Assembly: GCA_025526915.1 (NCBI GenBank)
Contig: JAHLKH010000010.1
Location: forward strand, 209,597-273,596
Direction: 5' to 3'
Source: Entophlyctis helioformis
Taxonomy: Eukaryota; Chytridiomycota; Chytridiomycetes; Chytridiales; Chytriomycetaceae
DNA length: 64,000 bases
Part shown: in pieces, positions 1 through 64,000 of the stretch
How the letters are laid out: the number at the start of each line of letters is the position of its first letter
Position numbering within the stretch: position 1 is the first letter of the stretch
Notes under the pieces: generated by a model
The model's input: only the letters and a program-made list of their open reading frames with translations
Database searches by the model: none
What the model was told of the DNA's origin: nothing
Position numbers and translations under genes: made by a program

Positions 1-285
1 GATGCACGACATGGTGAGCGACGTCGGCGGCCACGTTGCACGATCGCTTTCTGGCCGTGTCTGGCCGTGTCTGGCCGTGTCTGGCTTACTGACTGTCTGA
101 CTGACTGTCTGGATGCGCGCACGCACGAACAGGAAGACGACTTTGGCAAGACGGGCGGGATTCTGGGCAGCACGATGCGGCGGCTGCGCATCATGGCCAA
201 GACCCAGACAGGCAGCTGGATGTGGCTGCTCATGCTCTTTGTCGGCGCCGTCATTCTGTACATATACTTTTTCAGGTTCCGATAA
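1..285 (+). CDS. Bet1/Sft1-like Qc-SNARE, 3' end only (partial)
   Basis: Only the C-terminal part lies in the window. The secure exon runs from 133, after a cgaacag acceptor, to the TAA at 283-285. It encodes a short SNARE-like stretch (EDDFGKTGGILGSTMRRL) followed by about 20 hydrophobic residues and a short basic tail (FRFR), the layout of a tail-anchored Bet1/Sft1 Qc-SNARE used in ER-Golgi or intra-Golgi fusion. Bases 1-45 may carry the preceding SNARE-motif exon (MHDMVSDVGGHVA). The intron between contains tandem ctggccgtgt and ctgac units. Bet1 and Sft1 cannot be told apart from this fragment. Confidence 0.6.
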   Translation, partial: DARHGERRRRPRCTIAFWPCLAVSGRVWLTDCLTDCLDARTHEQEDDFGKTGGILGSTMRRLRIMAKTQTGSWMWLLMLFVGAVILYIYFFRFR

Positions 286-663
286 AGGCCCGTCCGTCCA
301 TCGACGCTTGCAAGGATAAGCTTTAGTTGTGTTCGTGGTAGGAGCAGGAGGAGCGGAGGGGAGTTGGAGGGAGCGGAGAGGTTCTAGCTGGCGAGATGCA
401 TGCGGCGCATGGTGGCTGTGGGCAAGACGAGTCCAAACAGCGCGGGCCATGGCGAGGCAAGCGCGGAGTCTGTGCGGATGGATGGTGCCATGTCAGCGTC
501 GCATTGTTGCATCGTGTTGCATGGCATGGCATGGCATCGCATGGCATCGCATGGCGGGCAGCCCAACCTCCGCAGACCTCCGCGCATGACGCACATCGCT
601 CTCAGCCGTATCGCCAACCGCCCCCTTGCAGCCGCATCCATCGCCAGACCAGATCTGGCTCCC
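286..663. other. intergenic, with a GGCAT/ATGGC pentamer array
   Basis: No gene is supported here. Positions 519-556 hold an irregular run of catggc/catcgc units, a motif that recurs in introns and UTRs across the window. Open frames in this stretch have no start context, no introns and no recognisable domain. Confidence 0.6.
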
Positions 664-1035
664 TCACGCTCCTTTAGACGACGACGACGACGACGATGCC
701 GCCTTGGATTGCAGCAGGTAGACCTGGCCCAGATACAGCGCCAGCACGAGCACAAACGAGAACACGACCGACTTGATGACAAACGTCACGGAGCGCAGGA
801 TGCCGCGCAGCAGGGCCGCCAGCACAAACAGGACAAAGTAGAGGAGCAGCCCGCCCACGACAAGCGCGACGACCTGCTGAGGCGCCGACGCCAGCCAGTC
901 GGCCACGGGCTTGGGTGCATTGCGGTGGAGGAGCAGCGTCAGCCAGGCGACGAGATTCCAAAAGGCGCGCACGAGGTCGGTGATGAAGAGGTCCGGGTGT
1001 GCGAGCAGATACAGGGCCGAGTCGGTCAGCGACAT
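664..1035 (-). CDS. small multi-pass membrane protein, unidentified
   Basis: This single-exon frame of 123 codons starts at an ATG (complement of 1033-1035) and ends at TGA (664-666). It has a hydrophobic segment near residues 25-40 and two long ones at about 52-75 and 82-108. A serine-rich cytosolic-type tail (AASSSSSSSKGA) follows. Length and topology would fit small nuclear-envelope/ER proteins such as Apq12, but no residue signature confirms that. It is divergent from the methyltransferase gene at 1182, leaving a 146-bp shared upstream region. The longer plus-strand frame over this region is compositional. Confidence 0.6.
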   Translation of the reverse strand: MSLTDSALYLLAHPDLFITDLVRAFWNLVAWLTLLLHRNAPKPVADWLASAPQQVVALVVGGLLLYFVLFVLAALLRGILRSVTFVIKSVVFSFVLVLALYLGQVYLLQSKAASSSSSSSKGA

Positions 1036-1181
1036 GGCGAGCGGCTGGTTGCTGCTGTAGTTGTTGAGGTTCTTGCAGGTGGTGCAGGCGGTGCAGGTGG
1101 TGCAGATGCTACCAAGAAAGGGTCCAAACGTTCAACTTGGGATGTTGTCTGCAAAGACAACTTGCACAGGCTGAATCGGAC

Positions 1182-2078
1182 ATGTCGCTGCCCACACCGC
1201 TGCTGTCGCACATCTCCCGCAAGGACTACCAAGACGTGTACGAGCCTGCCGGTGCGCAGTTGCTTGCCCTATGGCTGCATGCTTGCCCTCTGGCTGCCTA
1301 CCAGGGCTCACTCACAGCACGACAGAGGACACGTTTCTGCTGCTGGATGCCCTCGAGGCCGACGCAGGCACGCTCAAGGCCATGAGCCCGACCGTGTGCC
1401 TCGAGGTCGGCTCGGGCTCGGGCTGCGTGTCGACGTTCCTGGCCAGCCTGCTCGGCCCATCGTCTGCGCGTACGTGGCTGCCGCTTGCCGTCTGGCCAGC
1501 CTTGCCAGCCTTGCCAGCCCTGCCTGCCGCCCTCGCTCACTCTGATCCCCGCACTGCGCAGTGTTCCTGGCCACAGACATCAACGCATTCGCGGCCGGCG
1601 TGTCGGCCAAGACCGCAGCCCACAACAACGCCACCGTCGATCCCGTCGTGACCAGCTTCGCTGACGGCCTGATCGGCCGGATAGCGCACTCGGTCGACGT
1701 GCTGCTGTTCAACCCGCCCTATGTCGTCACGGGCAGCGACGAGGTCGGCAGCCGCGGCATCGAGGCCGCCTGGGCTGGAGGCATCGACGGCCGAGAAGTC
1801 ATTGACGCGTTCATGCCGCTTGTTCCTGTACGTCTGCGGCCATCCCATGCTCCTGCCCTTGCATGCCGCTGCTGACTGCCGTTGAATGCCAGCAACTCCT
1901 GTCTGCCCAGGGCCTCTTTTACCTCGTCCTGATCAAAGAGAACAGACCCGAAGAGATCATGCAGCACATGCGCGACTTGTATGGCATGCCCTCTGAGACT
2001 GTGCTGAGACGACGCGCTGGATACGAGGGTCTGTCCATTGTCCGCTTCGGCCCTCCGCGTCCACCCACCTCCACCTAA
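1182..2078 (+). CDS. MTQ2: HemK-type eRF1 glutamine methyltransferase (N6AMT1/Mtq2)
   Basis: Class I SAM-dependent methyltransferase that, with Trm112, methylates the glutamine of the GGQ motif in eRF1. Four exons fit: 1182-1251, from 1326, from the acceptor before CTG TTC CTG GCC, and the last from CAACTCCTG after 1890. The SAM-binding motif I is LEVGSGSGCVSTFL. ATDINAFA follows as the acidic motif II, and the catalytic NPPY lies in LLFNPPYVV. The C-terminal part (SAQGLFYLVLIKENRPEEI) matches the family's last strands. Each junction keeps frame, for example EPA|EDTFLLLDALE. The ATG at 1182 gives MSLPTPLLSHISRKDYQDVYEPAEDTF, the normal N-terminus for the family. Confidence 0.9.
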
Positions 2079-2258
2079 TGCGCATGTCTCTCTGCACACG
2101 ACCAATACAACCAGCAATAGATCTATATATAGTATCGGTATCCAGCTTGATTGATAGCACACGCCAAAGACCAAAAAGAGAGCATGTCTATCTGCCTGTC
2201 TGCCTGCCTGCCTGCCTGTGTTTGCCAACCTGCAAAAAGCGACAACGCTCGTGTGGCA

Positions 2259-3268
2259 TCACTCGCGCGGCTTGATAAACTGTCCAGCAGCAAAGCGTGT
2301 CGCATTGCGTCCGCGCTCCTTGGACCAATCCACCGGCTCCTTGCTCGCCGCAGACGCAGCCGGCGACTTTGCCTTTTTCTGTGCATGTTGATCGCCTGCC
2401 GTCGTGTCTGCACCCGCCACTCCATCGCCAGTCTGCTTGCGCTTTCCCTTGCTTGCACCTGCACTCGCTCCTGCGCCACTGCCGCCAATATGGTCTCTGT
2501 ATCTGGATGCCATGTCCTCGTCTGTGATCTGCTCGCGCTTCTCGTTCTCCCTGGCCCGCTGCAGCCGTGCCTCTTTCTCCGACTCGTCCGCCATTTTCTG
2601 TCAAGAGCGCATCTCGGTATCAGCGCCAACCAACCGGCCCCACTGCAACGAACAGTCGAACGATCCCGTCTATCCATGCATCCATGCATCCATCCATGGG
2701 TCGATCGGTCCCCTGCCAGCCGCCGACAGCAAGAGCACGCAAGCCCAAGGGAGGCAAACGAACCTCGACGGCCGTGTTGAACGACTTGAACGACTTGCGC
2801 GCCATGGACGGCACCTCGATAAACGACATGTAGCTCGACTCGACCTCGTAGTTGGCGTGTCTGGCCAGCGTGGATCGGTCGACCGACTCGAGCACCCACG
2901 ACGCCTGCTCATCCAGAACCCGCTGCTCCTTTTCCAGATTCTCTCGTATCCGTGCCTCGTTGGCTCTGTTCATGAACTGCCCACGGGCATGCATGGCATG
3001 CACGGCAAGTCATGGCATGGCATGTATGGTCAGCACTCGCAGACCGGCTCGAGGAAGCCGGGCATGGCTGCTCACCTTCATCGTCTTGATTTTGGACGAC
3101 AGCTGGTGTGCGGATGGACGGCCAGACAGCAGCGAGCAGCGGGCATGGGCATGGGCATGCGGCTGTGAGTGCATGGCGCTGTGCATGGCGTGTGCATGCT
3201 TGTGTTCTGCGGCTGTGTACCTCGGATACATGCAGCTCGCGGCCGGCTGGCTTGCTGTTTGCAGACAT
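2259..3268 (-). CDS. MPP6: M-phase phosphoprotein 6 homologue, nuclear exosome cofactor
   Basis: Mpp6 links Mtr4 to Rrp6 and the nuclear RNA exosome in rRNA maturation and RNA surveillance. Four exons fit: MSANSKPAGRELHVSE from the ATG at 3266-3268, then LSSKIKTMK, then FMNRANEARIRENLEKEQ onward, then the exon carrying MADESEKEARLQ to the TGA at 2259. The joined LSSKIKTMKFMNRA is the conserved N-terminal exosome-binding motif (yeast and human have LSS/LSK...MKFM). The central MSFIEVPSMARKSFKSFN and the later ITDEDMASRYRDHI match the human MSFRGFNPEVEK and VSDEEMARRYE blocks. The C-terminus is Lys/Ala-rich. It lies 81 bp downstream of NME7 on the same strand. Confidence 0.85.
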
Positions 3269-3349
3269 GACGACGGAAGTTGCTCAAAGTGTCGAAAACG
3301 TTGGTCTTTATGGTCAAGACAAGAATGACAGGCAAGTCCAACAAGCGAT

Positions 3350-5209
3350 CTAGTGGCGGAGGATACGGAAAAAGTACTGCGTCTACGTTGCCATCCACCG
3401 GGTCAGCCACGCCATCCATCAGGTCCCATACAGCTCGATCCGCTCACCTCAAGGATGCCGTCTTCGGGCAGGTCGGTGCAGTGGACCGCGTTGCGCACCT
3501 TGTCCACGCCAAACTTGGCACGCAGCGAACGCGGCCGCACCTGCTTGGCAAGCTCTGGATCAGTCGGCCCCACAAACTCGCGGAACTTGGTCGCAACGTC
3601 CTCGCCGCCAGAGATCTCCCTTGTACCACGGCAGCTTTCCATCAGCCATTCTGCCCATCTGCCAGCCATCATTGGACAGCCGACACTCACATGGCAAGAA
3701 GGGGTCCAGACGTCAGCTGGTCCAGCATGAGCTGTGTAGTTGGCCACAGGCCCAGTGATGCCATGTCAGCATGCCAGCAGCACGAGACACGCTGCCATCC
3801 CAATACTGACGTGGTACTCGGGAACAACGCCCTTGTAGACTTCCAGGAAATCCTCTCCGTTGGTGCGGTCCAGATGGTACATCTCCATGTCCGTGATGGC
3901 AAAGCCTGCGTCTTGGATCATGCTGATGATCTCACCTGTCTGGCCTATATGAGCCAAACACACGACACAATCAGTCGGTCAGGTCCGGTCAGTCAAGAGC
4001 GACAACCAAGACAAGCATGCCATCATGGCAGGCGTACCCTCTGTGATGGCATGCGGGCGAATGATGGCCAGTGTGCAGTTTTGGAATGTCGCCGAGCGTG
4101 GCGCATTGCGCTGTGCCTGTCCAAAGATCAGCGATAGTTGCTGCAAAGGATGCGCGACGAGCGGCCGAGCGTCAGTCTACACACGTGAATCGCAATGGCG
4201 GAATGGGCCTTTGGCATGGCAGGTCTTACATGCTTGGCATCGATCTGGTTGGTGGGTGCATGGACGGCATTCTTGTTTCCAGACGACCCAAAGCGTGCAC
4301 GGAGAGACGATCCAGCCGTCTTTTTCGCCTCTTCGACCGTCTCTGGGCCTGTTCAGTGACGGAGGAGGGATGGACCACAGCGTCAGAGTCGGATGCAACG
4401 ACACCCAGCAACGCGACTGGCAAGGCACACACCGACAAAGGCAGCAAGAGTCTCGACCGCGTTTGGGCGAAGCACTTCGAGGGCCAGCGAGCGGCCGCCC
4501 ACAAAGGACTGAACAACCTGCGGCGACGCGTTGGGACCAAGCAGATGGTGCGCCATGTCCAGCGACGCCTGCAGCATGTGGACGCGGCAAATGGCAAACT
4601 GGTTCTGGATGGCCGCGTCCATGATCTTGCCCAGGCTCGAGTAGCCGTCTGGCTTGATGAACAGCAGCGAGCTGGCGATGGCAGCGGCCGTGTCAGTGCA
4701 GCCCAGACGAGTGCTTCGTGGACAGCAAGCGACACACAGCAAGCGACACACAGACACGCACCTTTCCATCTGCTGGACGAGTCTGCCGCGCGTAAAGTCG
4801 TCGCCGTAGTCTGTGATGACCAGCTGGCGCGCATGGACATTGACGGCGGCGCCAAGGAACAGATCCTGCAGCCGCAGTTGCGACTTTGAGCGCTTGAGGA
4901 ACGTGCGGCGCATCTTGGGGTCGTACTGGCAGGCGGCGATGCGGGCACGCGGGCAGGCGGGCAAACGAGAGGTGTCAGCACAATGGGGCAGGCGCAAGCC
5001 ACGGCGGGCAGACGACGACGCACCATCTCGATGGTCGAGTCAAAGGGATAGAAGAAGAACTCGTACTGGCGGGACAGCTGGGCGTGCGTGTCGAACCAGT
5101 TGACGAGGAAGCAGAAGCGGGTCTTTGAGTCGTCGCCGTCCTTGCTGGCCGAGATGCCCGTGTTGCCGCTGGCGCTGACGTTGCTCGTGTTTGCGGCCGT
5201 TGTCGCCAT
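3350..5209 (-). CDS. NME7: NME7: DM10 domain plus two NDK-like domains, axonemal
   Basis: NME7 is a nucleoside diphosphate kinase family protein of the axonemal microtubule lumen and the gamma-tubulin ring complex. The ATG (5207-5209) starts [21 protein letters not shown]10 domain follows ([20 protein letters not shown], then [20 protein letters not shown]). The first NDK domain begins [18 protein letters not shown]. The second ends with [19 protein letters not shown] and [19 protein letters not shown], where the histidine of NAVHCTD is the NDK catalytic position. The last exon adds [10 protein letters not shown] and stop TAG, matching the animal C-terminus. About eight introns are present. 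It indicates a motile cilium in the life cycle. Confidence 0.9.
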
Positions 5210-5355
5210 TGCGGGATCTGTCTGGCGATGTTGATGCGGAGTGGAGTGGAGTGAAGTCGGGAAACAAAAACGACGATTCGCTAGCAAATCCCTTGCCCCG
5301 ACAGGCACAAACTGCACGTTTGAACAGGCAGACACTCACACACAAGCAGACGCAC
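5210..5355. promoter_or_regulatory. 146-bp divergent promoter NME7 / PRP22
   Basis: The start codons of NME7 (minus) and PRP22 (plus) are 146 bp apart, so both promoters must sit here. The stretch includes ggagtggagtggagtg repeats near 5238-5255 and an A/C-rich leader (cacacacaagcagacgcac) directly before the PRP22 ATG. I see no TATA box or CCAAT box. Confidence 0.6.
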
Positions 5356-8300
5356 ATGGCCGACCTCGAGAAGCTCGAGTACCTGTCGCTGGTGTCGAAA
5401 ATCACCAGCGAGCTGCTCAACCACATGGGGCTGGAGGACAAGGTGCTCGCCGAGTTCATCATCAGCCTGCACGTGCAGTCCAAGGGCGACATGCTCGCCT
5501 TCCAGCGCAACCTGGCCAACGTCGGCGCCGACTTTGCCGACTCGTTCGTGGCCAACCTCGACCGCCTCATCCGCACGCTGCTGCCCAGGGGCGTGGCCGA
5601 GCGTCTGGCCCGCAAGGGCAAGGGCAAGGGCAAGGGCAAGAAGGCCGCCGGCGCGGCTGCCGGCTCGGGCGCCGGCTCTGGCGCTGCAGACGCCAGCAGC
5701 GTAGCGTCCATCTACGGCGCCGGCACCAGCAGCAGCAGCAGCAGCAACAGCAAGAAGGCTGGCGCGGCCGCCAACGGCGAGTGGGAACACGACGCAGACA
5801 AGGACCGCGAAGAGGCCAAGGCGCACGCAGCGACGCTGTTCCCGGGCCTCGCCATGAAGGACGACGAGCAGCGCATCAAGCAGCTGGACGACGCCGACAC
5901 GCAGGCTGCCAACGACCTCATGGCCGAGCTCGAGGGCCTGGCCTCGTCGTCCAAGACCGCTGGACCTGCGTCAACATCCGCGTCTGCTGTGCGCGACCGG
6001 GACAGGCGCCGCTCTCGGTCTCGCTCGCCGGATCCCAAGCGCCGTAGAAGGAGCCTCTCGCCTCTTGACGACTTTGTACCGCTGGACAGTGACGGCGATC
6101 GCAGCCGCCATGGTGGAAGAGACCGAGACGACGATCGCTACGGACGCGATGGAAGAGACCGAGACGACGATCGCTACGGAGGACGGGATGGTCGGGACGG
6201 TCGGGACGGACGCGATGGACGCGATGGACGCCGCAGCGACAAACCCGTTCTGGACGATGCCCCTGTGCTGTACAAGATCTACAACGGCAAGATCTCCAAC
6301 ATGCGTGACTTTGGCGCATTCGTGACGCTCGAAGGCGTCCGTGGCCGCGTGGAAGGCATGGTGCACGTGTCGTCGATTGTGCGCGGAGGCCGCATCAACA
6401 ACCCCAACGAGGTGGTCAAGCGCGGCCAGGAAGTCAAGGTCAAGGTCATGTCGATTGCCGGCTCGAAGCTCAGTCTGTCCATGAGGGACGTCGACCAGGT
6501 AACGGGCGAAGACCTGTCGCCTGGTCTGCGCATCAAGTCGCAGGCCGAGTTGGAGGCTGACCAGAACCGCAACCCAGACCGTCCGCTGCCGTCCTCGTTT
6601 GGCCAGGTGCGTATCATGGAGACCATGGAGACGCAGAAGACGGGCAGCAAGCGCATCTCGTCGCCCGAGCGCTGGGAGATCAAGCAGCTCATTGCTGCTG
6701 GCGCGCTCAAGCCAGACGCATATCCCAGCTTTGACGAAGAGAACGGCCTGCTCAACTACGAGGAGGCTGAGGAGGAGCTGGACATTGAGATCCGCGAGGA
6801 CGAGCCCTCGTTCCTTGCCGGCCAGACCAAGCAGACGCTCCAGCTCAGTCCCATCAAGATTGTCAAGAACCCCGACGGAACGCTCAACCGCGCTGCTCTG
6901 GCTGGCGCAGCACTCGCCAAAGAGCGCCGCGAGATCCGTCAGCAGCAGCAGGCAGCCGACTTTGACGCTGTGCCCAAGGACCTCAACCAGCCGTGGCTCG
7001 ATCCTGTGCCCAACCCAGAGGACCGCCACTTTGCTCAGGAGCTGCGTGGGTTTGGCCGTCTTGCAACCGACGTGCCCGAGTGGAAAAAGTCCGTGTTCAA
7101 CAGCGCAACGACGTTTGGCCGCATCACCAGTATGTCCATGAAGGAGCAGCGAGAGTCGCTGCCCATTTTCAAGCTCCGCGAGACCATCATCAAGGCCGTC
7201 GAAGAGAACCAGGTGCTTGTTGTTGTCGGCGACACTGGATCCGGCAAGACGACGCAGATGACACAGTACCTTGCCGAAGAGGGCTTTGCATCGCGCGGCA
7301 TGATTGGCTGTACGCAGCCGCGTCGTGTGGCTGCCATGTCGGTTGCCAAGCGTGTTGCAGAAGAGGTCGGATGCCGTCTTGGCCAAGAGGTTGGCTACAC
7401 GATCCGGTTTGAGGACTGCACGTCGCCCGAGACCAAGATCAAGTACATGACAGACGGCATGCTTCTCCGCGAGTGTCTGCTGGACGGCACACTCAGCAAG
7501 TACTCGGTGTTGCTGCTGGACGAGGCTCACGAGCGCACGGTCAGCACGGATATTCTGTTTGGTCTGCTCAAGAAGGCGGTCAAGAAGCGCGCCGATCTCA
7601 AGCTCATTGTCACGTCTGCCACTCTGGACGCTGAGCGGTTTTCAACGTACTTTTACAACTGTCCCATTCTGACGATTCCTGGCCGCACATTCCCCGTCGA
7701 GGTGCTCTACGCCAAGGACCCCGAGTCGGACTACCTCGAGAGCGCGCTGATCACCGTCATGCAGATCCATCTGTCTGAGCCGGCTGGCGACATCCTCGTC
7801 TTTCTCACTGGCCAGGAAGAGATTGACACGTCGGCAGAGATCCTGTACGAGCGCATGAAAGCGCTCGGTCCGATGGTCCCCGAGCTCATCATCCTGCCCG
7901 TGTACTCGGCGCTGCCGTCCGAGATGCAGTCGCGCATCTTTGATCCTGCACCGCCTGGCGCACGCAAGGTCGTGCTGGCGACCAACATTGCCGAGACGTC
8001 CATCACCATCGACGGCATCTACTATGTGGTGGATCCTGGGTTTGTCAAGCAGAGCACGTACGACCCCAAGCTGGGCATGGACGCGCTTGTGGTTGTTCCC
8101 ATTTCGCAGGCCCAGGCACGACAGCGATCTGGCCGTGCTGGCCGCACAGGTCCTGGCAAGTAAGTGGATCACGCGCTTGATGGTGGCGGGGTGTGGGCCA
8201 CTGTGTCTGGGTTCTGTGACAAGGGCAGATGCTGACCAGGATGCCTCTGACCGCAGATGCTACCGGCTGTACACTGAGGCCGCGTACCGCAACGAGATGC

Positions 8301-9244
8301 TTCCCAACGCCGTGCCCGAGATCCAGCGTATGAACCTGTCCATGATGGTGCTCATGCTCAAGGCCATGGGCATCAACGACCTGATCAGCTTTGACTTTAT
8401 GGACCCGCCGCCGCCGCAGACGCTCGTGACGGCCCTCGAGGGACTGTTCCAGCTCGGCGCGCTCGACAACGAGGGCCTGCTGACGCGCATTGGCCGCAAG
8501 ATGTCGCAGTTTCCCATGGACCCGACCATGGCCAAGACGCTGCTCATCTCGACCGAGCTCGGCTGCTCCGAGGAGATCCTGACGATTGTGGCAATGCTCA
8601 CGGTGCAGAACGTGTTCCACCGGCCCAAGGACAAGCAGGCGCAGGCGGACCAGAAAAAGGCAAAGTTCCACCAGCCCGAGGGCGACCACCTCACGCTCCT
8701 GACCGTGTACAACGGCTGGAAGGCGTCCAAGTTCTCCAACGCCTGGTGCCACGAAAACTACATCCAGGCACGGTCGATGCGCCGAGCGCAGGACGTGCGC
8801 AAGCAGCTCATGGGCATCATGGACCGCTACCACCAGGACATTGTCTCGTGCGGCCGCAACTACAACCAGGTGCGGCGCGCGCTGTGCGGCGGGTTCTTCC
8901 GCCACGCGGCCAAGAAGGATCCGCAAGAGGGCTACAAGACGCTCGTCGAGGGCACGCCCGTGTTTGTGCACCCGAGCTCGGCGCTGTTCAACAAGCAGCC
9001 CGAGTGGCTCGTGTACCATGAGCTTGTCATGACGACCAAGGAGTACATGCGCGAGGTGCTCGCCATTGAGCCCAAGTGGCTCGTCGAGGTGGCCCCGACG
9101 TTCTTCAAGGTCGCCGACGCCAACAAGATCTCCAAGCGCAAGCGCCAGGAGAAGATTGAGCCGCTCTATGACCGCTTTGCCGGCAAAGACGACTGGCGTA
9201 TCTCGCGCGTGCGCCGCGGCGGCCACAGCAGCCAGACGTTCTGA
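5356..9244 (+). CDS. PRP22: DEAH-box pre-mRNA splicing helicase PRP22/DHX8
   Basis: This ATPase releases spliced mRNA from the spliceosome. There are two exons, 5356-8159 and 8257-9244, giving 1,263 residues. The intron starts gtaagtgg and ends ccgcag, with a gctgacc branch motif, and joins [18 protein letters not shown]. The N-terminal [20 protein letters not shown] helical domain is typical of DHX8. It is followed by a Gly/Lys/Ser-rich linker, an RS/RD-rich tract (about 215-290), an S1 RNA-binding domain (about 300-385: [15 protein letters not shown]), Walker A GDTGSGKT (about 625), DEAH (about 722), SAT (about 754) and the HA2/OB regions. The first frame ATG in good context is 5356; upstream codons in frame are leader. 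Confidence 0.95.
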
Positions 9245-9329
9245 TGTCGCTCGGTGGTGTTGCACCTGTTGCTGGGAGGGGTTTTGGCTGTCGGTTGTTT
9301 GAAATACATCCCAGATGGACACGTGCCGC

Positions 9330-9335
9330 TTTATT
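9330..9335 (-). terminator. poly(A) signal AATAAA for RRP7
   Basis: TTTATT on the plus strand reads AATAAA on the minus strand, about 90 nt past the RRP7 stop at 9425. PRP22 ends convergently at 9244. Confidence 0.5.
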
Positions 9336-9424
9336 GTATCCCAGTACATCGCGTCCATCTAGTCCAGTCCGTGGCGTCGCATCCAGTCCGCGAGACCGCC
9401 AGACCGTCCGATCAGACGGGACGA

Positions 9425-10738
9425 CTAGTACGGCTTGAACCTCCGCTGTGTCTTGAGCGACGCAATCTTGAGCTTGTCCTCTTCAAACTTGCGACGCAGG
9501 TCCGCGAGCTCTGCGGCCCCAATCCACCATCACACAGTCGGTCAGCACGAGCAACAAACAGGTCATACAGACAAGCCGCCAAACTTACGATTCCGTGCAT
9601 TCTCGCGGCGCTGGAAGCGGTAAAAGTCGACCAGCGTGTTCGCCTTGGGCTTGAGATCCTTGACATCCTCGGCACGAGCCGCCATGACGCTTGCGCCGGC
9701 GCCGTCCGCGTTGTTGCGACGGCCGCGGCCGCGCGTGACAGTCACGAACCCGTCCTCGTCGGGCACGTTGTACTTGGCCTCGAGCTCGCGCCGCGCCGTC
9801 TCCTCGGCGTCCTCAAACAGCGTCATGGCCAGATCGACCTGTGCCTGCAGATGCGTCGTGTCCGGGAACATGGTCGTGTGCTGCAGCAGCCATTTCTGGA
9901 TGCCCATGGGGTGGCCCGTCGTCTGCGGTGTCTTGCCATCTGCATTTCCATCTGCATCTGCATCTGCATCGGCGTCTGCGTCCATGTTTTGGCCGTCATT
10001 GACGCCCGGCACCACCTCGCCCTGGTCAATCTGGTCCGACCACAGCCGACGGCGGGCCTTCATGGCCAGCACACGCTCGACCGACTCGGCATCGTCAAAC
10101 ACGAGGTGCGCATGGGATCCGGTCGGATGGATCCATCCCTTCGCCTGGCGAACCAGCGTCTCGCTGACCACGGCCGCGTCGGCTGCTGCCGCGTTGGTGG
10201 CGCCTGCTGCCGCGCCTGCATCCGAGGGATCAACGCCTGCGACGCCCTTCCACACCACACGCTCGATCGTGCCGCAGCGGCGGAACAGACGCCGCAGATG
10301 GAGGATGTTGGTGTCGGCCGGCAGGTTGACGAGGAAAATGGTGCGGTCGGCGGGCAGCGAGTCGGACGTCTTGCGAGACGAGTGCGCGCGCATGAAGATG
10401 TGGTGTGTGACGGCAGGCGACTCGGGGTCGAACGACGGCAGCGTGGCCTTGTTGATGTGCGTGTGCAGCGACGGCGTCGGCCTTGCCAGCATCGTCGGCG
10501 GCGGCACCGTGATGGGCAGCACCTTGAAGCCGGCAAACGTCTGGAGGTCGGCAGCGCCAGCGCCTGCGTCTCCAGCTGTTGCTCTGTCGGTGTGTTTGTC
10601 GGTGTGTTTGTCGCTCTGCTTGGCGGCTGCGGCGGCTGCGGCGGCTCCTGCAGCGACGGCCTTGACGGCGGCCACCACCTCTGCGGACGCCTGATCGCTG
10701 CCTCTGCTCTGCTGTCCGGTCTTGTTCTTGCGGGCCAT
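9425..10738 (-). CDS. RRP7: ribosomal RNA processing protein 7 (RRP7A)
   Basis: Rrp7 is a 90S pre-ribosome (UTP-C/CURI) component needed for 18S rRNA processing. Exon 1 runs from the ATG at 10736-10738 to about 9590; a gtaagttt intron leads to a final exon ending RRFKPY and TAG. The N-terminal extension is Ala-rich. An RRM-like domain follows (RTIFLVNLPADTNILHLRRL, then CGTIERVVW). The diagnostic C-terminal block is VPDEDGFVTVTRGRGRR, VDFYRFQRREN and ADLRRKFEEDKLKIASLKTQ, matching human RRP7A (VPDEEGWVKVTRRGRR, LRKKFEEDKQRIELLRAQRKF). No frame breaks are seen. Confidence 0.92.
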
Positions 10739-10909
10739 CTGCTGTTGTGCTGTGTGGTGCTGCTGCCCTTGCGGTTGCTGCTCGTGCTGCTGGCGCCAAT
10801 TCAACGCCCAAAAAAAAAAAACCACGCAGGTCACGTGACGTTGCTCGCGTTTATCGTCCTTGTGCCGCGCGTCGGTGCGCGTTGGTGCGCGGCCCAACAC
10901 AGTCAACCA
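10739..10909. promoter_or_regulatory. divergent promoter with palindromic GTCACGTGAC
   Basis: A perfect 10-bp palindrome GTCACGTGAC sits at 10830-10839, midway between RRP7 (minus) and the ERICH2-like gene (plus). CACGTG is the core for bHLH factors such as Cbf1/Pho4-type proteins. A run of about 12 A at 10810-10821 adjoins it. Two related CACGTG sites lie upstream of DPH1 (44615-44635), so the motif may mark translation and ribosome genes; that is inference. Confidence 0.5.
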
Positions 10910-11832
10910 TGATCGCTGGCATGGGACGCAACGGGTCAGTCTGCGGGCCACGCCTGCCGTGTCTGCATGCCAGGCTCACACGCACACGTACACGCCTACA
11001 CGCCTACACCGCATACATGCACACACACATCCTGCATCTCTTCACGCCGCAGACACCTTGCAGGCAAGCAGGCCGCAGCGCCACTGGAGCAGGTGATGGC
11101 AGATCTGAAGATCAAAATGCCACCACAGAGCGAAGACGTTGCCGCAACAACAAACACGGCAGACGCTGCATCGGTCGCGCCGTCGACGTGGGACGTGAAT
11201 GCCAGTGCAAGTAGACCCGCCATGGCAGGCACCGCCCTGCCCCGTCGCACCGACTGACCCTGGCCGTCGTCTGCCGACCTGCAGGACGCGTGGTCCGACG
11301 ACTTGTCGCTTGTGCTGCTCAACGAGGTATGCATGTCGCTCTGTCGCGACGTTTTGGTTGCCGTGTTGGATGTGTCACCAACCCTTTTGCGTGGATACGC
11401 ATCGACCAGTTCCTGGCCAAGGTGGCGTCCAAGCAGTACGAGCCGGCACTGGCTATCGCCAACAAGCGTGAGTGGCGTCTGCCCGCCATGCGTCGCCGTC
11501 GTGCCACTCATCATCCATGCTCACATTCACTCTCCGTGTGGCGCACAGTCGCTCAGTACGACCCAGGCAATGAGCTCATTCGCGACTATCAGATTGTGCT
11601 CGCCCAAAGAATCGAGCAGATCAAGGAGGCATCCAACTACGGCCAAGACGACGACGATGACGACGACGACGATGATGATGATGCTGACGACGATGACGAT
11701 GACGATGGCGACCAGGACGATGGCGTCAGTGACAGCTATGACGACAGCGACGACAGCGACGACGTATCAACATCAAGTGACGAAGACGACGACGACGACG
11801 ACAGTGACGGAGAGGAGGGGCAGGAGCCATAG
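10910..11832 (+). CDS. ERICH2-like (glutamate-rich protein 2) acidic-tailed protein
   Basis: Five exons fit: MIAGMGRNG; HLAGKQAAAPLEQVMADLKI onward to STWD; DAWSDDLSLVLLNE; FLAKVASKQYEPALAIANK; and LAQYDPGNELIRDYQ to the TAG at 11830. The joined segment LLNEFLAKVASKQYEPALAI followed by YDPGNELIRDYQIVLAQRI resembles the conserved core of animal ERICH2 (EFLKAEMDQDYQLAKKLCQMILIYEPENPEAKQF), a two-helix TPR-like hairpin. About 65 Asp/Glu/Ser residues form the C-terminus, encoded by gac/gat repeats (11647-11811). ERICH2 is found mainly in ciliated lineages. The gtgaat donor of exon 2 is atypical and that junction is least sure. Confidence 0.55.
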
Positions 11833-12054
11833 AAGGAGAACGTGCAATCAAGAGCATGGTTGAAAGAGGCTGGCTATTCAAAAATGACAGTGGACTGAAA
11901 CCCAGACAGCAAGCAAGATCTCTCTGGCCCTCTTGCGTGCCTTGTTTTTGATTCCAAGAAGAGGATGCGCACTCCAGAAATAGGTTCACCAACGAAAGCG
12001 AGAGTCGGCAAACGGTGGGACTGCTGTAGCTGTTTACGACTATGGACGGGGGGT

Positions 12055-13844
12055 TTACTCCTTTGCGTCTCCGATTCCAGTGTTGTAGATGGCAAAGATG
12101 GCCTCAGACTCGGGCAGGGAGGGCGAGTCGTAGATCTTGCAGACACGCGTCTCGGCACGGCCCTTGCGCAGGTACAGGCTGTGTTTGCAGGTTGGCAGCC
12201 AAGCGAGTCAGCAAAGACACACAGAGAGAGGCAAAGAAACCACGCCAAAGGATATCCTACCGAGTCGTGGAAGCGTGGGCCATAATGTTGCCACCAATGG
12301 GTTTCTTGGGATCGGGGTTGAACATGGCTGCAGCACCATCGACTTGAGCAACGACCTGGTTGGTGATCACAACAGCAATGCCAAACTGTGCACATGCACA
12401 TAGCAAGACGTGTCAGCCGACATGCATGAAAGGAGGTGGACATGAACCTATCCAACACACCTCGTCAGCAAGACGTTGGAGCATTCGCATGAACTGGGCA
12501 AGGTGCGATTGGCGGGCCGACAGCTCTCCGCGGCCAGCGTAGTCTGTGCGGTAAAGCGACGTGGCACTGTCGACAACAAGAAGAGCGAACCTGCAAAGAA
12601 GGATTTAGCAAGCAGCGTCAGACGGACGTGAATGCACGATCTCGAGAGCATGCCCAGACTTACCGCTGCTCGGCCATCATGGAGGCTGCAACGCCAAGAA
12701 GCTTGCTCTGGTGGTCAGAGTTGTACGCGCGAGCACACGCCACATTGTCCAGAGCCTCGTCGCCGTTCATGCCATAGCTGCAAGGCCACCGGCACCATGG
12801 ATTGCGATCAGGTCAATGCGGGGATTGGACACCAACACCAACAAGAGCAATGCGGTCATGCAGGGTCTTACTGTTCCGCAATGGCCAGCAGACGCTCGGG
12901 CGGAAGGTGCCCTCCGTTCAATGTACAAGCACTTGCCCTCGGCACCGCCCATGTCCATGGGAAGCTGGCAGAGGATGGCCAGCGTGTGGCAGATCTGCGT
13001 CTTGCCCGTGCGGAACTCGCCAAAGATCTCGGTGATGGCGCCGGTCTCGATGCCTCCACCAAGGAGGGCGTCGAGTGCCTTGGATCCGGTGGACACGGTG
13101 ATGATGTCGCCGCGACGCTGGTGGAACTCTGTGGCCGTGGTGAAGCCCATGGGCACGAGCTTGCCGGCTGAGGGAAGTGGATGCGATGCGTTGCGCCAGA
13201 CACGCATGCAGGTGCATAGCAACCGAGTAAGCAAGCAAAGAAGGAAGCGACCGAGTAAGACATCCCAAGCGTCGAGACATCCCAAGCGTCCAGGCATCCC
13301 AGTCCAGCCGCACCTTCCATCAGGATCTTGTCTGCCTTGGCGTCCGAGATGCCCTTGATTTGCAGCAGCGCCTTCTTGGGCGTGAACGCAATCGACTCGA
13401 CCGTGTGGAAGCCGGCCTCCTTGAGCATGGCGACCTCGCGGCTGGTGATGCCAAACTCCTGCGCAGTGCACGGGGCCGTGTCAGCCAGCCACATGCGCAC
13501 GCAGGGGCACCACACCGGGGGGGCATGCACGCCGCGTGTGGCAGGTGCTCGTCCGATAGCTGGCCGGGCACGCTGGCCGGGCACGCTGCGTTGTCCGGAC
13601 AAACCCCACGAGGCCGTGCAGCCGGCAACGCAGGCGGGCGGCAGGCGGGCAGTGCGGGGGGCGAGTGCGGGGGCGAGTGGGTGCTGACCTCGAGCTTCGA
13701 GACGAGGATGGGACCAGACGGGTCCACGTCCATGCCCTGCTGCGTCGCCACCTGCTCCTGCTGGCCCTGGAACTGCACTTCGGGAGCCTCGACGGCTTCC
13801 TCTGCTTCCTGTGCCGCTTGTCGCTGCTTTTGACGCGGAGGCAT
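12055..13844 (-). CDS. RAD51: RAD51 recombinase, with two 1-nt lesions
   Basis: Rad51 forms the strand-exchange filament in homologous recombination. Exons read from [20 protein letters not shown] (ATG 13842-13844) through the N-terminal HhH domain ([20 protein letters not shown]), Walker [29 protein letters not shown], Walker [21 protein letters not shown] and [20 protein letters not shown] (loop L2) to [11 protein letters not shown] and TAA (12055-12057). Introns are short with ctgac-type branch sites. In the exon after Walker A one base is missing near 12917 and one near 12896 relative to the invariant [17 protein letters not shown], so 22 bases are out of frame. Everything else is intact, which argues for consensus errors. 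Confidence 0.9.
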
Positions 13845-14131
13845 TTGGCGAGTTGCTGGTTTGGTGGCAAGCCAGTTTGCCGCGTTTCTGTGCTTTGTGG
13901 TTGTGCTGGTTGTTGTTGCTGGGTTGTTGCTGCGTTCAAGATCCCCGTCAAGCCAGCAGCACTAGAGAGAGATCAACGTTGCAGCACTGACGGCCAAGTG
14001 GAAACAGTCGGGTGGAAACAAACTCTGGTGTATTGCTGCCAGCCCAGTGGCATCCAACCACGCCAAGCCTGCCTGCCATCTAAGCCTCCCCCATGCGTCG
14101 CTGCTCTGCTCCTGTACAACCACACAACACC

Positions 14132-16926
14132 TCAGACGGCTTCCAGCGGCGACTCTTCGGGCTCAGACTCTTCTGCAATCCCTGCAGGGCCGCGCGCGCT
14201 CGACCCAGCCATCATCAGACGCGCCGGCGTGGGGTTGCCAACCGGCGATCCTGCAACGGCCGCACGCCGCGCTTGGGCGGCCCAGCAGCCGAGGGCGACG
14301 GGCCCCTGCAGCACCGCCCGCATGGCGTATCGTGTCTTGGCGCGGCCGCCTCCTACCACCACATTGCTGGAGCCGGAGACGGCCCGACTGGCGACTCGCC
14401 ATGCGGTGACGTGGTGGTTGCCGACGATCCGGGAGCAGCGCGCATCGACTCCATGAGGTAGCCACGCCGGCCTCGGCCACCGGTCGCGACGGACGGGGGC
14501 AGCATCGAGCCCATCGACGTGGATGCGCTGCCGAACCCATTCACTGGATGCGACGTCGACAGACTGCCGTGGAATAAGCCTGCACCGGCCGAGCTGGAGA
14601 GGGACCCCGAGCTCCCGCCAGAGCCGCTGCCGGGAACGAGGGACGGCGTCGACGCAGACAGCGGCGACAGAGACGTGGCGTTGCTGGCAAAGTTGAGGAG
14701 CGGATGGTCGGACGGACTGACCGACTTTTGCCATGCCTGCGTAAAGTACTTTTCAATGTCCGTGTTGAGCGGAGCATGGCGGGGATCGGCGACGAGACCC
14801 CAGAGGCGGATCGCGCAATGGCCTGGCCAGCAGACATCATGGCAACGTCGTCGCCGCCGCCGCCCGCGATCGAAATGGAGGTCACCATGCCACTTGTGCC
14901 GGCCGACCCTGCGCTCACGCCGGACATGGCAGAGATTTGGCTGGATGCGCTGATGCTCTGCACCATGAGGCACCCCCGTTGCTGCCGACGCTCGTGACGC
15001 TGCTGCGCTCTTCCATGGGCGAGATGGGGCTTGCCACGTCCATCGACATGGCTCCTGCCTCGGATACTGCGTTTGCGGCGGCAAGCTCGCGCTCGCGTCT
15101 CAGCAACAGGTACCAGAGAGCAGACGCCTGGTCGCATGCATTCGAGTGCACCGACGCCAGAATGGACTGCACGTCAAAGCCGATCGCCTCGAGTTTGGCC
15201 GCCAGAAGCATCTCTCGCTCGTTCCTGCGAGCAGCGGCTCGTCTGGCAGTCCGGCTGCCGGCGTTCCAGGCGGAGGCTGCGGCGCAACATAGTCTGTGTA
15301 CCACGGGTGCCGGAACGCGTCTGCAATGGTGATGCGCTCGCTTGGGTTGATCTTGAGGAACCGAGACACAAAATCCTTGCTCACTGGCCATGCGCGTCTT
15401 GGAGCGTCAGCCGATTGCAGCCACAAAGTGCATGGCACGAGCAGCGGTCTCACCGTCTGACAGAAACTCTGGAAACTCATAGTCCAACTCGGTGATCTTC
15501 TTGTGCGTCATGGCATCGTTGTCCTCGTCAAAGGGCAGGTATCCGCAGAGCAGCGTGTACAGAATGACACCTGTTCAGTGCGCCATTGCAAAGATTAGTC
15601 AGTCAACCGGCCAGCCAGCCAACTGGTAGATCATGCATGACAATTCAAGCCATGTCCGCCATGGCAAGTCCCACTTGCCTAGCGACCAAATGTCTGCCTC
15701 CGGGCCAGAGTACCGCCTTCCAGAGACGATTTCTGCGAATGCAAGAGCAGCCGTGTCAGTCGAGCTGGTGCATGCACAGCCCACCATCCGATACGCGGTC
15801 TCACCAGGAGAAGCATATGCAGACGATCCGCAGTATGTATCGAGCAGCTTGGTGTTCTCATAGTCGCGCGTGAACCCAAAGTCGATCAGCTTGACATGCA
15901 GATCATCTGTCAACAGAATGTTTTCCAGTTTCAAGTCGCTGCGATCGGGTTCACCCCGCCAAACACACATGTCAGCGCGTCAGCCGCAGCTCCCAGTTTC
16001 CAGGGACAGAGGCTGTCCAAGACAGGCAACAGGCAGGCAGAAGGCACACGCCGCTCACCGATGCACAAAGTTCTTTTCGTGGCACTGGGCCACGGCGTCC
16101 ATGATCTGGCCAAAGATGCGACGGCATTCCGGCAGCTGGTCATCGAGACGGCCGTGCTTGACGATATAGTCGAATGCCTCGCCGCCGTTGCAGAACTCCA
16201 TGACCATGTAGATCCGGCTCTCGGTGCACAGCACCTCGTACAGCTGCGCAATGTTTGGGTGCCGCATCTGCCGCCAGGCTTCAATCTGTGAGCATGGCAT
16301 GGCATGGCATGCATGGCGGGTGAGTGGTCTGCAAGACGATCAAGGCGTGGCCGGCCCCTCGGGCTCACCTCTCGGACAAGGGCCGGAGCATGAATCTTGT
16401 CGACAATCTTGACCGCCACCTGGTGGCCCGTCAGCTTGTGGCGGCCGAGCTTGACCTTGCCGAACGTGCCTGCACAGGCCGACGCCGACACCAACGCCGA
16501 CAGATGGGCAAGGGGCAATCAGTGTCCGAAAGCGGGCCAGCGAGCGAGCAGCCCGGCCAGCGGTACCTTCGCCAATGGTCTTGCCGAGGGTGTAGTTGCC
16601 CACGAGCGGCACCGAGGTCGACTGCAGAAAGTTGAGCAGGTCGTTCTGCTGCGACACCGACAGCTGTTGGCCATACGGATGTGCCGCATGCGAGTGTGTG
16701 AGTGTGCGTCAGTGTGCCAGCTCCACCGACACGGAAGCCGCAGCCACGAGCCAGACGGGCGACGGCAAGCGTGTGCGACCGAGGCGGCAGGCGAGAGCCG
16801 GCGGGCCGTCTGTCTGTCTGCACACGGCCGTGGCTCTGCTGCTGTCTGCCAGGCATCTGCTAGAGGGCATCTGCTGCCAGGCGCTGCCAGCCCGCCACAA
16901 GGCCGTACCTTTCGCCGAGCAGACAT
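14132..16926 (-). CDS. CAMKL-family Ser/Thr protein kinase (SNF1/MARK/KIN-like)
   Basis: A first exon MSARRK (ATG at 16924-16926) splices in frame to LSVSQQNDLLNFLQSTSVPL. The kinase domain contains GKTIGEG|TFGKVKLGRH, the VAIK-type lysine in VAVKIVDK, FVHRDLKLENILL, LIDFGFTRD, a T-loop CGSSAYASPE, DIWSLGVILYTLLCGYLPF and FLKINPSERITIADAFRHPW, so it should be active. A UBA-like helix set follows (KLEAIGFDVQSILASVHSNA), as in the AMPK-related family. The C-terminal 250 residues are Ser/Gly/Ala-rich and continue only if single bases are restored near 14972 (G5 run), 14782 (C4 run) and 14382 (G3 run); a short conserved-looking end EKYFTQAWQKSV lies within. The exact subfamily is not resolved. 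Confidence 0.85.
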
Positions 16927-17342
16927 TATTCAGAATGGTGATGGAAAGACGGGCCCGGTTCTCATACCATTACCCCTGGTGGAATTGCTGTGATTGGCCG
17001 ATCCTGGTGGGATCGCTGTGATTGGTCGATCTAGAGAGCCCTTGCGCAGTGCTGACACTGCGCGATGCGAGCACAGCAACGGCAGTGGTGCAGGTAGCAG
17101 CGCCTGCTGTCTCGCTGGGCGGTGCGTGTGTGTCCTCCATGAATAAAGAGGGGCGAATGCATAGTCATGTGCAACGCTCTCTCTCTCTCTGAGGAGCATG
17201 CCATTCCACACACACACAGACCAGTGCTCCATTCATTGCCGCCAAACAATCAGAGCATGCCAATGCAAACAAACACCAGATCGCGACTTGCCACGACACA
17301 CAACAACACGCAACAAAAAACCAACAAGCACGCCCAACACAC
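16927..17342. promoter_or_regulatory. divergent upstream region with two CCAAT boxes
   Basis: Two near-identical units ctgtgattggccgatc and ctgtgattggtcgatc occur at about 16988 and 17018, each carrying CCAAT on the minus strand, 60-100 bp upstream of the kinase start. Further right are a (ct)n run at 17177-17190 and cacacaca. The region also lies 5' of the XPG-Fanzor gene. No terminal inverted repeat is evident beyond an 8-bp ggtcgatc that is inverted at 24003. Confidence 0.45.
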
Positions 17343-20300
17343 ATGGGAGTCGTCGGCGCGACTCCTCCCATCGACAAAGCAGGTGGTAGCAAAACCTTTG
17401 ATCCCACAAACCCTCTCTCGGGTGCAATTCAGGTCGTGGTACAGCCCCATCAAACACTGCAGCAGCACAACACAGAGCGTCCGCCCATCCAGTGTGTTGT
17501 GCATGTGGACGTTCTCAGTCTTTTTGCCGGCGATATCTACAAAGCAGCACCAATACTGCTGGCACAGCCAGAGGAAAACTGGACGCCGACACTCGAGCCG
17601 CTCATTGCCAGCCTCGCAGCATCGATTGGAAAGCTCCACACAGTCCGGCTCCATGTCGATGGCTTGCTTCTCAACACCAATATCAAGGCTGTCCGCACTG
17701 AGCGGGCACGGGTAAATTTGGAAGCAGCATTGTCGATCCAGACAATGGTGGCCAAGCGAAAAGCAGACCAGAAAGGCAACAGGCTCACAAAGTATGCCAC
17801 TTGCTGCTGTTGATTTGCATACCGTGCTGACTGAGTGCCCTTCCAGGGACGAGATCCAGTCACTCCAGTGGGCGTTTCCATTGACATGCGAGCGTAAGGC
17901 GGCAATCTGTGGGGCCATTGGGGGTCTTCTTGGATACTTTGGGGAAGGGTCATCTGTGTGCCTTTGCAAGAATGAGGCGGATGTTTGCATTGCATGCCGT
18001 GTGCGCGAAGCAAGGTTGGTTGGTCTTCTGCATGCCTCTCCAATCCATGGCTCACGCGCCTTTCTTGACAGCAATGTGCCGGTCGTCGTCATCAGTGGTG
18101 ATACCGACCTTATCTTTCATTGTGCCGGCTATTGCCCTGTCCTGCTGCTGCAAATGCGCGGCAGACAGATTGCGCGGATGAGATCGTACAACCACCCAGG
18201 TGTAGCATCTATTGCAGCCACCTTTGACTTGCCAGACATTCTTGACATCTGCCGGTTGGTGGCAGCCGCAGCGAGAAATGACTATTTTCATTGTGATGAG
18301 ATTGGTATGTTGGCTTGCCTGCTTTGCAATTTTGGATGCCATGCGCTGCGACCTTGACTTACTCGTGATGCTGCAATGATGACTTGCAAGGGATCGTCAC
18401 GGCTGCAAAGTGCATTATGGCATGCATTCGTTTTGAGGCAACATGGGCAGGGATCACTGTCGCAGAGTTCTGTCAACGCCTGCAAGACCCAGACCTTGCC
18501 AGGATGTTTGTGGACGTCTTCAAGGCCTCATTTATGTTGCAGATGTACAAGATCGGCGGCAAGCCTCTTGCTCAATCGTTCAGCAATGCCTTCGCGGTGT
18601 TTCTCGACCGTGACGAAACTGGAGCGGATATTGGAGAGTTCACAGACCAAAGCCATGGTTGTTATGGGGATGTTTTTGCTCAAATGATACCGCTGTAAGT
18701 CTTGCTTTGGATGCACTTGGACAGCATGGCATTGACATGAATGCATGCATCATCCAATGGCAACAGCAGGACTGCCAACAGGACCGCCTCGGCTCGAAAA
18801 AAGTAGGCGTGCTTGTGATCTCTGGAGGATTCTCATGGCACTGACTCTGATGGATGCCACTGGCAGATCTGCCTCTGCATGCACGGCCCGCAGTGGCTGC
18901 TGCTTGAGCCACACGGCACAGCAGCTGAAGGGCAATGCCAGTGGTGCGGTTTGGCACCTTACACGGGATGAAGTCATGGTGCTCGCCAAGCACATTGTCA
19001 ACACAAGGCAACTGGACGACGTTTTTGTCATGCTCAACGGCTGCCGTGTCGTGTTTAGCTGCGTTCTCCGATGCACGGCAGACCTCCTCGCCGACGACAT
19101 TCTCAACGGCCGCGACATCCTTGCTGATATCTGCGAGAATGCAAGCAAGCAGCTGCTGCAGGCTGTGCATGATGGCGTATCGCTAAAGAAGCATATGCAA
19201 GGCTCAGCCCGGCTGGCAAGATTCTTTATCACGCATTGGTGGGTTTTGCGAGGCTTGGATGCGTGTCTTGGCTGTCCACTGCATGCTGTTGCTGATCTTC
19301 AATGCTGTCGGCTTGATCCATTACTGGGCGAGCAGAATGTGATAGCAAGACTGAATGATCGGCTCAAGAAGTATCCAGGCTTGAAATGCGCATCTTTCAG
19401 GCGTCTAAAAACGCCAGGTTTGCTCTGCACGGGTTGACACAGTGTGGCATTGTGTATTCACCACTGATCACGGCATTTGTGTGACAGTCAAGGGTAAAAA
19501 GACAAAGCAGCCGCTCAGAAGGAGCACACGGATTGCGACCCCAGAAGCTGTTGCCGATATTCGCGAAACGGCCATAAAGACGCTCAATGCCCTGACAAAC
19601 CCAACGGATGTCAGGCATGCTGATTTCCAAGTGTCAGAATTTGGCGAGTGTTATGACCAAGCAAAGCAGATGCTGCAGTCGATTATCAATCGAGTACCGG
19701 TGCGTCTTTGCATTTGCTGGCTCTGTTTGCATGTGACGGCTTGCTGCGATTGCTTATCCTTCCACTCAACAGGCCGTCAAGCCACCAAAACCATGCAAGA
19801 TGCTGCTGCCACCTCGAGCTGCAGATGATAGAGGCACAGATTGCGACAAGGTCTTTCACATTGGTGTGCTTCAAGACACAAGGACGACTGTGAGTTGAAC
19901 TGCAGGCTTGTGATTGCGAGCATCTTGTGCACATTCAAGATGCATGCCTAACATTGCATTCAACCACGGCAGGATCCATACCTGGTCACACCGGCCATGC
20001 AGGCTGAGCGTGATAAGGAGCGAGCTGAGCAAGCTGAGAAGGCCAAGACCAAGAAGTTCATCCAGGAGCACAAGAAGGATGCAAGCAGGCAAGCCCGCCA
20101 GGCTCCATCTGAGGACGAGACACGGGCGTAAGTGGCATATGGCATGGCATGTGCCTTGAGTGTGTGTGCTGACCGGTGCGTTCTTTGACAGATATGAGCG
20201 TGGTGAAAGATCGGCGATAGAGCAGATGCTTGAAAAGATCCACCGCATGATGGCATTGCCAGTCATGACAGCTGCTGCTGCCATCCATGGCAATGAGGCA

Positions 20301-23300
20301 AGGCCAGTGGAGAGCACATACGATCGCCCTGAGCAGATTGTCAAAATGGAGGTATGAGTTTGGATTGCCATGTTGCTCTGCATGTCTGGCTTTGTGTATG
20401 TTGACTTGTGCTACATACAGGAAATGCTCTCTGGAGATCCAATGCTTGCAAAGTATTTTGGACGCCAGGCCAAGACGGCGCCGGCAACACAGACCCGCGG
20501 TTCGGTCTCAGAAAGCATCTTCAATGGCGTGTACCGATACACGGCCGACGTGCGGCGTGCATGCATCACTATGATCGGCGCCATCGTCGAAGAGCTCGTC
20601 GCACTCGACCCAGATGCACCGCTGCCACTCAAGTTCTGCGTCATGGAGGCCAGGAGGAATGGTGAGATGGAATATGTGTATATTGATCCTGATCACTTCA
20701 AGGACGAGAGCGCGTGGCTCTACGCCGCTGGATGCGTCCTCAGATGGCCAGTTAATGCCCGGCGCATGTACGGCGAAGGCCCGCTCTGCAGCAACACCGA
20801 CATTGCTCACTATGGCGACTTGGTGAGACTTGAGGCGGGCACGATGGTCAAGATCTGCACCTTCACCGACGACACAGCACCAGCAGTAGCAACAGCAGCA
20901 CCAGCAGCAGTAGCCGCCGCATCCAGCAGCACCGATGCCCAACCACCAGCCATCGAGCCACCACTACAACGGGCAGTACCATCGGCAAATGATCTGCTCA
21001 AGGTGCTCACAAACAGCACCTCTAGTGGCGAGGGAGCCGTCACGATGCTTCTGCGATACCTGGGCTACATTCTCACCGGTCAGGAGTCGGTCATGCCGCG
21101 GGCGACAAAGCATGTGGCCCACTCGTGGATTGTGACCATCATGCAGATGATCATCAACCGCGAATGGACACAGCAGATGATCCGGGACAGCATGACCAAG
21201 ATGCGGGCTGGTGTGGCGCGGGCAGCCAAGATGGACGCGACGCAGGCCGGCTCATTGCTGTCAGCCATTGTGCACATGGACGCAAGCACGATGCATGCCG
21301 TTTTGCCTGGCAGGCTTGACGACAGTTTGTGTGCAGCTGCTCGGAACGACATCTACAAAAATCTGGCACGGGGCATCTGTGGCATGCTTGCTGTGCACTT
21401 CATGACCCACCAGTCGATGCTCATTGACTGGGCAATCCACCGACTGATTCCTGGTATATCTGCTGACAAGGCAGCGGAATTTGCCAAGGCAATGGATACA
21501 GCCACCGGGGACGCCACGTCTGGCACGCCACTGTCAACCAGACAAGACGGACGCGTTGTCGAGATCCCACAAGCACTGCACAGGCTCACGGCGGTCGTGC
21601 GCAACAAGTCGCTGTCAGAGGCCGGCAAGTTCAAGCAGTTGTGTGATCTCGCAGGCTCATCCCTCAAGTTGTGTCCGCAGCCTGCAGGCCGCGATCCGTT
21701 TGTCCTCATCACTGAGACCACCCTCTTTTGGGCGGTGATGAGGACAAAGGATGAGCGCATCCGTGGCAATCAGGATCCTGCTTTGCAGGCATTGAGACTA
21801 CAGCTTCTGGCTGCACTTGGTTGGTCGCACTGCCTGTATATGCCATGTGTACACAATTTGATGCTGACACTGCACTTTTCTCCAAGGCTACAAAGATGCC
21901 AAGTCAGCTCTTAAGTTCCCAAAAGGATATCCAAGATGCATTCAGCGCAAGTCGCGAGGTTTCCATCTTTGACATCCTTCTCCCAGGTCTCCGCCCCAAG
22001 AAAGGTCGCTTCCAGACACCTTCAGAAGCCAAAGATGAGATGGACGCGGTTGCCAAGGCCACAGCCAAGGCGACGCGAGAGGCCGATGAGCAGGGTCTGG
22101 ATGGCAAGGAGCGCGAGAAGCATATCAAGGCTGCGATTGATGCTGTGCGTCCAGCAAGACCAGCCAAGGCGATCCTACTTGGCAGCATCATGACGATGGA
22201 TACAGCATCTACCAGCTGGCTCTGGACTGCCGCACAAACCGTCCAGAGTCACCTTGCTGTATGTGGCGTGCTTGAATGCGATGGTGCACACATTGATTCT
22301 GACTGCCGCCTTGATCTGCAGATCCCAACGCGGCGTCTTCAGGCGAGCAGCCGTGGCTTGTTGACGAGGCTGATGGCGAGCCCGATTACATTAACGGCGA
22401 ATGTGAGTTGCTGTGCCAATCCAGACGCGCACTTGTTGTCCACACCGACTGACATGCCATCCACAGCCGCCAATCCAGCCAACCCGTCAGCCGCCAAGCC
22501 ATACACGCCCAATCCTGTAAGTCACTTGCATGCTAAACTCGCGCATTGGTGCACATGCATTGCACATTCCTCACTCATGCCATGGCATGACAGGGCAAGC
22601 GCAACTTTTATGCCTCACAGCGACTGCGCACATCATCAAGCCAACAATCTGTTCACTGACCAAGGCTACCAGACTGTTCGCGTTGTCAGCTTTGATTGGG
22701 GCCAGCGGTACCTGTATGGCGCGTCCAGCATCTTGGTTGATCTCAGAGACTTTTCGTATAAGCTCGAGTCCAACTACGTGCTCTCCTCTGGCATGTTTCA
22801 AGCTGAGCGTGACTTTCAGCGGTGGTATGCATGCAATGACTCTGCCACGTGCACTCTTGACCAGATCAACTCACAGTGCCTGCCTCCTGTGCCAGGCTCA
22901 ACAATCGATATGCCAAGGCAGCCGACATCCAGGCGGCCATTGCATTCAAGACAGCAAAGCATGCCGATCCAAACGTCAAGCCTGGCGAGAGAGCCTTTTG
23001 GGATCTGCGCTGCCATGCGTACTGCACGCCATTCCTGAATGCACGGGTACGTTTTCTCTGTTCTGGATGCCCATTGACATGGCCGCCATGCTGCTTGATC
23101 GCCTGCTGATTGCACTGGATGGCATGGCATGCATGGCATTCCACAGAAGGTCAAGGCCAAGCGGTTCACCATGCGCAGCAGCCGCACGTCTGATCGCGGA
23201 AACGCTCTTGAGGGCATCATGAAGCTGGCAGGATCGACCACTGGAGAGCGCGCATCTGCTGCGTCTCAAGGCCGCTGTGACAAGCCAACAGAGAAGGACA

Positions 23301-23463
23301 TTCCCGTTGTCTGGGCATTTGGCATCGACTTTACAGGTCAAGGTGGCCGGCACGCTGTGTTTGAGAAGTTTCTCATCAGGCATCTGCGGTCGTCTGGATA
23401 TGCCTATGTGCGTCTGATGCCACGCTGTCCATCCATCCATCCATCCATCTGTGCACCCAACTG

Positions 23464-23494
<31 letters not shown>

Positions 23495-23946
23495 TCTACC
23501 GCTGCAACGAGAACCTGACCAGCCAGATGTGCCCGCAGTGCAAGCAGCGGATCCCATACGAGAACCGCACCAACCTGCGACGCTACGAGTGCATACCATG
23601 CACGACCGTCTACCACCGCGATGTGCTTGGAGCCACCAACATCGGGATGGTTGCACTGTGGCATCTGCTCTTTGGACACCGGCCGCTCTACTTGACACAC
23701 ACCAAAACCGACAGCAATCCAGCCACGACAGAGTACCTTGCAGACATCGAGGCAATGCATCTATTCATCCAGGATCGTGCACGAAATGCTCCGTCTGTTG
23801 TCCCACAGCCTCAAACGCGGAAACACTTCAAGTCGCATGTGGCCTCATGGGACCAGATCAGCCTGCCGTCCTGTGGCGTTCAAGACACGGTCCATCCGTC
23901 GCCAGCTGCGACCAACACGCAGACAGCCTGCCCTCAAGTCACTTGA
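17343..23946 (+). CDS. XPG/FEN1-type nuclease joined to Fanzor (TnpB-like) RuvC nuclease
   Basis: One continuous chain of about 16 exons links two nuclease modules. The start MGVVGATPPID matches the MG[VI]xGL opening of the FEN1/XPG family. It is followed by VVHVDVLSLFAGDIY (N-region Asp), VRLHVDGLLLNTNIKAVRTE (second acidic site), then KNEADVCIACRVREA and VVVISGDTDLIFHC (XPG-I acidic sites), and DILDICRLVAAAARNDYF (the position of LCILxGxDY). A long middle with no domain I recognise follows (19.4-22.6 kb). The C-terminus is Fanzor-like: RuvC-I VVSFDWGQRYLYGAS; AFGIDFTGQGGRHAVFEKFL; the Glu of RCNENLTSQMCPQC with a CPQC...C..C zinc ribbon; and RuvC-III Asp in YHRDVLGATNI. Joins such as ERDFQRW|LNNRYAKAADIQ keep frame. 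One-base shifts are needed near 21925, 22185 and 22650. Two overlapping genes remain possible. Confidence 0.7.
23463..23493. repeat. (CA)n microsatellite in a Fanzor intron
   Basis: About 15 ca units follow (catc)n at 23430-23450 inside the last intron, immediately before the acceptor cacacag and the zinc-ribbon exon. The run may serve as the polypyrimidine-poor 3' end of this intron. Confidence 0.7.
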
Positions 23947-24000
23947 CCTGCATCCCACACAGTGACTTGTTTGACTACCAACTTTGAATCGGGGCACCTC

Positions 24001-24084
24001 CCGATCGACCTAACGGGTCACTTTTTCTAACGATAAAGGTAGACCTCGTTGGATGTGCCTCGCCCGCCTGTCGTCGCATGCTCG
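24001..24084 (+). other. conserved right-end blocks of the Fanzor locus (candidate guide-RNA/terminus)
   Basis: Two blocks just 3' of the Fanzor stop recur outside coding sequence next to the decayed copy at 44.5 kb. Block A (24001-24025) matches 44683-44707 at 22 of 25 bases. Block B (24071-24084) matches 44712-44725 at all 14. Within block A the arms GACC and GGTC are identical in both copies while the loop differs, which suits an RNA hairpin. In TnpB/Fanzor systems the guide RNA derives from the element's right end, so this is the natural candidate. Confidence 0.45.
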
Positions 24085-24680
24085 TTGCTGACTCGAACCT
24101 TCCATCGTGTGATATGCGGGCTTCTTTCGACGCCTCTTGCGACGAATTTAATTCCAAAATCCTTGGTAATTGTATGAATATCGGGCCTTATAAAGGATTT
24201 TTCAGATTTCGGGCTTGAAAGTCACGCTCAAGTCAGCCAGCAAGTGCGACACGACCGCCATCTACACTGCGTTCCAGATGCAGAAGACAGCCATATCAGT
24301 CGCGATAGTCTTTGACCCGCGACGCTCGGAAGGTGCACGGTTCCTGATGCTCTCTCGTGTGGGCGGCATCTCCACTGCTCGCCGTGCCATCAACGCCAAC
24401 CTGCTCGACCCACCCACCCGTTTGGCGACGGTTCATGCTGCATCATGTGCGGCGAGGATCTGGAAGCACGCTGGAGATTGCGCACTTTGCGCTCGAGTGC
24501 ACAGACGAGCGGATGTGGCTATTCGTACGGCGCATGGGCAGTGTGACTTGGACGCATGGCTTGCAGCTGCACGCGCCATTGCAACAAACGAGAATGTGGG
24601 ACAACCACAAACACGGCATGCTGTAGTGCACAGCGTGCTTTGTGGAGATCAAGACCCATACTCATGCCAGGCTCCTTCAT
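24085..24680. other. no assignable gene
   Basis: The first 150 bp are unusually AT-rich for the window (aatttaattccaaaatcc near 24145 and a TATA-like ccttataaagg near 24185). They are followed by a plus-strand open frame of 189 codons from 24215 that I cannot assign. It has no domain, and its residues look compositional after about codon 60. It could be a decayed gene using the TATA-like box. Confidence 0.4.
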
Positions 24681-24681
24681 T

Positions 24682-26606
24682 CAAACAGCCTCTGGCGGGG
24701 AGCTCAGCTGTCTGGCATCATGACGCTTGGATTGCCAACACAAGAGGCCCCAAACGCGATGCCACCTCATCTGCTTCTGCTTGATATCATTCGCTGGTGC
24801 GGATGGCGCCATCTTGTTTGACGCGGCACCAACGCTGTCCATGCTTGCTCTTGCTGTGTCTACCGGCTGTGCTGGAGCGTTGAGCATGCTGCCCATGGCC
24901 ACCAGGCTGTCGTCTGCATCGATCTTGACCACGGGACGCGAGGGCATCCAGCGTGATGGGCTGGTCGGTGCTGGACGACATGATGAACGTCAGCAGACTG
25001 ACCACGTCGCCCAGGATTTCTCTTCGCTGCGGGTTGATGCTCAGCAACCGCTTGACGGCAGCCAGAGCCGATGGTTTGACCCAGATCCGGCCTTGGCAGC
25101 GGTAAGTAGTGACATGGTTGTCAGCCGTTGCAATGCACAACAGGGCTGGTCGTGGCGGCATCTGTCTTACCATCCCATCTCTTGCGCACAGGCCGCGCCG
25201 AGCAGCTCGGTCATGAGGTCTCGGACGGGATCGGGAACAAGGCCCATGGGCAGACGCTTGATGCGCGACTTGATGTAGTTGGCAAGCAGCTCGCCCGTGA
25301 GCGCTGTTTGGCCATTGGCGCGAACAGCCTCGAGTCCGTTGTCCAACAGCAGCTGGCGGTCCTTGAGCGCGCCAGCCTGGCGGAACCACTTGCCAGACAC
25401 TCGCACCTCTGCGTGGCATTCGGGTGGCATTGTTGTTGTTCGTGTTGCGGTTGTTGTGAGCACCATTCAGCGACAGAAACGGCATGCTGGCGTGTCGGTC
25501 GCACCTGAATCAGCCATCCGGCTGCTCGTCAGATGCTCCTTGGCCAGTCGCACCTTCGCGGACATCGGCGACGTCTAGCCGTTTCTTGATGCGGTCATCT
25601 GCGTGTACAGCTTGTCCATGGCTGCCACTGCTCCGACTGTGAGCGATGGCCGCGTCGCCGTGGCCGAGTCTGTGCCGAGAATGCCGCAAGCAAACTCGAT
25701 CGCCTCCCGCCTGTCCGCATCCGACTGGCAGTCGACATCGCACGGCACGTTGCCAATGGCCTTGACTGTCTTGAGAACCAGCCGGCTGAACTCTGCTGCT
25801 GATGTGGGACTGCTGTTACTGGTTGCTGGTCGCTGTTGCTTGCGTGATACGCGGTTTGACCACTCTGCCCAGCATCGATAGCGTGCCGCAGGTACCCGTG
25901 CATGGCAACCTGGATGCGACGCTGCAGCCTGTCGTGGTCGATATGGACGGCCGGCTCCGTTTGCAGAGCAGCCAGCACATTGAAGCACTCGTGTGCCAGT
26001 GCAGGCGGCTAGCAGCATGCGCGTGTCAGTCTTGCTGCCCGGCTCACTCGCCTGCTGCCAAAGTGATAAACATGGACACGCACCAGTTGAACGAGCGATG
26101 CCGCATGCGAGATGAAGACGGCCAGATGCTCGAGTATCCATCTCTGCGGGCGTTGGACCGCGTCGTCGTCATCATCGTTGTTGTTGTTGCTGCTGCTGTT
26201 GTTGGGACGGCCCTTGAGCGGTGGGCTAGCAATGAGCATATCGAGCATGTCTGGCACAGACACCTTGCGAGGGTCGACCGAGGTGGCTGTGGTTGCCTGC
26301 GACGATTGACGGTACAATATGCTGATGCCGCCACCACGAGCGAGAACGTTCTCGGCACCAGGTGCCGTGACGATAAGACTGGCGAGACGAATGGCAATCC
26401 AGTGTTCTGCGGCACCGTTTGCGAGAATCAGCAAGATGCCTTGTGTGCCAGCAACGTGACTGGAACGTACCACCAGCAACAAGCGTCTCGAGCGACTCGC
26501 CCTGCCCGAGCATGTTGTGTGCGATATGGCTGGCGAAACGCCCTTCGCTCTCTGTTGTCACTGCTGGTGCTGGTGTTGCTACTGCTGCTGCTGCCGCTGC
26601 TGTCAT
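24682..26606 (-). CDS. armadillo-like helical repeat protein, unidentified
   Basis: An exon series on the minus strand starts [20 protein letters not shown] (ATG at 26604-26606). It continues through ESLETLVAGG, HWIAIRLASLIVTAPGAENV, HECFNVLAALQTEPAVHIDH, EFSRLVLKTVKAIGNVPCDV, SLTVGAVAAMDKLYTQM, KWFRQAGALKDRQLLLDNGL, LLANYIKSRIKRLPMGLV and WVKPSALAAVKRLLSINPQR. The pattern of about 40-residue amphipathic helical units resembles ARM/HEAT repeats (loss-of-function phrase: each unit ends in a short LL..GG-like turn). Two one-base shifts are needed (near 26470 and 24935). An Asn/Asp tract interrupts it near 26190. I recognise no catalytic domain and cannot name the family. Exon borders are approximate. 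Confidence 0.5.
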
Positions 26607-26679
26607 GGTGCTTTGTTGTTGGGGGATGGACGCGACAAACACGGCAAGGAAAATAGGGCATTTACTGGCGCGCGCTCGT

Positions 26680-27715
26680 TCAACCAGATCGGAGATGGAA
26701 AAGAATGCGTTTGAGGAGAGCATCATCGGCATATTCCGATGCATTGCGAACCATCTGGTTGCGTCCCTCGGGGTTCAGGCTCGCGACCAGCAAGGCAGCA
26801 ATCGCGTCCGTCTTGGCCCTGCCAACCGCATTGTGGGTAAACTGCGCAGCGCCATGGGCAAGCATCCACTCGACAACGTGCAAGTGTCCCTGCTCAGCAG
26901 CCCAGTCGATGGCGTTTGCTGTGCAACCCTCTTCACGAGCCATAGCAGCCACTGGACAGTCGCGAGATGGCCGCCACGCGCAGCCAGATCAACAGCCTTC
27001 TTCGAGGCACGCGCTCCCTTGCTGGTCAGCAGCTGCACAATGCCGAGATGGCCACACGACGCTGCCAGATCCAGCACACGTCCGCCAATGCGGGCGACTT
27101 TGGGAGCCTTGTCGAGCTTTGCAACCGTAACCAGCTCGTTGGCGAGAAGATGCATCAGGAACATCGTGTATCCATGCATCACTGCCATTGTGCCAAGTCG
27201 GACGGCCGGTACAGCAGTGCACAGTCGAACCAGCACCGCTGCATGGGAATGTGCATTAGCAGAGACTGCAGCGTCTGGTTGGCCAGGTGCAGCACGCGGA
27301 ACCGGTTGAACATGTCGCGGGTTCTGATGTGGCCAAGGTCCGCAAGCGTGAGATGGTCAGCGGCCGGGAGCCCGTGCAGACTGCCTTGCCAGTCCATCTT
27401 GAACCCGTCGGTCCAGATGGCCTTCTTGAGCGAGTTGGAAAGGCCGTGCTTGTTGCCCAGACGACGGTGGAGATACTGCGTTAGAGGGCCGGCACGCCCG
27501 AGGATCATGGTCTGGAGAGCGGCCGGATACAGGTCCCACCAGCCGATCGCCTTGGATCTGCGTGCTGCCTGGAGCCGAGCGGCTTCTGTGAAGCGTAGTC
27601 CTTCGGGCTTGGCTGACGATTCAGGCATCGGCACTGCGAGACGCGTCGCGATGGGCAACACCGAGCAGACGGACGGCGGCGTTGCTCCAGGAACAGGAAG
27701 GGGAGCAACCCACAT
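26680..27715 (-). CDS. ankyrin-repeat protein with F-box-like N-terminus
   Basis: From an ATG at 27713-27715 the frame reaches KAIGWWDLYPAALQTMILGR and AGPLTQYLHRRLG, then MDWQGSLHGLPAADHLTLAD and RVLHLANQTLQSLLMH. This is a layout I associate with large chytrid ankyrin families (inference). Ankyrin repeats follow: GRVLDLAASCGHLGIVQLLT, KKAVDLAARGGHLATVQWL, ANAIDWAAEQGHLHVVEWML. The C-terminus is short and ends in TGA or TAG at 26680. Two single bases appear to be missing, near 27243 (CCC run) and near 26950. Restoring each would give one uninterrupted protein. The true start could lie further upstream. Confidence 0.7.
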
Positions 27716-28178
27716 CAACGATCACAACGGTGGTTGGCCACAACATGGGAGGCTCGGCGGCTTTAGCAGCACCTGCAGTGGCGGTTGACAGGGTGGAGAC
27801 CAGTAGCCAAGCTGGCCACAACTGCATGCTGCTGCGCCAGTCGATGTTCACTGCCAGACTGTTGAGATGCTGGCTGGATCCGGCCACTCCCACTTTGCCA
27901 GTGCTGGCGTGATACAATCAGCGGCTGTAGCGGCTTCATGCATGTCTTGGGATTGTCCTTGAGGTCGCTGTCTGGGTCGTCGTTGGAAACAGCATCGCTA
28001 GTCTCATTGCTGGATGCCGGCGAGAGCTGCTGCTGGCGAGTGTCTGCAGTCGGCTGCAAAGCAGGAGAGTGGCTGGCAGGCCCGTTGCGACGCTCCCTGG
28101 ACCAGCACGACTCTCGCTGGCCATTGCAGCCGTGTGCTCTCGTGCGTGTCTTTAGATGTGCGGTAATCAATCCCAGAC
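27716..28178. other. unassigned stretch between ankyrin and carrier genes
   Basis: A minus-strand open frame (28170-27763) includes a Gln/Ser/Asp-rich region (PALQPTADTRQQQLSPASSN, ETSDAVSNDDPDSDLKDNPK) that looks like a disordered N-terminus. It might be a 5' exon of the ankyrin gene. No splice path is certain, so I do not call a gene. Confidence 0.3.
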
Positions 28179-29451
28179 TTAGACCAGATCCTCTTCAATC
28201 CACCACTGTTTACCGTGCTTGAACACGGTCTCGTACACGAGCACAGCAGCGCCGTTTGTTGGCGCTGACCGCAGGAAGGATGGCAGGAACCCGCGGTAGA
28301 AGCCGCGGATGCCTTCTGCTCTATACATGCGCCGCGCACACTCTCTGATCGTCAACCGCGGCAGGTTGGCCGGATGGGTCATGATTCTGTTCTTGATGGC
28401 GTCTGTCGACAGGGTAGGATGGCACCACACGGTCAGATCCCGAAACAGCAACTAGAAACGCATGTCTCCGCCACAGACCTGCTGGAAAGCTGATGGTCCA
28501 GAACGTGTTGGCAGCCAGAGCACCGGCAAAGAACGGCACCATGGACGAGTTGACGCCCATCTTGTTCAGCTCGTTTGTATAGACCTGTGACAGCGACACG
28601 AGTCAGTCGCCCAATCCCTCCGCGTACCGCTCACCATGCACAGCTCACATCGTAGCTGCCCCACAGGACCCAGAAGAACGATCGGAACATCAGGCATGCT
28701 CCCAGGCCACGCCACAACCCAGACACCCGTCCGCCCTGATGATCTGCCGTGCACAGTCAAGCGGCCCGCTGTACGTCTTTGTTGCTGCGTCGTACTGCAC
28801 TTGCAGCCGGCCCTTGAGCAGCTCGATGGGCGTTGCCACAAACGACACGACCACGCCTGCGCCGATGCCCGCGATGCCCTGCTGGACGCTCGTCAGCTTG
28901 ACAGAGGGATCGTCGCCCTGCAGACACAGCCGGAAGTTGTTGAGCGAGCCCATTTGCACCGAGTCCATGATGGCCCAGCCGAGCAGCGGCGGCGTGGCGC
29001 CTTTGTACAGCGCTCGGAACCCTTCCTGGTGCGCCATGTCGCATTCACGGCACGGCACGGCGTGAGTGGCGGGATCAGATCGCATCAGATCGCCAAGCAG
29101 GTGCATGCAGGTGCATGCAGGTGCGTGCAGGACAGCCGTGCAGACGGGCGGGCAGACGCACCTTGCGCACGGTGGTGACCAGACAGTCGAGCGGGCCCTT
29201 GAAGCGGCCGTGGCCGCCCTGCGTCTGCATGCGCACCTTGATGGTGTCTGGCCCAGCATCCGTTCAGCGTCTGTCTGTGCGGGCGGGCAGCGTCTGTGCG
29301 GGCGGTGCATTCAAGCTGGCGGCAGGCTGTTACCGAATGGGTGGCCGACCACCAGCTTGGTGGCGCCCGAGAGCAGGCCGGCCAGGAAGCCAATCCACCG
29401 CTCGACGGGATACGCCGGCCTGTCGGGCCGTGTCGCTGCTGGCTGCGACAT
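28179..29451 (-). CDS. mitochondrial carrier family (SLC25) transporter
   Basis: Inner-membrane metabolite carrier. The ATG at 29449-29451 gives MSQPAATRPDRPAYPVERWI. Repeat 1 carries the signature split by an intron (GHPF|DTIKVRMQTQGG). Repeat 2 has SFVATPIELLKGRLQVQYDA. Repeat 3 has TISFPA|DAIKNRIMTHPANL. The protein ends KHGKQWWIEEDLV and TAA. The first signature and the RMQTQ sequence are closest to the carnitine/ornithine branch, but substrate contact residues were not resolved. One G appears missing in a GGG run near 28737; restoring it joins IIRADG to GLWRGLGACLMFRSFFWVLW, the expected continuation. The rest is intact. Confidence 0.85.
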
Positions 29452-29560
29452 GAGCGTGCAGATCTGGCGTCTGTTTGGTCGATCGCACGTGAAGCTGCGC
29501 GAAGGGATAGAAGGACAAAATGCGATATATTATGTAACGATATGGCCGATGCTGCTCTCT

Positions 29561-32500
29561 TCACGGCATCGACTGGATGGCCTCGACCCACGCCGCAATC
29601 TCGGCTGTCGGCCCGCGCACATACAGCACGCCCGTGCCGTCGCACACGCGCATGATCGACTCTCTGTAGAACACGCCATTTGGCGTCGTCACAACCGACG
29701 GCGCGTCTCCCGACGAGCGGTCGCTCAGCACCACTGGCAGCATCTCCGCCGTGTACGAGACCCGCCCACCGTCGAGCCCGGCGCTGTTCCCCAGCACGCC
29801 GCTGCTGCCGCTCTGATCCGCCGAGCCCAGCCCGCCAAACGCCTTGATGAGCTCCACGCTGCCGCCGTCGCCGTCCTTGGAGTTCGTGCACCAGCAGAGC
29901 ACGTCCGAGAACAGGTACAGCGTGCAGAGCTTGCCGACCGTGCGCGGCACGCCATACACGGCAATCGCGCCGCCCGCCTCGATCTGGCGCGCAGACCGCG
30001 ACGACGTCGACTCGTCCTTCATGAGGTTGAACCGGTACTCGCGCGTCTGGTTAAACACCGTCTGCCGCGCCTTGGCGATCTTGTAGTGGCACACGAGGTA
30101 CGGGTCGATGCCGCGCACGGCCGTCAGGTGCTCGACGTACTTGACGGCACGCATCTCGATGCCTTCGCTCGACCGCACGAGGCGGCGCGCGCGGGATGTC
30201 GGTGCCGTGGCGGCCGTCAGCGTCGGTGCTGGCGTCGCCGACGTGAAGATGAGGCTGACGGCGCTGGCGCTGGGTGCGCGGCTGCGTGGCAGCGGCGCTT
30301 GCGTGAGAAAGATGCTGCCGATCGAGGACTCGCGGATCTTGATCTTGGACCGGGCGTCGTGGCCGCGCTCGTGTTCAGCGACCTGCTGCTCCCACTCGCG
30401 CTTGCTCTCGTTGCACTGGGCGATCGTCTGGCGCATGTCGGCAACGGCCTGCGTCAGCGCGGCGTGGTCGGGATGGTCGGCAGGTGTTGCGCCAAGCAGC
30501 GTCTCGAGCAGCAGCCGGTATCGCGGCAGCCGCTGGACAGGCAGCGTCAAGTACGAGTTGAGCGAGATTTGCGTGTGGCGGGTATCGGCTTTGGCGGTCT
30601 TGACGAGCGACACAAACTTGCGGCCAGTCGACCGCTTGATGGGTATAGGCGTGCCAGCGGTCGAGCCAGACCCAGAGGCCAGAGATGAGCCTGACATGGA
30701 TCCCTGTCCTCCTGCTGGCGGCATGAGCGACGCAGACGAGCCCACCGGCGCTGACGGCGGTATGAACAGCCCGCCAGTGCGCGACAGCGACGATCCAGAG
30801 GCAGCCGCTTCGAGCTGCTGCACATACGCCACGGCCGCATCAAAGTTGTTCATGTACACGCTGTACAGGTCCAGCAGGGTCGGACACGCGGCCGAGAAAA
30901 CAGACGCAAGCGACAGACTGGAGCCGCTGGTTTCGTCACTCACAAGCCGCGCAATCGCCGGCAGGATGGTGTCGCGGTGGAACGCAAGGAGCTCGAGAAA
31001 GACGGACGAAAACACGCGCTCGATATCGTAGTGGTTCATGGCATCGCTCTGCTGGAACGCGCGGTAGTAGAGATCGTGCAGCGTGCCCAGCTCATCCACA
31101 TACGTCTTTTCCGTCGACAGGATCTCGGCCATGATGCGGCTGCGCTTGTCGACCGTGCGCGGAGGCGACAGTGCTGCGGGCGATGCCAGATCCGACTGTT
31201 GCTGCTGCTCGGAAAGGAATGGCTGCCACGATGTGCCTGCACTGCTGGCCAGCAGGCTGTCCGAGAACGACTGCGAGGGGATCGAGTACAGCGACGATGC
31301 AGACATGGACGACGACCTCGAGTCGCTGCTGCCCATCAGCGACAGACGGCCGGGCACCATACGGCTCGACGCCGTGATGACTGTGCTGCCGCTGTTGATG
31401 CTGGCACTCGATCCGCCCATGCCCATGGTCAACACCGACCCGGACGACGAGGACGGCACAGACGACGCGGACAATGCCGAAATGGTAGACGCGGGACGGC
31501 CACGGCCGCCGTGCGCTGGCCCGGCCACATCTGGATTAATGTCAAACTCGTCGCGCAGGAACCCAAACAGCCGCAGGAGGTAGCCGTGTCCCGGATACGT
31601 GGGCCGGTTGAGCGCGTTGAGTCCCGAGGTTCGCCGCGACGACGACATTCGTGCTCTTTGACCCTGTCCCAGCAGCATGCGCTCGTCCACGCCATCGGCC
31701 GGAACGCCAACACCGCCAACACCGCCAACACCGCCGCCAGAGCCAATACCAACGTCCGAGATGGACGCCCGCGACAGATCCGACGCCGAGTCGTCGCCCG
31801 CAGCCGACGGCGAGCTGCCGGCCATGGCAGGCAGGGAATCGACGCGAGCGTCGTAGAGCGTGGACGCCATGAGGTCGTCGACCGACGGCAGGTACGACGG
31901 CAGCGACCGGATGACGGGATCGGTGAGGTAGTTGAAGGGATACGAAAACGAGTTGCCAAAAATGTACAGAGACCGCAGCGTGGCGGCAAGGTAGCCGATC
32001 GACGACGGCAGGTGCATGAGCGCGTTGTTGGACAGGATCAGTGTGCTCAGATGCGGCATGCGCAGAAACGTGGACGGCTCTGTGGTTCACGACAGGTGCA
32101 AGAGGGAAGGCGGGTGGATGTCAGCAGGGAAGTTGACATGCGGCAGAGCAGACGAGCGAGATGGCCAAGCGAGAGGGGGAGGCGAGCGTACCAATGCCAG
32201 TCAGCTTGTTTTCGCCCAGATCGCAGATGCGCAGAGAGTGGAGCGCGGCAAACTCGGCAGGCAGCGCCGCGATCATGTTGCGCCGCAAGCAGATGCGTTC
32301 CAGCTTGCCCAGCAGCGCGATGCCGGACGGCAGGCTCTCGAGCCGGTTGTTGGCCAGACTCAGCACGCGCAGCTGCGGCATCTCGGCAAACACGGCCGAT
32401 GGGATCGACACAATGTCATTGTCGTCCAGGAAGAGCCGCGCCAGCGACGACGCGGGCATGTGTGTCGGGACAGACGTCAGGTAAGCGCCACGCATGCTGA

Positions 32501-32954
32501 ACGTTTCGGTTGCGGGCCGTGCCGGCATCGGTGTGGGTGCTGGCCGCGACACATTGACGACAGGCGGCGCGACGGGCTTCGAGACCGGCAGAGCAAACGT
32601 CGCGACCGTGACCGAGGTCGCGGACATGGGGGCCGATCCGTCAGACGACGCCGACATGGACGAGTGGGAACGAGACGGGGAGTGCGGCGGCGGTGATCTG
32701 TTGGTCGACGACGACTCCTTTTGGCGTTGGCGGGCGTGGACGGCGGACTCGGACTGGGTGGGTGCGACGGTCAGCGGCCGCGAGGCAGCAAACACGGTCG
32801 CCGAGGGGACGGCGACGGGCGGAGCCGTCGACAACGACATGTTCCATGTCTTTTGGTGTTGCTGCCGGATGCTGTTTGTGGCCATGGAGATGCTGATGGC
32901 CGGGCCCAGATCCAGCGGCAGCGTTGGAGCCGGACTGGCACGCATGGCAGACAT
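29561..32954 (-). CDS. leucine-rich-repeat RhoGEF (LRR-DH-PH)
   Basis: A guanine-nucleotide exchange factor for Rho-type GTPases. The first ATG of the coherent frame is 32952-32954 (MSAMRASPAPTLPLDLGPAI). LRRs occupy about residues 155-320 (LARLFLDDNDIVSIPSAVFA, LRVLSLANNRLESLPSGIAL, HLSTLILSNNALMHLPSSIG), interrupted by one gtacgc...cacag intron at about 32190-32075. The DH domain includes RIMAEILSTEKTYVDELGTL and the CR3-like LNSYLTLPVQRLPRYRLLLE. A PH-like region follows with KLCTLYLFSDVLCWCTN and ends AAWVEAIQSMP, TGA. The long linkers are Ser-rich. The protein may extend upstream into the Ser/Pro-rich stretch at 33-35 kb. Confidence 0.85.
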
Positions 32955-32989
32955 TTGCGGAGACGTGACGGCTGCTGGCGACGCTCTTC

Positions 32990-35110
32990 CGCTGCTGCTG
33001 CGGCTACGGCTGCTGCTACGGCTACTGTTGCCGCTGGTTTTCCGCCCGTCTGGTTCGATGGTGCACTCTGTGTCGGCGTGTCAGTCGGATCAGTGTCAGT
33101 GTCGGTCGCTCCGCCCACGATTGCGCTGGACGGCTTTGTTGGTGCACTCACATCGACAGGTTGTGGTGTCTGCAGCGAGCGTGGCGTATCAAGCGGCGAG
33201 GCAGAATCCTTTGGCGGCAGCGACGGGCCAAACTTGAGAGCGCGCGCTGGCAGGGCCGGCGACAAGGGCGAGCTAGAGTTGCCTGTAATCGAACTGCCAG
33301 GACTGCGAGCCGCGAGCGATGCAGGCGACGGTTCAAGCGGCAACGGAGGCGATCTTGTCGCGGGAGGCGATGTGCGCGACCGAGGAGAGAGCGGGGTCGA
33401 CGGCTGCACAGACAAGGAGGCGGAGGCGGCTGCGGTGGATGCCACCGAGGGTATCATGGCGGTGGCGGGCAGATCTCGTTTGCTCGAGGTGCTTGGGGAC
33501 GCAGCCCTCGCAGTACCCGTGGTGCTTGCAACAGCCATGGCGATTGGCGACGGTGGTGACGGTGGGGACGGTGGTGACGGTGGGGACGGTGGGGACGATG
33601 ACGGTGGGGACGCCGAGGCCGACTCAAACACTCGCCGTGCCGCCGAAAAGGCCGATGCCGCAGACGCAGGCATGTCCGCGGGGGGCGTGCGCGATCCTTT
33701 TGTAGCCGCGGCGCGCGAGGGGGCGGACGCAGCCGACGCCACTCGCACGGACGGCGAGCCTGGCGACGACGGCTGCGCAGACCTTGGCGATGCAGCCGCG
33801 GGCACGTGGAGCTGTGGATCTGGCGCTTGCGGGCCGACGCGAGGCGACGATGATGATGGCGACGATGGCGACGATGACGACGACGACGGCGGGGTGCGAC
33901 GCCTCATGGCGTTTGATCTGTGCGGGGCGGGCGGTTCAGACTCTGCCGATGCTGCTGGTTGTGCTGCTGCTGGTTGTGCTGCTGCTGGTTGTGCTGCCGT
34001 TGTGCTATTTGCATGCGGCGTGTGCACAGCCCTGATGGTATGAGTTGCTTGTGACACGGACACGGGAGCCGACGGCGCCTTGGCAGCCTGTGCTGGGGAT
34101 GCGGGCCGTCCTGTTGCAGACAACACGGCGGTGGCAGGCGAGGCGGGCAGACGGGGCGACGAGGGGCGGGATCGCGCGGCGGCCGGCGAGTGCAGACGGG
34201 GCTTGCTGGCGCTGCCTGCCGAGTTGCTTGTCGAGTTGCTTGTCGAGTTGCTTGTGCTGGCGATCGAGTTGGAGTTGGACTGGCCCTGCACGGCTGGCGA
34301 CGACGGAGGCGAGATCTTGGACGCCGCCGCCGCCGATGCAGCCAGCAAGCACGTTGGAGGCTTTGGACGAGGCGGCAGATGCAGCGGATGCCGATGTCGA
34401 TGTGCGCATGGCGTTGGCGGTGGTGGTTGCGCTGCTGCTGCTGCCGTTGCTGCTGCTGCGGGATCTCGATGCGGAAGCAGACAAAGAAGAGGACGGCGTA
34501 GACGTCGCAGATGGCGGTGACTGCGACAACGGCGAAGCAGCGGAAGTTTTTGTTGTTGCTGCTGCTGGCGTTTGTGCACCAGCGGCAGCGATTGTTGGCG
34601 AGCGTGTCGATGGTGCACGGAAGCCGGGCGGGCGGGCGGGCACAGACACGGCGCCTGCGGGAGAGGGCGAGGCCGTAGCCGTTGCCTTGGCCGTTGCCGT
34701 AGCCGTTGCCGTGGAGGGCCGTTTGGCAGGCGGCGGTGAGGGCGGTGGTTCTACGGCAGGTGCGACGGCAGATGCGGAAGCGGAAGCGCCGGGCCCACGG
34801 GAGGCCAGGCCGACGGTCGTGGGCGTGCACCGGCCCGAGCGGCCAGCAGCGGGGCCGGGCGAGCCAGCACGGCTTGCGGCCTGGCCAGCGGCCGGCTTGG
34901 ACACGGGGCGGGCAAAGGCGGCCGAGGGCGACGGGCGGCTGCCGGCGGGGCGGGCGGCGGACGAGGCGGTGGGCATGGGGGCGGCACGGCGCTGTGCGGG
35001 CGTGCGATTGCTGCGGCTGTCGTCGTCGTCGTCGTCGTCCAAATGGCCGTCGTTGTTGTCGTCGTTCAAGGCGACGGTGACGTCGTTTGCCGCAAAATGC
35101 GGATCCGATG
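32990..35110 (-). CDS. Ser/Pro/Ala-rich disordered coding stretch (RhoGEF N-terminus or separate gene)
   Basis: Two overlapping minus-strand frames join into about 700 residues of very low complexity: DDNNDGHLDDDDDDDSRSN, then many SP, PS and AS dipeptides, an STSNSTSNSTSNS run, and repeated PAAAQPAAAQPA and SPPSPPSPPSPP tracts. The frames exchange near 34330 inside a GCC/GGC repeat, compatible with one missing base. The 3' end comes within a few codons of the RhoGEF ATG; a single base would fuse them. No folded domain is visible. Coding status rests on codon pattern and lack of stops, so it is less secure than its neighbours. Confidence 0.4.
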
Positions 35111-35182
35111 GCGCAGTCTCTGCTTGTGCTGGCAGCCCTGCGTGTGGCTGCGACGGTGGTGGTACTGGTGGTGATTGTGGTT

Positions 35183-35752
35183 TTACAGACGCAGCAGAAA
35201 GCAGGTAACGGCAGCCCCCACGGCACCCGCGGCACCCACAGCGCTGCCGAGGACCGATCGCCGCCATACGAGCGCGCGACGGCGGCGAGCAGGCCCGGAA
35301 TGGCCGCCAGACGGCGCAGCAGCAGAGCGGCGATCCAGCGCAGCAGGCTGCCGGCCATGCGCAGCAACACGTGGAGGAGCGGCAGAGATACGAGCAGCAG
35401 GCCGACGCACGCAGCAAGCACGAGCTGGTGGCGCTGGTGGCGTGCGATGTCGGGCGGCTCGCTGCGGCGGTCTGCGGCGGTCGATGCCGGTGCTGCGTGC
35501 TCGCCTTGCGTCTGCAGAGGCTGCTCGCTGTTGGGCTGCTCGCTGTGGGCTGCTCGCTGTTGGCTGCTCGTCGACGGCGTCGCGGGGCAGCTGCAGCAGA
35601 TGCGCTTGCTCGTGTTCGTGTTTCTGCTTCTGGTCCTGCTTCAGCAGCGTGTGCGTCGGTTGCTTGTCGAGCTGGCTCTGGCCGTCTGCGCGCTGGTCGC
35701 TCGTGTTGCTTGTGGTTGAATGTGCGTCTGTGCCGTGCTCGTCGTGGCTCAT
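35183..35752 (-). CDS. short membrane protein with hydrophilic N-terminus, unidentified
   Basis: The ATG at 35750-35752 starts MSHDEHGTDAHSTTSNTSDQ, a Gln/Ser/Asp-rich segment. A second frame carries two strong hydrophobic segments (LVLAACVGLLLVSLPLLHVL and a following amphipathic LLRR-rich part). The original frame ends GAAGAVGAAVTCFLLRL and TAA (35183-35185). Single-base shifts near 35560 and 35258 are needed for one polypeptide of about 190 residues. I do not recognise a family. Confidence 0.45.
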   Translation of the reverse strand: MSHDEHGTDAHSTTSNTSDQRADGQSQLDKQPTHTLLKQDQKQKHEHEQAHLLQLPRDAVDEQPTASSPQRAAQQRAASADARRARSTGIDRRRPPQRAARHRTPPAPPARACCVRRPAARISAAPPRVAAHGRQPAALDRRSAAAPSGGHSGPARRRRALVWRRSVLGSAVGAAGAVGAAVTCFLLRL

Positions 35753-36018
35753 GGCAGCAGCCAACCCCTGGGCTCGATGCTGGCGAGTGCGGCCTGGACG
35801 GCGACCACGGGCAAGACGAGGAGGAGGACGCAGCCGACGGAAACTCCGAGACGAGGCACGGAAAGCGCCGACACGGCCACTTGGACGCTTCTCCGCCACA
35901 CGACAGCGACAGCGCGCCGGGCGTTTGACGCGTCGCGATGTCGGCCCACCATATCTACGCCTTGCGCGACGCTGGCCAACGGCCAACGGCCGCTTACACG
36001 CTCTCACACATTCTGCTG

Positions 36019-36024
36019 TTTATT
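36019..36024 (-). terminator. poly(A) signal AATAAA for enkurin
   Basis: TTTATT on the plus strand gives AATAAA on the minus strand, 110 nt after the enkurin stop. The interval 35753-36133 otherwise holds no gene I can support. Confidence 0.45.
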
Positions 36025-36133
36025 CTCCTACAATCCATCCATCCTACCCATCCACCCTCCGCCTGTCCGTATCGTTGTCGTTGGCTTGGAACCGCGAGTG
36101 CTCTTGCCTGCTCTCCTCGCACTCGCAAGGTGG

Positions 36134-37630
36134 CTACTGTCGCACAAGGATCTGGCCGCTGGTGCTCAGCTGCCGGATGTCTGCCTCGAGCGTCTGGATC
36201 TGCTTCTCGAGATCAAGCTTTCTGTTTCCCCACATTGGCCCCACATGGCATGTCAGTGGCATGTCAGTGGCGTGAGCGTCATGAGAGTATGTGCGTACCT
36301 GCTGATGCGTGAAGGCGTCTCGACCTGCACGGGGAGCTTGCCGTACTGCTGCAACACGCGGTCCAGGTTGGCTTTGAGCCCGCCGAGAATGCCTTCTCGC
36401 TCCGTGTCCGACAACACACGCATGCCCGAACTTGCCGCCTCACCGCTCCCGCTCCCGCCACCGCTTTGGCCCTCGGGCGACTTGAGTGTCTTGTGAGGCA
36501 GCGGCGATCCCCCGTGCAGGGACCCAGCGTGATCGGCTTCGTGCTCATGCCGGTGTGGGTGCGATGCATGTCCGTCGTCATCATCATCCTCGCCGTCGCG
36601 ATCGCCGTCACCGTCACCGTCGTCCTTGGTGTGCGCGTCGCCGGTCTCTTCACGCTGCTGGCCAAACAGCGGCGGCAGTCTGTACGGACGGCGCTGCGTG
36701 CTTTTCTTGCCGCCCGAACCGCGCAGAGTCTTTCCGCCTGCTTTGCCTTGCGCATCTGGGCCGCGCGGTTGCAAGTTGATCAGGAAACGGGCGGGATGGA
36801 CAAGGCGGACGGACGGGAGGGGCAGGACGGCATGTCAGTTACAATTTGAGCCAGATCGTCCGTGCCAGTACAGGATCGGCATGATAAGCAGTCGGGAGAG
36901 AACACAACGCGTGGGGGCAATATCGGCACGTCTGGCAAGCGAGATGCGGAGAGAAACCAACCTTGCGAGATTGGAGCAAGCAGGTGTGGAGGGGCAAGGC
37001 CGGCAAGCGGCGACAGCCGTTTTGGATGCGGGCCAGCGTGGCGACCCTGAGTCTGCTGGCCATGCGACTGATTTCTGCGGCCGGCCGATCCAGACGTTGA
37101 AGCCGATCCAGAGCGCGGGGCTGACATGGAGGCAGCCGAGCCAAGCGACATGGACCCGGACCGCGACTTGCTGGACGACGAGGCTGCCACGGCTGCTGAT
37201 GTAGGCTGCGGTGATGGCAGCTTGCCCTCTGCAGCCGGCGCAATGGACATGGCGGCGATGGCGGCCGCGGACGAGGCACCCTTGGGGCCTGACGCGCGTG
37301 CGGCCTTGAAGTCTGCGCGCACGGCACTGGCAAATTTCGAGCGGTACCGGGCAGGGGCGTTGTTGGCCGATGGCATGCTGTTCTCGTACAGCGCGTAGAC
37401 CGACTCTTCGCTGGGGTCTGACGGCACGTTCTTGAGCAGGTCGACGGGTGCAGACGCGGTCTTTGCCGACGGCTTTGCGCTGCTCTTTCCGCTCTTTCCG
37501 CTCTTTCCGCGGCGTGGGCCAGCGAGGGCGTTGGCGTTGGCGTTGGCGTTGCGCTTGGACGCAGACGCAGATGCGGGCAGCGCGATGGCGGCAGACGGCG
37601 ACACGGACGACGACGCGCGGGGCCGGCCAT
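36134..37630 (-). CDS. ENKUR: enkurin, ciliary doublet-microtubule inner protein
   Basis: Enkurin is an axonemal inner-junction protein. The C-terminal enkurin domain is clear across the last two exons: LSDTEREGILGGLKANLDRV, LQQYGKLPVQVETPSRISR, then KLDLEKQIQTLEADIRQLST and TAG (36134-36136). It matches LSDEEREAVLQGLKKNWEEV...RKQRLEEEMKQLEHDI of animals. The N-terminal block EESVYALYENSMP...PARYRSKF corresponds to SECIYNLIP...PPRYISIF. The middle is Ser/Ala- and Asp/His-rich. The in-frame ATG at 37628-37630 needs one base restored within about 20 codons to reach the main frame. It lies 60 bp from the divergent VPS35 start. Confidence 0.85.
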
Positions 37631-37690
37631 TTCAAGCGTCGCTCGACGTGTTTGCGAGAATCTCGCAAAGCAGCTTCAAAGTCAACCGCC

Positions 37691-40600
37691 ATGTCGACGT
37701 ACTCGCTGACGTCCAACGCAAGCACAGGCGCAGGCTCCAACGGCCCGAGCGGCACGGCCACGCCGCCCGTGCTCGACCAGGGCAAGGCGCTCGACGAGGC
37801 GCTGGGCGTGGTCAAGGTGCAGGCGTTCCACATGAAGCGCTCGCTGGTGCGTCTGCGTCTGCGTGTGTGTGCGTGTGTGCGACGTGCTGTGGCCGCAGAT
37901 ACGCTGGCGTGTGCGGTGCCTGCCTGCCTGCAGATGCCTGTGCATGCCACTATAAGCCTGCAGATGCCTATAAGCGGTGCTTGCCTGTGCTTGCCCGCCT
38001 CTGTATGCCGCCGCCACGCTGGCAGCCGCCGCGACCCTTGCCGTGCTGACCCGGCGTGCGCACTCGGCCACCGCAGGATGCCAGCAAGCTCATGGATGCG
38101 CTCAAGCACGCCTCGACGATGCTGTCGGAGCTGCGCACGTCGTCGCTGACCCCAAAGTACTACTACGAGCTGTGTGAGTGCTGGCCGCCGGCCGCCCCAG
38201 ATCTGCCTTGTCTTTGCCTGCTGGGCATGCCTTGGCTATTGTCTTGCCTTGGCCTGCCCGCAAAGACCGCCCAGATCTGACCCGTCGACCTCGCCCCACA
38301 GACATGGCCATCTTTGACGAGCTGCGTCACCTGTCGACGTTCCTGTACGACGCTCACATGGCCGGCCGCCACCACCTGTCCGACATGTACGAGCTTGTGC
38401 AGTACGCTGCCAACATCGTGCCGCGTCTGTACCTCATGGTCACCGTCGGCGCCGTCTACATGCGCGTGTCGAGGCAGACGCTGGACATCAAGGGCAAGGG
38501 CAAGGCGCTCGACTCGACGCCGTTTGATGCCGCAGACGGCGGCCACGCCCATCCCGACGTCCCTCCGATCAAGGAGCTCATGAAGGACATGCTCGAAATG
38601 ACGCGCGGCGTGCAGCATCCAACGCGCGGCCTCTTCTTGCGCTACTATCTCTGTGGCATCACCCGCGACTATTTACCAGACGTTCTGCAGGACGGGTGCG
38701 TCTGGCCAGCTCGCTGTGCTTAGGCGACCAACACGCACGTCTTGCATGGGGCTGACTGTCTTGCCGTGCGTGTCTGGCAGGCCGCACGGATCCATCGACG
38801 ACTCGATCCACTTTATCATCCACAACTTTATCGAGATGAACAAGCTGTGGGTGCGGCTGCAGCACCAAGGCCACTCGCGCGAGCGCGAGAAGCGAGAGCA
38901 GGAGCGCCGTGAGCTGCGTCTGCTGGTTGGCTCAAACCTCGTCCGTCTGAGCCAGCTCGAGGAGCTGAGCCTTGGCGTCTACCAGTCTGTCAGTGCACCG
39001 CATGCGCTCTCTGGTCATTGTGCATTGCCGTCGTTTTGTGCCTGCTGACATGTGTCTGTCGACGGCAGCAAATCCTGCCGACACTGCTCGACGAGATTGT
39101 GAGCTGTCGCGACGTTATTGCGCAAGAGTATCTGATGGAAGTCATCATCCAGGTAAGTCGGCAGGCACTTGCTTCCATTGCCCATCTGCTCTCATAGGCT
39201 CACGCGTGTCCCGCACAACCTCTAGGTTTTCCCAGACGACTTCCATCTGCGCTGCCTTGACATTTTTCTGTCTGCGACCGCACGCCTCCAGCGCACCGTC
39301 AATGTCAAGCAGATTGTCATCAGCCTCATTGACCGCTTTGCCGGATACGCGGCCCGTGCTCGCGAGGACGCTGCTGCCAACTCTGCCGACGGCAAGCCGT
39401 CTCTTGGCGCTCTGGACGACGCGAGGCTGTTTGACGTCTTCTGGACCCAGATCACAGAGCTTGTCAATGCACGCCCCGAGTTTACCATCCAGGACATTGT
39501 CGCGCTGCTCGTCTCGCTTTCCAACCTGTCGCTCAACTGCTACCCGGACGAGCTTGGATACATTGACCGCGTGCTCGGCATGGCCAGGGAGAAGGTGGCC
39601 GAGGCAGCCGTTGCCGAAAAGTCTGGGCTCGCTGATTCCAAGACACGCTCGCTTCTCCAGCAGCTGCTCATGGGGCCGATACAGACATACCACAAGAACG
39701 TGCTGCGCATCCTCGACTTCCCATCCAGCTCAACTCAAACGTCGCACAGCCACTACCAAGCCGAGGGCCAGCCGCCCAGCCCGTCGCTTGGCGGCAACTT
39801 TACCGATCTGCTGTTCCTGCAGCCTTACGCCACTCGCCGCCACATTGCCCATGCCTGCATCACCAACGCCATCCGCGCTGCCGTCAACGACGCATTCACC
39901 GTGTCCACCATCGAGGGCGTCAACTTTCTGCTTGGCGAGGTGTCGACCATCATGGTGCGCGACCAAGTCGATGGCGGGCTGTTTGGCGCCAAGCGCAAGC
40001 CGGCACCTAGCGCAGATCCGCTCGAGGAGCCAGACATCCCACTCGACTGGGAAGACGCGCAGGAGGAGCAGACGTACCTTGCCAAGCTCGTGCACCTGCT
40101 TCGCGCGTCTGGCGACGACCTGCACCAAGAGCTTCTGCTGCTGACGGCGGCGAGAAACCATTTTGGAGAGGGCGGCGACATTCGCATACGCTTCACGCTC
40201 CCGCCGCTTGTGATTGCACTCATCAAACTCGCACGCAAGTACTACTACAGCCACGTATGTCCTTGATTCGACTTGACGCCCTGATGCTCTGATGGCCCAC
40301 CTACTCACATGCGTCGCATCAAGTCTCCGTTGGCTCGGACAGATGTGCCGCTCATCCTGCGCACCATCCACCAAACCATCACGTCGCTCAACAGGGCACA
40401 GGAGCACTTTACCGACGACGACGGGTACAAGCCGCTGTTCAAGGACGATCTCAATGCCTCGTATGCACCGCCGCCACGGATTGGCCATGGACTCATGTCC
40501 CCGCCTGACGTGTCGCTCCGGCTGTACCTGCTGAGTGCGCAGGTTGCCGACGAGATGCGCGAAGAGGAAATGTGCTACGAATTCTTTGTCCAGGTATGTT

Positions 40601-41577
40601 GCGTGTTGTCCATGTCCCCGCCTGCCTCGGCGGCCTCGTACTCCATGTGTGCTGACTCGTGGCGGATGTTTTGTTCTGGCAGGCGCTGATGGTGTACGAA
40701 GAGTCCGTGTCCGAGTCCAAGGCGCAAGTGGCTGCCATCACGCAGATCATTGGCACGCTCTACGGCACCACGGTGTTTGGCTACGAGAACTACGAGACGC
40801 TCATTACCAAATGCGCTGTCCACTGCTCGCGCCTGCTCAAGCGCGTCGACCAGTGCCGCGGCGTCACGCTCGTGTCGCACCTGTTCTGGGCCGATGATGC
40901 TGTCAAGCGCGAAGAGGGCAAGCCGGCCTACCGCGACGGAAAGCGTGTGCTCGAGTGTCTCCAAAAGGCCCTCAAGATTGCCGACTCGGTCATGGACCAG
41001 ACCGTCAACGTCGAGCTGTTTGTCGAGATCCTCGAGCGATACGTGTGGTACTATGAACAAAAGAACGACACGGTATGCCGGTCGTGTGGCTGGGAGACGC
41101 ATGAGGAGAGGGTCTGCAGTGTGGTGTTTGGCTGACTTTTGTGTGCACACACGTGGTTGGCAGATTACGATCAAGTACCTCAACTCGCTGATTGATCTGA
41201 TCCAGACCAACCTGTCCAACGCGGACAGCCCGCTCCATCTCAACCTGCCGGCGGTGTCGGGCGGGCCGCTCAGTGCCACGTCGCAAGCTATGTCCGTGTT
41301 CCATGTCGACCACGGCAGCAGCGGACGGTTCTCGCTCGGTGCAGCAGGCAACAGCAGCGGCGGCGGCGGCAACGGCGCGTCTCTTGTATCGCGCAAGACC
41401 GTGTCTGACCAGGCGATTGCGCATTTCCGCAACGTGCTGCTGTACCTTGAAGCACGACGCGACATGGAGACGCAGATGCTGGACTCGGCCTCGGTTGTGC
41501 CGGGCATGAGCGCTGGCTTCGCTGGATCGGGGGCTGGTGGCGGTCGGTGGGGCAGCATCGAGATCCCCCGCCGATGA
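37691..41577 (+). CDS. VPS35: VPS35, retromer core subunit
   Basis: Vps35 is the alpha-solenoid scaffold of retromer, which recycles cargo from endosomes to the Golgi. The start ATG 37691 gives [20 protein letters not shown]. About nine exons follow. [40 protein letters not shown] and [20 protein letters not shown] form the highly conserved N-terminus, followed by [31 protein letters not shown] (the PRLYLM and HPLRGLFLRNYL motifs) and the Vps29-binding C-terminal part with [16 protein letters not shown]. The tail is Gly/Ser-rich. Length is about 900 residues, normal for the family, and no frame breaks are evident. Confidence 0.95.
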
Positions 41578-41869
41578 TATCCGCCTTTCTTTGTCGTTGT
41601 TGCTGTTGTCAGAATGCACACACCACCATCACCACCACCAACACCATCCCATTTTGCGCATAGTGTCTTGTTCTGTCCCTGCTTTGTTGTTGTCCTCTCC
41701 TGGCCACCCTCTTTCACTCTCCACATGCACGCATTCTATATTCTCGTCTGTTCCGGTCATGAAATGTGCACAGTGGACTGGGTCGTGCAGTGTATTCTGA
41801 AAGAGGACGGTGGCGATCGGGGTAGAGTGCCAGAGAGATGATCGAGGAGCGGCGGATGGGAGGGGGTCG

Positions 41870-43482
41870 TCAGACAGAGACGTAGTTGGCAGGGAATTCG
41901 CCCACGGTTGTGCCAACGCGGCCAGTCCACCAGTCGTCTTGGCTGCCGGTCGCCCGCGTCACCCAGATGGTGTCGCCCTGGCGGAACGACAGATCGCCTG
42001 GCCGCTGGCCCGTGTAGTCGAACAGCGCCACCGCCTGGCGTGCCTGGGCTGACGCGGGGTCTGCCAGCGTGCTTGGCTTGGGCGGCTTGGCTGGCATCTG
42101 CCCAGACGCGGCAGCCACTGGCGAAATCGCATTGTACGCGGGCGGTGGCGTGGTTGTAGAGGCAGCCGATGTGCCAGCCGTCCGCTTGAGCGACGACGTG
42201 GCCGACAGCTTGGCCTTGATCGCGTCGACCTTGGCGGCCTTTTCGGCGGCCGTCAACAGCGGCTCTTCGTTCAGCGTTGCCTCTGAGCCGTGAATCGCTG
42301 ATGCTGATGCGCCTGCCGTGCCCAGATACGACCCGCTCACACCACCACCGCTGCTGCTGTTGCTGCTGCTGTACGAGCCGACCGTGTTGGACCGCATTCC
42401 AACAGTCGAGTTGCCCGCCACGCCTCCCTTTGCGCTCGTCTTCCTCGCTACTGTGCCAGACCCGCCAACAGCGCCAGCCGGCAGCTGATCCGCACCGTCA
42501 GCGAGATACTCTGCACGCGGCCCCAGGCTCTTCTGGCCGACATTCACGAACCGCGATGTGTTGAGCATGCGGTACAGCGGCTCGGCCTCGACGGGCGGCG
42601 GGATCACTCCCGTCATGAGCTCTGACGCCTTGACCTTTCTGCCGTACATGGCCTTGTTGGCGTCGGCGCGCGTGATGATGACGGTGCCCTCGAGAGAGAT
42701 GCCTGCAAAGAGACCCTTGCTCTTTGAGTAGGAGTATATGGGTGCCATGTTGACGAATGCTGTTTTGTGTGCGTGTGCGAGAGTGAGTGTGAGCCATGAC
42801 TGGATGGGGTGGAACGCGATGGAAACACGGAGACGCGGCCGCTTTGGCTGCCAATGCGAGCAGCACAATGCGTGCAAGCATGAACGCATGAACGAGACCA
42901 GCAGAAAAGAGACTTACCGCCAGCAGCCTCGGTGGCACGGCCGGTGGGACCGGCAGCGACAGACATGTTGGCGCCGAGCGTAAAGTTGCCGCCATGGCTA
43001 AAGGCACGCACGGCCGCCGCGTTGTTGAGCACAAAGATGTAGTCGGTGATCTCGGCGCCGAACTGCGCACCGATGCCGGCGCCCGCAGCCATGATGGCCG
43101 ACGGCGCCGACCACGAGCCGTCGGGCAGCCGGGCAACCACCAGGCCCGAGCCTGCTCTGCCCGACCACAGGCAGCCGGCCTTGACAATCGTGATGATGGC
43201 GATGCTGTGTGCGACGACGGGGTTAGGTTGGCCGAGCAGGCATGCGTCAGACGTGTCAGTGTTTGTTGTCTGGAAAAAGCTTGCCATCATGGCCAGGGCA
43301 CAGGGCACGGGGCAGACAGCGCACGGCAGACGGGCCACGCACCCGCGGGCCTTGTCGAGCACCTTGGTGGGGATGAACGTGGCGTCGAGCTTCGTGGTGC
43401 CCTTGACAAAGTGCTCGAGGATGGACGCGGCCTTGTTGCACTGCGCCGACAGCGACTCTGGCAGGGGATTGTGCAGCTTCAT
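41870..43482 (-). CDS. LSB3: YSC84/LSB3 (SH3YL1) actin-patch protein
   Basis: This protein has an N-terminal Ysc84 lipid/actin-binding (SYLF) domain and a C-terminal SH3 domain and acts in endocytic actin patches. The ATG at 43480-43482 gives MKLHNPLPESLSAQCNKAAS. Conserved blocks are IPTKVLDKARG, LVVARLPDGSWSAPSAIMAA, AVRAFSHGGNFTLGANMSVA, AGPTGRATEA and YSYSKSKGLFAGISLEGTVI. A Ser/Gly/Thr linker follows, then an SH3 domain (AVALFDYTGQRPGDLSFRQG, DDWWTGRVGTTVGEFPANYV), ending VSV TGA at 41870. Three exons joined by short introns. Confidence 0.93.
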
Positions 43483-43557
43483 CGTCGCGGATGTTGTGGT
43501 TTTGTTGGCCAGGTTGTTTTGAACGCGTCATCGTTTATCGCACAACCTCAATCCACA

Positions 43558-44397
43558 ATGCTCGCCACACACACACGAGCAACAGTAGCAACAGCAGCAA
43601 CAGTAGCAACAGCAGCAATAGCAGCAACAGCAGCAGCAACAGTAGCAACAGCAGTAGCAACAGCAGCAGCAGCAACAGCAACAACAACCGTCTGCAGACG
43701 CCTGCCGCTCATACAGCGGCGCAGCCTGTTTGCTGCGCTGCCCATGACGCCGCTGCCGTTCGACCCGCACACCATCGCCTTTGACGAGCAGACGCTGGCC
43801 GGCTACGAGGCCCGGCTGGCGGCCTACCACCGGGACGCTGCCCGCATTCGCTGGCGCTTCCGCAAGGATCCGCCGGGCGAGGCGGCCGTGCTCGTGCCGC
43901 TCTGCACCGTCTTTGGCACGCCCAGCATCCTGTTCACGCTGCGCAGCGCCAGCCTGCGCGACCACACGTCCGAGGTGTCGTTCCCGGGCGGTGGCCGCGA
44001 CCTGGTCGACGCCTCGCTGCTCGCCACGGCGCTGCGCGAGACGCACGAGGAGATTGGCGTCGATCCGGCGACGGTGCGTGTGCTGGGCGAGCACCTGGCC
44101 GTGCCCAACAAGCCCACCACCAAGCGGGTCACGCCGTTCGTCGGCTTCCTCGGCGAGACCGGCGATCCGTCGGCCATGGCATTCAACACGGACGAGGTCG
44201 CGCAGGTGTTTGCCGTGTCCATGGCGCATCTCCTCGATCCCGCCAACCGAGAGGTCGAGAACTTCCGCGGCCTCGGCGTCGACATCTCCAGCTGGCCCGT
44301 CGGCGATCACCGCATCTGGGGCCTGACGGCGTTTATTCTGGACCAGTTCTTACGCACGATTGTGCTGCCGCAGCACTCGCCTGGTGCTGCTCAATGA
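43558..44397 (+). CDS. NUDT8/PCD1-like Nudix hydrolase (CoA diphosphatase type)
   Basis: A single exon of 279 codons. The first 45 residues are an Ala/Thr/Val run encoded by gcaaca/gtagcaaca repeats and followed by CRRLPLIQRRSLF, a plausible mitochondrial presequence. The catalytic domain has EVSFPGGGRDLVDASLLATA and ALRETHEEIGV; the Nudix box REXXEE is present, with Asp at the first acidic position as in CoA-type members. An internal Met at the start of MTPLPFDPHTIAFDE could serve for a cytosolic form. Mitochondrial or peroxisomal CoA/acyl-CoA cleavage is inferred from family resemblance. Confidence 0.85.
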   Translation: MLATHTRATVATAATVATAAIAATAAATVATAVATAAAATATTTVCRRLPLIQRRSLFAALPMTPLPFDPHTIAFDEQTLAGYEARLAAYHRDAARIRWRFRKDPPGEAAVLVPLCTVFGTPSILFTLRSASLRDHTSEVSFPGGGRDLVDASLLATALRETHEEIGVDPATVRVLGEHLAVPNKPTTKRVTPFVGFLGETGDPSAMAFNTDEVAQVFAVSMAHLLDPANREVENFRGLGVDISSWPVGDHRIWGLTAFILDQFLRTIVLPQHSPGAAQ

Positions 44398-44479
44398 ACT
44401 CGAATGCTGCCTGCCCAGCGTGTCACTCTACTACCGCCTCGAGTCTGCATCCCAGATGTCTGTCATGAGAGCTGGCATC

Positions 44480-44725
44480 GAGCGATTGCATGGCATTCCA
44501 CAGATGGTCAATGCCAAGCGTGTGGCCGTGCGCATCAGGCGATCAGACATGCTTTGAGGGCATCATGCAGATGGCAGGCTGGACCGCTGGACGTCGTGCA
44601 TCTCAATGCACCTTGTCACGTGATATGACACGTGACACGAGTTCCATCCAATGATTTCGGGCATCGATTTTCTGGGTCTGGCCCGATTGACCAAACGGGT
44701 CACCTTTACGTTCGTCGCATGCTCG
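44480..44725 (+). pseudogene. decayed copy of the Fanzor C-terminal region and right end
   Basis: Positions 44488-44606 align with 23131-23270 inside the intact locus. For example cattccacagatggtcaa corresponds to cattccacagaaggtcaa, and gagggcatcatgcagatgg to gagggcatcatgaagctgg, with small deletions and stops between. The retained acceptor and HGIPQ/KVKAKR region are recognisable. Right-end blocks follow at 44683-44707 and 44712-44725. The remnant lacks the zinc ribbon and RuvC-III and lies between the Nudix and DPH1 genes. Confidence 0.7.
44615..44635. promoter_or_regulatory. paired CACGTG sites upstream of DPH1
   Basis: GTCACGTGAT (44615-44624) and GACACGTGAC (44626-44635) lie 160-180 bp before the DPH1 start. 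They match the palindrome in the RRP7 promoter in their CACGTGA core. Confidence 0.45.
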
Positions 44726-44796
44726 CATACGCGTCCCTGGCCGTCCATGCACGCTGCTGACTCTCACATGCAATGGCATGGCACGCTGGCCGCAGT

Positions 44797-46592
44797 ATGG
44801 GAGATCACACTGGACCGAGCAAGGCCGAGCTGGCACGCAAGCGCTTTGTCGGCAAGCAGCGAGCACGCATCGACGCCGAGACCGAGCCATCGGCATCAGC
44901 GCATTCGGCAGAACCGCCACAGCAGCAGCAGCACCGGCGTCGCTCGCCAATGCAGCAGGCGCCGTCGGCAGCATCGAAGACGTTGCTGCAACCGGCGCTC
45001 TTGTCGTCGGTTCAAGCTCGTCGAGTGCGGCTGGCTCAGCACCGGCTGGCTCGGTGCGTGCTGGTGGTGCGGCCCGCATTGTCAAGACGGTGCCCGACGA
45101 CATTCTCCACGACGCCCGGCTCAACGAGGCTATTGCTGCGCTGCCGGCCAACTACAACTTTGAGATCCACAAGAGTGTCTGGCAGGTGCGCAAGAACGGC
45201 GCCAAGAAGGGTGCGTTGGACTGCTGGACTCTGGCCATTGCGCAGTCAGAGAGATGGACGCTGATCGTCTGCTTCGGTGTGCACAGTTGCGCTGCAGTTC
45301 CCAGAGGGTCTGCTCATGTTTGCATTGGCGATTGCCGACATCCTTGAGCGGTGGGTCTGGCTGGGCATGCCGCCGTATCGTGCAGGCTGTGGCCCACTAA
45401 CGACGACAGGACGACAGGTTTGCGAATGTGGAGACGCTGGTCATGGGCGACGTCACGTACGGTGCGTGCTGCATCGACGACTACACGGCCCGCGCGATCG
45501 GCTGCGACTTTATGATACACTACGGCCACAGCTGTCTGGTGCCGGTGGACGTCACGGCCATCAAGACCATGTACGTGTTTGTCGACATTGGCATCGACAC
45601 GACGCACTTTGTGCAGACTGTGCGCCACAACATCGAGGCCGGCACGCGCATTGCTCTTGTAGGCACGATCCAGTTTGTGTCGTCGCTCCAGGTGCGTGGC
45701 TTGGATCGGATGGCCTGTGTCCAGAGTCGTGCGCTGTGCTGACGTGGATGGACAGGCGACATCCAGAGAGCTTGCGTCAGACTACGCGTTGTTTGTGCCT
45801 CAGGCCAAGCCGCTGTCACCGGGCGAGCTGCTCGGATGCACAGCACCCAAGCTCGTTGATCAGGACATTATCATGTAAGGCGAATGGATTGCTGTTGGCG
45901 GGTGCAGTCCCCATGCAAGAACGGCCCCTTGTTGACTGTCCTGTTTGAACAGATACCTTGGCGACGGCCGGTTCCATCTCGAGTCGATCATGATTGCGAA
46001 CCCCAAGCTGCCAGCGTACCGCTACGACCCGTACTCCAAAGTGTTTACGCGTGAATACTACGAGCACGACGAGATGCACAGCCTGCGCGACCACGCCATC
46101 GAGCTTGGCCGCAAAGCCAAAAAGTTTGGACTCATTCTCGGCACGCTCGGCCGCCAGGGCAGCCCCAAGGTGCTCACGTACATGGAGGACCAGCTGCGGG
46201 CCAAGGGGCTGCCGTACGTGACGGTGCTCTTGTCCGAGATCTTCCCGGCCAAGCTGGCGCTGTTTGAGGATGTCGACGCATGGATCCAGATCTCGTGTCC
46301 TCGGCTGTCGATCGACTGGGGATACGCTTTTCCGCGGCCGCTGCTCACGCCCTACGAAGCTGCCGTTGTGTTTGGCACAGCGCGGCACTGGTCGCCCGCC
46401 AAGGCGATCGCAGCTGGCGGCGACGCAGCAACAGAAGCGGCAACAGCAGCACCAGAGACGGCCGGCTCGGATGGCACATATCCAATGGACTTTTATGCCA
46501 AGGACTCGCTTGGCCCGTGGACGCCCAACCACGCTCCGCCGTCGGCCAAGCCAGTGCGACCTCGCCGTGTTGCCGTCCCTGCTGCCCAATAA
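44797..46592 (+). CDS. DPH1: DPH1, diphthamide biosynthesis radical enzyme subunit
   Basis: Dph1-Dph2 uses a radical SAM-like [4Fe-4S] chemistry to transfer 3-amino-3-carboxypropyl to the eEF2 histidine. The ATG at 44797 gives [20 protein letters not shown], matching the RRRFIGRK N-terminus of yeast. A one-base gap near 44888 is needed to reach the conserved [19 protein letters not shown] and [20 protein letters not shown]. Then come [80 protein letters not shown] and [15 protein letters not shown], which include the three cluster-binding cysteine regions. The stop TAA lies inside AATAAA. Confidence 0.93.
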
Positions 46593-46593
46593 A
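46588..46593 (+). terminator. AATAAA overlapping the DPH1 stop codon
   Basis: The codons CAA TAA A form an AATAAA hexamer. If it is used, the 3' UTR would be only about 15-30 nt, consistent with the ISY1 start 146 bp away. Confidence 0.4.
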
Positions 46594-46735
46594 CGTGATC
46601 CTCTCGTCTGGCTTGCTCCTGTGGCGGTCGTCCTGGCGGTCGTGCACTTTGGCCAGCAGCCCAGTGTGTCCAGTTCAAGGTCGCCATGCACAGCAAAGCT
46701 GTTCGCACAGATCTCGCAAACTCCACGTTCAAGCC

Positions 46736-47883
46736 ATGGTGCGTTGGGCGGTTGCGCTCGCTGGCCACGCCGACACAGACACAGACAGACACAGACATGC
46801 AGACTGACCCCGCCCACATGCGCTGTAGGCCAGAAACGAAGAAAAGGCGCAGTCGATGCTGTACCGCTTCCGTGAAGCGCAGCGGGCCGAGTTTGGCGCC
46901 AGCACGGGCAAGTTCGACAAGCGGCCACGGTCGGCCATGATGGTCGACGACCTCAAAGAGGCCGAAAAGTGGCGGCGGGACCTGCTGCGCGAGATGGCCC
47001 GCAAGCTGGACCGCATCAAGGACGGTGTGTCCATCTATTGTCTGTCTGTCTGCCTGTCTGTCTGCCTGCTTGTCTGCCTGCTGTGCTGTGTGCTGACCCG
47101 TCGCGCAGAATCGCTCACCGAGTTCCAGGTGCGTGATCTCAACGACGAGATCAACAAGATGCTGCGCGAGAAGCGGCAGTGGGAGTACCGAGTCCGCGAC
47201 CTGGGCGGCACAGACTACCTGGTAAGCACGCCGCCGCATCCTGCCGTGCTGCCTCGTTGTGCATCTTGTTCGGCTGGCGTCTCTCTCTCCCGCTGACTGA
47301 CCAGGCGTGCTGACGATGCGCGCAGTTTCGCAAAGGGATCTATGAGATTGAGGGCGAGGTCGTGCCGGGCACCAAAGGGTACCGGTACTTTGGACGGGCA
47401 AAGACGCTGCCAGGCATCAAGGAGCTCTTTGAAAAGGCTGGCAAGTCGTCGCCCTGTGTCTGGCGTGATCTGGCCATTTGGGGATCCGTGCGTGCTGACA
47501 ACTGGATCTGGGCACGTTGACAGCGATCGAGCAGGTCAAGCTCAAGCCAGAGGACGTGTGGTACCGAGTTGACTTTGACTACTTTGGATACCGCGACGAG
47601 GACGACGAGTTGCTGCTCGAGTTTGAGCTTGCACAGGAGGCGGAAGGTGGGATTGTGTCCGTCTGTCCGCCCGTGTGGCTGCACTCTCGACTGACTCTGT
47701 GCATTCTCTCGACCTGTGACAGTCAAGGAGAAGATCAAGAGAGACTATGGCGATCAGGATGCTGCCAATCTTGATCTGACACAGATGCCGACGATCGAGC
47801 CGCCGTCACAAGCACAAGTCGAGGCGTGGCTGCTGCGGCGTCGCAAGCAAGAACTGGCTGAAAAGTACTTGGCCGTAACCTGA
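46736..47883 (+). CDS. ISY1: ISY1, spliceosomal NTC-associated factor
   Basis: Isy1 belongs to the Prp19-associated complex and helps the first catalytic step. Exon 1 is the ATG alone (46736-46738). It is followed by a gtgcgt...ctgtag intron, and exon 2 (46829) reads ARNEEKAQSMLYRFREAQRA, completing MARN...KA as in human ISY1. Further blocks are AEKWRRDLLREMARKLDRIK, FQVRDLNDEINKMLREKRQW, GTKGYRYFGRAKTLPGIKEL, the DFDYFGYRDEDD motif and QVEAWLLRRRKQELAEKYL. About six exons end in TGA at 47881-47883. The convergent F-box gene ends 50 bp beyond. Confidence 0.93.
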
Positions 47884-47933
47884 AGCGTTGTGAATACACT
47901 GGGGACAGTATCTGCCGTTTACTTTGCATTGGC

Positions 47934-49122
47934 CTACTCTGTATCCGAGTGGCCACCGGCATCATCGTCATCAATCGTGTCTGATGCGTCCGTGGTGGTG
48001 CATTCGCAATGCTCGCATTTGGATTGCATACGCTGCAGTGCCGGACGCAGGTGACGCCTGCAGCACCCAAACAGCTTGGACGGCTTCATGTATCCCGGGT
48101 TGTCATGGTACCAGTTGATGCCATCCACAAAGTAATGCCGCAGAAACATGGACAGTGTCGGCGCGCACAGCTCCAGCATGGACTCTGCATCCATATCATC
48201 CGTATCATCTGTATCATTCGCATCATCCACGCTGGTGTCTGTGTAGCGACCCATGTCCAGATCGCCGATATAGACCGGCGGGTCCATGGCCGGGTCGGGA
48301 TCGTCCGAGTTGATGGCCATGTACCTGCGCGTATGTCAGCACCGGCGATGGATATGCAACAGGCGCCATCACAGACGCGCCGGCAACCAAACTTGCCAGT
48401 AGCAGCAGCCCTGGTTCTCGTCAATAAACTTGAGCAGCTTGTTGGTGCCTGGGCCGGTCTGGCTGTGCACGGTTGCTCGCAGACTGGCAGGCAGCTCGCT
48501 GACCTCAATCTGCCGTGGCGACAGCAGACTGTTGTTTGTTGGATAGATGCCAAAGAAGATGCTCTGGATGTTGTCGATGGCGAACAAGCGTTTGTATGCG
48601 CTTGGCAGCAGCAGGTTGTTCTACAGTGGCATCAGATCACCAAACGTGCACAGATCCGCAGTGGTGCAGCCGACCCTGCGCCATGCATACCTCGGCTTCA
48701 AAGTCTGCCATCTCGGCGTCGTACAGTGTCGTTGCACGAAATCCCTGATAGCCGTCTGTGAAGACGAGCGACTGCAGCCTCTCATGGGCCACACAGTCGC
48801 TGAACCAGCGTCTGTACCGTGCCATGCCCGTCGACTCGGCAGCCATCAGCCACTGCTGGTAGTGCGCAATCGTCTCGGTGGCCGGATCGACCTCTGGGCA
48901 CAGGTTCGGTATCCAGTCGGCCTCCGTTGACCTGCGAGCCAGCGCCTCTTGCGACAGGCGAGACCAGCCGGCGTGCCGGTGCAGCAGCAGCCGCCATCGG
49001 CCGTGGGTGTCTGACAGCTGGCGGGCAGAGCGCGAGACGCAGCGGACTGTGCACAGGGTGCGAACGTCTGCGTGCCACAGCGACAGGTCAAGCACCACTT
49101 GCAGGGGCGTGTTCACGGTCAT
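47934..49122 (-). CDS. F-box-like / SMI1-KNR4 (SUKH)-like protein
   Basis: The ATG at 49120-49122 gives MTVNTPLQVVLDLSLWHADV, then VRTLCTVRCVSRSARQLSD, which has the spacing of an F-box helix set. A second part spread over three exons has IDNIQSIFFGIYPTNNS, TNKLLKFIDENQGCCYWQ and YMAINSDDPDPAMDPPVYIG, the pattern of SMI1/KNR4 (SUKH) domains (W/Y-x-W, 'DPPV' strand). The C-terminus is Cys/Asp-rich (KLFGCCRRHLRP, CEHCECTTT) and ends in TAG at 47934. It could recruit a target to an SCF ligase; this is inference, as the substrate is unknown. Confidence 0.55.
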
Positions 49123-49670
49123 GCTTGTGGCAGTGGATGAGATGGCGGACAAGCGCGGACGAACGGACGGACACACGAACGGACAGACGGAGATGGTTGC
49201 GTTTGCGGCGAGGCGCACGGTGCGGACACGCAGGCCCTGGCACACTCGCGCGGGCTGCTGACGAGTGCTTGTTGCGCCGACACGCCGTCGATGCGCTGCC
49301 TTGTCGTGGGCCGTGCCACCGTGGACCCTCCGGCTGGCTTTGGTTCAACTCCGACACGCGCCGCGGTGCACTTGCCCGCGTTCTTGCGTGCGTCTGGTGT
49401 CCAACCCCTCGCCTGCGTCCCCGCCCGCCCGCTCGCCCGCATTCCCTCTTAAACGAGCGCTGTCGCCCCTCGCATCCGCCGCCCATCGACGCTGCCGGCC
49501 CATACACAAGAACAGCCGCTCTGCATTCCACCAGGTGCGCTGGCTGCGTGTCGAGCGAACCTTTGCGTATCTGGCCCGCTCGCTCGCTCACGCACACACA
49601 CACATTCTTTGCTCCGCAGCTCTTGCTCTGTCCACGCACAAACGCACGCACAAACGTACGCACAGCCAAC
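49123..49670. other. 548-bp divergent intergenic region, no gene
   Basis: Upstream of the F-box/SUKH-like gene and the multi-pass gene. It contains acggacgg and cgcacgca simple repeats and no recognisable coding domain. The long open frames on both strands are of Arg/Ala-rich compositional type. Confidence 0.5.
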
Positions 49671-50929
49671 ATGCCCAAGGTCCAGACCGATGGCTTCATC
49701 CGCCTGTTCTTTGTGAATCTCGCCCTCCATGCCCGCTGGACCATGACGCTGTACATGTTCGTCAAGGTACACGCACAGATGCACGCTGCCACCACCCCGT
49801 CCGCCAGTCGCCCTTGAACGGACAGACCGTTGAGCGCGTCGCTGCGACAACCAATGACTGACTGACTGACTGACTCGCATGCCTTGCGAATCGGTTGCCG
49901 CGGCAACAACGCACACCACGCACAACGCACGCAGGGCATCCGCTGGGCCGCCCGCAACAACCTGTCGCTCGTGCTCGTTGTCGCGCTCTTCTTTGCCGGG
50001 CTCCAAGGTCTCCTACAGTGCACGTTTGTGTCGCAGATCATCCTTGACTGCGCCATCCATCTGCGTTCGCTCTACGCCACATGGGTCATCTACACGCTCC
50101 TGCTGGACGCGGTGCTCTACTACCGCGCTTGGTGCATCTCATCGTCCAAGTCGCTGCCACAAAAGCTGGTGTCGATCCTCATGGTCGTGGGCCACACTGG
50201 ATGTCTTGTCGGCGACGCCTACTACTCGATCAGGGACCTTGTTGATATTCCCAACGTTGGGTACGCCTGCTTGGCACCGCGTCCGCATGTGGTGTCCGCT
50301 GACTCTTTGCGCCAACGGCTCTGTTGGCAGATGCGTCACGTTTCCTGGCTGGCCTCGATCGCTGCTCGGCATCTTCTCGACCGTCAACGACTTTGTGCAG
50401 GTCATCTTCTTTTGTCTGCCGCTGCTGCAGGCTGTCCACAGCGTCGCCGGCATGCGCCGCGACACGACCGCGTACCGCCGCATGATCATGAAGTCGTTTG
50501 TGTGCCTTGTGTGTTGCACCATCTCGAGCCTGTGAGTTGAGCATGGCCAGAGTGCGACGGGCTGTCCATACTGTGCACACCGCGTGCTGACATCACCTCT
50601 GCAGTGCGTACATTGTCCTCATCTTCTACGACCAGCAGGTCATTTCGCTCGTGTTCCTCGACCTGGCGCTCATGTTCCAGATCCTTGGTGCATGCGAGAT
50701 CCAGTTCAACTCGCACCGCGAGACGGACAAGGCGTCGCTTGGCGCGATCGTGTACCAGAGCCCCGTGCAGCGCAACCTCATGAACCCGACCAACCAGTCG
50801 CACCCGCTCCCCTCTGACCCGGCCTCGTCGAGCAGCTCTGTTGTGCTTGTGGACGGCCGTCCGGCTGGCGCTGCTCACGGCAAAGGCGGACACTACCATC
50901 ACGACCAGTCTGTCAGCCACGTGCTCTGA
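49671..50929 (+). CDS. multi-pass (about 7TM) membrane protein of unknown function
   Basis: The ATG at 49671 in context caac-ATG-CC gives MPKVQTDGFIRLFFVNLALH. Four exons are joined by introns carrying tgactgac repeats. Hydrophobic segments include LSLVLVVALFFAGLQGLL, YATWVIYTLLLDAVLYY, LVSILMVVGHTGCLVGDAYY, FVQVIFFCLPLLQAV, SFVCLVCCTISSLAYIVLIF and ISLVFLDLALMFQILGAC. A cytosolic-type tail ends HGKGGHYHHDQSVSHVL, TGA (50927-50929). No GPCR signature (DRY, NPxxY) is visible. I know of no named family. Confidence 0.65.
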
Positions 50930-51099
50930 GCCGGCTGCGTCGACCCTCTCGCTTTCCTTCCAGCTCATGGAACCTTTCTTGTTGTTTTGCCTTTTATTCG
51001 GCTTGTGTCTGTCTGTCTGCTTGTCTGTCTGTTTGTCTGTCTCAATGAAGAGTTCTTGTCATCGTTCTCGCATCATATCTGGCGAGCCGCGTCCGAAAC

Positions 51100-52415
51100 A
51101 TGCTGGCGGCCATTGCTTTGCCACTGCAGTCCGACACCACCGACAGCACAAACAGCACCGACAGCGCAGCGACGGCGGCACCAGGACAGGCAGCCATGAG
51201 TGCAGAGGAGTGGACCTGGACGCTGCCGCCCGTGTCTCGCAAGCGCAGACTGTCTGCTGCCGACCAGCCTCGTGCAAGCACACAAGCTGCGCCGTCCGAC
51301 CACGACGACCAGGACGACGACCACGCCGATCGTCGGTTTGCCAAGTACTACAGGCTCGAGAAGGACGAGCTGCAGGAGCTTGTGCAAGAGTCGCAGGCCG
51401 CCGGCACAAGGTGAGGCTCCTGCGCAGTGCCTCGGCACGCACGCACAGAAGCGCTGACAGGCCGAATGCTCGCCGGCTGTCCGACAGGCTGTCGATCCAG
51501 TGCCTGCTGTCGCCAACGTGCACGAGCCTGCCGCCGTTCGAGACGGCCGCCGCCTACGAGGCCCACTACGACGCCGCGCACGTCAACGTCTGCTCGCAGT
51601 GCCACCGTATCCTGCCGACCGACCACCTCCTCCATCTGCATCTCCTCGAAGTGCACGACTCGTATTTCGCTGTTCTCGCCAGCCGACAGCACAGCGTGCG
51701 TAATCCCACTCTGCCACTCTGCCACTCCACTCTCGAACACAAGCCCGGCTGACTGACACTGCTGCATGCACGCTGGGCCCGACAGTACGAGTGCTTTGTC
51801 GAGGGGTGTCCGCGCAAGAGCCTCACGCCAAAGGCACGCAGCCGCCATCTGGTCGATGTGCACAAGTACCCGCCGCGGTTCGACTTTGACGTCGTGCTTG
51901 GGCTGGCCGGGCCGCTGGGGTCCAGCATGCAGAAGCGCGAGCGGCGACGGCCCAAAGCTGCCAAGGATCACAATGATACCAAGGATCACAAGGATACCAA
52001 GGAGAACCATCAGGGCATGGACGGTGTCGAGGGCACGGGCACGCAGCAGTCGCACTCAAGGTCGGAAGAGGTGCAGGACGATGCGATGAGTGTAGATGCG
52101 CTCGCGCAGTCCATGTCCAAGCTCGCGTTTGTGCCGCGGTCTGTGAGCTTTGGACGTCGCGGCAAGGCTCGGACTGGGTTTGGCAGTGGCAGTGGCAGTG
52201 GCAGTGGCAGTGGCGGCGGTAGTGGGAAGGTGTCTGCAAGCTTTGCTGCTGTCAAGGAGGCGCATCTGGCACATGCACCAAAAGTTGCGCACACGCACAA
52301 AACGGGACCCGCCTCTGGTGTTGTGGCCATGGACGTTGCTGTTCATGATGATGCTGCTGCTGGTGCTCAAGGCATGGATGACGCGCCAGGCGATATGCGG
52401 CTGCCGCAACAGTGA
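51100..52415 (+). CDS. ZNF511-type C2H2 zinc-finger protein
   Basis: The ATG at 51100 starts MLAAIALPLQSDTTDSTNST. After an acidic N-terminus come three C2H2-type fingers: CLLSPTCTSLPPFETAAAYE...H, NVCSQCHRILPTDHLLHLHL...H and YECFVEGCPRKSLTPKARSR...H. These correspond one to one to human ZNF511 (NVCSFCKRAFPSGHLLDAHI, YQCLVEGCTEKFKTSRDRKD), including HDSYFAVLASRQHSYECF (human HDSLFQILSERQDMYQCL) and KYPPRFDF. The C-terminal VPRSVSFGRRG matches IPSTICFGQGAARG. A Ser/Gly repeat lies at 52185-52220. Molecular role unknown. It ends 92 bp from the convergent ICMT gene. Confidence 0.85.
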
Positions 52416-52507
52416 CCAGGAGATACAATGTGGTATTCGGTTCTATAGTAGGGCTTTTGATTCATGGCATGGCGTGGCATGGCGTGGCACAACAAGACAA
52501 TACGGAT

Positions 52508-54153
52508 TCAGTTGAGGAATGGGATGGATGGAATGAATGTATAGGTGCGCTTGCGGTACTCTCGGTAGTCGTCACCAAAGAACTCAACGAGCGTCTCCTC
52601 CTCAAACTCGATGCGCGACGTGAAGAACTTGATGAGCACCACCACAAAGGCACAGAAACACACGGGGTTGCCGAGAACAACTTGCATGCCCAGCGACCAG
52701 TAGAAGAAGCCCGTGTACGACGGGTGGCGGAAGATGCTGTACACGCCCGTGGTCACGAGCTTGTGGTCGTCTTCCTTGTATTCGGCAATGATGTGCGAAA
52801 AGTTGTGTCCGGCCGTCACCATGGCCACCGTGCGCAGCATCTGGGATGCAAACACGACAAGCACCCCTGTCCATGTCAAACCGCTAGGGGTTAGTTGCGC
52901 CGAGATCACTGACCGGCTTGGCGATCCGCCCTCTTACCAGTGTAGATGATAAAGTAGTGGCCCTTGAGACTTGGCACGAGCCACACCTCGAGCAGAAACT
53001 CGACTGCACCACCGATCATGGCCAGATGGTACTCGCGGCTGTGATTCAGGAGGAACGACGACAGGCTCACGTTTGCCTTGAACATGGCCGTTGTCAGGTA
53101 CTCGAACACATGGAATATGGCCAGGAAAGCCAGAAAGAAGCCAAAGCCGCTCCATCTATGCGCTGCTGTGCCAATGGCGAGTCCGCTCCCGCTGAGCACG
53201 CCTAGACAGAAGGCGTATGCAGCAATGTTCTGCTGCGTGTGCCGTCTGTCAAACAGCGCTAGTCCGAGAAAGCCGCCGCCTGATCCGCCCGTCCTGCGCA
53301 CGACTTCGGGCCACTCGTACACGGCCGACGAGTGGTCGCTCAGCAGATGCCGGAACACGACGATGCCGGTCGCCGTCAAGGGCGAGCGCAGCACGAGTGT
53401 CAATGCCAGCATCCACCAGAACAGGGCGGCGTGGCGCGCATTGACCCAGTACGGAAAGACGCTCTGCGACGCGGCGATCGCCTTGTTGACGCCCTTGTCG
53501 GCATAGACGGTCAGCGGGCCTACGCGCGACAGGATGCGCACGACGAGCATCGACCACAGCGCGACGGCGCCGATGCGTCCAACCAGCCTCCACAGGGGCG
53601 ACAGCATGGACCACGCGCCGAAGGCGGTCAGCAGGATCCACGACTCGGTGATGCCCAGCGCAAGGAAGATGAGGATGCTGTCGGACCGTGCCTTTGGGAA
53701 CCAGAACGCTGCGTTGTGCGTTAGCCGTCGTGTCTGCAGCTCGCCATCACACAGAATCGACGCACCAGACAGACTGTCGGCTTCGGACAGGACGGCAGAC
53801 GAGATGTATTCGCAGGCGAGCAGTGCGGCCGTCGCACCGAGCGCATGCAGAAACACTGTCGTGAATCCAGGCGGAAGCAGCAGGCTGTACCACACGCCTG
53901 CGCCCGCAGCCAGGCCCAAGGCCATGGCATACAGACAGACGTTCTGCGCCGTGTGTCTGCCGTCCAGAATCGGCAGTCCGAGCGGACCTGCTCGTGCCTG
54001 CGCCGAGGCCGACGGCGATTCGGACGATGCCCTGTTGCTGTTGTTGTTGCTGCCGCCGCTATTGCTGTTGCTGTTGCTGGACAGCCGCACTGTTGGGCCA
54101 GACGTGGCCGACTGGCGAGGCGACGGCACAATCGAAGCACGCGACGACGACAT
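52508..54153 (-). CDS. STE14: isoprenylcysteine carboxyl methyltransferase (STE14) with duplicated N-terminal half
   Basis: ER enzyme that methylesterifies prenylated CAAX proteins. The C-terminal catalytic part is canonical: MVTAGHNFSHIIAEYKEDDH, KLVTTGVYSIFRHPSYTGFF, VLGNPVCFCAFVVVLIKFF and EEETLVEFFGDDYREYRKRT (the RHPxYxG and EE motifs), ending PSIPFLN and TGA at 52508. The two membrane hairpins before it occur twice: LPILDGRHTAQNVCLYAMAL...ACEYISSAVLSE and, about 250 residues on, LALFDRRHTQQNIAAYAFCL...VFEYLTTAMFKA. Total length is about 540 residues against 240-290 in the family. The start is ATG 54151-54153. Confidence 0.88.
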
Positions 54154-54310
54154 GTGTGAAGGTAAGCCGGTCGGATTCAATAAGGCGTTACAGGACGGAT
54201 AGAGAGATAGAGATGGAGATAGACGGGCACACACAGTAAGGACATGATTAGAGTCGGCATAACGACAGGTGGGGGAATATTCGGGGATCCAGCATTGATG
54301 GTCTTGGCCG

Positions 54311-55966
54311 CTAGAGGTTGGGATGGGCGGGTGTCGACGGACTGACAGAGTTGGAAGCCGCCGCGACAGATGGACGAGTCGCCGACTCCTGGGCCGTTCG
54401 GACAACCGACGCGGCGGGCAGCGTGCTGCCGCTCTTTTGCGCGATCGCACTGCTGCTGCGGTTGTTCTTGGCGGTGCTGCGAGTGGTATCAGAGTTTCCA
54501 GTGGCAGAGGCAGAGGCAGAGTCGTCGTCGCCACTGATGAACGATTCGAGCGTGAGAGGGTCCTGCTTGCGGATGCGGCGGATCGTGTTGATCACGTACA
54601 GCCGGCACCGGTCGTCTTGCACCACAAAGATGATGGGCGTCACGGCCGACAGCACGGCCAGGCAAAAGTTGCCGACCATGTTCATGGCGGCAGGCGGCGG
54701 GCGGCGCGTGATCATGGCCACGAGCATCTCGCTGGCAGTCGTGTAGAAGAGCACCATAAAGGCAACGGCGGTCATCTTGGCACGCTGCACGAGCATCTTG
54801 ACGACACGCTGGGCTTTGAGCGAGTCCTTGTTCTGCTTAATGTTGCTGCTGCGCGCAAACTCTTGCATCTTGGCATCAATGTGCGCGCCGACCTGTGGGT
54901 GGTGGCGGTGGCGGTGGTGATTGGGAGTGTTAGCGGCCATGCTGTTGAGTGCATGCGCAGTTTTGGCTGACTGTTCACCTTTGAGTAGCCGTAGAACAGA
55001 ATGGGCGGCGTGGCAAGAATGCCGTACAGGGCAAACGCAATCCAAAAGATCTGCAGCATCGCCATGGTCAGTGTCTGGCAGTTTCTTGTCCTGCCAGCAG
55101 ACGTGCAAACGCACCATGTTGGGCTTTGACGACTCGATCTTCCAGTAGCACACCTGCCCATTGCCGCAATCGTCAGACCAGTCGGTGATGATTGGCCGAG
55201 CATCACAAGCAATCTGCAACGTACCCATTTGCACGGCCGGAGCTCGTACACATCGCTCACTTGCGGCCAGATCGGGAACGTGCCAATGGCAATACAGTAT
55301 CCCCAGAGGCCAATCAGGATAACCTTGAGATTGTCGGTGATGATGCGTCCTTGGCCAAGAACGACGCCGTAGTAGTGCCATCCGCAAACCAGCCAGAGCG
55401 TGCTGGTGTGGACGGTAGTTCAGTCGCGTGTTGGACAAGTCGACGTGTTTGCATGACAGAACCCCAGGAATGACGTCAGATCAGGAGCGGGGAATTGTAA
55501 AGACAGTAGCCAATGGAAGGGGTCAAGACAATGGGACTGCTTTCGAAAGAGTGCCACGCAGTCTCGGCTGCCTGGTGGATAACAACGCACGCAAGGCACA
55601 CACGACACACGACAGGAAGAGACAGGATTCGGCGAGGCATGCGACATACAGCAATGTGAGCGACTCGCAGACGGCGTACGTGAAGCCATACAGCTGGCAC
55701 ATGGCAAAGCTGAGCGAGAACTTGTTGTAGTACAGATTGGTGCCGTCGGTGAGCACAAACATGACCGTCAGAATGAACATGGGCACGACGATGTTGAGAT
55801 TCATTTTGTTCTCGATCCGCTCGAGTGCGCCTGATGCCTTGAAGACGAAGATGCCTGCAATGCCCACGACCAGGCCGACCAGGTCGACGGTGAAGCGCAG
55901 CGCGAGAATGCTGCGCTCCCAGGGCTCGTACGGTGCGTCAAGATGCAAGTCTGCGGTGGTCGCCAT
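54311..55966 (-). CDS. GPCR-like 7TM receptor
   Basis: The ATG at 55964-55966 starts MATTADLHLDAPYEPWERSI. Hydrophobic segments over six or so exons include FTVDLVGLVVGIAGIFVF, NIVVPMFILTVMFVLTDGTN, FAMCQLYGFTYAVCESLTLL, IWPQVSDV after an Ile/Gly-rich TM4, IFWIAFALYGILATPPILFY and MTAVAFMVLFYTTASEMLVA. A segment after TM3 has cytosolic Lys/Gln loops (DSLKAQRVVKMLVQRAK), and the last TM is followed by RRIRKQDPLTLESFISGDDD and a Ser/Ala tail. The layout is a cAMP-receptor/chytrid-type GPCR, but no ligand class can be assigned. It ends TAG at 54311. Confidence 0.6.
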
Positions 55967-56309
55967 ACGATCGGTGGTTTTGTGATATCAGGCAAAGCCG
56001 CGTTGAGACAGCTCCGTCCAGTTGGCTTGTTGCGGCGATGATGCCATTCGACAGCGACCAACCTGGCCACGGGTTGTGGTGGCTTGTTGACCGCGCACAC
56101 GGGACAGGAGGAGGATTTGTCGGCCTTTGGTGTACGAGATTGGCATTGTGACCGGCGTTGTCAGAGTGGTGATGTGGGCCACCCCACGGGTTTGAACCAC
56201 CTGATCGCGTTCACCACGTAAGCAGCATCTCGGCGACGTCTGCGACAACAGCACAGGTTGGCCCAAGACAACACAGCAGCAACAAGAGCCGCATACGGCA
56301 ACAACCACA

Positions 56310-59300
56310 ATGAGCTCGAGAGACAAAGGCAGAGTGTCGCTGGATCCAAGCACGTCGCCAACGTCGCCAACGTCGCCAGTATCGCAAGCGTCGCCAGCGT
56401 TGCAGATGCAGCCTCCGACAGCGGCTGCACTGCCGCCAAAGACCGCCAGCAAACCTGCAGCCCAAAAGGGTTTCTCGAGGCTGCTGTGGAGCTGCGTGCC
56501 ATCTGGCGGACCCACTGGCAGCGCAGCGCAGACCAAGCCTGCACAGCCTGCAGCGGCCAACCCTCAGCAAACGCCTGCTGCCTCTGCCAAGACGGCTGCC
56601 ATGTCCAACGTGAGCACTACACCGCCAACAACGCCACAACATCGGCCGTGAACCTGGCCGACTGACTGACTGGCTGCTGCTGCTGTTGCCCTGGCTAGCA
56701 TCGGCATGATCTGCTCAAGCTGCTCAGCGACCAGCTGCAGAGCATCGAGGCCATGGAGACGGACGACTTTGCCGACTGGAGCGATGCTGTCGCTGTGGTT
56801 GACGACTTGGTCGACAAATGCTACGACCTGCGCTCCAAGATCATGCACGAGCACGACAGCACAGCGTCTGTCAAGTCGTCCAGCGAGACCATCTCGGGCA
56901 ATCCCAGCCAGTCGCAGGAATGGGCAGTCGGACAGTCGGCACTCGCTGCCCACGATATCATCTTGGAGGCACGTTCAACCGTCCGTCCCCTCTCAGCCAC
57001 CCCAGCCGTGCTGATCATCTCCACTGCCATGATTGCCAACAGAACCGAGAAGAGCTGCTCGTCATCTGCAATGCCGTTGCCGCAAAGATCAACAGAGTGC
57101 CGAGCCCTGGCCTGACCGACTCGCAGACGGATCTCTTGTCGGACATTGTCAAGCTGTCAGAGACTGCACGCTCTCTCGTTCTCAAGATCCAAGAGGGCGA
57201 GTCGGCCAAGAGCAACGAGCCGCAGTCGCCGCTGGTCAGCTTCATTTCCGACGGCAATCTCGATGTCGCGATCCACGTGGTCAAGCTCGCCAAGGCAGCA
57301 GCCGAGTTCGCCCCCATCCCAGGCATCAGCGCGGCTCTCGGCATGATCGAGTCCATCCTCAGCAATGCCAAGAACAACCTGCGTGGCGTCGCTGGCATGC
57401 AGTCGTTTTGCAACGACCTCGTCGAGTTTCGCAACGCTCTTGCGCCAGTGTCACGCATGCCGTTTTCGCCCGATGCGCGTCGCAGATGCGATGATCTGCT
57501 CGAGCTGCTCAAGGAAGCACAGGCGGCGATCGAGGCTGCAAAGGAACGCAACAAGGGAATCAGCGTGTACACTGGCGCTTCAGTCAAGAAGATCACGTCG
57601 CAGATTTCTGGATTCCAGTCCCGTCTCGCCAAGCTCAAAGAGGTTTGCTTGATCTGCCAGCATTGCAGTCGATTAATGATTGCCGGACTGACACATTATG
57701 CCTGAGCAGCTTCTCGGCTACTCGATGCAGATTGACAGCATCTTGATGCTCATGTACCAGGCCAAGCAGCTCAACCTCATCAACGACAAGGTGGACGATA
57801 TCTACCGGATCCTGCGTCCGCGCGGTCTCCACGTTCAGCGCGACGACTACCAGATTGCCGAGCAGACGCTGGATATCAGAGGCCGCTTCTCGGTCCGCCT
57901 CGCTCGAATGGATGGCCAGATGTACGTGCTCAAGGAATTCAACAGCATTCTGGATGACAAGACCAAGGAGGCCATCGAGGCAGAGGCACACAAGTGGTTC
58001 AAGTTCAGTCACTCGAACCTGCTGCCACTGAGCGGCATCTGTCTCGACGACAAGGATGGCGCTCGCCCATTTGTCACCACGCCGTTCCTTGAGCACGATC
58101 TCGAGTCCTACCTGGCTGCCAATCCCGATATCACGACCCTCGACCGTCTGCGAGTCCTGACCCGTGTTGCGCGCGGTGTCAAGTACCTGCACAAGTTTGC
58201 TCCTGGCGCACCTGTTGTCCACGGAAGTCTGACCATGCGCCACATTCGAATGGGTGGGCTGATGCGTGCTGCCATGCTGCTGACTTGGGATGCCTGACGG
58301 CTGCTGACTGGGACGTTTGACAGATGCCAAGGCCAAAAGGGTCAAGATCAGCGTTGGCATGCTCGCACATCGCGCTCTTGGTGGATCAGACGTCCAGTGG
58401 TTCAAGTATGCCGCACCTGAAGTCAAAGAGGACGGGTACGAGTTCAAACCGCCCATGGACGTGTACGCCTTTGGCATCATTGCCATGGCGGTCTTGGCTG
58501 GCGAGCCTGTTGAGCGTGTCCGTGCCGAGGTCACCCCCAAGCCGGCTGGTGTGGTCGACACTGTCTGGAGTGTGCTCAAGCAGGCGTGCTTGGTGCATGA
58601 CTACCGCCGCCCAAAGTTTGACGCCATTGTCAAGTGCCTGACTGCTGCGACCAAGGCTGATCAAGGTTGGGCATTTTTACTAGAGTGTTAATGCTGGACT
58701 GCCCAGCTGACGTCTGCCACGATAGAGAATCGGCCTGTGCTTCCAGAGGGAGCATCCGATCTGCAGACGCTGTGCTTTTTGTTTCCAGAGTGGGCACAGG
58801 ACAGCGAGATCAGCGAGACGTCTGAGCAGCCAACAGGCGAGATGTTGTCCGTTTACGATCCAGAGACGCGGCGCAATGTCCCCAACCTGCGGCTCGAATG
58901 GGATGCGCAGTACAACTTGACGGCTTTGTGAGTGCAACGGCTCTCGCATTGCTGACATGTGCTGATCAATGCATCATCCACACGGACAGGCGCCTGACTG
59001 GATGCGGTCTGTCTGGAAACATTCCCAAGGAGATTGGACGGCTCACACAGCTCAAGGAGCTTTGGCTTGACCAAAACAGTCTGGATGGCGAAATTCCAAC
59101 CGAGATCTGCAGGTTGACACGCCTGGTAACGCTGTGAGTTTCATAGTATCCATGTTCACGGCTGATGTTCAACGCATTCTAACCATGGCAGCACGGTACG
59201 ATAGACGCCTCGGGCAGAACAAGCTCACTGGACCTGTGCCGTACTTGATCTGCAAGCTCAAAGCACTCGAAGAACTCGACATTGCTGGATGCAAGCTCAA

Positions 59301-61560
59301 TGCCATCCCGCCTACTTTGGCCCAGCTTTCCAAGCTGCGCGAGCTGTGCGTCCATGCTGCTAGCTCCTCGCTGTTTGCCTGCATCTCTAACGCTTGCCAC
59401 GACAGATACATTTCGCGCAACCTCATCACTGTGCTCCCAGACCTGAGCAAACTGCAGAACCTCGAGATCTTGTACGTCTGCTGCCGGTGCCACTCTGCAA
59501 GTGCCTGGGGGTTTGCTGATCGATGGCGATGCCCTGTCGCACCAACAGCCAAGCCATCGGCACAATCAAGTGCAAGCTTGCACACATCCCGCCAGAGACT
59601 GGTCAGCTGCTGGCACTCGAGGAGCTCGATCTTTCCGAGCACGGTCTCAAGAGCGTGCCAGACGAGCTTTTCCAGCTCAGGAACCTGCAGACACTGAGTC
59701 TGTTCAACAACAACTTGGACTGCGTGCCAGACGCCATTGCCAACCTGCACGTGCTCGAGTCACTGGACCTGAGCGTCAATGAGCTGAACACACTCTCGCC
59801 TAGCATTGGCCTGCTTGGCCAACTCTCTGTCCTGCAAGTGTTGCAACGCACGACTGCTGACTTTAAACGCCTAGACTAACTGTGATATTCGGCAAACAGT
59901 GACTTGAGCAACAACAACCTGGCTATCCTGCCAGACGCGTTTGGCAATATGACTGGCCTTGTGGACCTGTGGGTAGACGCAGCTGCAGCTGCTTGATTCT
60001 GGCAATGCGTTGACGATGGCGCAACAGGGATCTGTCCAACAACCAGCTTGCATCGCTCCCATCCACCTTTGGCATGCTCAAGGCAATGGACAAGCTCAAT
60101 CTGAGCAACAACAACTTGGCCACTCTGCCAGTCTCGTTTGGGCAGCTCTCCCGCCTGACTGATCTGTGTGTACATGCACATGCAGCAACCATGATGCTCG
60201 AAGACTGACCAGCGACTGTGGACAGAATCCTGAGCCAGAATGAGATGGTGTCACTGCCAGCAGAATTTGGCCAGCTCAAGAACCTGCGCTGGCTGAACCT
60301 GGACACGAACCACATTGTCACTCTGGATGGTGCTGGATTTGGCCAGCTTGTCAAGATGGAAAAGCTGTAAGTCTGGCAATTGGCCACGCTGCTGCCGCGT
60401 GCTGACTCTATGCTTGCACATAGGGACTTGAGCAGCAACCAGCTCTCTGATCTGCCGGCAGAGATGGCCTCCCTGACCAGGCTGACTGAGCTCGCACTAA
60501 GCAGCAACAAGTTTGACCTGCTGCCCACCTGTGTGTCCAGCATGACAAATCTGCAGATCTTGTAAGACTGGACTGCATGGTTCTTGTGCCATTGTGCAGA
60601 TCTACTGACTTGTCAATCTGCACTATGCCAGACTTGCAAGCCACAACCAAATCACATCCTTTCCGCCATCCATCCAGTCACTGACCAAGTTGACAAAGAT
60701 GTGAGCAGGTGTTGTTATGCATGCACACATGGCATCCACCATGCTGATATGAACTGCCATGACAGTGCTGCCTTCAACAACAGCATCACAAGTCTACCAA
60801 CAGAGATTGGCAAGCTCAAGACGCTCTCTGTCCTCATCCTGCGCAACAACAAGCTTGAACTGCTGCCAGACGGTCTTTGCGACTGCACTCGACTGCGCCG
60901 TCTGTGAGTTGCCATTCTACTGCTCTATTTTGCTGGTGGTTAGCTGATATGCTTGGCATTGCAGATCTTTGCGACAGAACCACCTGTCAACCCTGCCAGA
61001 CCGTTTTGGGCAGCTTGCTGCCATCCATGACCTGTGAGTTATGGAATGCACTCTTTCCAAGTTGATCACACTGACACTTGCCATCTGTCAAAACAGGGAC
61101 CTGAGCAGCAATTTGTTTGTGTCCATTCCTCTACAGATCTATGACCTTGTCAACCTGATTGAGCTGGATCTCAGTGGCAACCAGATCACTCTTGTCTCGC
61201 CACTCGTATCAAACCTGCAAAAGCTTGAGGCACTCTATCTGAGCAACAACCAGATCACATCCATCCCAGTGGAACTCAACAAGTGCAAGTCACTCGGGTG
61301 CCTGATCCTCAGCCACAACAAGCTGCAGCATGTGCCCAAGGAGCTTGCACAGCTGTCCAGCCTTGTCTCGCTTGACCTTGCATACAACAACCTCGAGGAA
61401 ACGGGCACTCTACCCCGTGTTGTTGCAAAACTGACCAAGCTGGCTGACCTGTAAGTTGCCCATGCTGATTGCTGATGACGTGATGACTGTTGACTTTTTT
61501 TGTGTATCTGGCAGTGACCTGAGTGGGAACAAGAAGGTTGATGTTAAACCCTCAGAATAG
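56310..61560 (+). CDS. MLKL-like helical bundle - pseudokinase - LRR protein
   Basis: The ATG at 56310 gives MSSRDKGRVSLDPSTSPTSP. After a disordered 100 residues, an all-helical region (about 100-340) includes LVVICNAVAAKINR-like helices, the segment PIPGISAALGMIESILSN and SFCNDLVEFRNALAPVSRM, resembling the four-helix NTD of MLKL/HeLo-type proteins in fungi. A kinase fold follows with the beta-3 lysine (YVLKEFN), but VVHGSLTMRHIRM replaces HRD and VKISVGMLAH replaces DFG; APE (AAPEV) and DVYAFGIIAM are kept, so it is a pseudokinase. LRRs then run from about 58990 to the TAG at 61558. Most are 23 residues. Function might be signalling or cell-death-like; this is inference. Confidence 0.7.
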
Positions 61561-61800
61561 ATCCAATGTAGCAATGGCGTTGATTGTTGTGTGGGCAGGT
61601 GTCCAATAAAGCAGACAGGTACTGATCCAGCAGATCAGGTGCAGTCTCGCGCAGCTCAGCCTCTGAGCGGTACTCGTTGTGTTGCGGGCCGTAGCCGAGG
61701 TACGAGACCACAAAGGAGCGGTGGCCGTTGCATGAGACCTTGTGTCCAACAATCGCGTCAATCTCCCACTCAGCTGCTGCAGGGTCATCAGCAAAGGCGA
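61544..61800 (-). pseudogene. chromodomain of a Ty3/gypsy element
   Basis: The minus strand reads DPAAAEWEIDAIVGHKVSC, then RSFVVSYLGYGPQHNEYRSE and ELRETAPDLLDQYLSALL, ending SILRV and TAA (61544-61546). The W-E-I-D...V-V-S-Y-L-G-Y-G pattern with a following APDLLDQY helix is the chromodomain of chromovirus integrases. Its last 15 bases overlap the end of the LRR gene antisense. It is separated from the integrase by an insertion and a frame break at 61,850-62,060. Confidence 0.75.
61605..61610 (+). terminator. AATAAA after the LRR gene
   Basis: This AATAAA is 45 nt past the LRR stop and lies antisense to the retroelement chromodomain frame, so the gene probably borrows element sequence for its 3' end. 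Confidence 0.4.
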
Positions 61801-61939
61801 CTGCAGGCGGCTGAGCAGGCAGTGGCCGGCCAGGGAAAGCAGCTGTAACAGTCAGCCGCGATCACGTGACACGCGTGCAACCGGTCGCGCGTCCCACTTG
61901 AATCCTGACAGACCACAAGGCGACTTGCCCCAGTCGTCG

Positions 61940-62050
61940 CCTTGTGTACTGAAACCCGCCGTCTGTCAGGTATTGCCCATGCATATGCCTTTATTACTAC
62001 GAAGCTATATCAATGAATAACCTTGTGTACTGAAACCCGCCGTCTGTCAG
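61940..62050. repeat. 30-bp direct repeat flanking a 51-bp insert
   Basis: Bases 61940-61969 and 62021-62050 are identical over 30 bp (ccttgtgtactgaaacccgc then cgtctgtcag). The 51 bp between are AT-rich (tttattactacgaagctata). The repeat encodes the element residues TDGGFQYTR and lies where integrase and chromodomain should be continuous. Confidence 0.9.
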
Positions 62051-63290
62051 ACCGCCCATCGTCTCGTTGCACATCGTCCTGTTGCAGCAGCGGCCGGATC
62101 GCGGTACGGCTTCAGCAGACGGACATGGAACCATGGATGCAGACGATGCATAGTCGGATGCAGAGCCAGCTTGCAGTTGAGAACATCCAGTGCGGCGTTG
62201 ACCTCTGTGATTGGGAACGGACCCAGCCAGTTGGGCAGGAACGCATTGGGGCGATGTGTGTCGGTGGGCCACACAATGCCGGCGGCTTGCAGCATGACCA
62301 TGTTGCCGACAGCGTAGGCAGGAGCATCCCGGCGGTGGCGATCGGCGTTGCGCTTCTGCTGTTCCTGAGCCTTGACCAGGTTGGCTGTGGCATCCACGCG
62401 AGCCTTGTCAATGAAAGCAAGCAGGTCGCGAACAGCAGGCGGCGACGATGCTGCCGGCTTGTGTGGCAGCATGCGAGGCTCGAGGCCAAAGGCGAGAAAG
62501 TACGGAGCATAGCCGGTCGATGCGCTTGGAGCAGAGTTGAGGGCGTGGACAGCCGCATCGAGCATGTGCTCCCAGTTGCTGCCGCGGTGGTTGGCGTACT
62601 TGGACAGCAGGTCCTTGAGCGTGCGGATGGTACGTTCGGACTGGCCGTCGGTCTCCTGGTGGCGGGCCGTTACCATGACTTGCTCAATGTCCAGCGCAGC
62701 ACAGAGCGCCATCCGGAAGGCAGACAGGAAGCGAGCGTTGTGGTCCGAGACGATAGACGACGGCAGGCTGTGGCCAGCGAGCACGCATCGGTTGAGGAAC
62801 AGCGCGGCAAGGTCCTCGGCAGTCGCATCGCGTCGCGTCGGCACGCACTTGACAAGCTTTGTCAGGCGATCCACAACCACAAACACAGCATCGTTGCCCT
62901 CGTCCGACATGGGCATGAAGGCAATGTCGCACGCCACAGACTGGAAGCGGTCGGCAGGGATGGGCAGCGGGTGCAGCAGACCGGCAGGAGCCTGCGTCGA
63001 CAAGTTGAACCGCTGGCAGGCGTCGCACGAGCCCACAAAGCGGCCGACCGACGAGGCCATGTCCGGCCAGTATTAGTGCGCACGCAGACGGCCGTATGTT
63101 CGTTCGCGGCCCTGGTGGCCAGCATGAGGCGGCTCGTGGGCCAAGGTGAGCAGGTCGGTACGCACTTGACCGTCGGGTATGTACATGCGGCCCTCGTAGA
63201 ACCACAGGCCGTCGACCAGCTCGAGCTTGGCGGCCAACTGACGCTCGTGTGCAGCGGCACCAGCAGGAGAGCTGAAACCAATGCACTCAG
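62051..63290 (-). pseudogene. Ty3/gypsy (chromovirus) integrase region, interrupted
   Basis: On the minus strand, LTLAHEPPHAGHQGRERTYG and CDACQRFNLS form the H2C2 zinc finger. The core has the DDE residues in SVACDIAFMP, SSIVSDHNARF and TDGQSERTIRTL. A GPF/Y-type segment (LPNWLGPFPITEVNAA) and HPWFHVRLLKPYRDP follow. A TAA interrupts between the H2C2 His and Cys pairs (RLRAH-stop-YWPDM, near 63075), and the frame ends early at RRWAV. No reverse transcriptase or gag lies in the window; sequence 5' of the finger gives way to the tandem repeat at 63.3 kb. Confidence 0.85.
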
Positions 63291-63311
63291 TGACGCCCCC
63301 AAATCCAAATC

Positions 63312-64000
63312 ATGTCCTCCGTCCTTCGTCCTTCGTCCTTCGTCCTTCGTCCTTCGTCCCGCGTCCTTCGTCCTCTGAGGATTTGCATCGAAAACTGGTC
63401 GCCGAAATCGTTGATTCATCGAAGACAGAGTGCCGTTAGGGCAGTCGACTGTGGGAATAAACAGCACCTGGCTAGGGAGAAAGCCCTGCCAATGCTCTTT
63501 GCAACGCACCAAACTTCATCTCTCTACCATGCCTGCAGCCCCCACAATCCTTGAACAGAGCGAGGGGGTCCAATTTCGCTCGCCACTCGTCACTCGTCCT
63601 TCGTCCTTCGTCCTTCGTCCTTCGTCCTTCGTCCTTCGTCCTTCGTCCTTCGTCCTTCGTCCCGCGTCCTTCGTCCTCTGAGGATTTGCATCGAAAACTG
63701 GTCGCCGAAATCGTTGATTCATCGAAGACAGAGTGCCGTTAGGGCAGTCGACTGTGGGAATAAACAGCACCTGGCTAGGGAGAAAGCCCTGCCAATGCTC
63801 TTTCCAACGCACCAAACTTCATCTCTCTACCATGCCTGCAGCCCCTACAATCCTTGAACAGAGCGAGGGGGTCCAATTTCGCTCGCCACTCGTCACTCGT
63901 CCCGCGTCACTCGTCCCGCGTCCTTCGTCCTTCGTCCTTCGTCCTTCGTCCCTCTTCGTCCTTCGTCCTTCGTCCCTTCGTCCCTTCCGTCCTTCGTCCT
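63312..64000. repeat. 303-bp tandem repeat with a (CCTTCGT)n core
   Basis: Two units are visible. Markers such as gaggatttgcatcgaaaact recur 303 bp apart (about 63378 and 63681), with only occasional differences (ctttgcaacg/ctttccaacg, gcccccaca/gcccctaca). Each unit has a run of 7-bp ccttcgt copies (63318-63360, 63597-63665, 63915-64000) and about 235 bp of unique sequence. The array runs off the window. On the minus strand each unit keeps an open frame with RRTKDEG repeats, probably a by-product of the 7-mer. Confidence 0.85.

Follow-up and report, generated by a model that had tools for sequence, protein, structure and literature searches.

A chytrid TIR transposon gene that probably fuses an XPG/FEN-like domain to a TnpB/Fanzor-type RuvC nuclease

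Fanzor nucleases have been described within different kinds of mobile elements. According to excerpts of PMC3627910, MuDR-like elements carrying Fanzor1 have MuDR-like terminal inverted repeats (TIRs) and 9-bp target site duplications (TSDs) without a MuDR transposase, and in MCi-2 of Mucor circinelloides a near-identical, Fanzor-bearing 3′ part occurs with different 5′ parts and without TIRs. Excerpts of PMC10711439 give DPG as the Fanzor fingerprint at RuvC1, and those of PMC11423790 describe in PpFz1 a small, cyclophilin-binding insertion called FRI.

Here we describe a gene in a window of 64,000 nucleotides, the whole stretch of DNA that was analyzed, from Entophlyctis helioformis (Chytridiomycota). 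With Fanzor1/Fanzor2 such as SPu-1-1p (SpuFz1) of Spizellomyces it shares the RuvC D-E-D residues, the zinc ribbon, an alternative glutamate six residues before this ribbon, its residence in a TIR transposon of a chytrid, and a conserved 3′ non-coding end. It differs from them in DWG at the place of DPG, in length (about 1815 codons instead of 633 aa), in 17 exons instead of a single ORF, and in an XPG-like N-domain; a profile search did not find a Fanzor in the PDB. The Mucorales MuDR-like Fanzor1 elements ROr-4, PBl-3 and MCi-4 likewise have TIRs, TSDs of about 9 bp and no transposase in the element, and the E. helioformis genome is also without a MULE match, but the excerpts of PMC3627910 mention no XPG-like domain in them. 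MCi-2 is alike in joining a near-identical 3′ part to different 5′ parts; judged by the same excerpts, the E. helioformis element differs in having TIRs and in a 5′ part that is homologous and only diverged. PpFz1 is likewise a Fanzor with an extra domain, although FRI, as presented in the excerpts of PMC11423790, is not a nuclease-like N-domain. XPG, Rad2, FEN1 and EXO1 share with the N-domain an MGxxG start, seven ordered acids and the EAD and DxD doublets, whereas the N-domain lies below detection by HMMs of Pfam and PDB sequences and is joined to a nuclease of the RNA-guided type.

The element spans positions 16952-24187 (~7.2 kb) and ends in imperfect 23-bp TIRs; it and all features below are read on the + strand. 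Its 5′ repeat GGCCCGGTTCTCATACCATTACC (16952-16974) has 86 matches in its own genome with at most three mismatches, at least two of them reversed 3′ ends. The 3′ end CTTGGTAATTGTATGAATATCGGGCC (24162-24187), which repeats the 5′ end imperfectly in inverted orientation, has 196 at the same tolerance, and the reversed-pattern control gave 0 in both cases. Next to the 5′ repeat lies a subterminal tandem repeat of the CTGGTGGAATCGCTGTGATTGGTCGAT type (16975-17030), with two units of about 28 bp here and three or four in some other copies. When ends were paired, using 84 5′ matches (the 86 less two reversed 3′ ends) and those 100 of the 196 3′ matches that were listed, 30 of 34 elements of 7-10 kb contained an N exon among the matches listed; C6:83999, scored as lacking one, does contain it. 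Duplications of 7-9 bp flank part of the copies: six of 11 same-element flank pairs score at least 7, one of them with a mismatch, as against 4 of 110 swapped pairs, while the window element and four others have none. AAAG is found in 13 of 19 5′ flanks, counted from 20 after removal of L044, a reversed 3′ end. The element is a TIR DNA transposon with well over a hundred copies in the genome, many of them with the same ends, and the exon chain is not a lone odd gene. A lone chimeric gene model was ruled out by the multiple copies of the chain, and contamination by the genome's own EXO1 piece, which agrees with an E. helioformis record at 99% identity.

The original prediction placed one exon chain at 17343-23946. 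It is found there, and its order and strand recur in six divergent copies, in which only exon 1 of C49 and exon 3 of C172 were unmatched. Our model of the window copy comprises 17 exons; the 16 introns between them measure 55-100 nt and are GT-AG throughout, and one of them (22259-22321) was added from a separate comparison. This anatomy very probably represents a single spliced gene of about 1815 codons. Between the exons of the N-domain and those of the RuvC end, both treated below, lie exons 4 and 5 (18767-18802, 18867-19417), the latter with a frame matched unbroken by C298, C50, C172 and C49, a linker region of exons 6-9 (19488-19699, 19773-19889, 19973-20127, 20192-20351), and exon 10 (20421-21819), whose 466 aa contain no known domain and which probably supplies the recognition half of the TnpB-like region. 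They are followed by exons 11-13 (21887-22258, 22322-22402, 22467-22516), with exon 11 broken in the window copy.

As predicted, no stop survives splicing between the two parts, the C-terminal breaks treated below apart. Exons 1-10 of the window give 1280 codons with 0 stops across nine GT-AG introns, and C43 and C129, two of the five other full-length close copies, have exons 6-17 open, which places the N-domain and the RuvC/zinc-ribbon end in one frame. Each of the six full-length close copies, counting that of the window, is interrupted somewhere in its 17 exons. Five of them carry lesions in the N-terminal exons; the window copy shows the reverse pattern, N-terminally open and C-terminally broken, and for this reason the lesions look random. 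The breaks, predicted as three one-base shifts, are real, but the window copy is short by 3 nt in exon 11 and 2 nt in exon 14 against all five other copies. The gaps that could be placed are one of 2 nt and two of 1 nt, and the remaining base lost from exon 11 falls outside the stretches aligned there. The proposed single fused gene holds insofar as one frame joins both parts, but it belongs to a multi-copy transposon, and small deletions have broken its copy in the window. The introns of the window are also present, judged by eye, in C193 and C6. N and C exons are paired on one strand, 4.5-9 kb apart, at at least 62 of 123 places (kept by eye from 153 matches once rows for one and the same place had been merged, and compared with the 150 C-exon matches listed), with 0 and 0 in the controls. 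The comparison of copies supports an old pairing of N-domain and RuvC end that is under selection.

Which family does the N-domain belong to? Of the features named in the original prediction, the FEN1-like start MGVVGATPPID is present, as are the paired acidic sites. Exon 1 (17343-17791) contains the MG[VI]xG start and the first two acidic motifs (D56, D106 of the spliced window protein), exon 2 (17847-18304) the EAD (E193, D195), DTD (D235, D237) and NDY (D295) motifs, and exon 3 (18391-18694) the end of the XPG-like domain with a GIVTAAK stretch. The signature of XPG/FEN type, M[GT][VI]xG followed by seven acidic residues in order, was composed after both the N-domain and EXO1 families had been seen; it fits six of seven N-domains with an N-terminus, 25 of 28 EXO1 sequences and 0 of 120000 shuffles. 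The one miss is C193, in its last motif. Six diverged copies begin with M[GT][VI]xG, T being the second residue in C6 and C172. In hhalign the VDG, EAD, DTD and NDY motifs align in register with EXO1, and in this register five of the six invariant acidic columns of the N-domain alignment coincide with EXO1 acids, at a probability of only 3-8%. In EXO1 the seven acids are the catalytic ones. A profile-profile comparison scored 30.0, against 298 of 300 decoys that did not exceed 27.0 and two above that were numerical artefacts; a second alignment scored 26.3, with two of 300 decoys above, one an artefact. HMM searches of the exons, of alignment A1 and of three further N-domains gave no XPG/FEN family in Pfam, searches by profile and by single sequence gave none among PDB sequences, and a whole-genome search with XPG_I listed four places, none in this contig. 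A structure model of exon 2 alone from its single sequence reached a pLDDT of 40.6 and was therefore not used. For exons 1-3, omega is 0.17-0.52 in 12 comparisons, a 13th being saturated, and by this measure the N-domain is under purifying selection. The acids are retained in copies whose exons 1-3 stand at dS >1 from the window, the exceptions seen being the single copies C193 (last motif) and L073 (broken frame). We consider the XPG/FEN-like 5′-nuclease identity likely rather than proven: motifs and a marginal profile match sustain the predicted assignment, while the HMM searches and the exon 2 model do not.

The C-terminal end carries the RuvC/zinc-ribbon core that had been predicted. Exon 14 (22594-22824) holds RuvC-I, with the D of FDWG at 22694-22696 downstream of a break in the window copy; exons 15 and 16 (22896-23046, 23147-23407) follow, and exon 17 (23494-23946) contains the alternative glutamate (23509-23511), the zinc ribbon, the RuvC-III D (23620-23622) and the stop. 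FDWG, NENLTSQMCPQC and HRDVLGATNI are its RuvC motifs, and its active-site residues are D-E-D. PF07282 is matched with 36.1 bits (cut-off 26.3, E 7.2e-9), and guided_TnpB by all six members at E up to 1, the best being 1.6e-7, with the first member at 18.7 bits relative to a curated cut-off of 100. The alternative glutamate lies in NENLTSQMC, and its distance of six residues to the first zinc-ribbon Cys is invariant in 6/6. RuvC1 reads FDWG or GIDWG in all six members and DPG in none, and no TnpB chain was retrieved from the PDB by profile either. By its motifs the end is of TnpB/Fanzor type; the predicted name Fanzor applies only partly, supported by the TnpB-family RuvC, zinc ribbon and alternative glutamate and qualified by DWG for DPG.

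Downstream, positions 23973-24187 form a conserved, hairpin-rich non-coding 3′ end, a candidate omegaRNA scaffold; all 25 other copies compared match the window there at 82-98% identity. This identity alone was not counted as constraint, the whole 3′ module being alike between subfamilies; constraint is argued because the similarity persists in five copies whose preceding stretch is just 15-49% identical. Apical loops of the hairpins are swapped between copies for other self-complementary ones, and RNAalifold, on an alignment omitting L040, finds changes on both sides in only two of 48 pairs. Single-sequence folding gives a z of -2.03, with 6 of 200 shuffles folding equally well. Rfam returned nothing above thresholds, and three matches under gathering scores were taken as chance. 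An omegaRNA at this end is somewhat favored, and its guide would be read from the flank directly after it.

How else could these observations be explained? Two separate genes might lie head to tail in one transposon, the joined frame being an artefact of splice-site choice. Lesioned N-terminal exons beside fully open exons 6-17 in two close copies would suit such an arrangement, as would an identity that climbs toward the 3′ end, as though the modules had different histories; the long open frame across ten exons and nine introns, the introns common to C193 and C6 (by eye) and the reverse pattern of the window make it quite improbable. We also hold it unlikely that the N-domain is some other acidic-motif domain or PIN-like fold with coincidental flap-nuclease motifs. 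Seven acids in EXO1 order, both x-spaced doublets, the start kept in six diverged copies, the empty shuffles and the coinciding columns in the hhalign register weigh more in our view than the Pfam and PDB-sequence searches without XPG, the low hhalign probability, the poor exon 2 model and a pattern drawn up post hoc. XPG relatives lacking known nuclease activity exist in the Mkt1 or Asteroid branch, and an XPG-like domain that has lost its chemistry and merely binds DNA or RNA would leave RuvC as the sole active nuclease; given that the acids are kept at dS >1, with exceptions in single copies, this appears rather doubtful.

A different alternative concerns movement, and we give it an even chance: the element would be a non-autonomous passenger served by a DDE transposase in trans, and its fusion protein would only protect or home it. 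The TIRs and the duplications of 7-9 bp resemble those of DDE elements, and the MuDR-like Fanzor1 elements with 9-bp TSDs lack a MuDR transposase (excerpts of PMC3627910). On the other side, MULE transposase had 0 genome matches (its control matched in 3 of 14), and IS1595/Merlin-type and Transposase_mut (IS256-type) enzymes had none in the assembly with positive controls, although introns could hide a gene; hAT was left out of these negatives, as the control of its search gave no match. Very unlikely, in our estimate, is a fusion protein that is itself the transposase, self-sufficient without a DDE enzyme through a flap-nuclease-type and an RNA-guided RuvC site, in which case staggered cuts of both sites would give the 7-9 bp duplications.

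The explanation that we prefer for the whole, and regard as fairly probable from the sequence, is a TIR transposon gene fusing an XPG/FEN-like domain, a long middle and a TnpB/Fanzor-type RuvC. The sequences themselves establish the ends, copy number and single frame, the retention of acidic active-site residues in both domains, and the purifying selection acting on the N-domain. For bacterial TnpB it has been proposed that the empty site is cut so that repair restores the element. In the fusion, the RuvC half would cut the matching empty site, at the donor site or on the allele, after excision, and repair there would copy the element back. Bubbles, R-loop borders and 5′ flaps are substrates of XPG-type relatives; the XPG-like half would make or trim a second cut, in the displaced strand. 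This division of labor between the halves is a tentative suggestion.

Among 5.77 billion protein sequences, none of 8000 scored candidates reached E 1e-3 with window exons 1-10 as query, nor did any of 8000 with exons 8-17 of C43, scored over residues 600-1010; relatives may be missed in these searches through length limits or split gene models. In viral contigs the N-domain, the zinc ribbon and EXO1 had no match, and a pairing of Fanzor and XPG was not found in the literature searched, a collection with few subscription papers and no bioRxiv. As far as checked, a fusion of a flap-nuclease-like domain with an RNA-guided-type cutter appears undescribed.

In Type V-like nucleases both strands are cut by one RuvC site. 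The fusion would show that evolution has equipped an RNA-guided cutter with a further active site, one specific for structure, and it is a candidate tool in which a single chain also processes the end produced by its cut. Since the genome contains numerous copies and divergent subfamilies, the kept residues, introns and RNA parts are directly testable. Should a partner transposase be lacking, how Fanzor-bearing elements move becomes a question again.

The exon chain of the window belongs to a multi-copy family, since three of its exons match their own genome (29.57 Mb, 482 contigs) at least 169, 150 and 153 times; these totals are lower bounds, with 86, 150 and 150 candidates scored. The boundaries of the element are sharp and common to the aligned copies, at about 16952 and 24187, and its ends form imperfect inverted repeats, GGCCCGGTTCTCATACCATTACC at the 5' end and GGCCCGATATTCATACAATTACC at the 3' end. 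Allowing up to three mismatches, the 5' pattern is found 86 times in the genome, at least two of these being reversed 3' ends, and the 3' pattern 196 times, against no match for the reversed patterns used as a control. Pairing of 84 5' ends with 100 of the 196 3' ends gave 48 same-strand pairs less than 30 kb apart, of which 34 span 7–10 kb and two about 1 kb, the latter probably internal deletion derivatives. Short elements with the same ends lie at C35:164492-165480 (989 bp), C436:7860-8911 (1052 bp) and C199:20580-22748 (2169 bp; C-numbers denote contigs of the assembly) and are probably non-autonomous. The elements on C6 and C49 are longer (9.1 and 9.8 kb), with about 1.3 and 2.2 kb more than the window between 5' end and exon 1; by eye, the ORF listing shows no obvious gene in these stretches (fetched copies L068, 7480-9300, and L070, 150-2700). 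About 20 kb from the window element, 117 bp at 44487-44603 share 73–78% identity with the stretch around intron 15/exon 16 in element copies.

The exon chain of the original prediction, an XPG/FEN1-type nuclease fused to a Fanzor RuvC nuclease, is present at 17343-23946. Its uninterrupted frame was borne out for spliced exons 1–10, which give 1280 stop-free codons, and the frame shifts reported with it correspond to missing bases: compared with every one of five close, full-length copies (C43, C129, C139, C18 and C30), the window lacks 3 nt from exon 11 and 2 nt from exon 14. Exons 6–17 are open in C43 and C129, exons 1–5 are lesioned in all five, and C139, C18 and C30 carry further lesions spread over several exons; neither the window nor any of these five can be read through all 17 exons. 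The same exon order is kept by six divergent copies, among them C50 and C298, a closely related pair. The frame of window exon 5 is matched without a break in C298, C50, C172 and C49, the introns around exons 5–10 are by eye also present in C193 and C6, and the exon 3 donor resembles a GC donor in C6, C298 and C49. Among the matches listed, 62 of 123 places with N-terminal exons have C-terminal exons on the same strand 4.5–9 kb further downstream, compared with none upstream or on the opposite strand. As read from the genomic sequence, N-domain and RuvC end share one predicted frame.

What kind of domain does the N-terminal half encode? The XPG/FEN assignment is partly supported, by motif layout and hhalign register, but sequence searches of Pfam and the PDB found no XPG match in the N-domain; an XPG_I search of the whole genome hit four places, none on the window's contig. 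The family has the layout of EXO1/FEN1: a start M[GT][VI]xG (window, C193, C6, C50, C172, C49), followed in order by a strand ending in D56, HVDG (D106), EAD (E193, D195), [GN]D[ST]D (D235, D237) and [NT]D[YFC] (D295). E152, E193, D195, D235, D237 and D295 are invariant in the alignment of element copies, and the last five fall in the hhalign register on acids of an alignment of 28 EXO1 members, which we take to be the catalytic ones. Statistically, the hhalign support is marginal: the 17-row N-domain alignment scores 30.0 (probability 8%), with 298 of 300 column-shuffled decoys at or below 27.0 and two giving absurd scores on template ends, while another, 13-row alignment reaches 26.3 and is exceeded by two decoys, one again an artefact of this kind and the other at 26.9; an unrelated alignment scores 16.6. 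Written as a regular expression, which was composed after the fact, the full order of motifs fits 25 of 28 EXO1 sequences, six of the seven N-domains having an N-terminus and none of 120000 shuffles; its core-only form fits 28 of 28, 11 of 13 and nine of 120000. In exons 1–3, comparing the window with five divergent copies gives omega values of 0.17–0.52 (dS 0.4–3.4; 12 comparisons, a 13th being saturated), and selection has therefore long preserved the domain. Quite probably, it is XPG/FEN-like.

At the other end, exon 17 matches PF07282 with 36.1 bits (cut-off 26.3), and all six members match the NCBI guided_TnpB model, at best with E 1.6e-7; the curated cut-off of this model is 100 bits, and the first member scores 18.7. 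Invariant in all six are DWG, a glutamate six residues ahead of the zinc ribbon and HRD. The Fanzor fingerprint, as given in PMC10711439, combines DPG with the alternative glutamate; the element has the glutamate, but DWG in place of DPG. A profile search of the PDB with this end found no Fanzor or TnpB chain. The predicted Fanzor core holds in its profile matches and glutamate and departs in one motif: the RuvC end seems to have the build of a Fanzor without necessarily being one in the strict sense.

The two halves may differ in their history. Mean identity of window 17343-24187 to the six divergent copies rises from 45% in exon 1 to 92–93% in exons 15 and 16, then falls in the exon 17 tail, a pattern suggesting that elements whose 5' halves are old and have diverged share a homogenised or exchanged RuvC core. 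The 16 introns (17792-23493) are more alike between subfamilies than adjoining exons in comparisons with C193, C6, C172, C49, C298 and C50, and in 61 of 96 cases an intron has higher identity than the exon on either side. Introns 11–15 average 89–96% identity, more than exon 14 shows at its synonymous sites, and intron 13 is 97–100% identical at 40 places (the 40 scored among 174 candidates).

Fanzor elements carry an omegaRNA at their 3' non-coding end, and for this reason the final stretch of about 215 nt (23973-24187) is regarded, with moderate confidence, as a candidate omegaRNA. Here the window shares 82–98% identity with each of the 25 other 3' ends fetched, those of divergent copies among them; for the preceding spacer (exon 17 tail and UTR) the figure is only 15–49% in five divergent copies, and in C193 it is 90%. 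Folded singly, the window stretch gives a z of -2.03, with six of 200 shuffles folding as well. RNAalifold, on the window and 24 of the other 25 ends, proposes 48 pairs, two with changes on both sides. In C49, C67/C50 and C6a, differing self-complementary inserts take the place of one hairpin's apical part. Rfam has no match above its thresholds.

Flank pairs score at least 7 in six of 11 elements, compared with four of 110 swapped pairs; the window, C129, C18, C49 and C2 lack them. AAAG lies within 16 nt of the 5' end in 13 of 19 unique insertions (controls 1, 0, 0), leaving out L044, a reversed 3' end, and in seven of 23 3' flanks (controls 1, 0, 0). Taken over window 16952 and the flanks of 18 other insertions, the sites next to the 5' end are rich in AAAG. 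The window copy lies immediately upstream of a protein kinase-like gene on the minus strand (about 15600-16700, by eye from ORFs). Searches of the assembly for MULE, IS1595/Merlin-type and Transposase_mut found no match; possibly a transposase escaped detection, or is hidden in the unannotated middle (exons 5–13). The flanks of different listed insertions have no long sequence in common, which makes an RNA-guided choice of new sites unlikely.

The RNA-guided step would instead serve retention or homing. A guide would be copied from the flank, the RNA-guided half would cut the matching empty site after excision of the element, and repair of this cut would put the element back, while the XPG-like half might cut or trim at the R-loop border. 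What can be read directly are one predicted frame, two sets of putative active-site residues, selection and a conserved RNA-like 3' end. PMC3627910 already describes Fanzors in TIR transposons that lack a transposase, as well as Fanzor elements whose 5' parts have been exchanged. In the portion of the literature covered, no report was found of a Fanzor or TnpB joined to an XPG-like domain, and the fusion would be of high interest if fold and transcript were confirmed.
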